Source: an uncultured Lacinutrix sp.
GTDB taxonomy: Bacteria; Bacteroidota; Bacteroidia; Flavobacteriales; Flavobacteriaceae
DNA length: 64,000 bases
Direction of reading: 5' to 3'
Assembly: GCF_947500325.1 (NCBI RefSeq)
Contig: NZ_CANMRQ010000003.1
Coordinates: 248,001 to 312,000, forward strand
Numbering within the stretch: position 1 is the first letter of the stretch; each line of letters begins with the position of its first letter. The notes under the pieces are model-generated. The model was not told the DNA's origin. It worked only from the letters and a program-made list of their open reading frames with translations, and ran no database searches. Made by a program: the position numbers and the translations under genes. Below are positions 1 through 64,000 of the stretch, one piece after another.

Positions 1-600
1 AATAAGAAGCATAAAACCAAAATAGATACCTTGGAGAAAGTCAAAATCATGTCCATATGCTACAAAATTAGAAAGAGCACCTACATTAAGAGGAAAAAAT
101 AATGGTTGATCACTCTTTACTCTAAGGTAAAATGTTCGTGTAACATCCTTATCAAAATCAAGTGCAAATAAATAATTACTAACTTCAATTTCTCGAGTAT
201 TAAAAGGTAAATCATCACCGGTATGACGCTTAGATATAAGTTTGTTTTCTTCATCAAATTCATAAAGACAGATAGAATCAATATAGGCAGAACCAACATT
301 AAGATAAAAATTATCTGCTATTACCTTCGTAACTTTAAATTTTACCCAGTAAGCAGATGCAGTACTAGCAAAGTTTAAAGTTTCTTGAGCATATGCTTTA
401 AACTTAATCTCTAGGTTTTCGTTTACAATGTCTTCTATAGACAATTCTAGAGAGGCATCTTCAAAATAATGGGTTTGTTTTCCAATATCACGTATTTCAG
501 TTGTATTATCTAGGAGAATCTCTGCCTGCCCAAATGAGCAAAGAGGAAATACTAACATAATCGATAAAAATCCTAAATAATATTTGAAATATGATACCAT
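1..600 (-). CDS. 7TMR-DISM sensor protein, N-terminal part (runs off the left edge)
   Basis: The frame is open from an ATG at 598-600 to the window edge, giving the first 200 residues. Seen: a signal peptide of about 24 residues ending near CSFGQ, a beta-rich extracytoplasmic domain of about 130 residues with the SAYWVKFKV and DSICLYEFDEEN patterns of the 7TMR-DISM extracellular 2 family, then the start of a first membrane helix (GIYFGFMLL). Family knowledge: such receptors sense small ligands, often carbohydrates, in the periplasm and signal through a C-terminal histidine kinase, GGDEF or HTH module. The output domain lies outside the window, so the effector type is unknown. It is divergent from the gene at 715. 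Confidence 0.8.
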   Translation of the reverse strand, partial: MVSYFKYYLGFLSIMLVFPLCSFGQAEILLDNTTEIRDIGKQTHYFEDASLELSIEDIVNENLEIKFKAYAQETLNFASTASAYWVKFKVTKVIADNFYLNVGSAYIDSICLYEFDEENKLISKRHTGDDLPFNTREIEVSNYLFALDFDKDVTRTFYLRVKSDQPLFFPLNVGALSNFVAYGHDFDFLQGIYFGFMLLI

Positions 601-714
601 TCTCAATACTTAATATTTTTAATAAATGAGCAAAATTATAAATTAAACCAATAGGATTTCCTAAAAAATTTGTTGTAGTTTTAGGTTGTAACTCGTAAGC
701 AAATTAATGAATGC

Positions 715-1575
715 ATGAACAAACTTAAAATACTGGAACAAAAAGCCAAGGATATTGTATCTAAAGTTTCTAATCACCCACAAGGTCGCTATCAATTACG
801 TTATGAATTCTATCAAAAGTACGGAAATCCTCTCATTAAAGGAAAAGAAGGCTTAGGAAATTCTGAATTAGCTTTTATTAACTGGGAAATAAAAAGAGGA
901 ACACTTAATTCTATGAGTGACTCAAAACCTGGCAGCCTATGGTGGAGAGAAGTTAACAGTCATTTTCTTTACTTAGCAACACTAGCCCAATTGATTAAAG
1001 AATCTGGTAGTACTTTTCAAGAATTACCCATTCCTGTTAACTTTTGGTTAGATTACATTAATTCACCTAATGAGCAAACATGGTATCGCGCACACAATTC
1101 AAGTATAATTTCTGGATATTATGCAGCAGATGCTCTAGCTTTTAATGAAAATATTTATGAACAATATTTTATGAATATCGTTCTATATCGTGTGCTTTAT
1201 GCGCAATCAATGGTTGAAGGTGTAAGTTTTGGCATATTGGGAAAAATATTTGGTAACCCTAGAGGTTGCGCCGTTTCAATAATCACACATATAGAATCTT
1301 TTTATCCAAGTCATTATCCGCTATCTAAAGAAGACATTAAATATGTTACTCATAATGCCCATAATTTCTTAGGATTGATTGAAGATGTTTTTGATAAAAT
1401 ATTTATTCTACCCCATTTAGATAAACTTTATGCAGAAGCTTCTCAATGGAATAGCTCTCCTGTTCTAAAAATGTTTATTAAAAATAATAAGCCAATCTAT
1501 CCAATTACTCAAAGTGAATTAAATAAAAACCATTTCAATAAAAAAATAAAGACAAAAGAAATCCCTACGCTTTAA
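715..1575 (+). CDS. Conserved hypothetical protein, partner of FAD oxidoreductase
   Basis: 286 aa, no signal peptide or membrane segment visible, so probably cytoplasmic. I do not recognise the family. It is rich in aromatic residues and histidine, with a helical central part (about residues 130-190) that includes HNSSIISGYYAADALAF and an HIESFYPSHYPL stretch. The C-terminal 30 residues are lysine-rich. Its stop lies only 12 bp before the FAD oxidoreductase start, so the two are almost certainly co-transcribed and may act on the same substrate. An earlier ATG at 711 is in another frame and closes after five codons, which supports the start at 715. Metal binding through the conserved-looking His and Glu residues is possible but unproven. 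Confidence 0.75.
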   Translation: MNKLKILEQKAKDIVSKVSNHPQGRYQLRYEFYQKYGNPLIKGKEGLGNSELAFINWEIKRGTLNSMSDSKPGSLWWREVNSHFLYLATLAQLIKESGSTFQELPIPVNFWLDYINSPNEQTWYRAHNSSIISGYYAADALAFNENIYEQYFMNIVLYRVLYAQSMVEGVSFGILGKIFGNPRGCAVSIITHIESFYPSHYPLSKEDIKYVTHNAHNFLGLIEDVFDKIFILPHLDKLYAEASQWNSSPVLKMFIKNNKPIYPITQSELNKNHFNKKIKTKEIPTL

Positions 1576-1587
1576 AACAACAAATCA

Positions 1588-3825
1588 ATGCAAAACAAAG
1601 AACAAAACAGAAAGAAAATAGCCGTACTAGGCAGTGGTATGTCTGCTCTAGCAAGTGTTTATGAACTTACTTCTTACGAAAACTGGCAAGATCATTATGA
1701 TATCACTATATATCAAATGGGCTGGAGACTAGGAGGCAAAACCGCAACTGGTAGAGGTCCAAAAGAAAGAATTCAAGAACATGGCATTCATATTGCGCAA
1801 GGTTGGTATGAAAATGCCTTTCGTTTAATACAAGATTCTTATAAAGAATGTGAAAAGCACAATTTAATGCCAAATAGCCCTTTCAAATCATGGGAAGATG
1901 GTTTTGATAGAGAAGACACTACATTATTAACTCATTTCGACCCTAAGACCAATCAATGGATTAAAAAGAATATTATTTTTCCTTCAAACGATTATATCCC
2001 TGGTCAAGGTGGACCATTGCCATTTTCAGCAATCGTACATAAAGCTCTAGGTCTTGTTATTGAAATTTTATTTGGAATAGACCCAAACAAAGATAGTCTC
2101 ATGAGCATGGCTTCAGAATCTGCAAAAGATATAAAAGCGCCTGAACATCATTCGCTTTGGGGAGATTTTAAAGCTAAATTTGAAGCCTTTGGAAAAAATG
2201 CCCTTAAACATGAAGGTGAAAAGTTATTGAATTATTTAGCCGAATTAATTCAGAACATGAGCAACATGGAAGATCATGACCATGCTAAACGAAAAGAGCA
2301 TCACTCTTTGATTAAAGAACTATTCGACTTGATTTCTAAATGGGTTACTAAGCTTATTAATTCAATAGCCGAACATAATGAATACTTTTATTGGCTAGCC
2401 GTATTTGTAGAATTTGGCTTAGTTAACATGAAAGGAACATTTGAAGATGTATATAACCCTGAAACTCATGAGCTGGATTATGAACGTATCAATGATTTAG
2501 ATTACCGTGCATGGCTTAAAAAACATGGCGCAAGTGATCGACTATTAAGCTCTGCAATGGTAAGGTTTCTTTACACGGGAACATTTCATAATTTAACTGG
2601 AGCTGACAAACAAGGTAGCCTGGCTGCTGGAGTTGGACTTCACTTTTTAACAAATTCTGCAGGTTACAAAGGTTCTTTCGTCTGGAAGTTTAAAGCGGGA
2701 ACTGCAGATACTATGATTACTCCAATTTATTTAGTATTAAAGAATAGAGGTGTAAATTTCAAGTTCTTCCATAAAGTAGAACAAGTACACTATTCAGATT
2801 CTGGTAACATTGAAAAAATATCTATGGCAGAACAAGTGACATTAAAAAACGGCACATATAACCCTACATACCCGCTCAAAGGTTTAGATGTTTGGCCTGG
2901 AGAACCGCTTTACGACCAAATAGATGATGAACAAGCGAAAGCTCTAAAAGAAGGCAAGTATGACATAGAAGAGTCTTGGTGTGCTTGGAAGAATGTAGGG
3001 CAAATTTCTTTAGAAAAAGGGACAGACTTTGATTATGTTATTTTAGGTATACCCATTGATGTTTTAGGAGGTAATGAAGGGATTTGTAAAGAAATTATTG
3101 CTAATAACGACGCTTGGAAGAATATGTACAATAATGTTAAAAGTATTCCTACAATGTCTATGCAATTATGGATTAAACCAACATTAAAAGAATTAGGTAT
3201 GAACTTACCAGATTGGGGCTTTCCTGAAGGATCATTACCTAATTTAGTTACTTATGCAGATCCTCAATATTCATTTATAGATATGTCTCAAGTAATGCCT
3301 TATGAAGATTGGAATGAAGACGAACCTGGTGTATTAATATACTATACAGGCTCGTTCCTAGACCCAGAAATTATTCCTCCATTCTCGGATCATAACTATC
3401 CACATGAGCAACTAGAACGTATTATGCGTGTTTCAGAACAATGGCTAAAAGATAAAATGGGTTGGTTCTTCCCTAATGCTACGACATTAGAGTATCCAGA
3501 AGGCATGAAACTAGATGTCATTCATGATTTTTCAAAAAGTGCCAAAACTGATTATGCAAGATTAAAAACACAATTCTTTAGAGCTAATGTAAATCCAACA
3601 GATAGGTACACTCTATCGCTTCCTGGTTCCAACAAATACCGTCTAAAAGCTAACGAATCTGGCTTTGACAATCTTATTATTACTGGAGATTGGATTAATT
3701 TTGGTGTTAATGTAGGGTATTATGAAGGTGCAATTGTTTCTGGTCTTCAAGCTGGACAAGTAATGAGAGATAAACTTGGTTTGCCTTCTGAAACGGAAAT
3801 TTTTAGTGGCGTGAAAATGAAGTAA
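1588..3825 (+). CDS. FAD-dependent amine oxidase / phytoene desaturase-like oxidoreductase
   Basis: 745 aa. The N-terminus has a Rossmann dinucleotide-binding motif (KIAVLGSGMSALAS; G15, G17, A20) followed by the YQMGWRLGGKTATGRG segment typical of the flavin amine oxidase and carotenoid desaturase superfamily. The C-terminus (ITGDWINFGVNVGYYEGAIV) is the matching FAD-binding motif near the end of such enzymes. At 745 aa it is longer than the usual 450-550 aa. The extra length is a largely helical insert around residues 170-290 with many charged residues and His. Family knowledge: these enzymes oxidise amines, polyenes or squalene-type lipids. The substrate here is unknown. No carotenoid synthesis genes are nearby. 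A strong hairpin terminator follows directly. Confidence 0.85.
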   Translation: MQNKEQNRKKIAVLGSGMSALASVYELTSYENWQDHYDITIYQMGWRLGGKTATGRGPKERIQEHGIHIAQGWYENAFRLIQDSYKECEKHNLMPNSPFKSWEDGFDREDTTLLTHFDPKTNQWIKKNIIFPSNDYIPGQGGPLPFSAIVHKALGLVIEILFGIDPNKDSLMSMASESAKDIKAPEHHSLWGDFKAKFEAFGKNALKHEGEKLLNYLAELIQNMSNMEDHDHAKRKEHHSLIKELFDLISKWVTKLINSIAEHNEYFYWLAVFVEFGLVNMKGTFEDVYNPETHELDYERINDLDYRAWLKKHGASDRLLSSAMVRFLYTGTFHNLTGADKQGSLAAGVGLHFLTNSAGYKGSFVWKFKAGTADTMITPIYLVLKNRGVNFKFFHKVEQVHYSDSGNIEKISMAEQVTLKNGTYNPTYPLKGLDVWPGEPLYDQIDDEQAKALKEGKYDIEESWCAWKNVGQISLEKGTDFDYVILGIPIDVLGGNEGICKEIIANNDAWKNMYNNVKSIPTMSMQLWIKPTLKELGMNLPDWGFPEGSLPNLVTYADPQYSFIDMSQVMPYEDWNEDEPGVLIYYTGSFLDPEIIPPFSDHNYPHEQLERIMRVSEQWLKDKMGWFFPNATTLEYPEGMKLDVIHDFSKSAKTDYARLKTQFFRANVNPTDRYTLSLPGSNKYRLKANESGFDNLIITGDWINFGVNVGYYEGAIVSGLQAGQVMRDKLGLPSETEIFSGVKMK

Positions 3826-3832
3826 TAATAAT

Positions 3833-3873
3833 AAAATGAAATAAGAGGGATTTTATCCCTCTTATTTCATTTT
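3833..3873. terminator. Bidirectional hairpin terminator
   Basis: A perfect 19-bp inverted repeat (left arm AAAATGAAATAAGAGGGAT, loop TTT) lies between the convergent ends of the FAD oxidoreductase gene and the S74 fibre gene. A-rich and T-rich arms on either side would terminate transcription in both directions. Confidence 0.85.
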
Positions 3874-3929
3874 ATTCTAAAACATAAACAATAGTTATCA
3901 AAGTGATATCTATAAGTTATAGAATATAC

Positions 3930-5453
3930 TTAATCATTATTATTTTCAATAATCGCTATATTAGGTTTCATATTTAATAATGCTTCTATCTTACTCAATC
4001 TAGCTTCCAATGCTTTGTTCTCCTTAGATTTAATACCATTGATTGCTTTTAAGTCTTCAATTTCATTTTGTTGCTCTTTTACAGCTTCTAACAAAACTGC
4101 CGTAAGCGACATATAATCCATAGATTTATAACCTTCTTCATTAGTTTTCACTAACTCAGGATATACTTTTTCAACTTCTTGAGCTATTAAACCTATTTGC
4201 TTATCTGAAGTAAAGTTTTGATCGGGAAAATCTTCTGTTTTCCAGAAATAAGAAACACCTCTCATTTGTTTTATATTCTCAATAACATTAGGTAGTGTTC
4301 TAATGTTTTTTTTCCATCTTTCATCAGAGCTGCAAGTACCACCTGTACAATTTACAGAACCATTTACATCTAACTTTACAGATGGATTATTTCTTCCTAT
4401 ACCTACTTCTCCAGCGGCATCTATAACAAATCTTCTAGCTCCCGCTGTATTATCATATATATGAAATTCTCCAGGATTAGCATCAAAAGCACCTTGAACA
4501 CCAACAAAAATTTCTCTTACACTATTTTTAGATACTATTCCTGCCCAACCATTACCTGTATTTTCTGTTCTTACTCGCGTACCATTACCTCCACTTGAAA
4601 TATGAAGCATATCATCAGGACTAGTTTCATTAATTCCAACTTCTCCTCCTTGGTTAATAATCAATTGCGTATTCCAAGAGATTGGATCACCTGCATTACT
4701 AGATGCTCCATCTGCATGTTTAAACTCTATCCAAGCATCATTATTAGTACTAGCAGTACCATTAATATCAATAAAGGCAGCATCTTCATTCCCTTTAATA
4801 TAAGTTTCATTAATTCCATAACTAGCATTCCATTTATGTTGTACTCTTCCATTTCCATCTTGAACACTAACAATATAATCTGAGGTACTTCCTGACATTA
4901 TAATACCTTCTGCTCCATTAGGTACCATAGTGTTAACCGTTGCATTTGCTGCAGTTGAAAAGATGGTACCTGTAGTTAGAGTATTTGTACCAATTAAATT
5001 GTTATTTGCAAGATTTAAATCTTGTGTTGCTATATGGTTGCCAAGATTGTCTCCAATTTCTGTTGTTTTAGAATGCAGTGCATATGGTACACTTAGTAAT
5101 TGTTGCGTACCAAGAGTTGTATAAGTTGTTCCTCCTGTAATATCTACACCAACCTTAAGAAAATAAGTGTTTGTAGACCAAGTAATAGTTGAAAAATCAT
5201 CCATAGTTGTTCCTTGTCCCAACGCAAGTGTAACCATACCTATATCTGTTGTAGTCACATTTTGCGTTTCGGTGTATACTACGGTTCCTGATGCGCTTCC
5301 TTGATGGATTACAAATTGTAGTGCAATATCTGTATTTGTAATTGAGTTTCCAGAACTATCTTTTATTACAGCTTGATAGTTAACTTGTTGTGGCGTTTGA
5401 GCATAAAGTTTACATGCTAGCAAAAGGAGCATAGTAAAGAGTACTTTTTTCAT
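3930..5453 (-). CDS. Surface fibre-like protein with C-terminal S74 intramolecular chaperone
   Basis: 507 aa. Signal peptide of about 18 residues (cleavage after CKLYA). Residues about 19-130 form an N-terminal domain (TPQQVNYQAVIKDSSGN...LLSVPYALHSKT) shared with the protein at 15493-18369. The centre has beta-helix-like repeats with GEVGINETSPDD and GEVGIGRNNPS motifs. The C-terminus is an S74 chaperone domain (SSDERWKKNI) in which S376 and K381 match the S-D-x-x-x-K pattern of the self-cleaving Ser-Lys dyad, followed by a coiled coil (QQNEIEDLKA). Family knowledge: phage tail spikes use this domain to fold trimeric fibres and then release it. In Bacteroidota similar proteins are exported to the surface. 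The role is probably adhesion, but this is inferred. Confidence 0.85.
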   Translation of the reverse strand: MKKVLFTMLLLLACKLYAQTPQQVNYQAVIKDSSGNSITNTDIALQFVIHQGSASGTVVYTETQNVTTTDIGMVTLALGQGTTMDDFSTITWSTNTYFLKVGVDITGGTTYTTLGTQQLLSVPYALHSKTTEIGDNLGNHIATQDLNLANNNLIGTNTLTTGTIFSTAANATVNTMVPNGAEGIIMSGSTSDYIVSVQDGNGRVQHKWNASYGINETYIKGNEDAAFIDINGTASTNNDAWIEFKHADGASSNAGDPISWNTQLIINQGGEVGINETSPDDMLHISSGGNGTRVRTENTGNGWAGIVSKNSVREIFVGVQGAFDANPGEFHIYDNTAGARRFVIDAAGEVGIGRNNPSVKLDVNGSVNCTGGTCSSDERWKKNIRTLPNVIENIKQMRGVSYFWKTEDFPDQNFTSDKQIGLIAQEVEKVYPELVKTNEEGYKSMDYMSLTAVLLEAVKEQQNEIEDLKAINGIKSKENKALEARLSKIEALLNMKPNIAIIENNND

Positions 5454-5484
5454 ATCATTAATAAGTTATAAGTTAATTATGATG

Positions 5485-5492
5485 CAAATATA
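5485..5492 (-). promoter_or_regulatory. Candidate -7 promoter element TATATTTG
   Basis: Matches the Bacteroidota -7 consensus TAnnTTTG on the minus strand, 32 bp upstream of the S74 fibre gene start at 5453. No convincing -33 TTG is present at the usual spacing. Confidence 0.5.
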
Positions 5493-5547
5493 GAGTACTA
5501 ACTATTTATTATTGACATGGTTTTTATATTGTTATATATTAGGTAAT

Positions 5548-5573
5548 AAAAAAACCACCCTTTTCAGGGTGGC
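5548..5573 (-). terminator. Terminator downstream of the giant M4-LRR gene
   Basis: Hairpin CCACCCT / AGGGTGG with a TTTC loop. On the minus strand it is followed by a run of seven T, placed about 130 bp after the stop of the 9.7-kb gene. Confidence 0.8.
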
Positions 5574-5699
5574 CATAATAAGTAAAATGAACTGCTATTA
5601 ATCAATCTACTTAAAAAAAGAATAAGTAAGAGTATATTCTTTTTTTAATCTTTCTAATGTTATTATTTATTTTTCATATTAAAACAATACTAAAGATAT

Positions 5700-8600
5700 T
5701 TAGTTTCCTCCTTCAGGTAACTGTTGTATAAATAAGTATGTTGATGTTGGTGGCCCTCCAAAAACAGAGTTAGATGGATTATTAAATATATTGTTTCTAA
5801 TATGCAATACATCACTAGTTCCTCCAGAATACACGGTTACGCCATCCATATCTATATCTGTTGTATTGTAGCCTGCAGATTGGTAACTTGCTACTGGTGG
5901 TCCTCCAAAAACTGAATTATCAGGATCATTAAATACTTGACTTCTTATGTTTGGCACATCAGATTCTCCTCCAGAATAATTTAGTTTCCCATCGCCATTG
6001 GCATCTCCTGCCCACATCGCTACGACTCCACTTGGCATATTAAAAGTAGTTTGAGCATCGGTACCATAAGTAATTTGATTATTAGCATCTGTAAAATCTA
6101 CAGTAGTAACAGATTTTGATAATGCTATAACATTAGAACTCATAATTCCTAAATGATTTCTATGCTTGATTGTTACATAATAATTATCTTCAGAGGCACT
6201 AAAACTTAAAGCAGAAGTCCCATCTACATCTACTACATCTCCATCTCTTTGTAATAAAGCTGACTGACTATATAACACTGAAGTATTATCGTTTTTATCT
6301 CTTAATTCTACCCATATCCAATCTACAATAGCATCGCTGCCAGTAACTGTAAATACACTTGTATTACAAGTTAAGTTATCTACATATGGACTCTCTGTTG
6401 GTATATAGTTGGTCAAACGTAAATCATCACGCATTAAACTCTCTTCCCCTATATTAGGGTTTAAAATAGCTCCCTGTAACATTACTTTTGGTGACAGGTA
6501 AATAACATCACAACTAACATCATTAAAACTGGCGGTTCCATCTACATTACTTGTCCAGTTATTAGTACTCCATAAAGCGTCATCTACTAAAATACAAGTC
6601 AAACTTGGATTATTTAAAGCATTGAATACAGTAAAATTGATATTATTTCCGTTTTTGGAATTTAAACTAGTTAACAGATTATTAGATACATCTATGTATG
6701 TTAATACTGAATTCAAACTCAAATCTAAGTCTACGATATCATTGTTTTGACACAATACACTTTCAAGATTTACATTATTACTAAGATCTAAAGCTACTAG
6801 GTTATTATTAAAAATAGTTAAAATTTTTAATAATACATTATTACTAAAATCCACTACTGTTAATCCACTATTAGATGCAAATAATTCTTCTAAAACTGTA
6901 TTACTTGTTATATTAATAGTTGTAAGATTTGCGTTATCTGTAATGTCTAGTATTTTTAGATTTAGATTAGTGCTTAAATTTAATGATGTCAATGCATTAT
7001 CACCTACATACAAATTCTCTAATGCCACAAAATCTTCGATACCTGTTAAACTTGCAATATCCTGACTTGTAGCGTTTAAATTAGTTACTACCTCAATTAA
7101 AGCAGTAGGAACCAGACCATCATTATTAATATCGTCGTAACCCAAAGTACCTAACCATGCTTCAAAATTAGTATCTGGAATAGCTGTATAACGACAATAG
7201 GTATCAGAGAAAATTGCTGTAGCATCTTTAGTCCACCCACTATAATCATTTGCTAAATCATCTACTAAAATACAAGCTAAATTAGTGTTACCTAAAGCAT
7301 TAAAATTTGTTACATTATTATTATTACCGTTTTTAATAGTTAAGTTTTCCAATTCATTGTTATATACATGTATTATTTCTAATGCTGTATTTAAGGAAAG
7401 ATCTAAGGTTGATAGGTTTGTATTGTAGCTATATAGATCTTCTAATAAAAGATTCTGTGATAGATCTAAAGTAACAATATCTGTATCAAAACATATTAAC
7501 CTTTTTAATAGCGTATTGTTAGTAAGGTCTAAAGTTGTTATATCTGTACTTCTACAATTTAACTCTTCCAATTGTGTATTGTTTGCCAAATTTAGAATTG
7601 TTATAGGATTTGCAGTACATTGTAACGCTGTTAAATTAACATTATTACTAACATCCAACGCAGCTATATTATTAAGATTACAATTAAATGTTTGTAAAGC
7701 TATAAAGTCTTCGATTCCAGTGATATCTGAAATACTTTTGTTTCTTACATCTAAGTCTGTAACAACTTCTATTAAAGCAGTTGGTACTTTTCCGTCATTT
7801 GTTGTACTATCGTCGTAACCTAACAATCTTAATTCTGCTTCGAAATTTGCATCTGGTATTAGAGTATAACGGCAATACGTATCTGAGAAACTTGTTGAAG
7901 CGTCTTTAGTCCATGTACTATAATCATTTGATAAATCATCTACTAAAATACATGATAAACTAGGGTTATTGTTCGCTGCAAAATTGGTGACATTCGTGTT
8001 ATTGCCATTATTAACATTTAAGAAACTTAAATTACTGTTATTCTGACAGGTTAATTCTAGCAATGCAATATTACTACTCAAATCTAGATTTGAAATATTG
8101 TTATCTTCAACAAATAGTGTTTGCAATAAGACATTATTTGCTAAGTCTAATGCAGTTAGATCATTTGCAGCAAGGTCTAAATCTATTAACTGTGTATTCA
8201 ATGAAACGTCTATGTTTGTTATTGAATTGCCATATACTTTCAAACTTTGTAAACTTGTATTATTTGTTACGCCTAGACTTGTTAAGCCACAATTGAAAGC
8301 ACTTAATGATAGTAAATTTAAATTGTTAGAAAGATCTATAGATGTCAACGAATTATTATTTGTAGATAATAAAACTTCTAGGGCAGTAAAATCTTCTATT
8401 CCTGTTAAATCTGCAATTGATTGATTTGAAACATTTAGATTGGTTACAACTTCAATTAATCGTGTTGGTACTCTTCCATCTGCAGAAGCATCATCATAAC
8501 CTAAAGCCTCTAATCTAGCTTCAAAATTAGCATCTGGAATTAATGTGTAATCACAATCTGTATCACTAAAGTTTACATTCCCGTCTATAATCAACCAATT

Positions 8601-11600
8601 AGTTGTTGAATATGCTGCATCATCTACTAAAACACATGCTAAATCTGCATTTCCTGTTAATTGGAAATTGGTACCTCCAGTAATATTTGTATTCGTACCA
8701 TTTTTAAGGTTCAATGAGGCTAAACTATTACTGCTTGCTCTAAATGAATTTAGCGCTGGATTATTGGTTAAATCCAGTGTAACAAAGTCATTACCACTTC
8801 CCCAAAAAGAGGTTAAAGCAACATTATTACTTAAATCTATTGCAGTTAAATCATTACCTGAAAGCCATAACACCTTTAAATCTAGGTTATTTGTAATGTC
8901 TAAACTAGTTAGTGAGCAGTTTTCCGCTTTGAAGCCTACCAATAAGGTATTTGCTGAAAGGTCTATTGTAGTAAGGTTATTACTCCTAATAATTAACTGT
9001 CTTAATTCAATATTATTAGTAACATCTATAGTGCTTAGCGAGTTATAACCTACATCTAAACTTTTTAATGCTCGGAAATCTTCAATACCAGTTAAGTCTG
9101 CAATGCCTTTGCTTTCTACATTTAATGTTTCTATAACTTCAATAAGCTGTGTGGGTACTTGTCCGTCTCCAGAAATATCATCATAGCCCTGAGCTTCTAA
9201 CTCTGCTTCAAAATTAGTATCAGGAATTGCTGTGTAACGACAATATGTACCATCATTAAAGGTTACTCCCGAATCAATATCAGTCCAGTTAGTTGTACTA
9301 TATGTTGCGTCATCAACTAAAATACAGGTTAAATCTGGATTATTGTTGACTCTAAATGTAGTTACATTTGTATTATTTCCATTTTGGACATTTAAATAAG
9401 TTAACTCACAATCGACACATTCTAAATCTTCTAATAGTGTATGATTACTAAAATCTATATTGGCAATGGTATTATAAGATAAATACACTGCCCATAATTG
9501 AAGGTTATTTGATACATCTATCTCTACTAATGAATTGTTTATGACATCTAATGTCTCTAATACTGTATTTGCACTAATATCTAATGAGGTAAGAAAATTT
9601 GTATCAATATCTAAATCTACTAAATCCGTATTTTGAGATACATCAATCGTTATTAAGCTATTCTCGAAAGCAAATATTTGTTCTAAAGCCACATTGTTTG
9701 AAACATCTATAGATGCAATGCTATTTTTTGAAAAATTAAGGCTTTCTAAAGCTGTATTTGAAGTGATATTTAAAGCTGTTAATATATTTGACGAACAGTT
9801 TAAATTTGTAAGTGCTGTAAAATCTTCTATACCCGTTAAATCTGCAATAGATTTACTAGAGACACCTAAAGAAGTTACCACCTCTATTAAGACTGTTGGT
9901 ACTTGTCCATCTGCAGTAATATCATCATAACCTAAGGCTTCTAAAGCTGCTTCAAAATTGACATCTGGTGTAGCTGTATAACGACAATACGTATCACTAA
10001 AGTTTGTTGTAACATCTTTAGTCCATGTGCTATAATCATTAGCAAGATCATCTACGACAATACAACTTAAGCTTGAATTTCCTGATGAATTATAATACGT
10101 AACATTAGTATTGTTTCCGTTTTTTACATTTAATCCAGTAAGATCGTTATCCTCAAAAGCTAGTATTGTTAACTGTGTATGGCTACTTAAATCAATAGAT
10201 CCTGAAACATTATTTCTTTCAAAAGCAAGAAACGTTAAAGCTGTATTATTGGTAACGTCTAAACTAGTTAATTCGTTATCACTTAAATCTAATAACGTCA
10301 ATGCTGTATTTTGAGATACATCTAGAGTTGTTAACGTGTTTTCATCTAAGTCTAATTCTTTTAAAGCGGTGTTTTGAGATACATCGATACTTGCAAGTCC
10401 ATTATTTTCATAAAATAATTTTTCGAGTAAAAGATTATTACTAATATCAATAGTAAGTATACTGTTATCCGAAATATCTAAATCTACTAAGGCTGCAAAA
10501 TCCTCAATTCCTGTTATAGCTGAAATATTTTCATTACGCACATCTAAGGATGTTACTACTTCAATAAGCGCTGTTGGTACTTGACCATCTGCTGAAATAT
10601 CATCGTAGCCTAAAGCTTCTAAAGCAGCTTCAAAATTAGCATCTGGAATAGCTGTATAACGACAATATGTATCGCTAAAACTTGTTGTTGTATCTTTTAT
10701 CCAGAAAGTATAATCTTTATTTAAATCATCAATCAAAATACAGCTTAGATTTGCATTTCCAGATGCATCAAAATCGGTTATAATTTGATTAAATCCGTTT
10801 TTAAAATTAAAAGAGATCAAATCATTGTCTGCACATTCAACTTGTGTCAAGGCAACGTTTGTGTTAAGATTTAATGTGGTTAAATTATTTCCCGAAAGTC
10901 TTAATATTCTTAACACTGTTTGATTTGATAAATCTATTGTAGTTAGATCATTATTGGTTAAGTTAATATTTTCTATTAACGGATTTTGTGAAATATCTAA
11001 ACTTGTTAATGAATTATCAAGTAAATAAACATGTGACAAACTTGTATTATTAGTTATGTCTAGACTTGTTATACCTGTTTGATTAAGATTAAGAACAGTT
11101 AAGTTTGTATTGTTAGCAACATCTACAGTTGTAAAAGTATTGTTTCTTAAATTTAGATTATCTAAAGCAATATTAGCACTTACATCTACAGAAGTTAGTT
11201 GATTGTATCTTCCAGACACATCAGTTAAGTTTGTATTTGCACCAAGATTTAAAGTTGCTACATCATTATTATCAAAATTTATGATTTCTAGGTTTACATT
11301 ATTACTAACATCTAAACTGGTTAACGTATTACCATTTAGATTTAAATCTATTAAAGCCGTAAAATCTTGAATTCCTGTTAAATCTGCTATAGATTGAGTA
11401 TTTACATCCAAACTCGTTACTACTTCTATTAAAGCTGTTGGCACTTGACCATCATTTGTTGCACTGTCGTCGTAACCTAATGTTCTTAAAGCGGTTTCAA
11501 AATTTGCATCTGGTATAAGTGTATAATTACCACAGTATAAACTAAAATTAGAGGCCGCATCTATATTGGTCCAATTGAGAGCACTCCATGCAGGGTCATC

Positions 11601-14600
11601 AACTAAAATACAATTTACGGGTGTTCCTGACGTATTGAAACCTGTAATACTAGTATTCGTTCCGTTTTGAATGTTTAAACTTGATAAAGTTGTTATATCA
11701 TTAGCTATTAAATTAGTTAAAGATGTATTATTGGATAAATCTAGCGCTGTAAGGTTAGTTGAATAAACATCTAGTACTTCAAGATTACTATTTAAGCTTA
11801 AATCTAGCGATGTGATTTTAGAATCCCATAAATCTAAGTTCACTAAGTTTGTGTTAGAGCTGGTATCTACAGTTAAAAAATCACAACTTGTACAGTTAAA
11901 ACGGGTTAAAGCTGTATTTGCTGATAAATCTACTGTAGTTCCTGAATATTGTCGTAATCTAAAGTCTTCGAGTAGCGTATTATTACTCACATCTATTGTA
12001 CTAAAAACATTTCCACTAGCTGCCCAAAGCGTTTTTAAATTTATAAGATTCGATACATCTAAGGATGTTAAGCTATTATTATTCAATTTTAATGATTCTA
12101 GAGCTACAAAATCCTGGATTCCGGTTAAATTAGCAATACCTTCATTAGATACATCCAAGCTCGTTAACACCTCTATTAAAGAAGTTGGCACTTGTCCATC
12201 ACTAGAAATATCGTCATAGCCTAAAGCTTCTAGAGCAGCTTCAAAATTGGCATCTGGTATAAGTGTATAATCACAAAATGTACTGCTAAAAGTAGCGCCA
12301 CCATCATTAGTCCAATTAGTAGTACTCCATACGGCATCATCTACTAAAATACATGTTAAGTTTGAATTTCCTCGTGCATCAAAATAAGTAAAATTGGTGT
12401 TATTTCCGTTTTGAATGTTTAGATCTGTTAGATCATTATTTTGAACGCTGAAATTGACTAATGCTGTATAACCTGAAAAATCGTAATCTCCTGATAAATT
12501 ACAACCAGACAATGTAACTCTTGTTATTATTGAGGGATTTGCTACTGTAAAAGAAGATAAGTTAGCATTATTATAAGCTATTAACTGCTTAAGTGCCATA
12601 TTACTACTAACATCAAGTGTCGTTAAATTATTATTATCTACATATAAATCTTCAAGAGCGGTAAATGCTTCAATACCTGTCAAATCAGTAATATTTTCTA
12701 ACCGTACATTTAAAGAAGTGGCTGTATTAATTAGTGCTGTAGGTACTTTGTTATCTCCTAAATAATTATCATAAGTCAAATTATTTAATGCATTTTCAAA
12801 ATTAGTGTCTGGTATTTGGGTATAAGCCATTTCATTCACCGTAAAGCTTCCCAGGCTTTTAGCACAAGATTCATCTCCAAACGCTACCCATACATCATAT
12901 GTATCGGCAGCTAAACCTGTTAATTCTCCGGTACCTAAACTATCATTAAATACAAAAGCATATGAAACTCCTCCATCTATACTAAATTTTACATTTGTTT
13001 GTGTTGGCTCATCATTGAAGCTAACTTGTATAATTCCATCAATTTCAGCAATATCAGCTTCTATAATAGCATCTACCGTTGCAGTTACAGTAGGAACTGA
13101 AGTTATTGTGTAAATTCCTAATTGTCTAGGGCAATCATTATTTCCTCTTCTAACCCAAACATCATAATCACCTGCTGCCAAACCTGAAATTGTTTGTGAA
13201 CTTGTAGTATCGTCATAGTTATAAGGATAACTAGCTCCACCATCTATACTAAACTCAAGGCTTGTCATGCCAGAAACATCATCAAAATTCACTATTAATG
13301 AACCATCCGTAGTACTTGAGCATCCTGCTCCATTTGAGACTATACTCGTCACATTAGGAAGTGTATCTACATAAAGATACCTGTTATTTGTTGTTGATTC
13401 TGTACCACAATCATTCGAAAATTCTAATCTAAAACGAACACCATCTAATGTTTCACTTGGATTTGTAATGGTTAAACTATTAGTTGTTACTCCTGCATAA
13501 GTTGAATCATCACTTAAATCTGCCCAACTACCACTTGCATCGTTTTGCCATATCATAGTATTAGCATAATCTGCTTCGGCAAAAAATGTTGCTGTTTGGT
13601 CTGTACAAACCGTTTGATTAGAGGTATCTGTAGTGATAGATGGAGTTTGCGAGCTATATACCGTTCCTACTCCAACAGCATAAAATGCATTGGTTACAGA
13701 CTCTTCTTCTGGAGAGCAAAAACCATATAAGTCTTGAGATGCTTGTATAGCAGCATCTCTAGCTGCAGCATAATCTGATGTACTAGTTAAATAAATACTT
13801 TCCATTCTATATGCTATAGCTGCAGCTTTATCTATTCCTAACCCCGAAACAGAAAAAGCATTACCTATATCATTTGTTCCAGACCCACCATTTACTAATA
13901 AATAAAACCAATAATTTAAAACACCACTATTGGTATGTATGCCACAATAATCATTATTAGTGCCATTAGGTGTGCAACCTGCAACATCATACCAATATGT
14001 ACCACCATAGGTATCTGGTTGTCCATAAGCGTTAGGATTTGACATAGATCTAATCACTCCACCTCCATTTTCATCATTAATTAACCAAGCATTTTTTGTT
14101 GTTCCATGATTAGCTGTAGCATAAGTATCTATTGCAGCTGCCCATATATCTGACATTCCTTCATTTAATGCTCCAGATTCTAATTCATAATCTAAATTAG
14201 AGTTTGCATTGGTAACACCATGTCCAATTTCATGACCAACAACATCTAAATTTGTTAAAGGTGTAAATGAACCTGCTCCATCACCGTAAATCATAAAACC
14301 TCTTTGACTATTAAAAGAAAGCCAAGCAGCATTAGTATAATTTGTATCAAAATGCACATAAGAAACTATGGCAGCATCGGCAGCATCATAACTATCTCTA
14401 CTGTGTTCGTTTTTCCAATAATCATAAACTACTTGCGCACCCCAATGTGCATCTAAAGCATATTGATCTTCGTTAGCACTCATTTCTCCTGCTGTCCAAT
14501 TATTATCATTATCTGTAAAATCTGAAACAAAAGCAGAATTGTAATCATTTACATCATCATGATTATTAAAATTAACAGTCACAACCCCATTACGCGTTCC

Positions 14601-15398
14601 TGCACCATGATTATGACCTTGCCCTGTATTCGCCCTAGTTTGATCGTATAATATATAATCTGTATCTAAAGTTGTTTCTATAGTTTGTGATCCTGAATAT
14701 ACTGTAGCAGCAGTTCCTGAAACAAATGGTCTAGCTAAATCATCTTCTAATTTATGGTCATGATTGGTAGGGTCGTGACTTTCATCACTGCTATCGAAAC
14801 AATTGTAGACTTGATTTTTAAATTTTAATACTTCTCCTGATTGTGCATCAACATACACAATACCCATCTTTAATTCTGGTTTCGAGGCTCCAATTCCAAT
14901 AGCATAAACCAAATGCATTGTTTTTTTTCTCCTATTAGGCAGAATCAATAATTCAGGCTCTGGAATAACAGTTTTTGAGATATCATTTTCACCTATCCAA
15001 AACACATCATTGCCTCTCATATATGTTTGAGCAATATTTTTAATACTCGAAATTGGAATACTTGGACTAGTTCTAACTTCATTTGGATTAAAATATGCGC
15101 CACCAAAAGTTTCTCTTACTCCATTTCTTTCATGCATTTTTAATATTCCGAAATGAACTTTAATACCATTATAATATTGTTGGTATGTTCGATGCCTCAT
15201 TCCTAGCTTATCGGTTTCAGTTTTTATTAGTCGAAATTCTGTTCCTCCAACAGGCTTTAATTCAGAATTAAAAATACTTTGGTCAGTAGATTTTTGATTT
15301 AGTTCATCTACCTTTTTTAATCTTATCTGTCCAAAATTGTCTTGAGCTTTAATTAAATTAAAACTTAATAGTAATAACAATAGTAATACTCTATTCAT
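5700..15398 (-). CDS. Giant secreted M4 thermolysin-like metalloprotease with nine LRR modules
   Basis: 3232 aa. Domains in order: signal peptide (1-18, cleavage near IKA); FTP and PepSY propeptide (about 40-200); M4 peptidase (about 220-590) with zinc motif HEIGH at 389-393, third ligand E413 in GALNEGMSD, and the catalytic GIHTNSGV segment; an Ig-like segment and two related FSIDGG beta domains (about 590-850); nine LRR modules (about 856-2965); a beta domain; and a duplicated Ca-binding dockerin-like tail (GDANGDGKLNY and TDIDMDGVTVY). Each LRR module begins with a cap like IPDANFEAALEALGYDD, runs through repeats of the LTSLDVSNNTxL type, and ends with a CILVDD cap. Thermolysin-family proteases are normally far shorter. 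No T9SS type A domain is seen; the tail may be an alternative anchoring or sorting signal. Protease activity is well supported. The LRR part presumably binds protein or glycan targets. Confidence 0.9.
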   Translation of the reverse strand: MNRVLLLLLLLSFNLIKAQDNFGQIRLKKVDELNQKSTDQSIFNSELKPVGGTEFRLIKTETDKLGMRHRTYQQYYNGIKVHFGILKMHERNGVRETFGGAYFNPNEVRTSPSIPISSIKNIAQTYMRGNDVFWIGENDISKTVIPEPELLILPNRRKKTMHLVYAIGIGASKPELKMGIVYVDAQSGEVLKFKNQVYNCFDSSDESHDPTNHDHKLEDDLARPFVSGTAATVYSGSQTIETTLDTDYILYDQTRANTGQGHNHGAGTRNGVVTVNFNNHDDVNDYNSAFVSDFTDNDNNWTAGEMSANEDQYALDAHWGAQVVYDYWKNEHSRDSYDAADAAIVSYVHFDTNYTNAAWLSFNSQRGFMIYGDGAGSFTPLTNLDVVGHEIGHGVTNANSNLDYELESGALNEGMSDIWAAAIDTYATANHGTTKNAWLINDENGGGVIRSMSNPNAYGQPDTYGGTYWYDVAGCTPNGTNNDYCGIHTNSGVLNYWFYLLVNGGSGTNDIGNAFSVSGLGIDKAAAIAYRMESIYLTSTSDYAAARDAAIQASQDLYGFCSPEEESVTNAFYAVGVGTVYSSQTPSITTDTSNQTVCTDQTATFFAEADYANTMIWQNDASGSWADLSDDSTYAGVTTNSLTITNPSETLDGVRFRLEFSNDCGTESTTNNRYLYVDTLPNVTSIVSNGAGCSSTTDGSLIVNFDDVSGMTSLEFSIDGGASYPYNYDDTTSSQTISGLAAGDYDVWVRRGNNDCPRQLGIYTITSVPTVTATVDAIIEADIAEIDGIIQVSFNDEPTQTNVKFSIDGGVSYAFVFNDSLGTGELTGLAADTYDVWVAFGDESCAKSLGSFTVNEMAYTQIPDTNFENALNNLTYDNYLGDNKVPTALINTATSLNVRLENITDLTGIEAFTALEDLYVDNNNLTTLDVSSNMALKQLIAYNNANLSSFTVANPSIITRVTLSGCNLSGDYDFSGYTALVNFSVQNNDLTDLNIQNGNNTNFTYFDARGNSNLTCILVDDAVWSTTNWTNDGGATFSSTFCDYTLIPDANFEAALEALGYDDISSDGQVPTSLIEVLTSLDVSNEGIANLTGIQDFVALESLKLNNNSLTSLDVSNLINLKTLWAASGNVFSTIDVSNNTLLEDFRLRQYSGTTVDLSANTALTRFNCTSCDFLTVDTSSNTNLVNLDLWDSKITSLDLSLNSNLEVLDVYSTNLTALDLSNNTSLTNLIANDITTLSSLNIQNGTNTSITGFNTSGTPVNCILVDDPAWSALNWTNIDAASNFSLYCGNYTLIPDANFETALRTLGYDDSATNDGQVPTALIEVVTSLDVNTQSIADLTGIQDFTALIDLNLNGNTLTSLDVSNNVNLEIINFDNNDVATLNLGANTNLTDVSGRYNQLTSVDVSANIALDNLNLRNNTFTTVDVANNTNLTVLNLNQTGITSLDITNNTSLSHVYLLDNSLTSLDISQNPLIENINLTNNDLTTIDLSNQTVLRILRLSGNNLTTLNLNTNVALTQVECADNDLISFNFKNGFNQIITDFDASGNANLSCILIDDLNKDYTFWIKDTTTSFSDTYCRYTAIPDANFEAALEALGYDDISADGQVPTALIEVVTSLDVRNENISAITGIEDFAALVDLDISDNSILTIDISNNLLLEKLFYENNGLASIDVSQNTALKELDLDENTLTTLDVSQNTALTLLDLSDNELTSLDVTNNTALTFLAFERNNVSGSIDLSSHTQLTILAFEDNDLTGLNVKNGNNTNVTYYNSSGNSSLSCIVVDDLANDYSTWTKDVTTNFSDTYCRYTATPDVNFEAALEALGYDDITADGQVPTVLIEVVTSLGVSSKSIADLTGIEDFTALTNLNCSSNILTALNITSNTALESLNFSKNSIASIDVSNNVALEQIFAFENSLITIDVSQNTDLVDLDIDTNFLTSLDISANTVLETLDVINNSLVEIDVSNNLQLWAVYLSYNTIANIDFSNHTLLEDLECVDCELTYLNVQNGNNTNVTTFRVNNNPDLTCILVDDATYSTTNWTDIDSGVTFNDGTYCRYTAIPDTNFEAELEAQGYDDISGDGQVPTQLIEVIETLNVESKGIADLTGIEDFRALKSLDVGYNSLSTIDVTNNIELRQLIIRSNNLTTIDLSANTLLVGFKAENCSLTSLDITNNLDLKVLWLSGNDLTAIDLSNNVALTSFWGSGNDFVTLDLTNNPALNSFRASSNSLASLNLKNGTNTNITGGTNFQLTGNADLACVLVDDAAYSTTNWLIIDGNVNFSDTDCDYTLIPDANFEARLEALGYDDASADGRVPTRLIEVVTNLNVSNQSIADLTGIEDFTALEVLLSTNNNSLTSIDLSNNLNLLSLSAFNCGLTSLGVTNNTSLQSLKVYGNSITNIDVSLNTQLIDLDLAANDLTALDLANNVLLQTLFVEDNNISNLDLSSNIALLELTCQNNSNLSFLNVNNGNNTNVTNFAANNNPSLSCILVDDLSNDYSTWTKDASTSFSDTYCRYTLIPDANFEAELRLLGYDDSTTNDGKVPTALIEVVTDLDVRNKSISDITGIEDFIALQTFNCNLNNIAALDVSNNVNLTALQCTANPITILNLANNTQLEELNCRSTDITTLDLTNNTLLKRLICFDTDIVTLDLSQNLLLEDLYSYNTNLSTLDLSLNTALEIIHVYNNELENLTIKNGNNNNVTNFNALGNTNLACILVDDLANDYSGWTKDATAIFSDTYCRYTAIPDTNFEAWLGTLGYDDINNDGLVPTALIEVVTNLNATSQDIASLTGIEDFVALENLYVGDNALTSLNLSTNLNLKILDITDNANLTTINITSNTVLEELFASNSGLTVVDFSNNVLLKILTIFNNNLVALDLSNNVNLESVLCQNNDIVDLDLSLNSVLTYIDVSNNLLTSLNSKNGNNINFTVFNALNNPSLTCILVDDALWSTNNWTSNVDGTASFNDVSCDVIYLSPKVMLQGAILNPNIGEESLMRDDLRLTNYIPTESPYVDNLTCNTSVFTVTGSDAIVDWIWVELRDKNDNTSVLYSQSALLQRDGDVVDVDGTSALSFSASEDNYYVTIKHRNHLGIMSSNVIALSKSVTTVDFTDANNQITYGTDAQTTFNMPSGVVAMWAGDANGDGKLNYSGGESDVPNIRSQVFNDPDNSVFGGPPVASYQSAGYNTTDIDMDGVTVYSGGTSDVLHIRNNIFNNPSNSVFGGPPTSTYLFIQQLPEGGN
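6490..12840 (-). repeat. Nine tandem LRR modules inside the M4 protease gene
   Basis: About 6.3 kb of in-frame coding repeats. Module starts, recognised by the (I/T)PDxNFExxL cap, lie near 12830, 12265, 11520, 10650, 9965, 9230, 8540, 7860 and 7180. Spacing is about 570-870 bp, with most modules close to 690 bp. Length differences come from the number of 20-21-residue LRR units between the caps. Modules 4 and 5, and modules 8 and 9, look especially alike, suggesting expansion by unequal recombination. Confidence 0.85.
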
Positions 15399-15492
15399 AA
15401 GTTAGTTATTTTAGATCCTCTAATTCTTTTTATAAAAAAGGAAAATCAATATCGTTTATCTTGAAATCTATTTTTCAACTTTAATGGTAATG

Positions 15493-18369
15493 CTATTTTT
15501 TAGCCATTATTAACTCTTTAATTAATTTTATTTCTTTTTTTAAATTTTCTATTTCTACATTTTGATTATCTATTAGCTTCTGCTGTTCTTTAATTCCTTC
15601 TAATAAAGCGGGTATTAATTGTATATAATTAACACCATAATAGCCTTCTTTATCTTTAAGTTCTTTAACCATTTCTGGAAACACTTTTAGAACATCTTGA
15701 GCCATTACTCCATATTCACGTTGTTTACTTTTATCATTAATCATATTGTAGCTATAGCCATTAATTTGATTTAATTTATCTAAAACCTTTTCTACTGGCT
15801 TAATATTCTCTTTCAATCTCCTGTCTGAAACGTCTGTTATTGTTCCCGTGTATTCTATACTTCCTGCTACATATAATAAACCATCTGTGATATTAACTTG
15901 AGAATCGCCATCGGTAACAAAATGAATTTCATCATTTGCTCCATAATTCCCATCATTCCCTATAATTATAGATGTTGAACCTGTTCCTCTTTCACTTTGT
16001 GCTTCAATGGCATTTGTATAAATCCAAGGTGTTGTTATATATCCTAAACCACTATTGCCTGATGCTGCTTGATCTGTACTTTCTGATCCTATACTTATGT
16101 TTCCAATAACAGCCGTATCTACAACATCTAAACTTGTTTGCGGTACTGATTCTCCTATTCCAACATACCCATTAGCATCTATATACAATGCGTCTGCTCT
16201 AGCACCACTTTCTATTCTAAATGGTGAATTATCATTAAGACTATCATAAAAATTAAAACTATCATCAGTACTATTCGATCCTATATTCCAAGACACTGTA
16301 CTTGTACCATCATCTTTATCAAACAAAATGCGTGGGTTATATCCAGCAGAAGGCGTTATTCTAATAGCAGTATTATTGGCAGCTGATGATACAACATGTA
16401 ATTCTTCAGATGGAGAGTCGGTTCCTACACCAATGTTTCCTTCTGTATCTACATACATACCTTCATCTTCTCCATCACCAGAAATCCAATTTCCATTCAT
16501 TTCTGAATTATGCTCTACAGTTCCTGGATGCGTTTGAGTTTGTATTGGAATAAAGTATACTGCACCAGAATCATTTGGGAAATTAGTATACTTCGCTCCT
16601 ACTACTAATGTTCCGCTTGAAAAAGCAATAGCTTTCCCTCCAAACCATGTAAAATAGCCTGCTCCGTGAGTTATTTTTGCTATTTGAGCCCAATTATGAT
16701 TACCATCATTTTCAAATACATAAACCGCATCTCCTTCTGTTCCAGAACCACCTCCAAAACAAGATACATACAGATAGTTACCATCTAAAACTACATCTGA
16801 AGCGAACTGTTGATTATTAAAACTATCTTTATCATCGTTTTGTACCATTACACGATTGGTATCTAAATAATCGCCATTTTCATCGGCTTTATAAATATAT
16901 ACTCGTCCGTCACAACTATCAGATTGACAAGCTGCACCTACTGCCATATATTCGCCATCTATTGCTATACTAGTTCCAAAAAAACGATAGCTAGCACTTC
17001 CTCTTAAATCTTGAGTTATGGACCAAGTACCATCTCCAGCTTGTTCGAATATTTGAACTGCACCTACTTGTGCACTACCGCTATTATAACGATCTGGTCC
17101 TCCTAGGTAAGCTTTTCCATTAGACAATACAACGGCTTCCCCAAATCGTGTTTGGTCATAGTTAGATGCTATGGTTGGCTCTAATGCGTTTTCTGTCCAG
17201 GTACCATTACCATTATCTTTATAAGAATAAGCACCTCCACCAACATAAGCATTTCGAGCACCTACTAATACCATATCTCCTTCTATATCAATATCTTCAC
17301 CAAATCGATCTCCATCTGCTCCGTCACTTGGCTCAAAAATTGCTGTTTCAGTCCACGTACCTGCACCGTCATATTCAAATAAATAAGCTTTTCCACTAGC
17401 TATTCCGCTTGTATTGGTTTGAGATATTGCTCCAACTACTAATTTATTCCCTTCTATAGCTACACTTCTACCAAAATCATCATTTGCAAAAGCATCGCTT
17501 GCAGATAAAATGGTTTGTTCTGTCCAGTTCCCAACTCCATCATTTACAAAAATATAGACTTGACCTGCTATAGATGAATCAGCATATGCCGTTACAGCCG
17601 CTATATCGCCATCTATAGCAACACGATCACCAAAACGATCGTTAGTAGTCTCATTACTAGCTTGAACTTCTGAGGCTCCTAATACTAGGGCTGTCTGAGT
17701 TCCAGATAAGTTATTACTACCTAAAGAATATCCAGTTAATGAATACCATTTACCATTTTTATAGCCTTCAAAATCTTCTGTGTCTGGATTGTAACGAACA
17801 GAACCGACAGCATCACTTTCTACTTGGTTTTCTCCTAAAGTAATGACATTACTGGTTAGTACTCTACCTTCATCATCTATAGTTAAACCTTCATCATCTC
17901 CATCATTAGAGATATAATAGCTTCCCAATTGCACATTTTCTGTAGCTGTATGACTTCCTAAATCATCTCCATTTTCTACAGTTTTAGCATGTATTGCATA
18001 AGGTACACTTTGCAATTGTGTGGTTCCCATACTTACATATGAAGTTCCGCCAGACACATCTATACTAATTTCTATAAAGTATAAATCTGAAGACCAATCT
18101 ATTGCTGTAAAATCATCTGAAGTTGTGCCTTGACCTACAATAGTTGACATCACACCATAAGTATTTGTTGTTAGCGTATGACTTTCAGTGTAAACAACTG
18201 TTCCTGTTACCGTAGCTTGACGTAATTCAAACTGAACACCAATTGTTGTATTAGGTAAAACATCACCTAAAGCATCTCTTATTACAGATTGATAATTAAA
18301 ACCTTGCGGGGTTTGAGAAAAACTGATAATTGGAATTAGTATTATTAATATAATTATTGCTCTTTTCAT
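15493..18369 (-). CDS. Secreted FG-GAP-type repeat protein with C-terminal S74 chaperone
   Basis: 958 aa. Signal peptide of about 18 residues (IPIISFSQ). The N-terminal domain (TPQGFNYQSVIRDALGD...LQSVPYAIHAKT, about 19-130) is homologous to that of the protein at 3930-5453. Residues about 225-610 form a beta-propeller-like series of repeats (NDRFGDRVAIDGD, NDDFGRSVAIEGN, GDRFGEDIDIEGD, RFGEAVVLSNG, RFFGTSIAIDGE) resembling FG-GAP/integrin-alpha repeats. Beta-helix segments with IGVGTDSPSEELHV follow, then the S74 domain (VSDRRLKENI; S848 and K853 in the dyad pattern), and a final coiled coil. It is probably a trimeric surface fibre with a propeller head that is self-processed. It lies upstream of the M4-LRR gene on the same strand, with about 95 bp between them. 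Confidence 0.85.
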   Translation of the reverse strand: MKRAIIILIILIPIISFSQTPQGFNYQSVIRDALGDVLPNTTIGVQFELRQATVTGTVVYTESHTLTTNTYGVMSTIVGQGTTSDDFTAIDWSSDLYFIEISIDVSGGTSYVSMGTTQLQSVPYAIHAKTVENGDDLGSHTATENVQLGSYYISNDGDDEGLTIDDEGRVLTSNVITLGENQVESDAVGSVRYNPDTEDFEGYKNGKWYSLTGYSLGSNNLSGTQTALVLGASEVQASNETTNDRFGDRVAIDGDIAAVTAYADSSIAGQVYIFVNDGVGNWTEQTILSASDAFANDDFGRSVAIEGNKLVVGAISQTNTSGIASGKAYLFEYDGAGTWTETAIFEPSDGADGDRFGEDIDIEGDMVLVGARNAYVGGGAYSYKDNGNGTWTENALEPTIASNYDQTRFGEAVVLSNGKAYLGGPDRYNSGSAQVGAVQIFEQAGDGTWSITQDLRGSASYRFFGTSIAIDGEYMAVGAACQSDSCDGRVYIYKADENGDYLDTNRVMVQNDDKDSFNNQQFASDVVLDGNYLYVSCFGGGSGTEGDAVYVFENDGNHNWAQIAKITHGAGYFTWFGGKAIAFSSGTLVVGAKYTNFPNDSGAVYFIPIQTQTHPGTVEHNSEMNGNWISGDGEDEGMYVDTEGNIGVGTDSPSEELHVVSSAANNTAIRITPSAGYNPRILFDKDDGTSTVSWNIGSNSTDDSFNFYDSLNDNSPFRIESGARADALYIDANGYVGIGESVPQTSLDVVDTAVIGNISIGSESTDQAASGNSGLGYITTPWIYTNAIEAQSERGTGSTSIIIGNDGNYGANDEIHFVTDGDSQVNITDGLLYVAGSIEYTGTITDVSDRRLKENIKPVEKVLDKLNQINGYSYNMINDKSKQREYGVMAQDVLKVFPEMVKELKDKEGYYGVNYIQLIPALLEGIKEQQKLIDNQNVEIENLKKEIKLIKELIMAKK

Positions 18370-19064
18370 TTTTTATTCTAGTTATTTTATATAACATTAA
18401 CCTTCTGTTAATTAACATTATACTTTTTAGTATTTATTTTATCTTCTGGAAGTCTTTACCTAGTTAATGAATTATGGTTAATGACTAAAAAAGTTTATTA
18501 TCTAATGAATGAATTTTGGAAATACTTTGGTCTTTATAAATATCTTTTAGATTCTATTGCCTTTTCAACTACACCAAAAGAATCTTGAGAATGAGATTTA
18601 CATAAAAACATAAAAGAAAAAGGGAACAAAATTAGTTTCATATTTATAAGATTTGGGTTCTTAAAATTTATAAAGCGTAAAGACCTAAAAGAATTAAGTT
18701 CTAAAAAAGTATAATTGTACATGTGTAGGTTTTTATAATATTTAATGAATTTGGGAAAAATTTTAACTCAAAAGCCAAACATACTTTAATAGGTTAAAAA
18801 TCTTATAGTGAACAAATAAAACCAAATATTAAATATTTGATTACTTTTTAAAGGGTACTAATGGGGTTTTACAACTTATCAACCTATCAAAACCCTTAAA
18901 AAATAAGAGTTTTGATATAAAATTAGTTTTAAATAAAAAAACACAAATTTTCATAAATCCTCATAAAAACAAGACTTCATAAGGGGTTTTAAAAGGGTAT
19001 TTTAAAATAAAAAAACTTATTATTTTAAAATTCAATTTATTATTTGTTTTATTGTAGTGCATTT
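18370..19064. other. 695-bp AT-rich intergenic region with a possible small relic ORF
   Basis: No confident gene. It lies between the divergent S74/FG-GAP gene and the TPR/HTH regulator. It contains the short signal-peptide-like frame at 18534-18641 and two loosely similar tracts near 18848-18875 and 18980-19000 (GGGTACTAATGGGGTTTTAC and AAGGGGTTTTAAAAGGGTA) whose meaning is unclear. No matching TAnnTTTG element with a proper -33 was found for either flanking gene. Confidence 0.5.
18534..18641 (-). pseudogene. 35-aa signal-peptide-like ORF, probable gene remnant
   Basis: ATG at 18639-18641 opens MKLILFPFSFMFLCKSHSQ, which looks like a Bacteroidota signal peptide with a Q after the cleavage site, followed by only 16 more residues before a stop. 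This could be the 5' remnant of a lost exported-protein gene or a genuine micro-peptide. Nothing downstream continues the frame. Low confidence. Confidence 0.25.
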
Positions 19065-20915
19065 ATGGCTTTTAAACCCAACATCTATTTTAATTTAAGA
19101 AGTGTACCAAAAACACTTGTTATATTATTCTTTTTATTTGCAAAACATACGCTGGCAAATACACAAGAGATTGATTTCTGTAAAATACCAAACCTTACTA
19201 TAGAAGAATTAAATAGCTATGTTAATAAGGACTGGTTTAAAGTATTACACGAGGAGCTAGAAATAGTAAAACGAGAAAGGCAAAATACGTATACGTACCT
19301 TCAAGAAAATACAGCTACTAATATCGATGATTTTAAAACCATTGTACTCTACGTTTGGTACGCAGAACTTAGCAATAGAGTACAAGAATTTGAAGACACT
19401 AACCTTTATTTTCATAAAGCGTTATCTCTAGCATTAAAAAAGAACTCTAATCGTTACATCTATTTTGTTACTGTAAATTATGTAAGACACCTAAGAACAC
19501 AAAAAATTTACCAACCTGCTCAAAAAATGCTGGAGGAACTTTTGGACATTTTTAATAACAACTGTAGTAATGATGATTTAATTAACTCTCTAAGAACTAT
19601 GGAATTATTAAGTTCTATAGCTAATGAAACTGGTAAATGGACTACTTGTGAATCTTTACTCAAAGAGATGATTACTATTATAGAAGGAAAACAACTCAAA
19701 TCGTTCAGGCTCTCTACTTTTTATAACAATCTTGGATATCTTCAGCTAAAACAATTACAAAATATAGTAAAAGCAGAAACTTACTTTAATAAGTCGCTAG
19801 AAACCTTATCACTTATGCCGCCTTCAAAAAATCCGCAAAGAGATACACTAGCTATGTGGAATGTAAGAGAGAACTTAGCACATGTTTATGTCAAGAAAAA
19901 AAACTATAAAGCGGCAGAAGACTTATATATTAATACGCAACGTTATAGAACTAAGCACAATATTAAATCTATTCGCGCTAAACTGTATTTAGCAGAATTA
20001 TATTTAAACTATTACTCCGATTCCACATTTATTAATTACATGAATGACTTACTATTAACTTATAAAGACACACCTAATGTTATTAGTAAAAGCGATAAAC
20101 TTAAGTTTAGTAATTTACTAAATTCATATTCAAAAAAGGATTTAAAGGATGAATCTAAAAGCAGTGCTTTAGATTTAAGTGCTGTATTGCTTCAGTCCTA
20201 TTATGAAGAAAAATCTAAGGCACAAATCTCATTTTCTAAATCCTATTTTAGTACCATACAAAAAGATGTTGCCGAAAAACTAAAAATTGAATCTCAATTA
20301 TTAAAAAATGAGAAAAGAAATAGTGATCAATCAAAAGTTATCTTAATACTACTTATAATTATTTTAATAAGTATTGCAATTGCAGCAAGAATTTATATTA
20401 CAAGAATTAGAACACAAAAAAACAGTCAAAAAATAAAAGCTGAGCTTGCAGAAATGAAATTAGTACAATCAAAATTAGAATTGGATGCTAACAAATCTCT
20501 TTTAGACAATATTAAATCTGATAATTTAGTAAAAAATCAATTACTTAAAACTTGGTTAAAAGAACTTAAAGACATTGGTCGTACTAAAGATATTTTAGAC
20601 ATAAAAAAACATGTTAAATCTTTAATAATCAACACTAATGAACGTTTAAACGACACTAGCGCCTACAACCATATTATTGAAAATTTAGATGAAGCTAATC
20701 CTTTATTTCAAAAAAAATTAATTAGTAAATTCCCAAATCTTACAAAACGTGAGATTCAATTTTGTTTACTTATTCATTTAGATAGAAGTCGTAGTGAAAT
20801 CATGAGTTTAATGAATGTAAATTTAAACGCCTATAAATCAACTCAAAATAGAATACGACGCAAATTAGAATTGGATAAATCTATTACGCTTAGAGATTTT
20901 ATAAAAGACTTTTAA
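19065..20915 (+). CDS. Membrane-anchored TPR protein with C-terminal LuxR-like HTH
   Basis: 616 aa from the ATG at 19065. An upstream in-frame TTG at 19044 would add 7 residues and seems less likely. Seen: a hydrophobic N-terminal export signal, helical TPR-like repeats through about residue 370, a transmembrane helix near 425-445 (VILILLIIILISIAIAA), a coiled coil, and a C-terminal HTH (FPNLTKREIQFCLLIHLDRS...NAYKSTQNRIRRKLEL). Family knowledge: Bacteroidota carry many TPR-TM-HTH regulators whose periplasmic repeats sense an unknown signal while the cytoplasmic HTH may bind DNA. The HTH keeps the TKRE start of LuxR/GerE domains. Targets are unknown. The adjacent surface-protein locus is a candidate only by proximity. 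Confidence 0.8.
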   Translation: MAFKPNIYFNLRSVPKTLVILFFLFAKHTLANTQEIDFCKIPNLTIEELNSYVNKDWFKVLHEELEIVKRERQNTYTYLQENTATNIDDFKTIVLYVWYAELSNRVQEFEDTNLYFHKALSLALKKNSNRYIYFVTVNYVRHLRTQKIYQPAQKMLEELLDIFNNNCSNDDLINSLRTMELLSSIANETGKWTTCESLLKEMITIIEGKQLKSFRLSTFYNNLGYLQLKQLQNIVKAETYFNKSLETLSLMPPSKNPQRDTLAMWNVRENLAHVYVKKKNYKAAEDLYINTQRYRTKHNIKSIRAKLYLAELYLNYYSDSTFINYMNDLLLTYKDTPNVISKSDKLKFSNLLNSYSKKDLKDESKSSALDLSAVLLQSYYEEKSKAQISFSKSYFSTIQKDVAEKLKIESQLLKNEKRNSDQSKVILILLIIILISIAIAARIYITRIRTQKNSQKIKAELAEMKLVQSKLELDANKSLLDNIKSDNLVKNQLLKTWLKELKDIGRTKDILDIKKHVKSLIINTNERLNDTSAYNHIIENLDEANPLFQKKLISKFPNLTKREIQFCLLIHLDRSRSEIMSLMNVNLNAYKSTQNRIRRKLELDKSITLRDFIKDF

Positions 20916-21248
20916 TTTGGAATATTTTTTTAAATATTGAAGAAATACTGCTGTTACTAATAATGATTAATTAAGCTACTTACCAATACAATAAATAATA
21001 ACACCCACTTTTAAAGACTTTACAGAGTTCGAGGTGTAAATATGGTGTAATCGTTTAGTTTCTTTTGTTAGTCTTTTGTTTGTTGATAAGTTATTTAGTA
21101 TCGTTACACCATATAACAAAAAAATTGTTAAATATTATACTAATAACTCTTCCCGTTATAAAAGCTTTTATTTATTCCTTTATTTACTTCCTTAAACCTA
21201 CACAATTTGCAAACTTTATGAAGCAATTCACAGTTTCGTATAAATTAT
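20916..21248. other. Intergenic region between convergent genes, with Rhs-like 23-bp repeat
   Basis: 333 bp without a credible gene. A 63-codon frame at 21065 has no supporting features. It contains the left copy of a 23-bp repeat (21031-21053) whose other copy lies in the truncated Rhs gene at 24269-24291. Confidence 0.55.
21031..21053 (+). repeat. 23-bp direct repeat, left copy
   Basis: GAGGTGTAAATATGGTGTAA followed by TCG matches 24269-24291 at 20 of 23 positions in the same orientation. In each copy GGTGTAA occurs twice with an 11-bp period. The right copy encodes, on the minus strand, the HYTKFTPL segment of the Rhs core. Confidence 0.6.
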
Positions 21249-21869
21249 TTAAATAGGATTAATAACTCTATCTATATCAATATTTATAGAGAAATACGCT
21301 CCTGATAACTTACTAGATTTACTGCCTTCAAATTTAAAAAATGGTGTTAATCCATAGTCAAATTTTAATTCAGCTTCTAAAAATTTCAAAAAACGTTGAC
21401 CTATAGCCAATTCTAGACCTATGCTCATGTTTTCGAAATCAGACTTTACATCTTTTCCATTAAATTCAGCTTTACTTAATAATGCAAACTTAGGACCTAA
21501 CAACATATAAAAACCTCTTCTGTATTCTTCTCCAAAATCGTATTTAAAATTAGGATTAATATCTATATAACTTAAATTATATATTTCATCTAGACTAGCA
21601 TTAGCAAAACCTTTTTCAAAAGATTTTTTATTAAAAGATAATTCTAGTTTTACCCCGATATTCTTATTAAATCCATACTCAAAATAAGCTCCTAAATTTG
21701 GCACTACAAAATCACCATTTCCAGAATCGAAAAACACATCGTTTGGTCCTCCGCTTGAAAACTGATCATTGTATATATTAGCTCCTAAAATAACACCATA
21801 AGATAAGTCTTGCGCTTTACTAATTGCAATTGAAAATAAAAAAATGAGACCAAATAATACTTTTTTCAT
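21249..21869 (-). CDS. Outer-membrane beta-barrel protein (PorT-like family)
   Basis: 206 aa. Signal peptide (about 19 residues, ISKAQ cleavage) followed by alternating amphipathic strands (LGAYFEYGFNKNIGVKLELSF, MLLGPKFALLS, MSIGLELAIGQRF) and a small C-terminal strand (AYFSINIDI). This matches the outer-membrane beta-barrel domain of PorT-like proteins by layout and length. Function is unknown; many such proteins are small structural or assembly barrels. It is on the same strand as the Rhs tip and lipoprotein but separated by 338 bp, so probably not in their operon. Confidence 0.75.
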   Translation of the reverse strand: MKKVLFGLIFLFSIAISKAQDLSYGVILGANIYNDQFSSGGPNDVFFDSGNGDFVVPNLGAYFEYGFNKNIGVKLELSFNKKSFEKGFANASLDEIYNLSYIDINPNFKYDFGEEYRRGFYMLLGPKFALLSKAEFNGKDVKSDFENMSIGLELAIGQRFLKFLEAELKFDYGLTPFFKFEGSKSSKLSGAYFSINIDIDRVINPI

Positions 21870-22207
21870 GTTGTAATTTTGTTTTTATTAAAATGTTTAA
21901 TTATCGTGTAAACTTAATATTTATTTGGGATTATTATGTTTTATTTATTAAAGAATTGTTTAATAGTATACTTTCTTTTAAAAGCACTATTTTCTCCATT
22001 ACTATATTCCTTTATAAAATCTTTCCTAAGTTGTTTTACTTACTCAAAAAATCGCAATAAGTATTTGTACACTTGCGTTAGCAATTGCTTTTTACACAAA
22101 CTTAATTGCTCCATTTTTGGGGTTATTATCTTCTAAACACCTGAATATTAATTTAAACCCAACACTTGTATGAATTATTTTCCGTACCATATTTATTACT
22201 ATACTAA
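21870..22207. other. 338-bp AT-rich intergenic region
   Basis: Non-coding as far as I can see. A + strand frame at 21936-22136 is low-complexity hydrophobic sequence and not convincing. A minus-strand TAAGTTTG (22097-22104) matches the -7 consensus but is about 230 bp from the barrel gene and lacks a -33 partner. Confidence 0.5.
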
Positions 22208-23182
22208 TTATTTTGCGTCTATTTTTAATAACACTAAGTCTTCACTACTATTAATACCTAAAACATAATAAGAATCACCTTTTTGTATTACTTTTAAATT
22301 AGGTATACCTTCTTCATTTATAATTTTATTCTTTTCTAAAGTAAATTCGTTTCCTATATATATATCTTTATTTAATTTATAGGTTTTTCTATCAAAAAAA
22401 TAAAGTTTACTTCTATTGTCATAATAAAAGCCAATTATAAAATTTCGTGACATATATGCAATATGAAAGTTTTCAATATCATCTATACCTTTCATATATT
22501 CTAAAGGCCTTTGTTTTGTTAATTTTATTTTATTATTTCTAATAGAAAAATTATTTAAAGAATCAGTCACACTTTCAAAATAACTAAAACCAAAATTTGA
22601 TTTTATATAAGATGTATCAATAAAATCCATTTTTATAGAATCAATTACTTCTAAATTTTTATTTAACAATTTCACTCCATTATAATCACATATAAGGCTA
22701 TACTCATTTTCTAAAAAACTATATACAATATTTTCTTGTTGATAAACTTTATTCTTTGTATTTGTTTTTTCATTATATAAAACGACAGAATTAAAATTCT
22801 GAATTGTATAATCATCTTTCAAACCTTTATTAAAATTAAATATATAATCAAGATTATTCGTATTATCAAAAATAGATGGTCTAAAACTTAACTCACTATA
22901 AGTAGTGTTTTTAATATCTATTTTCATAATATGATTATTAATAACAAAAGATAAAGTATCTTTCTCTACCTCAAAATCATTTAAATTTTCTATAGAAAAT
23001 TTTTCATTTTTGATTTTAATTCTAAATAATTCTTTACTTTTCAAATCATTACTTGGCTTCTTTTCAGTAGTACTAATTTTACTAATGTTTATTTCTTTTT
23101 TAGAAGAAATATTTTCCTTGATTATTCTTTTTTTACAAGATAAAGCAATAAAAAAGATAATGATAAGTCCTGTTTTTTTCAT
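22208..23182 (-). CDS. Lipoprotein, candidate immunity protein for the Rhs NlpC/P60 tip
   Basis: 324 aa. A type II signal peptide ends in the lipobox IALSC (C16), so the mature protein would be membrane-anchored outside the cytoplasm. The body is rich in Lys, Asn and Ile and predicted mostly beta, with repeated short strands suggestive of a propeller-like fold (for example LYFFDRKTYKLNKDIYIG). No family recognised. Its start lies 7 bp after the stop of the Rhs fragment, the standard position of an immunity gene. A periplasm-facing lipoprotein would be the right location to neutralise a peptidoglycan-cutting NlpC/P60 toxin. That role is inferred from position and localisation only. Confidence 0.7.
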   Translation of the reverse strand: MKKTGLIIIFFIALSCKKRIIKENISSKKEINISKISTTEKKPSNDLKSKELFRIKIKNEKFSIENLNDFEVEKDTLSFVINNHIMKIDIKNTTYSELSFRPSIFDNTNNLDYIFNFNKGLKDDYTIQNFNSVVLYNEKTNTKNKVYQQENIVYSFLENEYSLICDYNGVKLLNKNLEVIDSIKMDFIDTSYIKSNFGFSYFESVTDSLNNFSIRNNKIKLTKQRPLEYMKGIDDIENFHIAYMSRNFIIGFYYDNRSKLYFFDRKTYKLNKDIYIGNEFTLEKNKIINEEGIPNLKVIQKGDSYYVLGINSSEDLVLLKIDAK

Positions 23183-23189
23183 AAATATT

Positions 23190-24296
23190 TTAACGTCTTC
23201 CTAAACCAACAAATGGTTGATTAAACCCTCTCATTTCTCCATTTTTCATTAATCTCTGCACTTTTATTGATCCAGGTTTATAATTATTTTTTTGAGCTTG
23301 AATAACTTTTATCTTAACTCCATTAGCAGTAGTAGTAACACTCAAAACTATACCAGTATGATATGCTTTTTTTCCTCTTTTCCAAAATATATGGTCTCCA
23401 GGACTAGCGTTAGATAGATTATCTGACCAAACACCATTTTTTTGATACCAAACAGCTTGGTCAAATGCAACTCTAGGTATTGAATACCCTGCTTGACATG
23501 CTACATCTTGTGTAAATCTTGAACAATCAACTGTACCCTTTTTATTACTCATAGAATATATTCTTTGATCTCCTTTATAGAGTGCTGCAATAGATGATTC
23601 CGAGTTAGGAGGTTCAACACCTTCTTGCATAGGACCGACGAAATCATTTACTAATTTAGATTTAGAACTTGTTTGAGAAGGTGAAAACCAATTTGGAGGT
23701 TTACTATTGCCTACAATAGGTTGCATTATAACAGGTTGCACAACTATAGCTTTAAAATAACTCCCAGTATAACTATTTGAACCATCTAACCCTCCATAAA
23801 ATTGATGCTCAATTATAGCTGGTGTACCCAGTGCAGCATTAATTTGTGCTCCTATAGGATCTGGGTCTGTCATACCTCCTGTAGGGTCTACTTTACTTAT
23901 AGGGTTATTACCCATTCCTAAATATGGGCTATAAAATTCGTCCATTGGATCTGTCGTTAACCATCTCCCTATTCTACTATCCCATAAACGTAATTCAAAA
24001 CCTTCCATTCCTGTTTCAGTATCTTCCTCTGCAAATTCGCCTTGGTAACCATAACGGTAATCTCCTTCGACATTTCTATCAGGCATTGATGAACCAAAAG
24101 GATAATAATCTGTTTTAGCAATTAAAGATACAGCATTTGTTCCATTTTTAGCTATTACTGCTCTTACATTTCCTAAATGATCTGTAATTTGATACACATA
24201 ATTACCTCCTGTTTTACTACCACTTTCTCTATTAAAAACTCCAATTCTACTTAGTCCATATAATGGTAGAGGTGTAAATTTGGTGTAATGAAAGTA
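23190..24296 (-). pseudogene. Truncated Rhs protein tip with NlpC/P60 domain (orphan toxin module)
   Basis: The frame is open from just after a stop at 24297-24299. It begins with Rhs-core sequence (YTKFTPLPLYGLSRIG, YQITDHLGNVRAV, YYPFGSSMPDRN, RIGRWLTTDP, YSPYLGMGNNPISKVDP) and has no ATG at its head. The first usable start is GTG at 24197, giving 335 aa. After the Rhs core boundary, a variable region leads to an NlpC/P60-like peptidase domain: C225 in GTVDCSRFTQ, H280 in KKAYHTGIVLS, and Q300 or Q302 in VIQAQ, numbered from the GTG. Family knowledge: Rhs C-termini are interchangeable toxins, and NlpC/P60 enzymes cleave peptidoglycan peptides or act as amidases. Without the long Rhs shell it cannot be a complete delivered toxin. 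It fits an orphan tip awaiting recombination. Confidence 0.8.
24269..24291 (+). repeat. 23-bp direct repeat, right copy
   Basis: GAGGTGTAAATTTGGTGTAA followed by TGA, nearly identical to 21031-21053. It overlaps the extreme 5' end of the Rhs homology on the minus strand, so it could be either a recombination footprint or simply conserved Rhs coding DNA. Confidence 0.6.
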
Positions 24297-24398
24297 CTAA
24301 AAAGAGATAAGCAAAGGCAAACTGAAAGCCCTATAGTTATTAACAAAATGAGTGATAGCAACCAAAGGAAAACTTTATACCATTAAAGGAAAACAACT

Positions 24399-25793
24399 CT
24401 ACTTCCCAATACAGAAATTAGCAAAAATATTACCTAATAAATCATCACTTGTAATTTCTCCGGTAATTTCTCCAAAGTGATACAACGCCTGACGAATATC
24501 TATAGCCATTAAATCTCCTGAGAGCCCCATTTCGAGGCCAGATTTTACTTTATTCACTTCTTCAAAGGCTTTTAAAAGTGAATCGTAATGGCGTGTATTT
24601 GTTACAATCGTTTCATTATTACGAAGCGCTCCTGTATTTACAAAACCTATCAATTTTTCTTTAAGTTCTTCTACGCCTACTCCAGATTTAGCAGAGAGCA
24701 AATGGAGGTTTTCAAATTCAGATTTAAGAGTGTTTAATTCTGAATCATTTAAAGTATCAATCTTATTAGCAATAATAATTAAAGGTTTTAGTGGAAAACG
24801 ATTTTTAATTTTTTCTATTTCTACTTTAAGACGTTTGCTTTCTGTTTTAAATTCTTCTGCAGAAAATAATAATACAACGACTTGCGCTTGTTCCATTTTC
24901 TCGAAAGTCTTTTTAATACCTATACTTTCTACAACATCTTTAGTTTCGCGTATTCCAGCAGTATCTATAAAACGAAATCCAATACCATCGATTACCAACT
25001 CGTCTTCAATAGTATCTCGTGTTGTCCCGGCAATATCACTAACTATAGCTCGTTCTTCATTTAAAAGCGCATTTAATAAGGTCGATTTACCAACGTTCGG
25101 CTCTCCAACAATTGCTACAGGAATCCCATTTTTAATAACATTACCAACGGCAAAAGAATCTATTAATCTTTTTAATACAAATATAATTCTGTTTATTAGT
25201 TCTTTAAACTGTGTTCTATCTGCAAATTCGACATCTTCTTCGGCAAAATCAAGTTCTAACTCTATTAACGATGCAAAATTCATTAATTCCTCACGAAGTT
25301 TAGCTATCTCACTTGAAAAACCACCACGCATTTGTTGCATCGCTATTTGATGTGATGCTTCATTATCACTAGCTATTAAATCGGCAACAGCCTCTGCTTG
25401 ACTTAAATCTAATTTTCCATTTAAGAATGCTCTTAATGTAAACTCTCCTGCATCTGCCATGCGGCATCCTTTTCTAAGAAATAATTGTATTATTTCTTGT
25501 TGAATATATATAGATCCATGACACGATATTTCAACAACATTTTCGCCTGTGTAAGAATTAGGGTTTTTAAAAATGGACACTAAAACTTCATCAATAGTAC
25601 GATCATTATCAATAATATGCCCTAAGTGAATTGTATGGGTTTTTTGATTACTAAGCGACTTTTTACTTTTAACAGACTTAAAATTAGCATCTGCAAACGC
25701 TATTGCTTTAGGTCCAGAAAGTCTAATTATAGCTACAGCTCCTGCTCCAGAAGCAGTAGCTAGTGCTACTATAGTGTCGTCATTATAATTCAT
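24399..25793 (-). CDS. mnmE: tRNA uridine-5-carboxymethylaminomethyl(34) synthesis GTPase MnmE
   Basis: 464 aa, full family length. It catalyses, with MnmG, the cmnm5 modification of wobble U34 in several tRNAs. Seen: an N-terminal formyl-THF-binding domain (DTIVALATASGAGAVAIIRL), a central helical region, a G domain with P-loop GEPNVGKSTLLN, TRDTIEDE, DTAGIR and NKID, and the diagnostic C-terminal CIGK. The start at 25793 is supported by YNDDTIVALAT, which matches family N-termini. A TATTTTTG at 25799-25806 on the minus strand just upstream may be its -7 element, implying a very short leader. Standard housekeeping gene. Confidence 0.97.
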   Translation of the reverse strand: MNYNDDTIVALATASGAGAVAIIRLSGPKAIAFADANFKSVKSKKSLSNQKTHTIHLGHIIDNDRTIDEVLVSIFKNPNSYTGENVVEISCHGSIYIQQEIIQLFLRKGCRMADAGEFTLRAFLNGKLDLSQAEAVADLIASDNEASHQIAMQQMRGGFSSEIAKLREELMNFASLIELELDFAEEDVEFADRTQFKELINRIIFVLKRLIDSFAVGNVIKNGIPVAIVGEPNVGKSTLLNALLNEERAIVSDIAGTTRDTIEDELVIDGIGFRFIDTAGIRETKDVVESIGIKKTFEKMEQAQVVVLLFSAEEFKTESKRLKVEIEKIKNRFPLKPLIIIANKIDTLNDSELNTLKSEFENLHLLSAKSGVGVEELKEKLIGFVNTGALRNNETIVTNTRHYDSLLKAFEEVNKVKSGLEMGLSGDLMAIDIRQALYHFGEITGEITSDDLLGNIFANFCIGK

Positions 25794-25848
25794 AGCTGCA
25801 AAAATAGCGAATTGTTAATGAAATTTAATTTATACTTCAATTCAAAAA

Positions 25849-25880
25849 TTGAATAAAAATGATAATATCTCTTATATTTG
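25849..25880 (+). promoter_or_regulatory. Bacteroidota-type promoter for the DUF4369 lipoprotein
   Basis: -33 TTG at 25849-25851 and -7 TATATTTG at 25873-25880, 21 bp apart, placed 21 bp before the ATG at 25902. The TTG at 25878, which could be taken as a start codon, is inside the -7 box, which argues for the later ATG. Confidence 0.7.
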
Positions 25881-25901
25881 CGAAAAAAACAGAAACCTAT
25901 T

Positions 25902-26579
25902 ATGATTAAAAAGATCATCCTATTAACTCTAATTTCATTCATGTTTGCTTGTCAACAAGAACAAGACAATTTTCATATTGATGCAACTATAGATAGTAAC
26001 TATAATAACAAAAAAGTAACTATATATAGAATGGAGAAACGCAATAAAATTGTATTAGATTCTGCAATAGTAAAAGACGGAAAATTCACTTTTGACGGTA
26101 AAGTAGATCTTATTGATGCCTACGCACTTAGAGTTGATAGTATAAGAGGTATGTTACCAGTTATAATGGAAAATGCAAACATGACTATTGAAATCTATGC
26201 AGACAGTATATATGCTTCAAAGATTACTGGAAGTAAAGAGAATGATATTACAAATATATATAAAGATAAAACTAAGGCGTATAGTCGCTTAAATAAAAAG
26301 CTTATAATGCGTTCTAAAGATTCATTAACGCATAGAAATGAAATCATTGGAATAAGAGCATCTTATGACAGCTTAATGCAAGTAGTTAAAGGATTTAACA
26401 AAGAATTTATAGCCGATTATAATGATTCTGCTTTTTCTGTTTTCACACTTGAAAGAATGGTTTATAATAAACAAATCTCTAAAGAAGTCGCTTTAAAACT
26501 TTATGAAAAATTAAGTGATAAAATGAAAAACTTAAGATCTGCAAAAGAGACTTTAAAATATATTAATGAGAAAATGTAA
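25902..26579 (+). CDS. DUF4369-type lipoprotein
   Basis: 225 aa from ATG 25902. Lipoprotein signal (MIKKIILLTLISFMFAC, lipobox C17). Residues about 25-110 show the DUF4369 pattern (NKKVTIYRMEKRNKIVLDSAIVKDGKF, ALRVDSIRGMLPVIMENANM) seen at the N-terminus of many Bacteroidota thioredoxin-like thiol-disulfide proteins. The remainder is helical and charged, and there is no CxxC thioredoxin domain, so this is a stand-alone N-domain form. The role is probably in the cell envelope; its partner is unknown. It converges on the rhomboid gene with 2 bp between the stops. Confidence 0.8.
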   Translation: MIKKIILLTLISFMFACQQEQDNFHIDATIDSNYNNKKVTIYRMEKRNKIVLDSAIVKDGKFTFDGKVDLIDAYALRVDSIRGMLPVIMENANMTIEIYADSIYASKITGSKENDITNIYKDKTKAYSRLNKKLIMRSKDSLTHRNEIIGIRASYDSLMQVVKGFNKEFIADYNDSAFSVFTLERMVYNKQISKEVALKLYEKLSDKMKNLRSAKETLKYINEKM

Positions 26580-26581
26580 TA

Positions 26582-27229
26582 CTATATTTTTCCCATTCTT
26601 TTCATTACAAATAAAATAACGATAGGAATTGCTAAAAGAATTATCATTGTAAAACTAGATTGAAAAAGCCAAGTTGCTAATAAGAGCGTAAGAATATAAC
26701 CTCCTATAGCTCCACCAAAATGTGCATCATGACCTATATTATCGTTTCTTGCTTTCATTCCATAAATAGAATATAATAAATACCCTATTCCAAATACATA
26801 TGCAGGAATTGGGATTGGTATAAAAAACAAATACAAGCTCATACCTGGCTGTAATAATATAGCAGAATATATTATTCCCATTACTGCTCCACTAGCTCCT
26901 ACTGCTGTATAATGGTATTCATTTTTATGAAAATAGTACGACAATATATTTCCTAACAAAAGGCTACCCAGATAAATAATTAAAAAATTCATTTCGCCTA
27001 ATGTTCTTACTACTACCGGAGCAAAAAAGTATAATGAAAACATATTAAAAAATAAATGTTGTGGATTTACATGCAAAAACCCAGAGCTTACCATTCTTAT
27101 TTTTTCTCCTCTATTAATTGCGCCAACACTAAATTTATATTTTTCAAAAAATGAGAAATCATTAAATCCTTTTATAGAAGCTAATACATTAGCACCAATA
27201 ATAACAAGTGTTATAATATTTATATCCAT
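26582..27229 (-). CDS. Rhomboid family intramembrane serine protease
   Basis: 215 aa, six-helix hydrophobic profile. Catalytic Ser113 lies in GASGAVMG and catalytic His170 in HDAHFGGAIGG. The stabilising Asn62 is in HLFFNMFSL. All three match the rhomboid active site. It cleaves transmembrane or near-membrane substrates, which cannot be predicted here. The size fits the minimal bacterial GlpG-like core without an extra cytoplasmic domain. Confidence 0.93.
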   Translation of the reverse strand: MDINIITLVIIGANVLASIKGFNDFSFFEKYKFSVGAINRGEKIRMVSSGFLHVNPQHLFFNMFSLYFFAPVVVRTLGEMNFLIIYLGSLLLGNILSYYFHKNEYHYTAVGASGAVMGIIYSAILLQPGMSLYLFFIPIPIPAYVFGIGYLLYSIYGMKARNDNIGHDAHFGGAIGGYILTLLLATWLFQSSFTMIILLAIPIVILFVMKRMGKI

Positions 27230-27259
27230 TAAGTCTAAACGTTTATTTTAAATATAGCA

Positions 27260-27267
27260 TATATTTG
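27260..27267 (+). promoter_or_regulatory. Candidate -7 element TATATTTG
   Basis: Matches TAnnTTTG, 24 bp upstream of the acyltransferase ATG at 27292, in the divergent gap shared with the rhomboid gene. No clear -33 TTG is seen. Confidence 0.5.
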
Positions 27268-27291
27268 CAGCTGTAAATCTAAAACTTATTG

Positions 27292-28182
27292 ATGCAACTT
27301 TTAGCATATATTCTAATTTATCCATTTTTATGGCTTATTTCCATACTGCCTTTTAGGTTATTGTATGCGTTTTCCGACTTTGTCTTTATTATCATATTTC
27401 GTGTCTTTAAGTACAGAAAAAAGGTTGTAAAGCAGAATTTAAGATTAGTATATCCAGAAAAATCTAACGAAGATATAGAGGAAATTACTCGAAAATTCTA
27501 TCATCATTTATGCGATATGATTTTTGAATCTATTAAGTCTATGACTATTTCTGAAGCTGAAATGAAAAAACGCTATGTTTTTACTAACCTTGATGTTATA
27601 CATGATATTGAGGCTAAAAATAGAAGTACTATTTTAATGTGCGCGCATTATGGTAGTTGGGAATGGATTTTCATTCTTCAAACTTATATAAAATCAAGAG
27701 GAAATGCTGTTTACAAACGTTTATCTAACAAATATTTTGATGCCTTAGTAAAACGTATTAGAGCACGTTATAACTCTTATTTAGTTACTACAAAAGAAAC
27801 AATACCTGTACTTACTGAGTTAAAAGAGAAAGGTATATTAACCATTAACGGTTTTGTTTCCGATCAATCACCAAAACCAGACAAAGCACATCACTGGAAT
27901 GAATTTATGGGTATAAAAGTACCTATACATACTGGAGCAGAAATGTTAGCAAAAAAACTAGACATGTCTGTTGTCTATTTTAGTGTTAAAAGATTAAAAC
28001 GTGGCTATTATAAAACGACTTTTAAAACTTTAGCTGAGTATCCTAATGAGTATAAGAACTATGAAATAACAGATCAGTTTTTAAAACTCGTAGAACAACA
28101 AATTCATGAAGCACCAGAATATTATTTATGGACACATAAACGATGGAAACATCGTGATAAAGTACCTGTAGAATTCCTTTAA
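27292..28182 (+). CDS. Lipid A biosynthesis (LpxL/HtrB-type) acyltransferase
   Basis: 296 aa from ATG 27292; the TTG immediately before it is less likely as a start. An N-terminal membrane segment (LLAYILIYPFLWLISILPF) is followed by the acyltransferase motif HYGSWEW (His and acidic residue in the H-x4-E pattern), then VSDQSPKP and the late motif LWTHKRWKHR. It transfers an acyl chain to a lipid A precursor or related lipid at the inner-membrane face. Length and motifs fit the LpxL/HtrB family well. Confidence 0.92.
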   Translation: MQLLAYILIYPFLWLISILPFRLLYAFSDFVFIIIFRVFKYRKKVVKQNLRLVYPEKSNEDIEEITRKFYHHLCDMIFESIKSMTISEAEMKKRYVFTNLDVIHDIEAKNRSTILMCAHYGSWEWIFILQTYIKSRGNAVYKRLSNKYFDALVKRIRARYNSYLVTTKETIPVLTELKEKGILTINGFVSDQSPKPDKAHHWNEFMGIKVPIHTGAEMLAKKLDMSVVYFSVKRLKRGYYKTTFKTLAEYPNEYKNYEITDQFLKLVEQQIHEAPEYYLWTHKRWKHRDKVPVEFL

Positions 28183-28196
28183 GAAATTCTTAATAA

Positions 28197-29030
28197 TTAA
28201 AATTTTGAATACTCAATCAAAATTTCATTTTTATTATCTAATAAACTTAAATCACCATTACTTTTTAATTCATAACTCCAATCAAAAGGCTCCTTTTCTA
28301 TACGGTAAAATTTAGAATCTGCTTGAGATTTTATGAACTCTAATTTTTGTAACCTCTTGTTTTTTCTATAGTATAGAGAATTATCAGACATTTTTACAAA
28401 TTCAAAAAAACCATCTTCAATTACATCTTTAAAAAGTTCTCTTTGCCACTTTCCTATAACATTTACTTCTTTTAAGTTATTAATTTTTGTTTGATATTTT
28501 AAAGCCTCAAAAAGAGTTTTACTAACAGAGTCACTTTCAATTTTATTAAGTGTATTTAATAACTCATTATGCTTTAATTCCTGACTAGATACTGTATAAT
28601 CATAAAAGGTTAAAGCCATCCCTTCCAATTGATATGCTGGATATAGTATAACTCGCTTTTCCCCTTTTACTTTTACACATTCTTTTATTATTGGCCAAAA
28701 AGCAATGTTTGATACTCCAAAGTAATTATGAGTAAAATGCAGCTCTGCAACTATATTATTATATTTATATGTCTTACTTCCATGAATTTCAAACATTAAA
28801 GCAGTTCTCAGCATATGAGTTATAGAAACAGAATCATGATATCTAACATCTTGTTTTTCTTTTTCAAGTGCTTTTTGGTCCATTTCATGTAGTTTCTTCC
28901 AATAAGCATCAATTTCTTCTTCTGTTTTAAGCGCAGAGATTTCAGCTTTGTATTGTTCTATAAGTGTTGGTTGTTGAGAACAACTAATTAATACAATCAA
29001 AGCAAGGCTAATAAACAGTTTTTTTGTCAT
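28197..29030 (-). CDS. Hypothetical lipoprotein
   Basis: 277 aa with a lipobox at C17 (LIVLISC). An N-terminal charged helix (EISALKTEEEIDAYWKKLHEMDQKALEKEKQD) resembles DUF6624-like or other small Bacteroidota lipoprotein N-termini, but I cannot assign a family. The C-terminal 90 residues look beta-rich and may be a lipocalin-type strip (GKWQRELFKDVIEDGFFEF, YYRKNKRLQKLEF). It follows the aminotransferase gene at 18 bp, so is probably co-transcribed with it. Confidence 0.7.
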   Translation of the reverse strand: MTKKLFISLALIVLISCSQQPTLIEQYKAEISALKTEEEIDAYWKKLHEMDQKALEKEKQDVRYHDSVSITHMLRTALMFEIHGSKTYKYNNIVAELHFTHNYFGVSNIAFWPIIKECVKVKGEKRVILYPAYQLEGMALTFYDYTVSSQELKHNELLNTLNKIESDSVSKTLFEALKYQTKINNLKEVNVIGKWQRELFKDVIEDGFFEFVKMSDNSLYYRKNKRLQKLEFIKSQADSKFYRIEKEPFDWSYELKSNGDLSLLDNKNEILIEYSKF

Positions 29031-29048
29031 GAATTTTAATTAACTGAG

Positions 29049-30557
29049 TTATAACTCAAACCAATCACTAACACGAGTATCTTGTTTAGGCACAAACGTT
29101 TTATGTATAAACTCATTATTAGCTTTATTGTATTCATAATCTTTAGCCCATTCTTCATGATTTTCAGCTAAAGCAATTAAACTTTCACAGACATAATCAA
29201 TCTCATTACAAGTTGTTGTTGGATGAATAGACATACGTATCCAACCTGGTTTATGAGCTAGTTCACCTGCTGTTATCTCACAAGTTAATTGATTAGAAGT
29301 TTCGCGATCTACATTAAGTAAGAAATGACCATAAGTTCCAGCACAACTACAGCCTCCGCGTGTTTGTATTCCAAAACGATCATTTAATATTTTAACACCT
29401 AAATTAAAATGTAAATCTTCAATATAAAAAGACACTACACCTAATCTATCTTTTTGATTTGGCGCTAAAATTTTAATATTATCAATGTCGTCTAGATTAT
29501 TAAATACTTGATGTAATAATTCATGTTCGCGATCCAACATGTTTTTTACACCCATTTGATCTTTAAGCTTAATAGCTAAAGCTGTTTTAATAGTTTGTAA
29601 AAAGCCTGGAGTACCTCCATCTTCTCTATCTTCAATACTATCAATATATTTATGTTCTCCCCAAGGGTTTGTCCATGATACAGTGCCTCCACCTGGACAA
29701 TCTGGAATCATGTTTTTATATAATTTTTTATTAAATACTAACACACCAGATGTTCCTGGTCCACCCAAGAATTTATGAGGAGAAAAGAAAATAGCATCTA
29801 ATGCTTCGTCTTCATTTTCCGGATGCATATTAATATCTACATACGGCGCAGAACAAGCAAAATCCACAAAACAAACACCTCCATGTTCATGCATTGTTTT
29901 CGCTATTTTATGATAAGGTGTTTGAATTCCTGTTACATTACTACCACCAATCACAGAAGCAATTTTAAGCGTACAATCTTTATACTTCTCTAATAGAATT
30001 TCTAAATTTTTCATACAAAACAAACCATCATCTCCTGCTGGAATCACTTCTACCTTAGCAATTGTTTCTAGCCATGACGTATGATTAGAATGATGCTCCA
30101 TATGTGTTACAAAAACTACCGGACGAATAGCATCAGGAATATTAGCATATTGCGCTATATTCTCAGGCATTTTTAAACCTAAAATACGCTGAAACTTATT
30201 CACAACACTAGTCATTCCATTTCCTGCTACAATTAATACATCATCTGCATTACTATTAACATGTCCTTTAATAATATGCCTTGCTTTGTTATACGCATTA
30301 GTCATAGCTGTACCAGAAACGGTAGTTTCTGTATGTGTATTGGCAACAAAAGGCCCAAATTGATTTAATATTTTATCTTCAATTGGTCTATATAATCGTC
30401 CAGAAGCTGTCCAATCTGTATAGATAATTTTCTGTTTACCGTAAGGTGATTCAAATTCTTGATCTATACCAACAATATGTTTTCTAAATTGTAAAAAGTA
30501 CTTTTCTAATTCAGAATGTCTTGCTCTTGGGGCTTTTGTGTTAATCATATTCTCCAT
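29049..30557 (-). CDS. PLP-dependent class V aminotransferase (cysteine desulfurase-like)
   Basis: 502 aa, cytoplasmic. Seen: SPHKFLGGPGTSG, where the lysine would carry PLP, a His-rich THMEHHSNHTSW loop, and GCSCAGTYGH near residue 400 where Cys residues occupy the desulfurase active-site loop. Family knowledge: NifS/SufS-like enzymes move sulfur from cysteine. At about 500 aa this subgroup is longer than SufS (about 405 aa) and its substrate is uncertain. No suf genes adjoin. It follows glmM by 19 bp and precedes the lipoprotein gene by 18 bp, suggesting an operon glmM-aminotransferase-lipoprotein. Confidence 0.82.
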   Translation of the reverse strand: MENMINTKAPRARHSELEKYFLQFRKHIVGIDQEFESPYGKQKIIYTDWTASGRLYRPIEDKILNQFGPFVANTHTETTVSGTAMTNAYNKARHIIKGHVNSNADDVLIVAGNGMTSVVNKFQRILGLKMPENIAQYANIPDAIRPVVFVTHMEHHSNHTSWLETIAKVEVIPAGDDGLFCMKNLEILLEKYKDCTLKIASVIGGSNVTGIQTPYHKIAKTMHEHGGVCFVDFACSAPYVDINMHPENEDEALDAIFFSPHKFLGGPGTSGVLVFNKKLYKNMIPDCPGGGTVSWTNPWGEHKYIDSIEDREDGGTPGFLQTIKTALAIKLKDQMGVKNMLDREHELLHQVFNNLDDIDNIKILAPNQKDRLGVVSFYIEDLHFNLGVKILNDRFGIQTRGGCSCAGTYGHFLLNVDRETSNQLTCEITAGELAHKPGWIRMSIHPTTTCNEIDYVCESLIALAENHEEWAKDYEYNKANNEFIHKTFVPKQDTRVSDWFEL

Positions 30558-30576
30558 TTTTGATACTGCTAAAATA

Positions 30577-31965
30577 CTAAATATTAGCGATTTGTTTAAT
30601 TTCTGAGATTATTTTATCTGCTAAATCATCTGCTATTTGTTGCGATTTTGCTTCGGTATATATTCTAATAATTGGTTCTGTATTACTTTTACGTAAGTGT
30701 ACCCAATTTTCAGCAAAATCAATTTTAACACCATCAATAGTCGTTAAGTTTTCAGAGGCATATTTAGTTTCCATAGCTTTTAAAATAGCATCTACATCTA
30801 TTTGAGGTGTTAATGCAATCTTCTTTTTACTCATAAAGTAACTAGTATACGTTTTTCTAAGCGCACTAACACTCATTTTCTTTTCTGCTAAAAGTGTTAA
30901 AAACAGAGCCACTCCTACTAAAGCATCACGTCCATAATGAGAAGCAGGATATATAATACCACCATTACCTTCTCCACCTATTACCGCATTATTCTTTTTC
31001 ATTAGTGCTACTACATTTACTTCTCCTACAGCGCTCGCTTCATAAGTTCCCCCATGTTTTTCTGTAATATCTCTTAAAGCACGAGTAGAACTCATATTAC
31101 TTACAGTATTTCCAGGGTTTTTACTTAATACATGATCTGCACAAGCGACCAAAGTATACTCTTCTCCAAACATCTCACCTGTCTCATCCATAAACGCTAA
31201 TCTATCTACATCTGGATCTACTACAATTCCAAAATCTGCACGCTCTTTTTTAACTTCAGCAGACAAATCAGTTAAATGCTCTTTTAATGGTTCTGGATTA
31301 TGAGGAAAATGACCATTAGGCTCACAATACAATTTTACAGCGTGCACACCTAATCGTTCTAACAATAAAGGAATAGCTATGCCGCCTGTAGAATTTACAC
31401 CATCGACTACAACTTTAAAATTAGCAGCTTCAATAGCAGCTTTATCTACATATTCTAATTCTAAAACCTCATCAATATGCATATCAATATAAGCTTCATT
31501 TTTAGTTATTTTTCCTAAATCATCAACTTCCGCAAACTGCATAGCATCACTTTCTGCAATGTCTAAAATCTTTGCTCCTTCAACCGCATCTAAAAACTCT
31601 CCTTTCGCATTTAATAACTTTAGAGCATTCCATTGTTTTGGGTTATGACTAGCTGTTAAAATAATTCCACCATCTGCATGCTCCATTGGCACAGCTATCT
31701 CCACCGTTGGCGTTGTAGATAGTCCTAAATCAACTACATGTATCCCTAAACCAACTAATGTATTCATGACTAAATTTTGAATCATCTCTCCAGAAATTCT
31801 AGCATCACGACCAACTACAACTCTATAGTTTTCTTTACTACGTTGTGATTTTAACCATGTACCATATGCAGATGCAAATTTTACAGCATCTATTGGCGTT
31901 AAATTATCGCCAACGTTTCCGCCAATTGTACCTCTAATTCCTGAAATTGATTTTATAAGTGTCAT
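30577..31965 (-). CDS. glmM: Phosphoglucosamine mutase
   Basis: 462 aa from ATG 31965. The frame also extends to a TTG at 31992, but that TTG lies inside a -7 box. It interconverts glucosamine-6-P and glucosamine-1-P for UDP-GlcNAc, peptidoglycan and LPS synthesis. Seen: phosphoserine loop TASHNPKQWNA (S106), metal loop DPDVDRLAF, sugar loop GEGNGG, and phosphate-binding RKSNTEPIIRIY. N-terminal LIKSISGIRGT is the usual start. Phosphomannomutase activity cannot be excluded on sequence alone, but the ISGIRGT and SNTEP forms fit Bacteroidota GlmM. Confidence 0.92.
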   Translation of the reverse strand: MTLIKSISGIRGTIGGNVGDNLTPIDAVKFASAYGTWLKSQRSKENYRVVVGRDARISGEMIQNLVMNTLVGLGIHVVDLGLSTTPTVEIAVPMEHADGGIILTASHNPKQWNALKLLNAKGEFLDAVEGAKILDIAESDAMQFAEVDDLGKITKNEAYIDMHIDEVLELEYVDKAAIEAANFKVVVDGVNSTGGIAIPLLLERLGVHAVKLYCEPNGHFPHNPEPLKEHLTDLSAEVKKERADFGIVVDPDVDRLAFMDETGEMFGEEYTLVACADHVLSKNPGNTVSNMSSTRALRDITEKHGGTYEASAVGEVNVVALMKKNNAVIGGEGNGGIIYPASHYGRDALVGVALFLTLLAEKKMSVSALRKTYTSYFMSKKKIALTPQIDVDAILKAMETKYASENLTTIDGVKIDFAENWVHLRKSNTEPIIRIYTEAKSQQIADDLADKIISEIKQIANI

Positions 31966-31989
31966 TAACTGTATTTTAAAATTGAAGTA

Positions 31990-31997
31990 CAAATATA
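31990..31997 (-). promoter_or_regulatory. Candidate -7 element TATATTTG for glmM
   Basis: Minus-strand match to TAnnTTTG, 24 bp before the ATG at 31965. Its TTG overlaps the alternative start codon at 31992. Confidence 0.5.
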
Positions 31998-32044
31998 GTA
32001 TTTCAAAAGCGGAAAAATCTATTCTGAATTCGTAAATTCGGCTT

Positions 32045-32635
32045 ATGAATTTTCTAGCTCACATTTATCTTTCTGGAGATAATGATAATATTACAATTGG
32101 CAATTTTATAGCTGATGGCATCCGTGGTAAAAAGTATTTAAAATACCCTAAAGATATTCAAGTTGGTATACTGCTCCATAGACATATTGACACATTTACA
32201 GATGCGCATAAAACAGTAAGATTAAGTACCAAAAGATTACACAAAAACTACGGCCATTATTCTGGTGTTATTGTAGACATTTTATACGATCATTTTTTAG
32301 CAAAAAACTGGAGTAATTATTCTAATATTCCTTTAGAAGAATACATTGATCATTTTTATGATATTTTAGAAGATAATTTTAAAATATTACCAGAGCGTAT
32401 TCAAAAAATGATGCCCTATATGATAGCTGACAACTGGTTATTAAGCTACGCCTCTATTAATGGCATAGCTAAGGTTTTAGATGGCATGAATCGCCGTACA
32501 AAGAATAGATCTCAAATGAATTTAGCAATCAATGAGCTTCAAGAATTTTACAACGAGTTTGAAGATGAATTTACTCGATTTTTTGAAGAATTAATTCAGT
32601 CATCTAACGAAAAATTAACCGAATTACAACAATGA
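32045..32635 (+). CDS. acpH: Acyl carrier protein phosphodiesterase family protein
   Basis: 196 aa. N-terminus MNFLAHIYLSGDNDN and the segments NFIADGIRGK, GILLHRHIDTFTDAH and VIVDILYDHFLAKNW are the hallmark His/Asp motifs of the AcpH/DUF479 family (HD-like fold). In E. coli the enzyme removes 4'-phosphopantetheine from ACP; activity here is inferred. It shares an ATGA overlap with the downstream ggt gene, so the two are translationally coupled. Confidence 0.88.
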   Translation: MNFLAHIYLSGDNDNITIGNFIADGIRGKKYLKYPKDIQVGILLHRHIDTFTDAHKTVRLSTKRLHKNYGHYSGVIVDILYDHFLAKNWSNYSNIPLEEYIDHFYDILEDNFKILPERIQKMMPYMIADNWLLSYASINGIAKVLDGMNRRTKNRSQMNLAINELQEFYNEFEDEFTRFFEELIQSSNEKLTELQQ

Positions 32636-34311
32636 AAAAACTAATAACACTTCTTTTATTTATAGCATTTATTAGCTGTAAAAAAGAAGCACCAAAACAT
32701 GGTTTAATAACTAAAAACGCTATGGTAGTTTCTGCCAGAGTTGAAGCTTCGAATATTGGGAAACAAATTTTACAACAAGGCGGAAATGTATTTGATGCTA
32801 TGCTTGCTACAGATTTAGCACTAGCAGTTGCTTATCCATATGCTGGGAATCTTGGCGGTGGTGGCTTTATGATCTATAGGTTAAATAATGGAGATATTGG
32901 AGCCATAGATTATAGAGAAAAAGCACCTTTAGCTGCAACAAAAAACATGTATTTAGATTCTATTGGAAATGTTATTCCAGATATGAGTACTAGAGGTGCT
33001 ATGGCCGTTGGCGTCCCTGGAACAATTGCAGGTATTTTTGAAGTACATAAAAGATTTGGAACATTACCGCTTGAAAAAATAATGCAACCAGTTATTGACC
33101 TAGCTAGAAAAGGTATTATTGTTACTAAAAAACAAGAAGACAGATTACTTGAAAAACGCCCAGATTTTCTTAACACAAATAAAGACACTATTCTTTTTGC
33201 TAAAGATTGGAAAGAAAATAATATTATTGTTCAAAATAACTTAGCAAACACCTTAACTGCGATCATGCAAAATGGTAGTGATGAGTTTTATAAAGGAGAA
33301 ACTGCAAAAAAAATAGCAAAATTTATTCAAGCCAATGGCGGTATTATTACTGAAAATGATTTAGCTAATTACAAACCAAAATGGCGTACACCTATTACTT
33401 TTAACTATGATGATTTAAGAGTTATATCTATGTCTCCTCCTTCAAGCGGAGGAATTGCGATGGCTCAAGTACTTAAGTCAGTTGAGAATTATGACTTAAA
33501 TACATTTGGACATAATTCTGTGAAAACAATCCAAGTTTTAGCAGAAGCTGAACGTCGTGCTTATGCAGATAGAAGTTATTATTTAGGAGATCCAGATTTT
33601 GTAAATGTACCACAAAACAAACTAATAAGTGATGCCTATTTAAGCAAAAGAATGAGTGACTTTTCATTTGAAAAAGCAACACCTTCTACAGCAATTTCCC
33701 ATGGCACTGTAGCTATAGTAGAAAGTGATGAAACCACTCATTATTCAATCGTAGATCAATTTGGAAATGCTATTGCCGTAACAACTACATTAAATTCTGG
33801 TTATGGCTCAAAGCTATACTCTGAAGAATTAGGTTTTTTCTTTAACAATGAAATGGATGATTTTTCTAGTAAACCTGGAGTACCAAATGTTTATGGCTTA
33901 ATTGGAGCTGAAGCAAATGCTATCCTACCAGAAAAACGAATGTTAAGTTCTATGACACCAACCATAGTTGAAAAAGACGGCAAGTTATTAATGAGTCTTG
34001 GAACACCTGGCGGTTCTACAATTATAACCTCTGTATTACAAACCATTCTAAATGTACACGAGTTCGATATGACTATGCAAGAAGCCGTTAATGCACCACG
34101 TTTTCATCATCAATGGCTACCAGACGAAATTAGAATGGAACCAAATCGTTTTAGCAAGGAAACTATAAAAGCACTAAAACAAAAAGGATACATTATAAAC
34201 GAAGAGCGCTCACCTGTTATTGGTATAGTAGATGGTATTTTAGTTTTACCAGATGGCAAGCTAGAAGGTGGAGCAGATACACGAGGTGATGATACTGCTG
34301 CTGGATTTTAA
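32632..34311 (+). CDS. ggt: Gamma-glutamyltransferase, lipoprotein form
   Basis: 559 aa with a lipobox (IAFISC, C16), so likely periplasm-facing and lipid-anchored. It hydrolyses or transfers the gamma-glutamyl group of glutathione and related peptides. The proenzyme self-cleaves before the catalytic Thr of TTHYSIVDQFGNA (T368), giving large and small subunits. The conserved GNLGGGGFM, YREKAP and LSSMTPT (lid/oxyanion) motifs are present, and the C-terminal GADTRGDDTAAG segment matches the family. Complete by length. Confidence 0.95.
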   Translation: MKKLITLLLFIAFISCKKEAPKHGLITKNAMVVSARVEASNIGKQILQQGGNVFDAMLATDLALAVAYPYAGNLGGGGFMIYRLNNGDIGAIDYREKAPLAATKNMYLDSIGNVIPDMSTRGAMAVGVPGTIAGIFEVHKRFGTLPLEKIMQPVIDLARKGIIVTKKQEDRLLEKRPDFLNTNKDTILFAKDWKENNIIVQNNLANTLTAIMQNGSDEFYKGETAKKIAKFIQANGGIITENDLANYKPKWRTPITFNYDDLRVISMSPPSSGGIAMAQVLKSVENYDLNTFGHNSVKTIQVLAEAERRAYADRSYYLGDPDFVNVPQNKLISDAYLSKRMSDFSFEKATPSTAISHGTVAIVESDETTHYSIVDQFGNAIAVTTTLNSGYGSKLYSEELGFFFNNEMDDFSSKPGVPNVYGLIGAEANAILPEKRMLSSMTPTIVEKDGKLLMSLGTPGGSTIITSVLQTILNVHEFDMTMQEAVNAPRFHHQWLPDEIRMEPNRFSKETIKALKQKGYIINEERSPVIGIVDGILVLPDGKLEGGADTRGDDTAAGF

Positions 34312-34352
34312 ATTATTCATTAAATCAAAAATAAGAATCAAATCAAAAAAAC

Positions 34353-37300
34353 ATGAAAAACAATTTTCTTTTACTTACACTTATATTTACTTCTATTGCC
34401 TTTTCCCAAGGCACGCAATTACTTAGACAACCAACAATATCAGATACTCATGTTGTTTTTGTATACGCCAACGATCTATGGAAAGCGCCAATAAATGGTG
34501 GAAATGCAATTAGATTAACCAGTGATGAAGGTGCAGAATATGAACCACATTTTTCTAATGATGGAAAACATATAGCTTTCACAGCTCAATATGATGGAAA
34601 CTCAGACGTATATGTAATTCCAAGCGAAGGTGGAGAGCCAAAACGATTAACTTTTCACCCCAGTACTGATGCGGTTCAAGGCTGGACAAATGATAATAAA
34701 ATACTGTTTAGATCTAGCAGAGCATCAAAACCAACAAAATCTAATAAATTTTACACTATAGGTATTGATGATAGTTTCCCAAATGATATTGACTTACCAA
34801 GAGCTGCTTACGGTGAAATGTCTTCAGATGGTAAATATATGGCGTACACTCCTATAACATCTTGGGATTCGGAATGGCGTAATTACAGAGGTGGTCAAGC
34901 CATGCCTATTTGGATTGTTAATTTAGAAACTAAAGATTTAATTACTACGCCTCAACCAACAAAGGAGCGCCATTTAACTCCTATTTGGTTAAATGATATT
35001 GTCTATTATATTTCTGAACGTGATTATACTAGTAACATTTGGTCTTTCAATCCAAATACAAAAGAAGAACAACAAATTACTTTTCACAAAAAGTTTGACG
35101 TAAAAAGTTTAGACGCTAACCAAAATAAAATTGTTTATGAGCAAGGCGGCTATTTACATCTTTTAGATCCAAATACTAAAACATCTAAACAGTTAAACAT
35201 AAATGTTGCTGCAGATTTAAATTTTGCGCGTTCTAAATGGCAAAAAATTGAAGGTTCAGATTTAATTCACCCAAATATTTCGCCAAATGGAAAACGTGCG
35301 ATTTTCGAACATAGAGGTGAGATTTTTACAGTTCCTAAAGAAAACGGAACATGGAGAAACATTACTAATTCTTCTGGAACTGCAGATAGAGATCCGATCT
35401 GGTCTCCAAAAGGCGACAAAATTGCATGGTTTTCTGATGCTAGTGATAATTATAAACTAGTTGTTGCAGATCAAAATGGGCAAAATAAACTACAAATCAC
35501 ATTACCAAACCCTACATTTTATTTTAAACCAGAATGGTCACCAGATGGCGAACATATTGCTTACACAGATACCGACTTTAATATTTGGATTATTAATCTA
35601 GCAACAAAATTATCTATCAAAGTAGACTCTGATAATTATGCACACCCAAATAGAAGTATGAATCCTGTGTGGTCTCCTGACAGTAAATGGATAGCTTATA
35701 GTAAGCAAAGTAAAAGTCATTTTAAAGCCATACATGTTTACAATATTACGACTAAAGAAATCATACAAATAACAGACGGAATTGCAGATGCAATTACACC
35801 AGTTTGGGACGCTTCAGGTAAATATATTTATACTTTAGCAAGTACTAATTATGGTCTAGCCAGTGGTTGGTTAGATATGAGCTCTTATGACCCAGAGACA
35901 ACAAGAAGTCTGTATGCAATTGTTTTAAATAGTAAGGATAAAGCACCAAACCTTCCAAAAACTGATGAAGAGGTTAAAGACGAAGCGAATAAAGAAGATA
36001 AAAAGAAAGACAAAAAGAAGGGCAAGGACAAAAACTCTGATGAAAACAAAGAAAAAGTAAAAATTACAATCGTAGATAAAACTAATATTTTTGATCGAAT
36101 AATTCCATTAAAATTACCCGAAGGCAATTATATTGCTTTAGAAAAGGCAAAAACAAATTTTGTTTATGTATTTGAAAATATAGATGATGAAAACGGCATT
36201 AAAGTTCATCAATACGACGTTGAGAAAAGCGAATCAAAAGATTTTGCATTAGGTGTTTCAGAATTAGTAGTATCTCAAGATCGTAAAAATATATTATTAC
36301 AACAATCTGGTTCTTGGAAAATAACAAACTCTGAAGCTCCAATAACTCCAGAAACTAAAGCAATCAATACCAATTTAAAAATTAAAATAGATCCAAAAGC
36401 AGAATACCATCAAATTTTTAAAGAAGGCTGGCGCTTTATGCGTGATTTTCTTTATGTAAAAAATACTCATGGAGCACCTTGGGATGAAGTGTATAGTTGG
36501 TACTCTCCATGGATAAACCACGTAAGGCATCGTACAGATTTAAATTACGTTGTAGATATTATGAGTGGTGAAATTGCAATTGGTCATTCTTATGTTTATG
36601 GTGGAGATTTACCAGATATTAATCGTGTTCCTATCGGTCTATTAGGTTGTGATTTTAAAATTGAAAACAATAACTATCGTATCTCAAAAATCTTTAATGG
36701 AGAACGCTGGAACCCTGATATATATTCACCATTAAATTTACAAGATGTAAAAGAAGGCGATTATATTATAGCTATAAACGGAAAGTCATTAGACGCATCA
36801 ACAAATATTTATAAACTATTAGAGCAAACTGCGGATAGAGAAATAACTATTACAGTAAACAGTACTAGTTTAAAAACTGGTGCTAGAACTATTTTAGTAA
36901 AACCTGTATCTAATGAATTTCAATTACGTTATATTGATTGGGTAGAGGAAAACCGTAGAAAAGTAGATAAGCTTTCTAACGGCAAACTAGCATATGTTTA
37001 TGTTCCAAATACTTCTGGAAATGGCTTTGCTTCTTTCAATAGATATTATTTTTCGCAACAAGACAAGAAAGGCGTTATTATTGATGAACGTAACAATGGT
37101 GGTGGTTCTGCTGCAGATTATATGATAGACATTATGTCTAGAGAATTATTTGGCTATTTTAATAGTAAATCACATGACAATAGACCATGGACAACTCCTA
37201 TGGCTGGAATATGGGGACCAAAAGTGATGATTATTAATGAACGAGCAGGCTCTGGTGGAGACTTACTACCGTACATGTTTAAAGCAAAGAAAATAGGTCC

Positions 37301-37619
37301 ATTAATTGGAACCAGAACTTGGGGAGGATTAGTAGGTACTTGGGATACGCCTCGTTTTATTGATGGTGGTAGTATGGTCGCTCCAAGAGGAGGTTTTTAT
37401 GACATTAATGGTAATTGGGCTGTAGAAGGTGATGGTGTTGCTCCTGATATAGAAGTTATTCAACATCCAAAGCAATCTTTAAATGATAGAGACCCACAAC
37501 TAGAACGTGCTGTTGAAGAAGCTTTAAAACTACTTAAAACAAAAGAATTTCAATTAAAGCCTGAACCAAAAGCTCCTATAAAATTCAAAAGACCTATTGG
37601 TTATGAAAAAGAAAATTAA
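34353..37619 (+). CDS. Tricorn-like S41 family protease
   Basis: 1088 aa. Signal peptide of about 18 residues. The N-terminal half holds two TolB/WD40-like beta-propellers (SNDGKHIAFTAQYDGNSDVY, WSPDGEHIAYTD). A lysine-rich linker (about 540-570) is followed by a helical C1 domain, a PDZ domain (about 755-835), and the S41 catalytic domain with nucleophile S967 in RAGSGGDL. TRTWGGLVGTW matches the tricorn core. Exported, probably periplasmic; family members degrade peptides from larger proteases. It follows ggt by about 40 bp, and both could serve peptide recycling. Confidence 0.93.
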   Translation: MKNNFLLLTLIFTSIAFSQGTQLLRQPTISDTHVVFVYANDLWKAPINGGNAIRLTSDEGAEYEPHFSNDGKHIAFTAQYDGNSDVYVIPSEGGEPKRLTFHPSTDAVQGWTNDNKILFRSSRASKPTKSNKFYTIGIDDSFPNDIDLPRAAYGEMSSDGKYMAYTPITSWDSEWRNYRGGQAMPIWIVNLETKDLITTPQPTKERHLTPIWLNDIVYYISERDYTSNIWSFNPNTKEEQQITFHKKFDVKSLDANQNKIVYEQGGYLHLLDPNTKTSKQLNINVAADLNFARSKWQKIEGSDLIHPNISPNGKRAIFEHRGEIFTVPKENGTWRNITNSSGTADRDPIWSPKGDKIAWFSDASDNYKLVVADQNGQNKLQITLPNPTFYFKPEWSPDGEHIAYTDTDFNIWIINLATKLSIKVDSDNYAHPNRSMNPVWSPDSKWIAYSKQSKSHFKAIHVYNITTKEIIQITDGIADAITPVWDASGKYIYTLASTNYGLASGWLDMSSYDPETTRSLYAIVLNSKDKAPNLPKTDEEVKDEANKEDKKKDKKKGKDKNSDENKEKVKITIVDKTNIFDRIIPLKLPEGNYIALEKAKTNFVYVFENIDDENGIKVHQYDVEKSESKDFALGVSELVVSQDRKNILLQQSGSWKITNSEAPITPETKAINTNLKIKIDPKAEYHQIFKEGWRFMRDFLYVKNTHGAPWDEVYSWYSPWINHVRHRTDLNYVVDIMSGEIAIGHSYVYGGDLPDINRVPIGLLGCDFKIENNNYRISKIFNGERWNPDIYSPLNLQDVKEGDYIIAINGKSLDASTNIYKLLEQTADREITITVNSTSLKTGARTILVKPVSNEFQLRYIDWVEENRRKVDKLSNGKLAYVYVPNTSGNGFASFNRYYFSQQDKKGVIIDERNNGGGSAADYMIDIMSRELFGYFNSKSHDNRPWTTPMAGIWGPKVMIINERAGSGGDLLPYMFKAKKIGPLIGTRTWGGLVGTWDTPRFIDGGSMVAPRGGFYDINGNWAVEGDGVAPDIEVIQHPKQSLNDRDPQLERAVEEALKLLKTKEFQLKPEPKAPIKFKRPIGYEKEN

Positions 37620-37626
37620 AAAGTAT

Positions 37627-37738
37627 AAAGGTAGTCGTTGGCTACATAATACTTACTAAGTCTACTTTAGACTACCTTTAAAAACATAGGTAAACTTATA
37701 ATAATGAGCTCGATATTGAATCGGGCTCATTATTTTTT
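37627..37738 (+). terminator. Tandem hairpin terminators
   Basis: Two inverted repeats in series. The first pairs AAAGGTAGTC (37627-37636) with GACTACCTTT (37670-37679) around a long loop. The second pairs ATAATGAGCTCGA (37701-37713) with TCGGGCTCATTAT (37721-37733) and is followed by a T-run. It serves the tricorn gene and, being symmetrical, probably the convergent porin gene too. Confidence 0.75.
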
Positions 37739-38597
37739 AGATCTTAAAAAATAAACCTGCACTTAATGCAGCTTGCTTTGCTACGTTATTAGCCGAAAAA
37801 GCACCTCCAAAACCAACACTAAAACCTAAGTTATCTGTCAAACTATATAATCCTTTTAAACCATAAGCAGCATAGTCTTGATTATTAATATATAATGCCG
37901 TTTCTAAAGATGTTTGAGGTAAAATTATATCTCCATTATTAAATGATTCGATAATATCAACAAAAACAATTAATGTGGTCTTTTTTATAGAAGTTAAACC
38001 AAATTCTCCTCCAATTCTAAAATTAGAACTATAGTCATTAGTTCTTATATCTGCTCCTATAAAACCTTGAAAATAGTAGTTTTCATAACCTTTACCTACA
38101 TTAACTGTTGGTGTAAACGTCCAAGCATCATATCCTGATCTTATACCAGATGTTTTATCGAAAAAAGAGGTATTAGCTTCTACTGTTAATTGACCAGAAA
38201 CTATCATCTTACCTCTATATATGTTATGTTTTAGACCTATTTGTATATTACCAAATCCACTTTTTCTAGTTGAAACAATAGAAAGTGGTACTGTAGAGTT
38301 TTCAATTGCATCTCCTGTTTTTATTAATTTAAATGGAACATTAACTAGTAAAGTTAAATTATCATTTACTCCATATTCTCCATACAATTGAAGTGTGTTA
38401 TCTGAAATACTTCTACTTGTTATATAATCTTTATCATTAAATATTTCACTATAATTAGGAATGGTAGAATATGAAATTTGAGAAAATAATTTCCCTTTCT
38501 TTTTTGTCCAAGCACTTTGTGCTTTAGCGTTTTGAATTGAGAAACAAAAAAAGGATAGAGATAAAACGAAAATACAATAGAGTTTAAAGTTATTCAT
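37737..38597 (-). CDS. Putative outer-membrane porin/transporter-type beta-barrel
   Basis: 286 aa. Signal peptide of about 26 residues (SIQNAKAQ cleavage). Mature protein begins SAWTKKKGKLFSQISYSTI, then strings of amphipathic strands (TLQLYGEYGVNDNLTLLVNVPFK, GNIQIGLKHNIYRGKMIVSGQ, LGFSVGFGGAFSANN) and ends in LSAGLFFKI with a terminal aromatic/hydrophobic strand. This is typical of uncharacterised Bacteroidota outer-membrane barrels related to the MetA-pathway phenol-degradation-type family. Substrate unknown. Confidence 0.75.
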   Translation of the reverse strand: MNNFKLYCIFVLSLSFFCFSIQNAKAQSAWTKKKGKLFSQISYSTIPNYSEIFNDKDYITSRSISDNTLQLYGEYGVNDNLTLLVNVPFKLIKTGDAIENSTVPLSIVSTRKSGFGNIQIGLKHNIYRGKMIVSGQLTVEANTSFFDKTSGIRSGYDAWTFTPTVNVGKGYENYYFQGFIGADIRTNDYSSNFRIGGEFGLTSIKKTTLIVFVDIIESFNNGDIILPQTSLETALYINNQDYAAYGLKGLYSLTDNLGFSVGFGGAFSANNVAKQAALSAGLFFKI

Positions 38598-38707
38598 TGT
38601 TAGAAAAAATTAAAATGCAAAATCATAAAAACAATTACTCCATTTGTCTCTAATTTTATCTAATGCTTACTAAGTTGTTTTAATAATACATTCATGACTT
38701 TAATTCG

Positions 38708-38715
38708 TAGATTTG
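38708..38715 (+). promoter_or_regulatory. Candidate -7 element TAGATTTG
   Basis: Matches TAnnTTTG 21 bp upstream of the ATG at 38737. A -33 TTG at 38675 is rather far away (30 bp). Confidence 0.45.
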
Positions 38716-38736
38716 TGTTGGTAATCAAAAAATAAA

Positions 38737-39474
38737 ATGAGGAAAAGAAAGAAGCTAACACCAAAAAGAGTATTTAAATTTATTATAGGAGCAATTATAT
38801 TTATAACACTACCAACACTACTCCTATTTGGTTTCTTATACTTTAAATACAACGAAGACTTACCAATTGGAGAAGAAACAGCACAAGCAGATATTTTAGC
38901 AAAAAACATGTTAGAATCTTTAAATTACGACGCCTACAAAGCCACAGACTATATAGAATGGACCTTTAAAAAGCGTCATCATTTTAAATGGAATAAAACA
39001 GAAAACACTTGTGAAGTCTACTGGAAGAATTACAAAGTCAATTTAGATTTAAACGATAATAGTAAAAGTGAAGCCTTTCAAAACGACATAAAAATAGAAA
39101 CAGATCAAGCTAAGTACATAAAAAAAGCTACCAATCTATTTAATAATGATTCCTTTTGGGTTGTTGCGCCATACAAAGTATTTGATAAAGGTGTAAAGCG
39201 AAGTGTAGTGACTTTAAATAACAATGAAAAAGCTCTACTTGTAACCTATACTTCTGGAGGCTCAACTCCTGGAGATTCTTATTTATGGCAATTTGCTAAG
39301 GACGGAAAACCTAAAAGTTTTAAAATGTGGACGTCTCTTTTACCTATAGATGGTTTAGAAGCATCATGGAATGATTGGACAACTACTGAAACTGGAGCAA
39401 TATTGCCAACATTTCACAAATTAATGGTTTTAGGATTAGAAATAAACAATATTAAAGGAATTAATCTAAACTAA
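38737..39474 (+). CDS. Membrane-anchored conserved hypothetical protein
   Basis: 245 aa. A basic N-terminus (RKRKKLTPKR) precedes one membrane helix (about 15-37, IIGAIIFITLPTLLLFGFLYF), leaving a roughly 205-residue domain presumably in the periplasm. That domain has IEWTFKKRHHFKWNK, VYWKNYKVNLDL, VVAPYKVFDKGVKRSVV and SGGSTPGDSYLWQF segments. I recognise it only as the type found widely in Bacteroidota. No function can be assigned. Stand-alone gene. Confidence 0.7.
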   Translation: MRKRKKLTPKRVFKFIIGAIIFITLPTLLLFGFLYFKYNEDLPIGEETAQADILAKNMLESLNYDAYKATDYIEWTFKKRHHFKWNKTENTCEVYWKNYKVNLDLNDNSKSEAFQNDIKIETDQAKYIKKATNLFNNDSFWVVAPYKVFDKGVKRSVVTLNNNEKALLVTYTSGGSTPGDSYLWQFAKDGKPKSFKMWTSLLPIDGLEASWNDWTTTETGAILPTFHKLMVLGLEINNIKGINLN

Positions 39475-39641
39475 AATCCTGTTCAAAAACCTAACATACA
39501 TAACAATCACTATAACCATCTTCTTTTTATATTTTTTTTTAAACTCCTCTTTTTCAATAAAACTCAAAATAAGCAACTACTTAACTGGTTATTATGTTAA
39601 ATTAGCCAAAGCTAATTACCATAACTAAACGCCCTAAAAAG

Positions 39642-42600
39642 ATGAATAAAATTAAACTATTGTTTCTAATTTTAATATTAACCTATACATCACAAGCTCA
39701 AATATACCTACCAAATGAAACTTTCGATACAGGACTAGGAGCCTGGACCACTACAGACTTAGGAGGTGCTAATGGTGACACTTGGGCTTCGGGTTTTATT
39801 GATATTGATGCTAGCACAACTTTAAATGGATCTAATTGTGCATTTGTAGACAGTTTTAATAACGGGACGGGTACTCCTGCATTATTAGAGGTTTTAACTT
39901 CTCCTGTTTTTAATACAACCGGCAGCACAGTCCTTTTACTAGAATTCGAGCAATATTATAGGACCTCTTTACCTAATGATCCTGATGTAGGATATGTAGA
40001 AGTATGGGATGGGGTTACCTGGCAACAAGTATTACTAAATGATAATGAAAGTATTGGTGCTTTTTCTGCACCAAATATACAATCTATTGATATTTCAGCA
40101 CATAGTAATGCTGAAATGCAAATACGTTTTATATATGATGATGGCGGTGAGTCTGGCTTTTATTGGGCCATAGATAATGTAAAAGTTATTGAACAAATAA
40201 CTTGTGCTGCGCCAAATACTCTAAATGCTATTAATATAACCGATAATTCTGCAAATTTATCTTGGACAGAAACCGGAACTGCAACTTCATGGAATGTAGA
40301 GTTAGTAAATATTTCTGCCGGAGAAACAGTAACAGGTACTGCTACTACCACAAGTGTAACAAACACGTATGCAGCGACTAGCTTGTTATCTGGTAGCACT
40401 TACGAGTTTTATGTTCAAGCAGATTGTACTACTGGAGATTTTTCAACTTGGTCAGGTCCATTTATATTTACAACAGTAATTACTTGCCCAACACCTACAA
40501 ATTTAGATGCTACAAATATAACAACAAGTTCTGCAAATTTATCTTGGACTCCTGGTAGTACCGAAACACTTTGGAATGTAGAACTTGTAAATATCACTGC
40601 TGGCGGTTTACAAACGCGCATAGCAACAAATGCGGGTGTTACAAGCCCTTTATTACTTACTGAGTTACCCGAAAACAATACTTATGAATACTATGTACAA
40701 GTAGATTGTGGTAGTGGAGATTTCTCAACTTGGTCGGGCCCATTTACATTTAGTACAGTAGCTAACTGTATAGCCCCTATTAATCTAGACGTTAGTTTTG
40801 CCTTTGGTAATGTAACTATGTCTTGGACAGAAGGTGGTGTAGCTACGCTATGGAATTTTCAGTTAATTGACATTACTACAGGAGGAACTGTAGTTGGTGC
40901 AAGTTATGATATTAACAATACTCAAAGTTTTGTTGCCGATTATACAATAGTCACTCCTAATCACGAGTATGAATTTTTAGTACAAGCAAATTGTGCTGCA
41001 AATGGTTTATCATCATGGGTAGGACTTCAGTTTACTCCTCCATACATATGCCTAACACCTCCTAATACTTTAACAGCTAATAATATTTCTAATAATACTG
41101 CAAATTTAAGTTGGACAGAAACTGGAACTGCAACATCATGGAATGTTGAGTTAGTTGACTTAACTGCAGGAAGTACTGCAACAGGAGTACCTACAGCTAC
41201 GAATGTTACTAACTCATATAACGCAATGGGCTTAACAGGGGATAACAATTATGAATTTTATGTGCAAGCAATTTGTAATGTTAATGACGGACCATCAGTT
41301 TGGTCTGGACCTTTTGCTTTTAAAACTTTATGTGATCCTTTTACAATACCATATACAGAAAATTTTGAACAGTTTATAACAAGTCCGTCAGCTTTTAAAA
41401 AATATAATTGTTGGACAGCAGGTACAACGACGAATCCTACTAATCATTTTTGGGAATCTGCACCAGGAACAGATACTGGTTCAGCACAAACAGGACCATC
41501 TCCAGCAATTACCACAGGAAATTATTTTTATACTGAAAATTTAAGTTTAAATAGTACTGCTGGTGATACTGCAGAATTAAACTCACCTTTTATTGATTTA
41601 TCTGCAACAACCGCACCAGTATTAATATTTGATTATCATATGTTTGGAACTCAAATAGGAACTTTAGATGTTATTGTAAATAGCACAGATAATATATTTT
41701 CTATTTCTGGACAACAACAAGCTACAGAAACTGATCCTTGGATTAATCAAATAGTAGATTTATCCTCTTACATAGGTCAAACTATAACAATAACTTTTAG
41801 AACGACAGCCAATAATGTAGCATTTACTACTAGAGGAGATATAGCTATTGATAATGTTTCTTTTGAAGAAGCTCCAACATGCCTTAAACCTTCTACATTA
41901 ACAACTACTAATATTACTAATAATACTACCAACTTAGGTTGGACAGAAACCAGTTCCGCAACTTTATGGAATATTGAGTTAGTTGACTTAACAGCTGGGG
42001 ATAGTGCAACTGGTATAGCTACAACTTATGACATCACTAATAATCAATACACAGAAACAAGTTTAGCAGCTAATAATGATTACGCATTTTATGTGCAGAC
42101 AAATTGTGGAGCTGGTGATTTATCAACTTGGGTGGGGCCTCATTTTTTCACTACATTATGTGATCCTTTTTCTACACCTTATACAGAAGATTTTGAAACA
42201 TTTACTGTAAGCACAAATCCCTTTACTAATGAAAACTGTTGGCTAGCAGACGCTATTTATACTAATTATTTTTGGGAATCTGCACCAGGAACCGATACTG
42301 GTTCAGCACAAACAGGACCGTCTCCTACAATTACTACAGGAAACTACTTTTATATTGAAGCTTCAAATAGTACTGTTGGAGATATTGCAGAATTAAACTT
42401 ACCATTTATTGACTTATCAGACTTAACTACACCTTCATTAGTATTTGATTATCACATGTTTGGAACTCAAATAGGAACTTTAGATGTTATTGTAAACGGT
42501 ACAGATAATGTGTTTTCCATTTCTGGAGAACAACAAGTTACAGAAACTGAACCTTGGGTAAGGCGAATAATTGATTTAACAGCATATACAGGTCAGACCG

Positions 42601-44279
42601 TTTTAATAACTTTTAGAGGTACTAGTAATGGAAGTTTTAGAGGTGATATCGCTATAGATAATGTCTCTTTTATAGAGCGTCCTTGTTTTGAACCTACAAC
42701 ATTAACAGCTTCTAATATTACAGATAACTCTGCTGATTTAAATTGGTTAGAAGCAGGTATAGCTATGCTATGGAATATTGAGTTAGTTAACGTTACTGCT
42801 GGCGATACTCCAACAGGTATAGCAACAGTAACTAGCGCTACTATTCCGTACATGGCTACTAATTTAACGCAAAACAATAATTACGAGTTTTATGTACAAA
42901 CAGATTGTGGTACTAGTGGATTATCTAATTGGGCTGGACCATTTGCATTTACAACTTTAGAATCATGTCCTGCTCCTACCACATTAACAGCTACTAATAT
43001 TACAAGTAGCTCTGCTACTTTAGGTTGGACAGAATCAGGAATTGCTACATTATGGAATATAGAGTTAGTAAATATTACTACAGGTGAATCTGTAACTGGT
43101 AACGCTACGCATACTGGTGTAACTAACTCCTTTTCTATAACTAATTTAACAAATGAAAATGCTTATGCATATTATGTGCAATCGAATTGTGGCTTAGGCG
43201 GTGTTTCTACATGGACTGGGCCCTTTAATTTTAGCACAGAGTACCTAGCTGTATCAGCAGATTGTACTTCTGCCATCTTTTTAGATGCTGGTGGTATGAC
43301 AGGAAGTTACACTGCTAATTCTAATGAAACTACAACAATATTACCAGACATTACAGGTAATTCGGTTACACTTACATTTACCTATGTAGATATTGAAATT
43401 TCTGATTTTGCTGGATCTCAAGATGGATGTTGGGATTACTTAACAATTTATAATGGTCCAGATACAACTTATCCCGTTTTAGCGCAAACATTATGTGGTG
43501 AAGAAAGTGGTGACGGTGGCATTCCATCTGTTGGAACAAGTGAATTAAATATTGGTGATTCTTATACATCAACAGATGCCTCAGGAGCGTTAACTGTTGT
43601 GTTTTTCTCTGACGGAAGCATACAAGAAACAGGTTGGGCCGCAGACGTTACATGTGCCCCGACGCCTCCTGCAAATGACGATTGCTCAAGTGCAGAAGCA
43701 CTTACTTTAGGTGTTATGGCTACAGGAAATACTATTAATGCTACAGATTCTGGTATTAGTCCAGGCTCTTGTGGTCCTACTGGTGGAGACGATGATATCT
43801 GGTATTCCTTTGTTTCCCCTGTAACTGAAGAAGTTATTGTAACAACAGATGCAGATGTTGTAGTTATATATGATGCCTGTACTGGTAATGAAATAACTTG
43901 TATTGGGACTGGAGTAACAAATGTCATAGGACTTACAAGTGGTACTACATACTACACAAGAGTTTATAACACTGGAGTTGCTAAAGTTGCTGGGCCAATT
44001 GAATTAACAATTTCGGAGTCTACATTAGCAACTACAAGTTTAATTAATAGCTCTGTATTCTCATATTATCCTAACCCAGTAAATAACACCTTAATACTAA
44101 ACGCTCAGACTAAAATAACAAATGTTACTGTATTTAATATATTAGGTCAAGAAGTCATTCGTAACACTCCAAATAGAATATCTAGCGACATTGATATGTC
44201 TCACTTACAATCTGGCTCATACTTTGTAAAAGTAACTGTCGGCAATGTTACTGAAACTGTTTGGGTGATTAAAAACTAA
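39642..44279 (+). CDS. Secreted FN3/MAM/CUB multidomain protein with T9SS type A sorting domain
   Basis: 1545 aa. Signal peptide of about 19 residues (YTSQAQ). Domains: a MAM/jellyroll-like module (20-190); four FN3 domains (190-560; pattern ITDNSANLSWTETG...YEFYVQADC...FSTWSGPF); MAM-like copy 1 (563-746); FN3; MAM-like copy 2 (838-1010); two FN3; a CUB-like domain (1205-1340, GCWDYLTIYNGPD); a bacterial pre-peptidase-type domain (SCGPTGGDDDIWYSF); and a C-terminal T9SS type A domain (from about 1473; YYPNPVNN...SGSYFVKVTVG). It would be exported through the type IX system and attached to or released from the surface. No catalytic domain is seen, so adhesin or scaffold is the best guess. Confidence 0.9.
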   Translation: MNKIKLLFLILILTYTSQAQIYLPNETFDTGLGAWTTTDLGGANGDTWASGFIDIDASTTLNGSNCAFVDSFNNGTGTPALLEVLTSPVFNTTGSTVLLLEFEQYYRTSLPNDPDVGYVEVWDGVTWQQVLLNDNESIGAFSAPNIQSIDISAHSNAEMQIRFIYDDGGESGFYWAIDNVKVIEQITCAAPNTLNAINITDNSANLSWTETGTATSWNVELVNISAGETVTGTATTTSVTNTYAATSLLSGSTYEFYVQADCTTGDFSTWSGPFIFTTVITCPTPTNLDATNITTSSANLSWTPGSTETLWNVELVNITAGGLQTRIATNAGVTSPLLLTELPENNTYEYYVQVDCGSGDFSTWSGPFTFSTVANCIAPINLDVSFAFGNVTMSWTEGGVATLWNFQLIDITTGGTVVGASYDINNTQSFVADYTIVTPNHEYEFLVQANCAANGLSSWVGLQFTPPYICLTPPNTLTANNISNNTANLSWTETGTATSWNVELVDLTAGSTATGVPTATNVTNSYNAMGLTGDNNYEFYVQAICNVNDGPSVWSGPFAFKTLCDPFTIPYTENFEQFITSPSAFKKYNCWTAGTTTNPTNHFWESAPGTDTGSAQTGPSPAITTGNYFYTENLSLNSTAGDTAELNSPFIDLSATTAPVLIFDYHMFGTQIGTLDVIVNSTDNIFSISGQQQATETDPWINQIVDLSSYIGQTITITFRTTANNVAFTTRGDIAIDNVSFEEAPTCLKPSTLTTTNITNNTTNLGWTETSSATLWNIELVDLTAGDSATGIATTYDITNNQYTETSLAANNDYAFYVQTNCGAGDLSTWVGPHFFTTLCDPFSTPYTEDFETFTVSTNPFTNENCWLADAIYTNYFWESAPGTDTGSAQTGPSPTITTGNYFYIEASNSTVGDIAELNLPFIDLSDLTTPSLVFDYHMFGTQIGTLDVIVNGTDNVFSISGEQQVTETEPWVRRIIDLTAYTGQTVLITFRGTSNGSFRGDIAIDNVSFIERPCFEPTTLTASNITDNSADLNWLEAGIAMLWNIELVNVTAGDTPTGIATVTSATIPYMATNLTQNNNYEFYVQTDCGTSGLSNWAGPFAFTTLESCPAPTTLTATNITSSSATLGWTESGIATLWNIELVNITTGESVTGNATHTGVTNSFSITNLTNENAYAYYVQSNCGLGGVSTWTGPFNFSTEYLAVSADCTSAIFLDAGGMTGSYTANSNETTTILPDITGNSVTLTFTYVDIEISDFAGSQDGCWDYLTIYNGPDTTYPVLAQTLCGEESGDGGIPSVGTSELNIGDSYTSTDASGALTVVFFSDGSIQETGWAADVTCAPTPPANDDCSSAEALTLGVMATGNTINATDSGISPGSCGPTGGDDDIWYSFVSPVTEEVIVTTDADVVVIYDACTGNEITCIGTGVTNVIGLTSGTTYYTRVYNTGVAKVAGPIELTISESTLATTSLINSSVFSYYPNPVNNTLILNAQTKITNVTVFNILGQEVIRNTPNRISSDIDMSHLQSGSYFVKVTVGNVTETVWVIKN
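41330..42670 (+). repeat. Two near-identical MAM-like coding repeats
   Basis: Copies at about 41330-41880 and 42155-42670 share long stretches, including FWESAPGTDTGSAQTGPSP, FDYHMFGTQIGTLDVIVN and GDIAIDNVSF. DNA is also very similar in these blocks, pointing to recent duplication or gene conversion. Confidence 0.8.
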
Positions 44280-44317
44280 ATACGTTAAGATTTTAAAAAA
44301 TATATTTAATATAAAAG

Positions 44318-44367
44318 GGCTATCTAAAAAAATCAAACTACTATGACTTTTTAGATAGCTTTTTTTT
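44318..44367 (+). terminator. Hairpin terminator after the T9SS protein
   Basis: GCTATCTAAAAA pairs with TTTTTAGATAGC, followed by a run of T. It starts about 40 bp after the stop codon. Confidence 0.8.
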
Positions 44368-44495
44368 AAGTAAGCCAATTCGATGCAAACTTATGAAACA
44401 TTCAACTTAAGAAAGTTTCTCATATTTCTATCATTAAATCAAAAGTTGAATTTCGGAAAATTATTTTAGATTAAACTGAAAAATATTTAAAACTA

Positions 44496-45020
44496 CTACT
44501 TACTCTTCTGCCCTACAAAATGTTGTTCTTTCAACTTAAACAACACATTAAATGTGGTTAAACTCCCATAAATACGAGTTATATATTGTTGTAAATCTAT
44601 CTTTCCTTGTTCGTCTAAATTACTAGAATTTACTTTTTGTTCCATAACACGCAAACGATCACGAACCATAGTAATTTTATGAAAGAAATCGTCAATTTTA
44701 ATTTCTTTACTTTTTAAGTTAGTATCACCAGGTTCTAAAATTAATTTCCCACCTTTCCATTTATCTCCAATATGGACAATTTCAGACACATCACTATACT
44801 TCTTAAGCAAACGCATTACACTTTGTTCAACATCAAAAAAACTTACAGTATCTACATCTCCGTCTGCAGCTTCTATCACTTCTATTTCATCATCTAATGG
44901 AATTGTTTCTAATCCATTATCAATAAATGTTACCCAATATTGTTGATTATCAACATTAGTAACCACTCCTTTTCCATATTCATTGTGACTTATTCTTGAA
45001 CCTATTCCTAATATTTTCAT
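44496..45020 (-). CDS. Tudor/CarD-like N-domain protein, function unknown
   Basis: 174 aa, cytoplasmic. Residues 1-55 (GIGSRISHNEYGKGVVTNVD, YWVTFIDNGLETIPL) resemble the small SH3/tudor fold at the C-terminus of UvrD and the N-terminus of CarD/Mfd RNA-polymerase-interacting domains. Residues 60-160 are helical and charged (FHKITMVRDRLRVMEQKVN). Family knowledge: tudor-type domains of UvrD and CarD contact RNA polymerase. It is transcribed divergently from uvrA with a 203-bp gap, making a repair or transcription link conceivable. No assigned family name is known to me. Confidence 0.7.
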   Translation of the reverse strand: MKILGIGSRISHNEYGKGVVTNVDNQQYWVTFIDNGLETIPLDDEIEVIEAADGDVDTVSFFDVEQSVMRLLKKYSDVSEIVHIGDKWKGGKLILEPGDTNLKSKEIKIDDFFHKITMVRDRLRVMEQKVNSSNLDEQGKIDLQQYITRIYGSLTTFNVLFKLKEQHFVGQKSK

Positions 45021-45185
45021 TTAAAATTTGTGTTTTTGTATTTCCGAAAAAACGAAAAATTATTTATTAAACTATAAAACTCTGTTTGTACAGAAGTCAT
45101 AAAAAAAATCAATATCGAAGTTAAAAATATAATATTAAAACTCAACTTTATTTTAATAAAATCCGAATACAATCTACTTCATTTT

Positions 45186-45216
45186 TTGGGGTTAAAAACG
45201 TATCTTCGCAACTTTG
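45186..45216 (+). promoter_or_regulatory. Possible uvrA promoter
   Basis: -33-like TTG at 45186-45188 and a degenerate -7 CAACTTTG at 45209-45216 are 20 bp apart, only 7 bp before the uvrA ATG. An alternative -7, TATCTTCG at 45201-45208, has poorer spacing. No LexA-type palindrome was recognised. Confidence 0.35.
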
Positions 45217-45223
45217 CCATTCT

Positions 45224-48055
45224 ATGACTAATTTCGAAGAAAACATTGAGGTACAAGGTGCCAGAGTACATAATCTAAAAAATATAGATGTAACAATTCC
45301 TCGTGAAAAACTAGTAGTTATTACTGGTTTATCTGGTAGCGGAAAATCATCATTAGCCTTCGATACTATTTATGCAGAAGGACAACGTCGCTATATAGAA
45401 ACCTTTTCTGCTTATGCCAGACAATTTTTAGGTGGACTAGAACGACCAGATGTAGATAAAATAGACGGTTTATCTCCTGTAATTGCTATTGAACAAAAAA
45501 CAACTAGTAAATCGCCTCGTTCTACGGTGGGAACTATTACAGAAATCTACGATTTTCTACGTTTATTATTTGCTCGTGCCAGCGATGCTTATAGTTACAA
45601 TACTGGTCAAAAAATGGTAAGCTATAGTGATGAGCAAATTAAACAATTAATTATTCAAGATTTTAAAGGTAAACGTATTAATGTTTTAGCGCCTGTTGTT
45701 CGCTCTAGAAAAGGCCATTATCGTGAATTATTTGAACAAATTGCAAAACAAGGTTTTGTAAAAGTACGTACAGATGGAGAAATAAAAGATCTAGTAAAAG
45801 GCATGAAACTAGATCGCTACAAAAATCATGATATAGAAATAGTTATTGATAGATTAAAAATTGATGATTCCATAGAAAATGACAAGCGCTTAGACGAGAC
45901 TATAAATACCGCAATGTATCATGGCGATGATGTATTAATGATTATCGATCAAGACACTCAAGACACACGCTATTTTAGCCGTAGTTTAATGTGCCCAACT
46001 TCTGGAATCTCTTATCCAAATCCAGAACCTAACAATTTTTCTTTTAATTCACCTAAAGGTGCATGTAACCATTGTAATGGTATTGGTGATTTATATCAGG
46101 TTAATGAAGAGAAAATTATACCAGATGATACTTTATCTATTAAAAATGGAGCCTTAGCACCTCATGGTCCAGAAAAGAAAAGTTGGATTTTTAAGCAGTT
46201 AGAGCTAATAGCTGAACGTTTTGAGTTTAAAATGACCGATGCGTATAAAGATATTCCAGAGGAAGCCAAACAGATTATTCTATATGGAGGAAATGACAAA
46301 TTCTCTGTAGAAAGTAAAACATTAGGCATTACAAGAGATTATAAAATAGATTTTGAAGGCGTTGCTAACTTTATAGATAATCAATATAAAAATGCAGAAT
46401 CTACTTCTCTTAAGCGCTGGGCTAAAGAATATATGGACAAAATTAAATGTCCTGTGTGTGAAGGTTCTCGTTTACGTAAAGAATCGCTATATTTTAAAGT
46501 TAACGGTAAAAATATAGCAGAACTAGCACATAAAGATATTGTTGATTTAGCAGAATGGTTTAGCGATATTACTAATCACTTGTCTGAAAAACAATATAAA
46601 ATTGCTGAAGAGATAATAAAAGAGATTAAAACCAGACTTCAGTTTCTATTAGATGTTGGACTTAATTATCTATCATTAAACCGAAGTTCCAAGTCCCTGT
46701 CTGGTGGAGAAGCGCAACGTATTCGATTAGCGACGCAAATTGGCTCTCAATTAGTTGGCGTACTTTATATTTTAGATGAACCTAGTATTGGTTTACACCA
46801 GCGTGATAATGAAAAACTAATTAATTCATTAATTTCTCTTCGTGATATCGGAAATTCAGTTATTGTTGTAGAACATGATAAAGATATGATAGAACGAGCA
46901 GATCATGTAATAGATATTGGTCCTAGAGCAGGAAAGCATGGTGGTGAAATTATTAGTCAAGGCACACCAAAACAACTTTTAAAAGAACGTACTTTAACAG
47001 CCGAATACCTTAATGGTAAAAAAGAAATTGAAATTCCCAAAATACGCCGTAAAGGCAATGGAAAACATATAGAATTAAAAGGCTGCACAGGAAACAACTT
47101 AAAAAATGTAAACTTAAAAGTTCCCTTAGGAAAAATGATTGGCGTTACTGGTGTTTCTGGTAGTGGCAAGTCTACATTAATTAACGAAACACTCTACCCT
47201 ATCCTTAATGCTTATTATTTTAATGGTGTAAAAAAGCCAATGCCATATAAAAGCATTAAAGGACTAGAACATTGTGATAAAGTGATAGATATTAATCAAT
47301 CACCAATTGGTAGAACACCTCGTAGTAATCCAGCAACGTACACTGGAACTTTTAGCGAGATTAGAAGTTTATTTGCAAAAATCCCTGAAGCCATGATTCG
47401 GGGTTATAAACCTGGACGTTTTAGTTTTAATGTCGCTGGTGGACGTTGCGAAACCTGTAAAGGTGGTGGATTACGTGTTATTGAAATGAATTTTCTACCA
47501 GATGTCTATGTTGAATGTGAAACCTGTCAAGGCAAACGTTTTAATCGGGAAACATTAGAAATTAGATATAAAGGAAAAAGTATTAGTGATGTTTTAAACA
47601 TGACCATTAATGAAAGTGTTGATTTCTTTGAGAATATCCCCAAAATCTTTAAAAAATTAAAAACGATTAAAGATGTTGGCTTAGGTTATATTACGCTTGG
47701 TCAACAAAGCACAACATTATCTGGCGGAGAAGCGCAACGCATAAAACTAGCTACAGAACTAAGTAAACGAGATACAGGAAACACTTTTTATATTCTAGAT
47801 GAACCAACTACAGGACTGCATTTTGAAGACATTCGTGTACTTATGATTGTGCTTAATAAATTAGCAGATAAAGGTAATACTGTTCTTATAATAGAACATA
47901 ATCTTGACGTTATAAAAACAGTAGATCATATTATAGATATTGGATATGAAGGTGGTCAAGGTGGCGGAGAAATCATTACTCAAGGCACTCCAGAACAAGT
48001 TGCAAAACATAAAAAAAGTTATACCGCTAAATTCTTAAAAAAAGAACTACATTAG
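45224..48055 (+). CDS. uvrA: Excinuclease ABC subunit A
   Basis: 943 aa, full length. Damage recognition ATPase of nucleotide excision repair, acting with UvrB and UvrC. Two ABC modules are visible: Walker [13 protein letters not shown] and [12 protein letters not shown], signatures [16 protein letters not shown] and [15 protein letters not shown]. Zinc modules are intact ([25 protein letters not shown] with CETCQGKR). The start ATG at 45224 gives [20 protein letters not shown], the normal family N-terminus. Confidence 0.97.
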
Positions 48056-48110
48056 CAAGCTTGTCTTTTGACAAAAAATTAAATTAAAAATTAAAATAAG
48101 TTTATAAATA

Positions 48111-48800
48111 ATGAGAAAAGAACAACACCCTAAAGGTTGGAATGAAAATAAAACAAATGATTCTTGGGCAATCTTCAAGATTATGGGAGAATTTGTTAAT
48201 GGATTTGAAAAAATGAGTCAAATAGGACCTTGTGTTTCTATTTTTGGATCTGCAAGAACAAAACCAGATCATAAATATTATAAATTAGCAGAAAGTGTTG
48301 CTAAAAGTATTTGCGAAGCGGGATATGGAGTTATTACTGGTGGTGGACCTGGTATAATGGAAGCGGGAAATAAAGGAGCGCATTTAGCAGGTGGTACTTC
48401 TGTTGGATTAAATATAGAATTACCTTTTGAACAACACGATAACCCATACATCGACAATGATAAAAGCCTAGATTTTGATTATTTCTTTGTTAGAAAAGTA
48501 ATGTTTGTTAAATATTCTCAAGGATTTGTAGTAATGCCAGGAGGTTTTGGAACTTTAGATGAATTATTTGAAGCTATTACTCTAATTCAAACCAACAAAA
48601 TTGAAAAATTCCCAATTATTTTAGTAGGAACAGATTTTTGGTCTGGTCTTATGGATTGGATAAAAGCAACAATGTTAGACAGATTTGCTAATGTAAGCCC
48701 TGGTGATTTAGATCTAATTCACTTGGTCGATACAGAAGATGAAGTTGTTAGCATATTAGATGCATTCTATAAAGAATATGGTTTAAGTCCTAATTTTTAA
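48111..48800 (+). CDS. LOG family protein (cytokinin riboside 5'-monophosphate phosphoribohydrolase type)
   Basis: 229 aa. Contains both family motifs, GGGPGIMEAGNKGA and PGGFGTLDELFEA. Family knowledge: LOG/TIGR00730 proteins split the N-glycosidic bond of nucleoside monophosphates (AMP or cytokinin nucleotides). The physiological role in Bacteroidota is not established. It follows uvrA by 55 bp in the same direction, so co-transcription is possible. Confidence 0.92.
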   Translation: MRKEQHPKGWNENKTNDSWAIFKIMGEFVNGFEKMSQIGPCVSIFGSARTKPDHKYYKLAESVAKSICEAGYGVITGGGPGIMEAGNKGAHLAGGTSVGLNIELPFEQHDNPYIDNDKSLDFDYFFVRKVMFVKYSQGFVVMPGGFGTLDELFEAITLIQTNKIEKFPIILVGTDFWSGLMDWIKATMLDRFANVSPGDLDLIHLVDTEDEVVSILDAFYKEYGLSPNF

Positions 48801-48874
48801 AAGTTAAACTATCTTAATAGTGTACATATCTAACAAATATTTGCGTTATTAGTAAAAAAAGCGCTGTAAATCCT

Positions 48875-51700
48875 TTGAGAAAGAATTTTACATTACATTT
48901 TCTATGCTTAATGTTTAGTGTTTTGGCTTATAGTCAAAACAGCATCGATATTAAAGCTTATTTTGATATTGAAACTAGAAGCATCAGTATTACGCAAAAC
49001 ATTGAATATTTCAATGCAACTAATACTGTTTTAGATACTGTATATCTCAATGATTGGAGTCACAGTTACTCTACCAAAACAACTCCTCTCGCAACAAGAT
49101 TTGCTGAGGAGTTTAAAAATACGTTTCATTTTGCTAAGAATGAAGACCGTGGTTTTACAGTTATTACTTCTATAAAAGAAGATAATAGTGAAACTTTTTT
49201 CTCTAGACTTAAAGCGCATCCTGATGTCATTAAAGTTGCATTAAACAAACCTTTAGCTCCTAACAACTCATATAAGTTACAACTTACTTATAAAGTTCAA
49301 GTCCCTAATGATAAGTTTACCCGTTATGGTTTTACTCGCTATAATGATTTTGAATTACGTTATTGGTATATTACACCTGCTGTATTTAATGGCGAATGGC
49401 AATACTACAGTAATAAAGATTTAAACGACGCATTTATTCCAAAAGCCGATATAACTATTGAGGCAAACTTTGATCCAGTATATAATTTAATTTCCGAATT
49501 AGACGAAGTTAGTACAGTAGAATCTAACAAAAGAAGAATTACTAGACTAAACGGAAAAGACAGAGTAAATACTAAATTAATTTTAAGACGAATAAATGAT
49601 TTTAATACTGTAGAAACAGACTTTTTTAGTATTCAATCTAATATAGATACAGAAAATCTTGAAAGTACTAAAGTAGCAATTGTTACAGATAGAATAGCAG
49701 GTTTTATAACTAAAAACATTGGCACATATCCTCATAAAAAACTTCTATTAACTTATATAGATTATAAGAAAGAGCCTATTTATGGACTAAATTTATTACC
49801 AGATTTCCTTCGCCCGTTTCCTGATACTTTTCAATATGAATTGAAAATTTTAAAAACAGCTCTACGTAATTCATTAGAGAATACCGTTTTAATTAACCCA
49901 AGAAAAAACCAATGGGTTATTGATGGTATACAAACATATTACTTAATGAAATATGTTAACGAATACTACCCTGAAACAAAATTAACTGGAACATTAGGAA
50001 ACATATGGGGACTTAAATCTTTTTATGCTGCAGGTTTAAAATTTAATGAGCAATATAACTTTGCCTATTTACACATGGCTAGAACTAATTTAGACCAACC
50101 ATTAACGATGGCTAAAGATTCTTTATTAAAATTCAATAAGAATATTGGTAATAAATATAAAGCTGGTGTTGGCCTACGTTATTTAAATGATTATACTGAA
50201 GGTAAAACTGTTGAAACTGCTATAAAAGCATTTATAAAAGATAAATCTTTATTACAAACAAATGATACAGAGTTTCAGGAGTATTTAAAACGTAATACAA
50301 CAAAAAACATTGATTGGTTTTTTGATGATTATTTAACAACAAGTAAAAAAATAGATTATAGAATTAGTACTATTAAAAAGAAAGGTGATTCACTAGTAGT
50401 TACGCTAGAAAATGAATTAGACAATATTATGCCTGTCTCTCTTTATGCTATAAAAAATGATTCCGTTGTTTTAAAACAATGGGTTGACGGTTTTAAGGAT
50501 AAAAAGACAATTACAATTAAAGGATCGGACGTTGATCGATTAGCTTTAAACTATGATAAAATCATCCCAGAAATTAAAGGTCGAAACAATTGGAAAAAAG
50601 TAAACAAGTTACTAAACAGACCTGTACAGTTTAGATTGTTTAAAGATGTAGAAGATCCAGATCAGGCCCAAGTTTTCTTTATGCCTGAGTTTGCATATAA
50701 TATTTACGATGGTTTCTCTCCTGGTTTAAAACTATATAATAAAACTATTTTATCTAAAAACTTCCTATACAAATTTAGCCCAAAATACGGTTTAAGGAGT
50801 AATAGATTAGTTGGTAGCGCTTTTTTAAGTTACAAACACAGAAAAGAAAATGTAAGAAACTACACAACACGATATACTATTCGAGGAGAACAATACAATT
50901 ATGCTAGGGACTTACTCTATACAACATTTACGCCTTCAATAAATTTTGCTTTTAGAGACCCAACAGACTTAAGAAAAAATGATAGACAGTATTTAAATTT
51001 TAGATATTTAAGTATTGATCGTGAAGTAGACCCAACTGGTGAATTTGAAACGGAAGGCGAACCAAAATACGGTGTTTTTAATGCAAGTTACGCTTCTATA
51101 AAACCTGATTTAAAAAGCTTTAGCTCAGTTATAACCGATCTACAACTCGCAAAAAACTTTGGTAAAATATCTGCCACTTTAGAATTTAGAAAATTAACCG
51201 AAAATAACAGACAATATAATTTACGTGCCTATATTGGTTCTTTCTTATATAATAAAACATACCAAGACACCGACTTCTTTAGCTTTGCTTTAGACAGACC
51301 AACAGATTATTTATTTGACTATGATTATATAGGTAGAACTGAAGATGAAGGCGTAACTAGCCAACAGCTTATATTAGCCGAGGGTGGTTTTAAATCTCAA
51401 TTAGAGCCTGCTTTCGCAAACCAATGGATTTCTACTGTTAATACAAGTACAACTATATGGCGCTATATTATGGCATATGGAGATGTTGGACTTGTAAAAA
51501 ACCACAATACTAGCCCTAAATTTGTATACGACGCAGGTATTCGTTTAAATCTTGTTGAAGATTATTTCGAATTGTATTTACCTGTATATTCAAATCTTGG
51601 TTGGGAAATTGCTCAACCTGAATACGATAAAAGCATTCGTTTTATAATTACCTTATCTCCAAATACTCTAATAAAGCTATTTACAAGACGTTGGTATTAG
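48875..51700 (+). CDS. M1 aminopeptidase-like outer-surface protein lacking the zinc motif
   Basis: 941 aa. The start is TTG at 48875: only this start gives a complete signal peptide (RKNFTLHFLCLMFSVLAYSQ); the next ATG would cut it in half. The first 550 residues follow the M1/gluzincin layout (N-terminal beta domain, then a helical core with LLTYIDYKKEPIYGLN and NQWVIDGIQTYYLMKYV where W-x-x-E/D-G would sit). No HExxH occurs anywhere, so the zinc site is lost. From about residue 590 the sequence alternates strands (NRLVGSAFLSYKHRKENVR, NFRYLSIDREVD) like an outer-membrane barrel and ends in a terminal aromatic. It is probably a non-catalytic binding or barrel protein. Confidence 0.78.
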   Translation: MRKNFTLHFLCLMFSVLAYSQNSIDIKAYFDIETRSISITQNIEYFNATNTVLDTVYLNDWSHSYSTKTTPLATRFAEEFKNTFHFAKNEDRGFTVITSIKEDNSETFFSRLKAHPDVIKVALNKPLAPNNSYKLQLTYKVQVPNDKFTRYGFTRYNDFELRYWYITPAVFNGEWQYYSNKDLNDAFIPKADITIEANFDPVYNLISELDEVSTVESNKRRITRLNGKDRVNTKLILRRINDFNTVETDFFSIQSNIDTENLESTKVAIVTDRIAGFITKNIGTYPHKKLLLTYIDYKKEPIYGLNLLPDFLRPFPDTFQYELKILKTALRNSLENTVLINPRKNQWVIDGIQTYYLMKYVNEYYPETKLTGTLGNIWGLKSFYAAGLKFNEQYNFAYLHMARTNLDQPLTMAKDSLLKFNKNIGNKYKAGVGLRYLNDYTEGKTVETAIKAFIKDKSLLQTNDTEFQEYLKRNTTKNIDWFFDDYLTTSKKIDYRISTIKKKGDSLVVTLENELDNIMPVSLYAIKNDSVVLKQWVDGFKDKKTITIKGSDVDRLALNYDKIIPEIKGRNNWKKVNKLLNRPVQFRLFKDVEDPDQAQVFFMPEFAYNIYDGFSPGLKLYNKTILSKNFLYKFSPKYGLRSNRLVGSAFLSYKHRKENVRNYTTRYTIRGEQYNYARDLLYTTFTPSINFAFRDPTDLRKNDRQYLNFRYLSIDREVDPTGEFETEGEPKYGVFNASYASIKPDLKSFSSVITDLQLAKNFGKISATLEFRKLTENNRQYNLRAYIGSFLYNKTYQDTDFFSFALDRPTDYLFDYDYIGRTEDEGVTSQQLILAEGGFKSQLEPAFANQWISTVNTSTTIWRYIMAYGDVGLVKNHNTSPKFVYDAGIRLNLVEDYFELYLPVYSNLGWEIAQPEYDKSIRFIITLSPNTLIKLFTRRWY

Positions 51701-51828
51701 TAAAAAAGAACCCCTAAAGTCTTTGAATTATTTTCAACACATTTCTCTATTTGAATAAAAAAATAAATAATTCACAACAATAAACCTTTTTTACTATTAA
51801 ATTATCATTTTTTTAAGATATTCCCCTG

Positions 51829-51859
51829 TTGCAAAACAGACATTTTTTTGCTAAATTTG
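51829..51859 (+). promoter_or_regulatory. Bacteroidota-type promoter for the E1 dehydrogenase gene
   Basis: -33 TTG at 51829-51831 and -7 TAAATTTG at 51852-51859, 20 bp apart, 20 bp before the ATG at 51880. This is the clearest promoter in the window and shows that the TTG at 51829 is not a start codon. Confidence 0.75.
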
Positions 51860-51879
51860 CTAGAAATAAATCCACCAAA

Positions 51880-54291
51880 ATGAGCACAAAATCCGACTTA
51901 AAAAACGACCTTTCTTTTCAAGACTTTAAAACTCAAGTTTTAGATGATTATAAGATAGCCGTAACTAGTCGTGAATGTAGCTTACTAGGGCGTAGAGAAG
52001 TACTTACTGGCAAAGCTAAGTTTGGTATTTTTGGTGATGGTAAAGAAGTGCCTCAATTAGCAATGGCCAAAGCTTTTCAAAATGGTGATTTTCGTTCTGG
52101 ATATTACCGTGATCAAACATTTATGATGGCTATTGGAGCATTAACTATAGAACAGTTTTTCTCAGGCTTATATGCAAATACAGACATTACCTTAGAACCT
52201 ATGTCTGCCGGTCGCCAAATGGGTGGTCATTTCTCTACTTTTAGCTTAGATGAGAACGGTAATTGGAACAATTTAACAAAACAAAAGAATTCTAGTTCTG
52301 ACATTTCTCCTACTGCCGGACAAATGCCTAGATTATTAGGTTTAGCACAAGCCTCAAAAATCTACAGAAATGTAAAAGGTATTGATACTACAAAGTTCTC
52401 TATAGAGGGTAATGAAGTTGCTTGGGGAACTATAGGAAATGCAAGTACTAGTGAAGGCTTGTTTTTTGAAACTATAAACGCAGCTGGTGTTTTACAAGTT
52501 CCAATGGTAATTAGTGTTTGGGATGATGAATATGGAATATCAGTTCACGCAAAACATCAAACAACAAAAGAAAATATTTCTGAAATTCTTAGTGGTTTTC
52601 AACGTAATAAAGACTCTAAAGGCTATGAAATTCTACGCGTAAAAGGCTGGGATTATGTATCATTAATTGAAACTTATCAAGAAGCTTCAAAAATTGCTAG
52701 AACAGAGCATGTTCCAGTTTTAATTCATGTAAATGAATTAACACAACCTCAGGGTCATTCAACTTCTGGATCGCACGAGCGTTATAAAAATGCAGATCGA
52801 TTAGCATGGGAAGCATCTAATGATTGTAATGTAAAGCTACGTGAATGGATGATAGAAACTGGTATTTCTACAGATGAAGAATTAGTAGTAATAGAAAAAT
52901 CAATCAAAAAAAGTGTTCGTGAAGGGAAAAAAACGGCATGGAATAATTACTTAAACCCAATTCTAAAAGAAAGAAACGAAGCTTCTAGCATTATTTTGAA
53001 TGTTGCAGCTTCTAGTAATAATAAAGTATTTATTGAAAAAATAAATACAGATTTAATGGCTATTGATGAGCCAACTAGACGAGATATTGCTTCTGCGACA
53101 AGACGCGCATTACGCTATGTTGTTTCTGAAGAATCTTCAGCTAAAACTCAACTATCTCAATGGATTGATGGTTTTTTCAATGTTATCCAGCCAAAATATA
53201 GCTCGCATTTACATAACGAGACCCAATCTGCAGCCACAAATATAAAAGAAGTAAAACCTACATATAGTACAGAAAATGAAGAAGTAGATGGGCGTATTGT
53301 ATTAAGAGATAACTTCGATAAAATCTTTAGTAAATATCCTGAATCTTTAATTTTTGGAGAAGACTCAGGAACCATTGGAGATGTTAATCAAGGTTTAGAA
53401 GGTTTACAAGAAAAGTATGGAGAGCTAAGAATTAGCGATGCTGGTATTAGAGAAGCTACTATTCTAGGACAAGGAATAGGAATGGCTATGAGAGGCTTAC
53501 GTCCTATTGCTGAAATTCAATACCTAGACTATATAATGTATGCTTTACAAATCATGAGTGATGATTTAGCTACGCTTTTATATAGAACTAAAGGAAGGCA
53601 AAAAGCGCCTTTAATTATACGTACACGTGGCCATCGATTAGAAGGTATTTGGCATTCTGGATCGCAAATGGGAGGTGTTTTAAATTTAATTCGTGGTATA
53701 CATGTACTTGTCCCAAGAAATATGACTAAAGCCGCTGGTTTTTATAATACACTTTTAGAAAGTGATGAACCTGCTTTAGTAGTAGAGTGTTTAAATGGCT
53801 ACCGTTTAAAAGAACAGAAACCAACAAACTTTGGTGAATTCAAAACTCCAATTGGTGTTGTTGAAATAGTAAAAGCAGGTAAAGACATTACTATATTATC
53901 TTATGGATCTACATTAAGAATAGTAGAAGAAGTTGCTAAAGAATTATTACAAGTAGGTATTGACATAGAAGTGATTGATGCTCAATCTCTATTACCTTTT
54001 GATTTAAATCATGATGTTGTAAAAAGTATTGCTAAAACGAATCGTTTAATGATTATTGATGAGGATGTTCCTGGTGGTGCCTCTGCATATCTTTTAGATA
54101 AAGTATTGAATGAACAAAATGCATACAATTATTTAGATAGCAAACCAAAAACATTGACAGCTAAGTCACACAGACCGGCATATGGTACAGACGGAGACTA
54201 TTTCTCTAAACCTTCTTCTGAAGATATTTTTGAAGCCATATACGAAGTTATGCATGAAGTTAACCCTATTGACTATCCAAAATTAAGATAA
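51880..54291 (+). CDS. Fused E1 alpha/beta 2-oxoacid dehydrogenase (branched-chain type)
   Basis: 803 aa from ATG 51880. The N-terminal half is the E1 alpha domain (FRSGYYRDQTFMMAIG, SPTAGQMPRLLG, GNASTSEGLFFETIN). From about residue 470 it continues into the E1 beta domain (LIFGEDSGTIGDVNQGLEG, IQYLDYIMYALQIMSDD, GIHVLVPRNMTKAAG, DAQSLLPFD). The complex decarboxylates 2-oxoacids with TPP and passes the acyl group to lipoyl-E2; the branched-chain complex is the best guess. The metal/TPP motif reads GNA at 186-188 and WDDEYG at 214-219 in place of the canonical GDG and NN. E2 and E3 are not in the window. Confidence 0.92.
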   Translation: MSTKSDLKNDLSFQDFKTQVLDDYKIAVTSRECSLLGRREVLTGKAKFGIFGDGKEVPQLAMAKAFQNGDFRSGYYRDQTFMMAIGALTIEQFFSGLYANTDITLEPMSAGRQMGGHFSTFSLDENGNWNNLTKQKNSSSDISPTAGQMPRLLGLAQASKIYRNVKGIDTTKFSIEGNEVAWGTIGNASTSEGLFFETINAAGVLQVPMVISVWDDEYGISVHAKHQTTKENISEILSGFQRNKDSKGYEILRVKGWDYVSLIETYQEASKIARTEHVPVLIHVNELTQPQGHSTSGSHERYKNADRLAWEASNDCNVKLREWMIETGISTDEELVVIEKSIKKSVREGKKTAWNNYLNPILKERNEASSIILNVAASSNNKVFIEKINTDLMAIDEPTRRDIASATRRALRYVVSEESSAKTQLSQWIDGFFNVIQPKYSSHLHNETQSAATNIKEVKPTYSTENEEVDGRIVLRDNFDKIFSKYPESLIFGEDSGTIGDVNQGLEGLQEKYGELRISDAGIREATILGQGIGMAMRGLRPIAEIQYLDYIMYALQIMSDDLATLLYRTKGRQKAPLIIRTRGHRLEGIWHSGSQMGGVLNLIRGIHVLVPRNMTKAAGFYNTLLESDEPALVVECLNGYRLKEQKPTNFGEFKTPIGVVEIVKAGKDITILSYGSTLRIVEEVAKELLQVGIDIEVIDAQSLLPFDLNHDVVKSIAKTNRLMIIDEDVPGGASAYLLDKVLNEQNAYNYLDSKPKTLTAKSHRPAYGTDGDYFSKPSSEDIFEAIYEVMHEVNPIDYPKLR

Positions 54292-54474
54292 AGCAATTAA
54301 ACTTTTTTTATTATTTTTGGCAACTAACTAAGCTAACCTCTTTTGTTTAAGATAATTGAATAGCAAATTAATCAATGGAGACTTATAGTAAAATCAGCAT
54401 AAATTTATCAATTATACTGTGCGCTATAAAATGATTGTTTATCAAATTAGTTAAAGTAGTTTTAGTCTACTTTT

Positions 54475-54505
54475 AGCGCTTACATTCTTGTAAGCGCTTT
54501 TTTAT
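54475..54505 (+). terminator. Hairpin terminator after the E1 gene
   Basis: Perfect 10-bp stem AGCGCTTACA / TGTAAGCGCT with TTCT loop, followed by a T-run. It lies about 190 bp after the E1 stop and about 70 bp before the next gene. Confidence 0.85.
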
Positions 54506-54572
54506 TCTATCTAAATTAAACCTTTTTCTTTTTATGCAGTCTTAGTAATTATAACATAAACCCCAATCTAAT

Positions 54573-55766
54573 ATGAGAAAATTGTTTTTTGTTTTAATTC
54601 TAATAACTTTAGCTGCATGTTCTAGTGATGAAACTACTTCAAATCAAGGCACAGAATTGGGAGAAACACCTGTAAATACTTTAGATTTTTCAGATATATT
54701 AAATATAAACTTCAACTCGCTTTTAAACTATAGCGAACAGTATATACCTGTATACATCACAAAAGATAATTTACCTGCAAATAATTTAATAACTAATGAA
54801 GGTGCAACTTTAGGCCGTGTACTATTTTATGATAAAAATCTATCTGTTAATAATACTATTTCTTGCGCTAGCTGCCATAAACAAGAATTTGCATTTGGAG
54901 ATGATGATGCTGTAAGTACTGGTGTAAATGGCGTTACAGGAAGACATTCAATGCGTTTAATTAACACGCGTTTTTCTGATGAAGTTCAATTCTTTTGGGA
55001 TGAGCGAGCAAATTCTCTAGAAGAACAAACTACAATGCCAATTCAAGACCATATAGAAATGGGGTTTAGTGGAGAAAATGGAGATTTAAGCTTTAATGAT
55101 CTTATTGCAAAATTAGAAACAACGAGTTACTATCCAGATTTATTCAATTTTGCATTTGGAAGTACAGAGATATCAGAAGTAAGAATTCAAAATGCATTAT
55201 CTCAATTTATAAGAAGTATTCAGTCTTTTGACAGTAAATTTGATACTGGTAGACTGCAAGCTAATAATAACGGGCAACCATTTACAAACTTTACAGACCA
55301 AGAAAATCAAGGCAAACAATTATTTTTACAACCACCAAGCTTTGACAATCAAGGCATTAGAACATCTGGAGGAATAGGTTGCGCAGGCTGTCACCAAGCG
55401 CCAGAATTTGATATAAATCCAATTTCTAGAAATAATGGTGTTGTTGAAAATGCAAATGGTATTGGTACAGATTTTACAAACACAAGATCTCCAAGTTTAA
55501 GAGATGTAGTAAAAGCTAATGGTGAAAGTAATGGGCCTTTTATGCATACAGGTACGAGTAATAATTTAACAGCTGTATTAAACCATTATAATAGTATTGA
55601 GATTAATGGGAATACAAATCTTGATCCAATATTAAGGCCAAATGGAAATGGTCAACAATTAAATTTAACGCAAGTAGAAATAGACGCAGTTATAGCCTTT
55701 ATGCAAACCTTAGGTGGTACTGAAGTTTATACAGATGAAAAATGGAGTGATCCCTTTATAAATTAA
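54573..55766 (+). CDS. Dihaem cytochrome c peroxidase (MauG/CcpA family) lipoprotein
   Basis: 397 aa. Lipobox at C16 (ITLAAC). Two c-type haem motifs are present: CASCH (C98, C101, H102) and CAGCH (C270, C273, H274). They sit in the usual two-domain arrangement, with FWDERANSLEEQ and FMHTGTSNNLTAVLNHYN matching family positions. It would reduce hydrogen peroxide, or carry out MauG-like oxidations, in the periplasm with electrons from a cytochrome or quinol. It sits alone between two hairpin terminators with related stems. Confidence 0.92.
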   Translation: MRKLFFVLILITLAACSSDETTSNQGTELGETPVNTLDFSDILNINFNSLLNYSEQYIPVYITKDNLPANNLITNEGATLGRVLFYDKNLSVNNTISCASCHKQEFAFGDDDAVSTGVNGVTGRHSMRLINTRFSDEVQFFWDERANSLEEQTTMPIQDHIEMGFSGENGDLSFNDLIAKLETTSYYPDLFNFAFGSTEISEVRIQNALSQFIRSIQSFDSKFDTGRLQANNNGQPFTNFTDQENQGKQLFLQPPSFDNQGIRTSGGIGCAGCHQAPEFDINPISRNNGVVENANGIGTDFTNTRSPSLRDVVKANGESNGPFMHTGTSNNLTAVLNHYNSIEINGNTNLDPILRPNGNGQQLNLTQVEIDAVIAFMQTLGGTEVYTDEKWSDPFIN

Positions 55767-55788
55767 TAATAATTTATATAAACTGAAG

Positions 55789-55819
55789 AAGCGCTTACAC
55801 CTAATAAGCGCTTTTTTTT
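55789..55819 (+). terminator. Hairpin terminator after the first peroxidase
   Basis: Stem AAGCGCTTA / TAAGCGCTT followed by eight T. The stem sequence is the same as that of the terminator upstream of the gene (54475-54498). Confidence 0.85.
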
Positions 55820-55845
55820 ATATCTTTAATTCAAACCAAAAGAAG

Positions 55846-57444
55846 ATGCTAACTAAACAAGATAAAGTAAGATTAAGAGGTTCAATTTTTAGGCATTTAG
55901 ACGGCATTGCTACTGCCACTACAGTGTTAGCACTATATAAAAAAGGCATTTTAAATTATCTCTTAAAAAACAAAGAAATAACACTAACTGAACTAACAAA
56001 GGCTTTTAATGCTAACGAAGGCTATTTAAATGTTGCATTACGTATTTTATGTTCTCAAGGATGGCTTACTCAAGATTTAAATAATCAAAAAAATATAGCA
56101 ACCTATAGAATTAATAAAAAAAGTGAAACTGCTTTTTCTTTAGCTCACTTATATGAAGAAGCCGTAAACATATTAAATTATGCTGTACGTTTTCCAGAAG
56201 AACGTATTGGTAGTGATGCTTTTATAGTATTAGAGCGTATTTTTAAAAAATATGAAAAACGATATGATTTAAATATTACTAATGAAGATAGTGTTGAATT
56301 TCAATTATTAAAACATATTGAAGGCTGTATTGTTGCTCCAATTATTGTTCTATTAGGAGTTAATGGTATGTTTCATAAATATTTTATGGAAGCATCTTTT
56401 GCTGCTGAAGAGTATCATAAAGACCCAGAAAGTTTTAAAAAAATACTAGATTTTTTAGCACATTTGGGTTGGTTTAAAAAGAAAAATGGCAATTATCAAT
56501 TTACAGATGAAGGCTTGTTCTTTGCAAAACGTGCTTCTGCATATGGTGTTACAGTCTCTTATTTACCTACTTTTTTACAGTTAGATGAATTATTGTTTGG
56601 TAATCCACTAATTTTAAATACTTCTGAAGGAGATACCGAAAAACATGTGCATAGAGAAATGAATGTATGGGGAAGCGGTGGCGCACACTCCACTTATTTT
56701 AAGGTTATAGATCAAGTTATTATTAAACTCTTTAATAAACCAATAGATGAGCAACCTAAAGGGATTCTAGATATGGGTTGCGGTAATGGGGCTTTTATTC
56801 AACATATTTTTGATGTCATTGAGCATCAAACAATACGAGGCAAAATGCTTGAAGAACATCCATTATTATTAGTAGGAGCAGATTTTAATAAAGCCGCGTT
56901 AAAAGTTACTAGAGCTAATTTAATTAAAGCAGATATATGGGCGAAAGTAATTTGGGGAGATATAGGTAGACCAGATTTATTAGCAAAAGATTTACGAGAA
57001 GATTATAATATAGAACTAAAAGACTTGCTCAATGTCCGTACCTTTTTAGACCATAATCGCATCTGGGAAACGCCAAAACAACCAACAAATAGAATAAGTG
57101 ATTCTTCTGGTGCTTTTGCTCATAAAGGACACTATATTAGCAATGATTTAGTTGAAGACTCTCTATTAGAACATTTACAAAAATGGAAGCCGTATGTTGA
57201 ACAATTTGGACTATTAATTATAGAATTGCATACTATAAACCCCAAACTAACATCTAATAATATTGGAAAAACTGCCGCCACTGCATACGATGCTACTCAC
57301 GGTTATAGTGACCAATATATTTTAGAGGTAGATGTTTTTAATAAAATCGCTAATGAAGCAGGTTTAAAACCTGATCCCAATCATTTTTCAAGATTTCCAG
57401 ATAACGAGTTAGCTACTGTTAGTGTTAATTTATTAAAAGGGTAA
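55846..57444 (+). CDS. Class I SAM-dependent methyltransferase with N-terminal winged-helix domain
   Basis: 532 aa, cytoplasmic. Residues about 1-75 (HLDGIATATTVLALYKKGIL, VALRILCSQGWL) look like the dimerisation/winged-helix domain of natural-product O-methyltransferases. A second such helical segment occurs about 180-240 (FKKILDFLAHLGWFKKKNG). The SAM motif I LDMGCGNGAFIQH lies at about 307-319, followed by LLLVGADFNKAAL (motif II) and AKVIWGDIGRP. The substrate is not predictable. The double N-terminal arrangement and the length (532 aa against about 340) are unusual. It is followed after 4 bp by the DUF202 gene. Confidence 0.82.
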   Translation: MLTKQDKVRLRGSIFRHLDGIATATTVLALYKKGILNYLLKNKEITLTELTKAFNANEGYLNVALRILCSQGWLTQDLNNQKNIATYRINKKSETAFSLAHLYEEAVNILNYAVRFPEERIGSDAFIVLERIFKKYEKRYDLNITNEDSVEFQLLKHIEGCIVAPIIVLLGVNGMFHKYFMEASFAAEEYHKDPESFKKILDFLAHLGWFKKKNGNYQFTDEGLFFAKRASAYGVTVSYLPTFLQLDELLFGNPLILNTSEGDTEKHVHREMNVWGSGGAHSTYFKVIDQVIIKLFNKPIDEQPKGILDMGCGNGAFIQHIFDVIEHQTIRGKMLEEHPLLLVGADFNKAALKVTRANLIKADIWAKVIWGDIGRPDLLAKDLREDYNIELKDLLNVRTFLDHNRIWETPKQPTNRISDSSGAFAHKGHYISNDLVEDSLLEHLQKWKPYVEQFGLLIIELHTINPKLTSNNIGKTAATAYDATHGYSDQYILEVDVFNKIANEAGLKPDPNHFSRFPDNELATVSVNLLKG

Positions 57445-57448
57445 TTAT

Positions 57449-57712
57449 ATGATAAAAGAAAATGACCTCACAACTAGAGATTGGTTAGCTATAGAACGCA
57501 CAAAATTAGCAAACGAACGTACTTTTTTAGCTTATTTTAGAACATTTATAGTCTTTTTAGGTTCTGGTATAACAATATTAAAATTAGAATTTTTAACCGA
57601 GCTTAAAACATTTGGAATTATTTTAACTGCTATTTCACCTATAATACTCATTATTGGTTTATTTAGATTATTTAAAGTAAAAAAGACCATTAAAAAACAT
57701 TATAAACTATAA
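57449..57712 (+). CDS. DUF202 family small membrane protein
   Basis: 87 aa. The hallmark DWLAIERTKLANERTFLAYFRT is followed by two membrane helices (TFIVFLGSGITILKLEFL and FGIILTAISPIILIIGLF) and a basic tail. Family knowledge: YidH/DUF202 proteins are short inner-membrane proteins of unknown function. Its start lies 4 bp after the methyltransferase stop, suggesting co-expression. Confidence 0.88.
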   Translation: MIKENDLTTRDWLAIERTKLANERTFLAYFRTFIVFLGSGITILKLEFLTELKTFGIILTAISPIILIIGLFRLFKVKKTIKKHYKL

Positions 57713-57719
57713 ACTTGTT

Positions 57720-57740
57720 ATTCCTGCGAAAAGCAGGAAT
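57720..57740. repeat. Short REP-like hairpin
   Basis: ATTCCTGC / GCAGGAAT with a GAAAA loop, a perfect 8-bp palindrome between DUF202 and DUF6155 genes. It resembles the ATTCCTGCGAAAGCAGGAAT elements scattered in flavobacterial genomes, but no second copy was noticed in this window. Confidence 0.5.
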
Positions 57741-57776
57741 CCAAAAATAAAAGCCCTTTTTTTTAAAGGAATAAAT

Positions 57777-58250
57777 ATGAAAGCAGTCTCTGTAGTTACT
57801 ATAAGAAAAGAATTAAAACATAAATCTAGTGAAGAATTGGCAGAGTTATGCTTACGATTATCTCGATTTAAAAAAGAAAATAAAGAGTTACTCACCTATT
57901 TATTATTTGAAGCCGATAGCGAAGCTGGTTACATAGAAACCGTAAAACAAGAAATGGATGAGCAATTTGAATTGATAAATACAGATAGCTATTTCTACAT
58001 AAAAAAAAGTGTTCGTAAAATATTACGAAACACTAAAAAGTATATTCGTTATTCGCTTAATAAAGAAACTGAAGTAGAGCTACTACTCTACTTTTGTAAA
58101 AAACTGAAAGCGATGTCTCCTTCAATTAAAAACAATACAACACTACAAAATATTTACAATCGTAATATTGAAGCCGTAACCAAAAAAGTACTCAACTTAC
58201 ATGAAGATTTACAATATGATTTTAATATAGAATTAGAAGAATTAAACTAA
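57777..58250 (+). CDS. DUF6155-like small protein
   Basis: 157 aa, highly charged and helical, no signal or membrane segment. Contains KHKSSEELAELCLRLSRFKK, LLTYLLFEADSEAGYI, SVRKILRNTKKYIRYSLNKE and ELLLYFCKKLKAM segments that I associate with DUF6155. Function is unknown. It is followed after 6 bp by the RDD gene on the same strand. Confidence 0.75.
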   Translation: MKAVSVVTIRKELKHKSSEELAELCLRLSRFKKENKELLTYLLFEADSEAGYIETVKQEMDEQFELINTDSYFYIKKSVRKILRNTKKYIRYSLNKETEVELLLYFCKKLKAMSPSIKNNTTLQNIYNRNIEAVTKKVLNLHEDLQYDFNIELEELN

Positions 58251-58256
58251 TATATA

Positions 58257-58667
58257 ATGGAAAAACTAAACCTACCAACAGTATTCCTAAGAGTAAAAGC
58301 CGCTTTTATTGATACAATATTAATCATGATGATTATCTATACCGCTGCCTTTTTCTTAGGTATGTTTAACACTATAGATGCAACAGTAAAAGGTGTTATA
58401 TATGTTTTCATTTTTATACTATACGAACCTCTTTTTGTAAGCTTATTTGGGGCTAGTTTAGGACATATATTTTGTGATTTAAGAGTACAAAAAGATGATA
58501 AAACTAAAAAGAACATAAGTCTACCAATGGCTATTATACGTTTTTTTCTTAAAACTTTTTTAGGCTGGATTTCCTTATTAAGTATAAATAGTGATTCTAA
58601 AAAAAGAGCGATTCACGATAAGGTAGTAAAGTCTGTTGTAATATATCTTGGTAAAGAGAACATCTAA
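58257..58667 (+). CDS. RDD family membrane protein
   Basis: 136 aa. It starts FLRVKAAFIDTILIMMIIYT, the characteristic R...D of RDD proteins, then a second helix (GVIYVFIFILYEPLFVSLF), the GASLGHIFCDLRV loop and the final KKRAIHDKVVKSVVIY. Two to three transmembrane helices. Family members have been proposed as transporters or assembly factors; the role here is unknown. Confidence 0.88.
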   Translation: MEKLNLPTVFLRVKAAFIDTILIMMIIYTAAFFLGMFNTIDATVKGVIYVFIFILYEPLFVSLFGASLGHIFCDLRVQKDDKTKKNISLPMAIIRFFLKTFLGWISLLSINSDSKKRAIHDKVVKSVVIYLGKENI

Positions 58668-58729
58668 TTTATATTAGCTTACTAAAAACACCTAAAAGAA
58701 CAAAAGCGTTATTTTTAATAATTAAAATA

Positions 58730-59734
58730 CTAATTCAAAATCTTAACTAATAACTCCTTCAATAAATCTGCCTGAGGTACTGCATTAGAATTCACACCTT
58801 TTCCTTTAACATCAAATTCGCGAAGCGTAGCAATTATACCACTTACTTTTCGCATAGGAAAATTACGAGCTGCATCTAAATATTCGTTTACAAAATAAGG
58901 GTTTACACGTAAAGCAGAAGCCACACTTCTAGGCGATTTATCATTCATACCATGCAATTGCAATAATTGAGAGAAGAAATTAAACAATAAAGATACAGTA
59001 ACAACCATTGGATTGTCTTTTGGGTTTTCACCAAAATAATTAACTATTTTAAAAGCTTTAGCATCGTTTCTAGAACCAATTGCCTTTCTTAACTCAAAAT
59101 TATTGTAATCTTTACTTATACCAATATTTTCTTCTATATGCGAAGGAGAGATTTCTGTGCCTTCTGGTAATATAATTTGTAATTTTTCTAATTCATTATT
59201 TATTTTACTTAAATCTGTACCCAAAAACTCTACAAGCATTTGTGATGCTTTAGGAGCTATCTTATAGCCTTTTGTACTTAAAACTCGTCTTATCCAATCT
59301 GGAACTTGATTGTCATATAGACGTTTACTTTCAAAAACAACACCAGATTTCTTTATCTTTTTATAAACAGCTTTACGCTTATCTACAGTTTTATATTTAT
59401 AGCAAAGAACTAATACTGTAGATGGTTGTGGATTTTCTGCGTAACTAGCCAATTTATCTATAGTACGTGCCAAATCTTGCGCTTCTTTTACAATCACAAC
59501 TTGTCTATCTGCCATCATTGGAAAACGCTTGGCATTGCCAACTATATCTTCGACTGTAACATCACGGCCATATAGAACCATTTGATTAAAACCTTTTTCT
59601 TCTTCAGCAAGTACATTATTTTCAATAAAATCGCTAATCTTATCTATATAATAGGCTTCTTCGCCCATTAATAGATAAATAGGCTTTAAATTTTTATTTT
59701 TTATGTCGGTAACAAGCTGTTTGACTTCGTCCAT
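58730..59734 (-). CDS. holA: DNA polymerase III subunit delta
   Basis: 334 aa. It opens and loads the beta clamp as part of the clamp-loader. Seen: KPIYLLMGEEAYYIDKI at the N-terminus, then an AAA+-like fold (QVVIVKEAQDLA), GTDLSKINNELEKLQI and AARNFPMRKVSGIIATLREFD, matching family positions and length. The start at 59734 is back-to-back with the HsdR-N-like gene on the other strand. Confidence 0.9.
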   Translation of the reverse strand: MDEVKQLVTDIKNKNLKPIYLLMGEEAYYIDKISDFIENNVLAEEEKGFNQMVLYGRDVTVEDIVGNAKRFPMMADRQVVIVKEAQDLARTIDKLASYAENPQPSTVLVLCYKYKTVDKRKAVYKKIKKSGVVFESKRLYDNQVPDWIRRVLSTKGYKIAPKASQMLVEFLGTDLSKINNELEKLQIILPEGTEISPSHIEENIGISKDYNNFELRKAIGSRNDAKAFKIVNYFGENPKDNPMVVTVSLLFNFFSQLLQLHGMNDKSPRSVASALRVNPYFVNEYLDAARNFPMRKVSGIIATLREFDVKGKGVNSNAVPQADLLKELLVKILN

Positions 59735-59760
59735 TGAAAAAAAATCACCAAATTTGTGTA

Positions 59761-60207
59761 GTGCAAAAATTAAATTTCCCTACATATTCGTTTCGATTCA
59801 AAAATAGCGAAAATAAAGTATCTATATTCGATGCTATTCGTAAAAAATTTGTGGTTTTACAACCAGAAGAATGGGTACGCCAACATTGTGTAAACTATTT
59901 AATCGAAGAAAAAAAATATCCAAAATCATTAATAAACGTTGAAAAAGAACTAAAAATCAACGATTTAAAAAAACGCTATGATATTGTTATTTATAATCCA
60001 GATGGTAGTATACATTTAATTGTAGAGTGTAAATCTCCAAAAATTAAAATTAACCAAGCCACATTCGATCAAGTAGCGCGTTATAATTTAGCTTTAAATG
60101 CAAGTTATTTAATGGTGACTAATGGATTAAATCATTATTATTGCGTGATGGATTTTAAAGCAGAACAATATAATTTCTTACAAGATATTCCTGAGTATAA
60201 TAAATGA
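59761..60207 (+). CDS. Stand-alone HsdR N-terminal-like (PD-(D/E)xK) domain protein
   Basis: 148 aa from GTG 59761 (MQKLNFPTYSFRFKNSENK), the start expected for this family. A TTG at 59734 would add 9 residues and would overlap the start codon of holA. It has the restriction-endonuclease-type core KKRYDIVIYNPDGSIHLIVE followed by CKSPKI (Asp, and E-C-K motif) found at the N-terminus of type I HsdR subunits, but no helicase domain, hsdM or hsdS. It could be a nuclease of repair or a domesticated relic. It overlaps the GT2 start by ATGA, so is translationally coupled to it. Confidence 0.82.
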   Translation: MQKLNFPTYSFRFKNSENKVSIFDAIRKKFVVLQPEEWVRQHCVNYLIEEKKYPKSLINVEKELKINDLKKRYDIVIYNPDGSIHLIVECKSPKIKINQATFDQVARYNLALNASYLMVTNGLNHYYCVMDFKAEQYNFLQDIPEYNK

Positions 60208-61193
60208 AAATAGCTGTAGTTATATTAAATTGGAATGGAAAAGCGCTTTTAGAAAAGTTCTTACCTTCAATTATTATGCATTCGCAAGAAGCAATTGTTT
60301 ATGTTGCCGATAATGCCTCAATAGACAATTCTGTGGCTTTTGTAAAAACCACTTTTCCTTCTGTAAAAATAATTCAAAATAAAAGTAACGGCGGTTATGC
60401 TAAAGGCTACAATGATGCTTTAAAATCTATTGATGCAGATATTTTCTGCTTAGTTAACAGTGATATCGAAGTCACTCCAAACTGGCTCTCTCCTATTGTA
60501 AAAACTTTTGAAAACGAACCAAATACAGCTATTATTCAACCTAAAATTTTAGACTATAAACAAAAAACAGATTTTGAATACGCTGGTGCAGCTGGAGGCT
60601 ATATAGACAAATACGGCTATCCTTTTTGTCGTGGTCGCATCTTTGATACTATTGAAAAAGATAAAGGACAATACGACAATGACAAAGCTATTTTTTGGGC
60701 AACTGGCGCTTGTTTTTTTATAAGAAAAAATAGTTTTAACAACTTGAATGGTTTTGATGAATCTTTTTTCGCACATATGGAAGAAATAGATTTGTGTTGG
60801 AGAGCGTTTAATTTAGGTTATATATCTAAGTATATATATAAGTCTACTGTTTATCACGTAGGTGGTGCTACATTAAATGCTAGCAACCCTAAAAAAACAT
60901 ACCTCAACTTTAGAAATAGCCTATTTACCCTTACAAAAAATGCAAAAGGAGCAATATTTCTATTAATTTTTACGCGTTTAATTCTTGATGGCATAGCTGG
61001 TATAAAATTTTTATTAGAATTTAAATTAGGCCATATAATTGCTATTTTTAAAGCCCATTTTAATTTCTATTATAACCTACCAAGACTATTAAAGCAACGA
61101 AAACAATTAACACAAAAAGAAAACTACTACATAACAAAATCCATTGTATGGCGTTATTTCGTAAATAAAAAGAAGGTTTTTAATAGTTTATAA
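60204..61193 (+). CDS. Family 2 glycosyltransferase
   Basis: 329 aa. N-terminal AVVILNWNGKALLEKFLPS, VYVADNASIDNS, SNGGYAKGYNDALK and the metal site FCLVNSDIEVTPNW identify a GT-A-fold GT2. GFDESFFAHMEEIDLCWRA is the acceptor-side motif of the rhamnosyltransferase-like group. The C-terminal part has a hydrophobic segment (AIFLLIFTRLILDGIAG) that may bind the membrane. It probably adds a sugar to an envelope glycan or glycolipid. Donor and acceptor unknown. Confidence 0.92.
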   Translation: MKIAVVILNWNGKALLEKFLPSIIMHSQEAIVYVADNASIDNSVAFVKTTFPSVKIIQNKSNGGYAKGYNDALKSIDADIFCLVNSDIEVTPNWLSPIVKTFENEPNTAIIQPKILDYKQKTDFEYAGAAGGYIDKYGYPFCRGRIFDTIEKDKGQYDNDKAIFWATGACFFIRKNSFNNLNGFDESFFAHMEEIDLCWRAFNLGYISKYIYKSTVYHVGGATLNASNPKKTYLNFRNSLFTLTKNAKGAIFLLIFTRLILDGIAGIKFLLEFKLGHIIAIFKAHFNFYYNLPRLLKQRKQLTQKENYYITKSIVWRYFVNKKKVFNSL

Positions 61194-61244
61194 ATTAGTT
61201 AGTAAAAGTTTTGTTAATGCTGCCATTAGCATACTAAAATTAGC

Positions 61245-61252
61245 TACTTTTG
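61245..61252 (+). promoter_or_regulatory. Candidate -7 element TACTTTTG
   Basis: Matches TAnnTTTG 35 bp upstream of the OmpA ATG at 61288. No -33 TTG at the usual distance. Confidence 0.45.
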
Positions 61253-61287
61253 AAGTGTTAAAATTTAATTTTATCCATACAATAATT

Positions 61288-62142
61288 ATGAAAAGAATAA
61301 TCCTACTTGGTGCAGTAGCACTACTTACTTTAGGTTCTTGTGTTTCTAAAAAAGATTTTTTAGCACTAGAAGAAAAGCAAAAAACAACTCAAGATTTACT
61401 AAATAGCGCAACTATTAAACTTAATAAATGTTTAGCAGATGAAGCTGCTTCTGCTGCACGTTTACAAGAACTAAAACAACGTTTGGCAGATATGAAGTCT
61501 ACCAACAAAGACTTGATTGAAAGTACAAAAGACATGACTGTATTGACTACAAAAGGTGCAGAAAACTTAGAAAAGTCTTTAGAAAGTTTAAAAGAAAAAG
61601 ATTTAAAAATATCACGTTTACAAGACGCTTTAACTAAAAAAGATAGTGTAACATTAGCATTAGTTACTAGCTTGAAAAAAGAAGTTGGTTTAAATGATGA
61701 AGACATTGAAATTAATGTAGAAAAAAGTGTAGTGTTTATCTCTTTATCTGATAAATTATTATTTACTACTGGAAGCTATAATATTACTTCTAGAGCTAAC
61801 GAAATTTTAGGTAAAGTTGCCACTGTAATTAATAGCAAACCTAATTTTGAAGCTATGGTGGAAGGTCACACGGATAACGTACCATATAAAAAAGGCGTTT
61901 TAATTGATAATTGGGATTTAAGTGTAAAGCGTAGTACTGCAATTGTTAGAGCATTACAAAGTTTAGGTGTAAAACCAGAACAACTTATAGCTGCAGGACG
62001 AGGAGATCATTTACCTTTAGTTGCTAATGACACGCCAGAAAATAGAGCTACAAACCGTAGAACAAAAATATATATCTTACCAAAAATCGATCAGTTCTAC
62101 GAAATGATAGAAACAGAAATGAAAACACTTTCTGAAAACTAA
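61288..62142 (+). CDS. OmpA-family lipoprotein
   Basis: 284 aa from ATG 61288; the TTG frame start at 61255 is upstream of a normal lipoprotein signal. Lipobox at C18 (LLTLGSC). Residues about 25-130 are a coiled coil (LEEKQKTTQDLL, LKEKDLKISRLQDAL). The C-terminal OmpA domain (about 155-265) carries EGHTDNVPY, DNWDLSVKRSTAIVRALQ and ENRATNRRTKIYI, the peptidoglycan-binding residues. It links the outer membrane to the cell wall. It is preceded by the GT2 gene with a gap of about 95 bp. Confidence 0.92.
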   Translation: MKRIILLGAVALLTLGSCVSKKDFLALEEKQKTTQDLLNSATIKLNKCLADEAASAARLQELKQRLADMKSTNKDLIESTKDMTVLTTKGAENLEKSLESLKEKDLKISRLQDALTKKDSVTLALVTSLKKEVGLNDEDIEINVEKSVVFISLSDKLLFTTGSYNITSRANEILGKVATVINSKPNFEAMVEGHTDNVPYKKGVLIDNWDLSVKRSTAIVRALQSLGVKPEQLIAAGRGDHLPLVANDTPENRATNRRTKIYILPKIDQFYEMIETEMKTLSEN

Positions 62143-62162
62143 AAAATATTAAACGAATCCTT

Positions 62163-62194
62163 AAAAGCTCAATCTCTCGATTGGGCTTTTTTTG
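62163..62194 (+). terminator. Hairpin terminator after the OmpA lipoprotein
   Basis: AAAAGCTCAATC pairs with GATTGGGCTTTT (one G-T pair, TCTC loop) and continues into a run of T, about 20 bp after the stop. Confidence 0.85.
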
Positions 62195-62341
62195 TTAATA
62201 AATGACTCCTAGGTAACTATTTTTAAACGATGTAAACTTGTATTTAATCTAAAAAAAAAGAATAACCATAAATAAAATAATTAGATTTAAGCCTTAATAA
62301 AAATTACGCTATTTTTCAATTAAAACTATATAAGTCTGTCT

Positions 62342-63688
62342 ATGCCTAAAAGTAAAATTCTCCATACCATATTAGTATCAACTATTATTTTGTCTTGTGC
62401 AAATGAACCCTATTATGAAGATGCTTCTAATATTGACAACCAATTATTAGCTTTAATTGATGAAAATTCAAATGGTATAGGAGTAGATTATTTCACACTA
62501 CCAAGCTCAAACGATTACTTAAGTATTCCTCAAGATCCATTAAATCCATTAAATAATGCTAAAGTTGAATTAGGAAAAATGCTTGTACACGAGACGGCAA
62601 CAGGCGGTAATCCTAAAATGAATAGCGTAATAAACACGTATTCATGTGCAAGCTGTCATCCCGTAGCTTCTGGTTTCTTCTCTGGAAATCGTCAAGGTAT
62701 TGGTGAAGGCGGTACTGGGTTTGGTAGTCAAGGAGAAACAAGAACAGTAAATCTAGATATGCCTTTAGATTCTGTAGATATATTACCAATTAAAGTCCCT
62801 TCTCTTTTAAATACTGCTTATCAAAAAGTAATGTTATGGAATGGTGCTTTAGGTGGTACCGATATAAATGCCCCATTTACAACATTATACCCAGATGATA
62901 TACCAGAAAACGCCTTAGGTTACCAAGGCTTAGAAGTGCAAGGAATGAATGGTCAAACTGCCCATAGATTAAAAATAGATGAAGAATTTGTTACTACATA
63001 TGGTTACAAAGACTTATTTGATGCTGCATTTCCAGATTTTAATGAGAATGACCGTTATTCTAAACTTACGGGCGGCTTAGCTATAGCTGCTTTTAATAGA
63101 ACATTATTGGCTAACGAAGCACCTTGGCAAGATTGGTTAAAAGGTAATTATAATGCTATGTCTACACAAGAAAAAAGAGGTGCTATCTTGTTTTTAGACA
63201 GAGCATTGTGTGTTAATTGTCATACTGGCCCATCGTTAAATTCTAATAATTTTTATGCTTTAGGTCTAAACGATATGGATGCTAGTGGAGCCATAGTTGT
63301 TAATCAAGAGCAATTAGCGGTCATGAAAAAAGGAAGAGGTGGTTTTACCAATAACTCTGAAGATGATTATAAATTTAAAGTCCCTAGTTTGTACAATTTA
63401 AAAGACAATCCAATATATGGACATGGTGGTTCTTACTCTTCTTTAAATGGTATTATAAGCTATATTGTTTCTGGAAATAAAGAAAATGATATAGTTCCTA
63501 ATTCTCAATTAGCAGAAGAATTTATTAATTTAAATTTAACAACTCAAGAGATTAATGATATTACTGCTTTTGTTGAACATGCATTGTATGATAATAATCT
63601 AGAACGCTATGTACCAACATCTGTTTTTTCTGGAAATTGCATACCCAATGGTGATACACAATCACAAATAGATTTAGGTTGCAATTAA
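62342..63688 (+). CDS. Second dihaem cytochrome c peroxidase (MauG/CcpA family) lipoprotein
   Basis: 448 aa. Lipobox at C19 (STIILSC). Haem motifs are CASCH (C102, C105, H106) and CVNCH (C290, C293, H294). It is about 50 aa longer than the protein at 54573 and differs widely in sequence, so the two are not recent duplicates. Conserved elements: LNTAYQKVMLWNG, LTGGLAIAAFNRTLLANEAP and YGHGGSYSSLNGIISYIVSG. Likely a periplasmic peroxidase or MauG-like oxidase. The flanking hairpin terminators share a GATTGGGCTT stem. Confidence 0.9.
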   Translation: MPKSKILHTILVSTIILSCANEPYYEDASNIDNQLLALIDENSNGIGVDYFTLPSSNDYLSIPQDPLNPLNNAKVELGKMLVHETATGGNPKMNSVINTYSCASCHPVASGFFSGNRQGIGEGGTGFGSQGETRTVNLDMPLDSVDILPIKVPSLLNTAYQKVMLWNGALGGTDINAPFTTLYPDDIPENALGYQGLEVQGMNGQTAHRLKIDEEFVTTYGYKDLFDAAFPDFNENDRYSKLTGGLAIAAFNRTLLANEAPWQDWLKGNYNAMSTQEKRGAILFLDRALCVNCHTGPSLNSNNFYALGLNDMDASGAIVVNQEQLAVMKKGRGGFTNNSEDDYKFKVPSLYNLKDNPIYGHGGSYSSLNGIISYIVSGNKENDIVPNSQLAEEFINLNLTTQEINDITAFVEHALYDNNLERYVPTSVFSGNCIPNGDTQSQIDLGCN

Positions 63689-63727
63689 TAAAAATAAGCC
63701 CAATCGAAAGATTGGGCTTATTTTTAT
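63688..63727. terminator. Strong bidirectional terminator
   Basis: Perfect 18-bp stem (ATAAAAATAAGCCCAATC, GAAA tetraloop) between the convergent peroxidase and the partial gene at the right edge; A and T tails on both sides. Confidence 0.88.
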
Positions 63728-64000
63728 TTAGTTTTCAAAATTACTTTTGTCAATAAAATCAAAAATTGTAATATTATCATTAAAATCAAAAGGTCTATCT
63801 GCAATATCTGTTGTCAATATTGGCTCAAATAATGTCTCATCATCTAATAAATTACAAGCATCTACATTAAAAGTATATTTCTCTTCTGATGTTTCAAATA
63901 AAAATTCCAATGTATTTTCTAAAACATCTTCTTCTTTTACAACATTGTATAAATTTATAAAATAAGATTCATCAAATGCCATTTCTTCTTCTGGAACTAT
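63728..64000 (-). CDS. C-terminal part of an unknown protein (runs off the right edge)
   Basis: The frame is open to the window edge, giving the last 90 residues (IVPEEEMAFDESYFINLYNV... ending DFIDKSNFEN). A Met at 63980-63982 could be an internal start, but the frame continues upstream in register, so truncation by the window is more likely. Acidic and Asp/Asn-rich, no cysteine or membrane motif that helps; an ending like LYNVVKEEDVLENTLEFLFETS is not a family I recognise. Confidence 0.55.
   Translation of the reverse strand: MVPEEEMAFDESYFINLYNVVKEEDVLENTLEFLFETSEEKYTFNVDACNLLDDETLFEPILTTDIADRPFDFNDNITIFDFIDKSNFEN

What the first reader, a model, noticed from the sequence alone, without database searches (positions are those of the whole stretch)
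22208..23182. Lipoprotein directly after the Rhs tip as a new immunity family candidate
It begins 7 bp after the toxin-tip stop, has a clear lipobox (C16), and belongs to no family I recognise. A cell-wall hydrolase toxin would act in the periplasm, where a lipid-anchored immunity protein would be needed. Together the two genes form a plausible undescribed toxin-immunity pair.
Basis: inference. Interest (0 to 1): 0.7.

Follow-up and report, generated by a model that had tools for sequence, protein, structure and literature searches.

The report
Lipoprotein guarding against an adjacent cell-wall toxin
A membrane-anchored protein with no known relatives sits directly behind a detached cell-wall-cutting toxin gene and is most likely the antidote to that toxin, one of many lipid-anchored antidotes in this bacterial family that seem hardly described.

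Summary
In detail: a 324-aa lipoprotein (lipobox C16) starts 7 bp behind an Rhs tip with an NlpC/P60 domain. The tip is an orphan (5'-truncated Rhs). The lipoprotein matches no Pfam, NCBIfam, PHROG or PADLOC family above cut-off and no solved structure. No convincing homologue appeared in 397 same-family, 395 same-class and 99 near-relative genomes (overlapping sets), so "family" is unsupported: it is a singleton.

Immunity is supported indirectly. Behind 133 Rhs tips of the same family, the next gene has a lipobox in 37 (28%), against 27 of 373 other ORFs of the same loci (7%). The export state of the next gene follows tip chemistry: Pfam nuclease families appear only among 54 tips before genes classed as unexported, M91 and JAB1 only among 71 before exported ones. 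In the own genome both tips with a Pfam wall-hydrolase domain (NlpC/P60, M23) precede lipoproteins. The 37 lipoproteins compared form 31 clusters, so a singleton is normal.

Best reading: a periplasm-facing immunity lipoprotein for the NlpC/P60 tip, in a gained, probably silent orphan cassette behind mnmE. It works like Tse1/Tsi1 without detectable sequence similarity. Binding and neutralisation were not tested.

The parts
22208..23182 (-). 324-aa lipoprotein, putative immunity protein; lipobox cysteine C16, mature start CKKRIIKENI
   Evidence: no family match above cut-off; GC 19.6% against 31.3% for the window
23183..23189 (-). 7-bp spacer between tip stop and lipoprotein start
   Evidence: no terminator-like site between the two genes
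23190..24197 (-). orphan Rhs tip: end of the Rhs core followed by an NlpC/P60 domain, with C225 and H280 aligned to the catalytic Cys and His, Q300 in the place of the third residue
24198..24296 (-). open extension of the same frame upstream of the listed GTG, with Rhs-like sequence by eye, which indicates a 5'-truncated Rhs
24399..25793 (-). mnmE; within about 1.5 kb behind it none of 11 congeners shows this cassette

Best explanation
The gene encodes the immunity protein of the NlpC/P60 toxin tip in front of it. It is exported by Sec and lipidated at C16 (inferred from the lipobox). It probably stays on the periplasmic side of the outer membrane, because its mature start CKKRIIKENI lacks the acidic stretch that sends Bacteroidota lipoproteins to the cell surface (inferred). 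There it would bind the tip when another cell delivers it and cover the C225/H280 active site, so that peptidoglycan is not cut (inferred by analogy with Tse1/Tsi1). The tip here is an orphan without export signals, so in this strain the lipoprotein more likely guards against incoming toxin, or against the tip after recombination, than against a toxin the strain now secretes.
For: Position: same strand, 7 bp. Domain and catalytic residues of the tip. After-tip lipobox 37 of 133 against 27 of 373 other ORFs of the same loci, Fisher p 9.7e-9; without near-duplicates 36 of 129, p 1.3e-8, and within 50 bp 33 of 124, p 9.6e-8; 25 of 282 background ORFs of the own genome. Chemistry of tips: HNH (4), GIY-YIG (2), EC869-type (1) and Tox-REase-7 (1) among 54 tips before genes classed as unexported and none among the 71 others; M91 (6) and Toxin-JAB1 (4) among those 71 and none among the 54 (Fisher p 0.0009 and 0.005). 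Own genome, 12 tips scanned: the M23 tip and the NlpC/P60 tip precede lipoproteins, while two AHH tips and a Tox-URI2 tip precede proteins without an export signal by eye. A toxin-like protein with a C-terminal M23 domain in another genome has a lipoprotein (by eye) 7 bp behind it. Published export signal (PMC5080379, passages) against the mature start.
Against: No homologue, so no conserved adjacency. In the own genome two convergent tips (one with weak Peptidase_M10/M43 hits) have no same-strand ORF close behind them, so tips do not always carry a partner. No NlpC/P60 or M23 tip was among the 125 surveyed tips, so the wall-hydrolase link rests on few cases. M91 and JAB1 are not known from my calls to act in the periplasm. 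One of the M23 toxin-like proteins (L269) is followed by another gene before any lipoprotein. Both structure predictions failed (mean pLDDT 37.7 and 38.1). The export-signal argument is weak: after-tip lipoproteins have only slightly fewer acidic residues at +2 to +6 than background lipoproteins (0.73 against 1.12).
Confidence: 0.75

Rival explanations
1. The lipoprotein is an unrelated envelope protein that happens to lie behind the tip after an insertion at the variable mnmE site.
For: Lipoproteins are common (25 of 282 ORFs; 27 of 373 in Rhs loci); none of 11 congeners has this cassette behind mnmE; no homologue ties it to toxins.
Against: 7-bp spacing on the same strand, no terminator-like site between; three- to fourfold higher rate of lipoproteins right behind tips; match of compartment with tip chemistry.
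Confidence: 0.12
2. The lipoprotein is a partner in delivery or surface display of the toxin (carrier or chaperone), not an antidote.
For: Surface lipoproteins can hold toxins: MafA is proposed to anchor MafB in Neisseria (passage in PMC3482391).
Against: A carrier should be conserved beside one backbone; after-tip lipoproteins are very diverse (31 clusters in 37), and the mature start lacks the published surface-export signal.
Confidence: 0.04
3. The lipoprotein was an antidote once, but the cassette is a decaying relic: toxin truncated, lipoprotein no longer under selection or expressed.
For: The tip lacks start and export signals; strongly AT-rich lipoprotein gene (GC 19.6%); absent behind mnmE in 11 congeners.
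Against: Both reading frames are open over their full length and the catalytic Cys and His are kept; an orphan Rhs tip with a working immunity gene is known from Salmonella (PMC3967940, abstract).
Confidence: 0.09

Closest known systems
Tse1/Tsi1 (Tae1/Tai1) of Pseudomonas aeruginosa (PMC3391265, passages read)
   Same: NlpC/P60-fold peptidoglycan hydrolase as toxin, immunity protein in the periplasm encoded beside it; Tsi1 is mostly beta, like a fragmented beta-propeller, and blocks the catalytic His.
   Different: Tse1 is a T6SS effector, not an Rhs tip; the lipoprotein matches no PDB chain at E up to 1; its beta fold is only a low-confidence hint.
Imm65 with Tox-JAB-1 (PMC3482391, passages read)
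   Same: Bacteroidota, Rhs, immunity protein with lipobox; called there the only lipoprotein among the immunity proteins of that collection.
   Different: Different toxin; the window protein has no Pfam match at E 0.01. The same table lists no immunity protein for Tox-NLPC/P60.
VgrG2b-PA0261 / Tpe-Tpi metallopeptidase pairs (PMC6899460, passages read)
   Same: Periplasmic peptidase toxin; some immunity homologues are outer-membrane lipoproteins with the bulk in the periplasm.
   Different: Metallopeptidase, T6SS spike delivery; similarity of the immunity proteins was not tested.
Orphan rhs toxin/immunity module of Salmonella LT2 (PMC3967940, abstract read)
   Same: Toxin tip fragment without start or export signals, with linked immunity gene.
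   Different: There the orphan lies behind a main rhs gene and recombines with it; here it stands beside mnmE, and the other Rhs cores of the genome that matched it share at most 42% protein identity.
TANFOR polymorphic toxins of Bacteroidetes (PMC7073777, passages read)
   Same: Polymorphic toxins of the same phylum, some with peptidoglycan-hydrolase tips, immunity genes directly downstream and diverse in sequence.
   Different: Other backbone; the word lipoprotein does not occur in the main text.

Membership tests
Rhs polymorphic toxin with immunity gene | Rhs-associated core in front of a variable C-terminal domain | tested here: met
   TIGR03696 3.2e-13, residues 31-107; NLPC_P60 behind it
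Rhs polymorphic toxin with immunity gene | immunity gene directly behind the tip on the same strand | tested here: met
   a gene is there with a 7-bp gap; that it gives immunity is inferred
Rhs polymorphic toxin with immunity gene | full-length gene with delivery signals | tested here: not met
   frame opens at 24296 and holds only the end of the core; so filed as an orphan module
Rhs polymorphic toxin with immunity gene | immunity protein in the compartment where the toxin acts | tested here: met
   lipobox C16 by sequence pattern only; survey
Rhs polymorphic toxin with immunity gene | specific neutralisation by binding | not testable with these tools
   no complex prediction offered; no bench
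NlpC/P60 peptidase | domain match with catalytic Cys and His | tested here: met
   Pfam 4.8e-8; C225 and H280 aligned with 9 NlpC/P60 proteins, third residue Q300 where these have His
Imm65 | lipobox and Imm65 sequence family, beside Tox-JAB-1 | tested here: inconclusive
   lipobox present, toxin differs; no Pfam match at E 0.01, but I did not check that Pfam holds an Imm65 model
Tsi1/Tai1 immunity | sequence similarity to Tsi1 | tested here: not met
   no PDB chain at E up to 1; Tsi1 itself was not compared directly
Tsi1/Tai1 immunity | partial beta-propeller fold | tested here: inconclusive
   models are beta-rich but pLDDT 37.7 and 38.1; internal repeat not above shuffles, 49 of 300 reach it

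The most novel reading that the evidence does not exclude
Lipid-anchored immunity is a large and barely described part of the Rhs arsenal of this bacterial family. About a quarter of Rhs tips carry a lipoprotein antidote, most outside known families, and the window protein, the longest of the 37 compared and a singleton, is a first candidate antidote for Rhs-borne NlpC/P60 toxins, blocking the active site from the periplasmic face of the outer membrane.
Probability: 0.4. Interest if true: 0.55.

Novelty: new member of a known kind. Interest (0 to 1): 0.4.

Why it matters
Zhang et al. 2012 (PMC3482391, passages) listed Tox-NLPC/P60 without an immunity protein and knew a single lipoprotein immunity family. 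The pair here is a concrete, easily tested candidate. The survey behind it suggests a simple rule (the next gene's export signal hints at the compartment in which an unknown tip acts) and a set of after-tip lipoproteins of which at least 28 of 37 (window protein included) have no Pfam match at E 0.01.

Tried and rejected
Homologues of the lipoprotein: own genome (only itself); 397 genomes of the family (itself and one weak hit, E 4e-4, 28% over about 119 residues, where the ORFs look like a different kind of protein); 395 of the class (itself and three hits at E 0.001-0.006); 99 relatives including 12 congeners (itself and two hits at E 0.005-0.007); genome contigs, viral contigs (both by short exact peptide patterns, close relatives only) and plasmids none; phages only five hits at E 1. 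Sets overlap. In a small local set the first weak hit scores E 1.5e-5 and one class hit (L234) 6e-4; I did not read these as relatives, but they were not studied further.

More NlpC/P60 Rhs tips: 38 of 397 genomes matched the tip, own included, the others at E 5e-6 or weaker. A crude Rhs motif scan of 29 of these loci printed nothing; of five long frames read, four are ordinary NlpC/P60 lipoproteins and one printed a different protein. The tip has no close relative in genome contigs and only three weak hits in plasmids, all C40 peptidases by annotation. PF00877 in 20 Rhs-rich genomes gave 48 matches; I read 4, none an Rhs tip. PF01551 in 16 genomes: I read 17 places; L263 (two) and L269 look like polymorphic toxins whose backbone I do not recognise as Rhs, though my crude motif rule flagged the long frames of both.

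Beta-propeller idea: no usable model, internal repeats not above shuffles. Left as a guess.

The tip with a lysozyme-like look in L055 has no Pfam match, so it is not counted as a wall hydrolase.

Survey limits: rows came from the 150 listed cores (my count), ranked by E-value, so not a random sample. I fetched 137 and dropped 5 of the own genome, 2 with an internal stop and 6 too near a contig end. Of the 137, 4 had no next ORF by the rule. Nine of the 133 next ORFs, 4 of the 37 lipoproteins among them, start more than 50 bp behind the tip. For the Pfam tally I dropped 4 near-duplicates and 4 short tips. The 54 'unexported' cases include 3 with an internal hydrophobic stretch, and at least two (L137, L144) whose next protein looks exported by eye; several SIG/TM cases look like lipoproteins by eye. 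Pfam tallies are per family, not per tip, so 8 of 54 and 10 of 71 assume that different folds are different tips; with one family alone p is 0.03 (4 of 54) and 0.04 (6 of 71). The list was capped at 25 families; the repeat at E 0.004 was not capped and again shows no M91 or JAB1.

Full report
What is there. On the minus strand, mnmE (24399-25793) is followed by an open frame (from 24296) that holds the end of an Rhs core and an NlpC/P60 domain, then, 7 bp behind its stop, by a 324-aa lipoprotein (22208-23182), then by an outer-membrane beta-barrel gene (21249-21869). Rhs-like sequence reaches upstream of the GTG listed as start, so the toxin gene is a 5'-truncated Rhs: an orphan tip. Its catalytic Cys (C225) and His (H280) align with nine NlpC/P60 proteins; the third position has Gln (Q300) where the nine have His (that Gln is allowed there is recalled). 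The host is one of the Bacteroidota, by gene content probably Flavobacteriaceae; no call names it.

The lipoprotein. Lipobox with cysteine 16, mature start CKKRIIKENI. No match above cut-off in Pfam or NCBIfam, none at E 0.1 in PHROGs or PADLOC, none in the PDB by sequence at E 1. No convincing homologue in 397, 395 and 99 genomes (overlapping sets), nor in genome contigs, viral contigs, plasmids or phages; six weak genome hits are told under Tried and rejected. Two single-sequence AlphaFold2 runs gave beta-rich but unusable models (pLDDT 37.7 and 38.1). Its gene has 19.6% GC against 31.3% for the window, which suits a gained gene.

Is position behind a tip meaningful? The Rhs core was found in 111 of 299 genomes of the family. 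Of 137 fetched tips, 133 have an ORF close behind by one fixed rule. In 37 it fits the lipobox pattern, in 38 it has another hydrophobic start, in 58 neither (55 CYT, 3 with an internal hydrophobic stretch). Other ORFs of 60-520 aa further down in the same loci fit the lipobox in 27 of 373 (Fisher p 9.7e-9), background ORFs of the own genome in 25 of 282 (p 1.3e-6). The rate is thus three to four times higher behind tips. Without near-duplicates (36 of 129) or within 50 bp (33 of 124) the result stands.

Does the next gene fit the tip? After removing duplicates and short tips, 125 remain. Pfam tallies at E 0.01: before lipoproteins (35 tips) M91 3, Toxin-JAB1 3, Ntox23 2, Ntox44 2, other metallopeptidases and one stray hit, no nuclease family by name. 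Before other exported proteins (36) M91 3, JAB1 1, lipase-like, Tle3-like and a few other single hits, no nuclease family by name. Before genes classed as unexported (54) HNH 4, AHH 3, GIY-YIG 2, restriction-type nucleases, ADP-ribosyltransferases, HINT and others, no M91 and no JAB1 (capped list, uncapped at E 0.004). So the export state of the partner follows the kind of toxin, most clearly for nucleases, which must reach the cytoplasm. No NlpC/P60 or M23 tip was among these 125, so the wall-hydrolase case rests on the own genome (NlpC/P60 in the window; M23 in L060, followed by a lipoprotein at 22 bp) and on M23 toxin-like proteins of another backbone in one other genome (L263). Against the rule: two convergent tips of the own genome, one weakly metallopeptidase-like, have no close partner on their strand, and L269 has another gene between M23 protein and lipoprotein.

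A singleton is normal here. The 36 after-tip lipoproteins (one duplicate left out) plus the window protein fall into 31 clusters by phmmer at E 0.001; the window protein links to none. At E 0.01 at most 9 of the 37 match a Pfam family (MORN_2 in 3, DUF6843, DUF6156 and four weaker ones), none a named immunity family. The lack of homologues therefore speaks against 'family' but not against immunity.

Side of the membrane. The published surface-export signal of Bacteroidota lipoproteins is acidic: QKDDE in Capnocytophaga, SDDFE in Flavobacterium johnsoniae, at +2 to +6 (PMC5080379, passages). The window protein has KKRII there. That points to the periplasmic face, where an NlpC/P60 hydrolase would act, but it is a weak argument, since after-tip lipoproteins as a group are only a little less acidic there than background ones (0.73 against 1.12).

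Cassette and site. Of 13 genomes of the genus, 12 including the own have a full-length mnmE match; in the other 11 the roughly 1.5 kb read behind mnmE show no Rhs tip with lipoprotein, and most differ from one another (L283 and L286 share a small ORF, L288 and L289 another). The cassette thus looks like a local gain at a variable site. Other Rhs cores of the genome that matched it share at most 42% protein identity, so recombination with them, as described for the Salmonella orphan tip (PMC3967940, abstract), looks unlikely now (inference). The lipoprotein may matter chiefly as a shield against incoming toxin.

Comparison. It works like Tse1/Tsi1 (NlpC/P60-fold hydrolase, periplasmic antidote that blocks the catalytic His; PMC3391265, passages) and like the metallopeptidase pairs whose antidotes can be outer-membrane lipoproteins (PMC6899460, passages). 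By location it resembles Imm65, called the only lipoprotein in the 2012 survey, which lists no antidote for Tox-NLPC/P60 (PMC3482391, passages). I found no report of a lipoprotein antidote for an NlpC/P60 Rhs tip in the listings of searches of an open-access library; I read only the papers named here, and other literature was not searched.

Verdict. A likely immunity lipoprotein, new in sequence, of a known kind. The more interesting result is the size and variety of the lipid-anchored class behind Rhs tips.

Noticed in passing
L097-L233 (137 Rhs tip regions of unnamed same-family genomes): Lipoproteins are three to four times as frequent directly behind Rhs tips as elsewhere (37 of 133 against 27 of 373 and 25 of 282), and at least 28 of the 37 compared (window protein included) have no Pfam match at E 0.01.
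   Followed up: yes
L059 (own genome C1:452500-459500): Two convergent Rhs tips, one with weak Peptidase_M10/M43 hits, have no same-strand ORF close behind: toxins without an obvious antidote, perhaps not aimed at bacteria.
   Followed up: no
L263 (G177 contig 111): A toxin-like protein with a C-terminal M23 domain on an unrecognised backbone has a lipoprotein (by eye) 7 bp behind it, then a second short M23 ORF overlapping another lipoprotein.
   Followed up: partly
window 24198-24398 and L279-L290: The region behind mnmE varies among the 11 congeners read; two (L283, L286) carry a similar small cysteine-rich, helix-turn-helix-like ORF there (by eye), as at an insertion hotspot.
   Followed up: partly
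window 5700-15398: 3232-aa protein with a metallopeptidase-like start and a long array of leucine-rich-like repeats (by eye).
   Followed up: no
L055 (own genome C2:28000-37500): Tip without a Pfam match but lysozyme-like by eye, followed at 3 bp by a lipoprotein with the same FIALSC lipobox as the window protein.
   Followed up: partly
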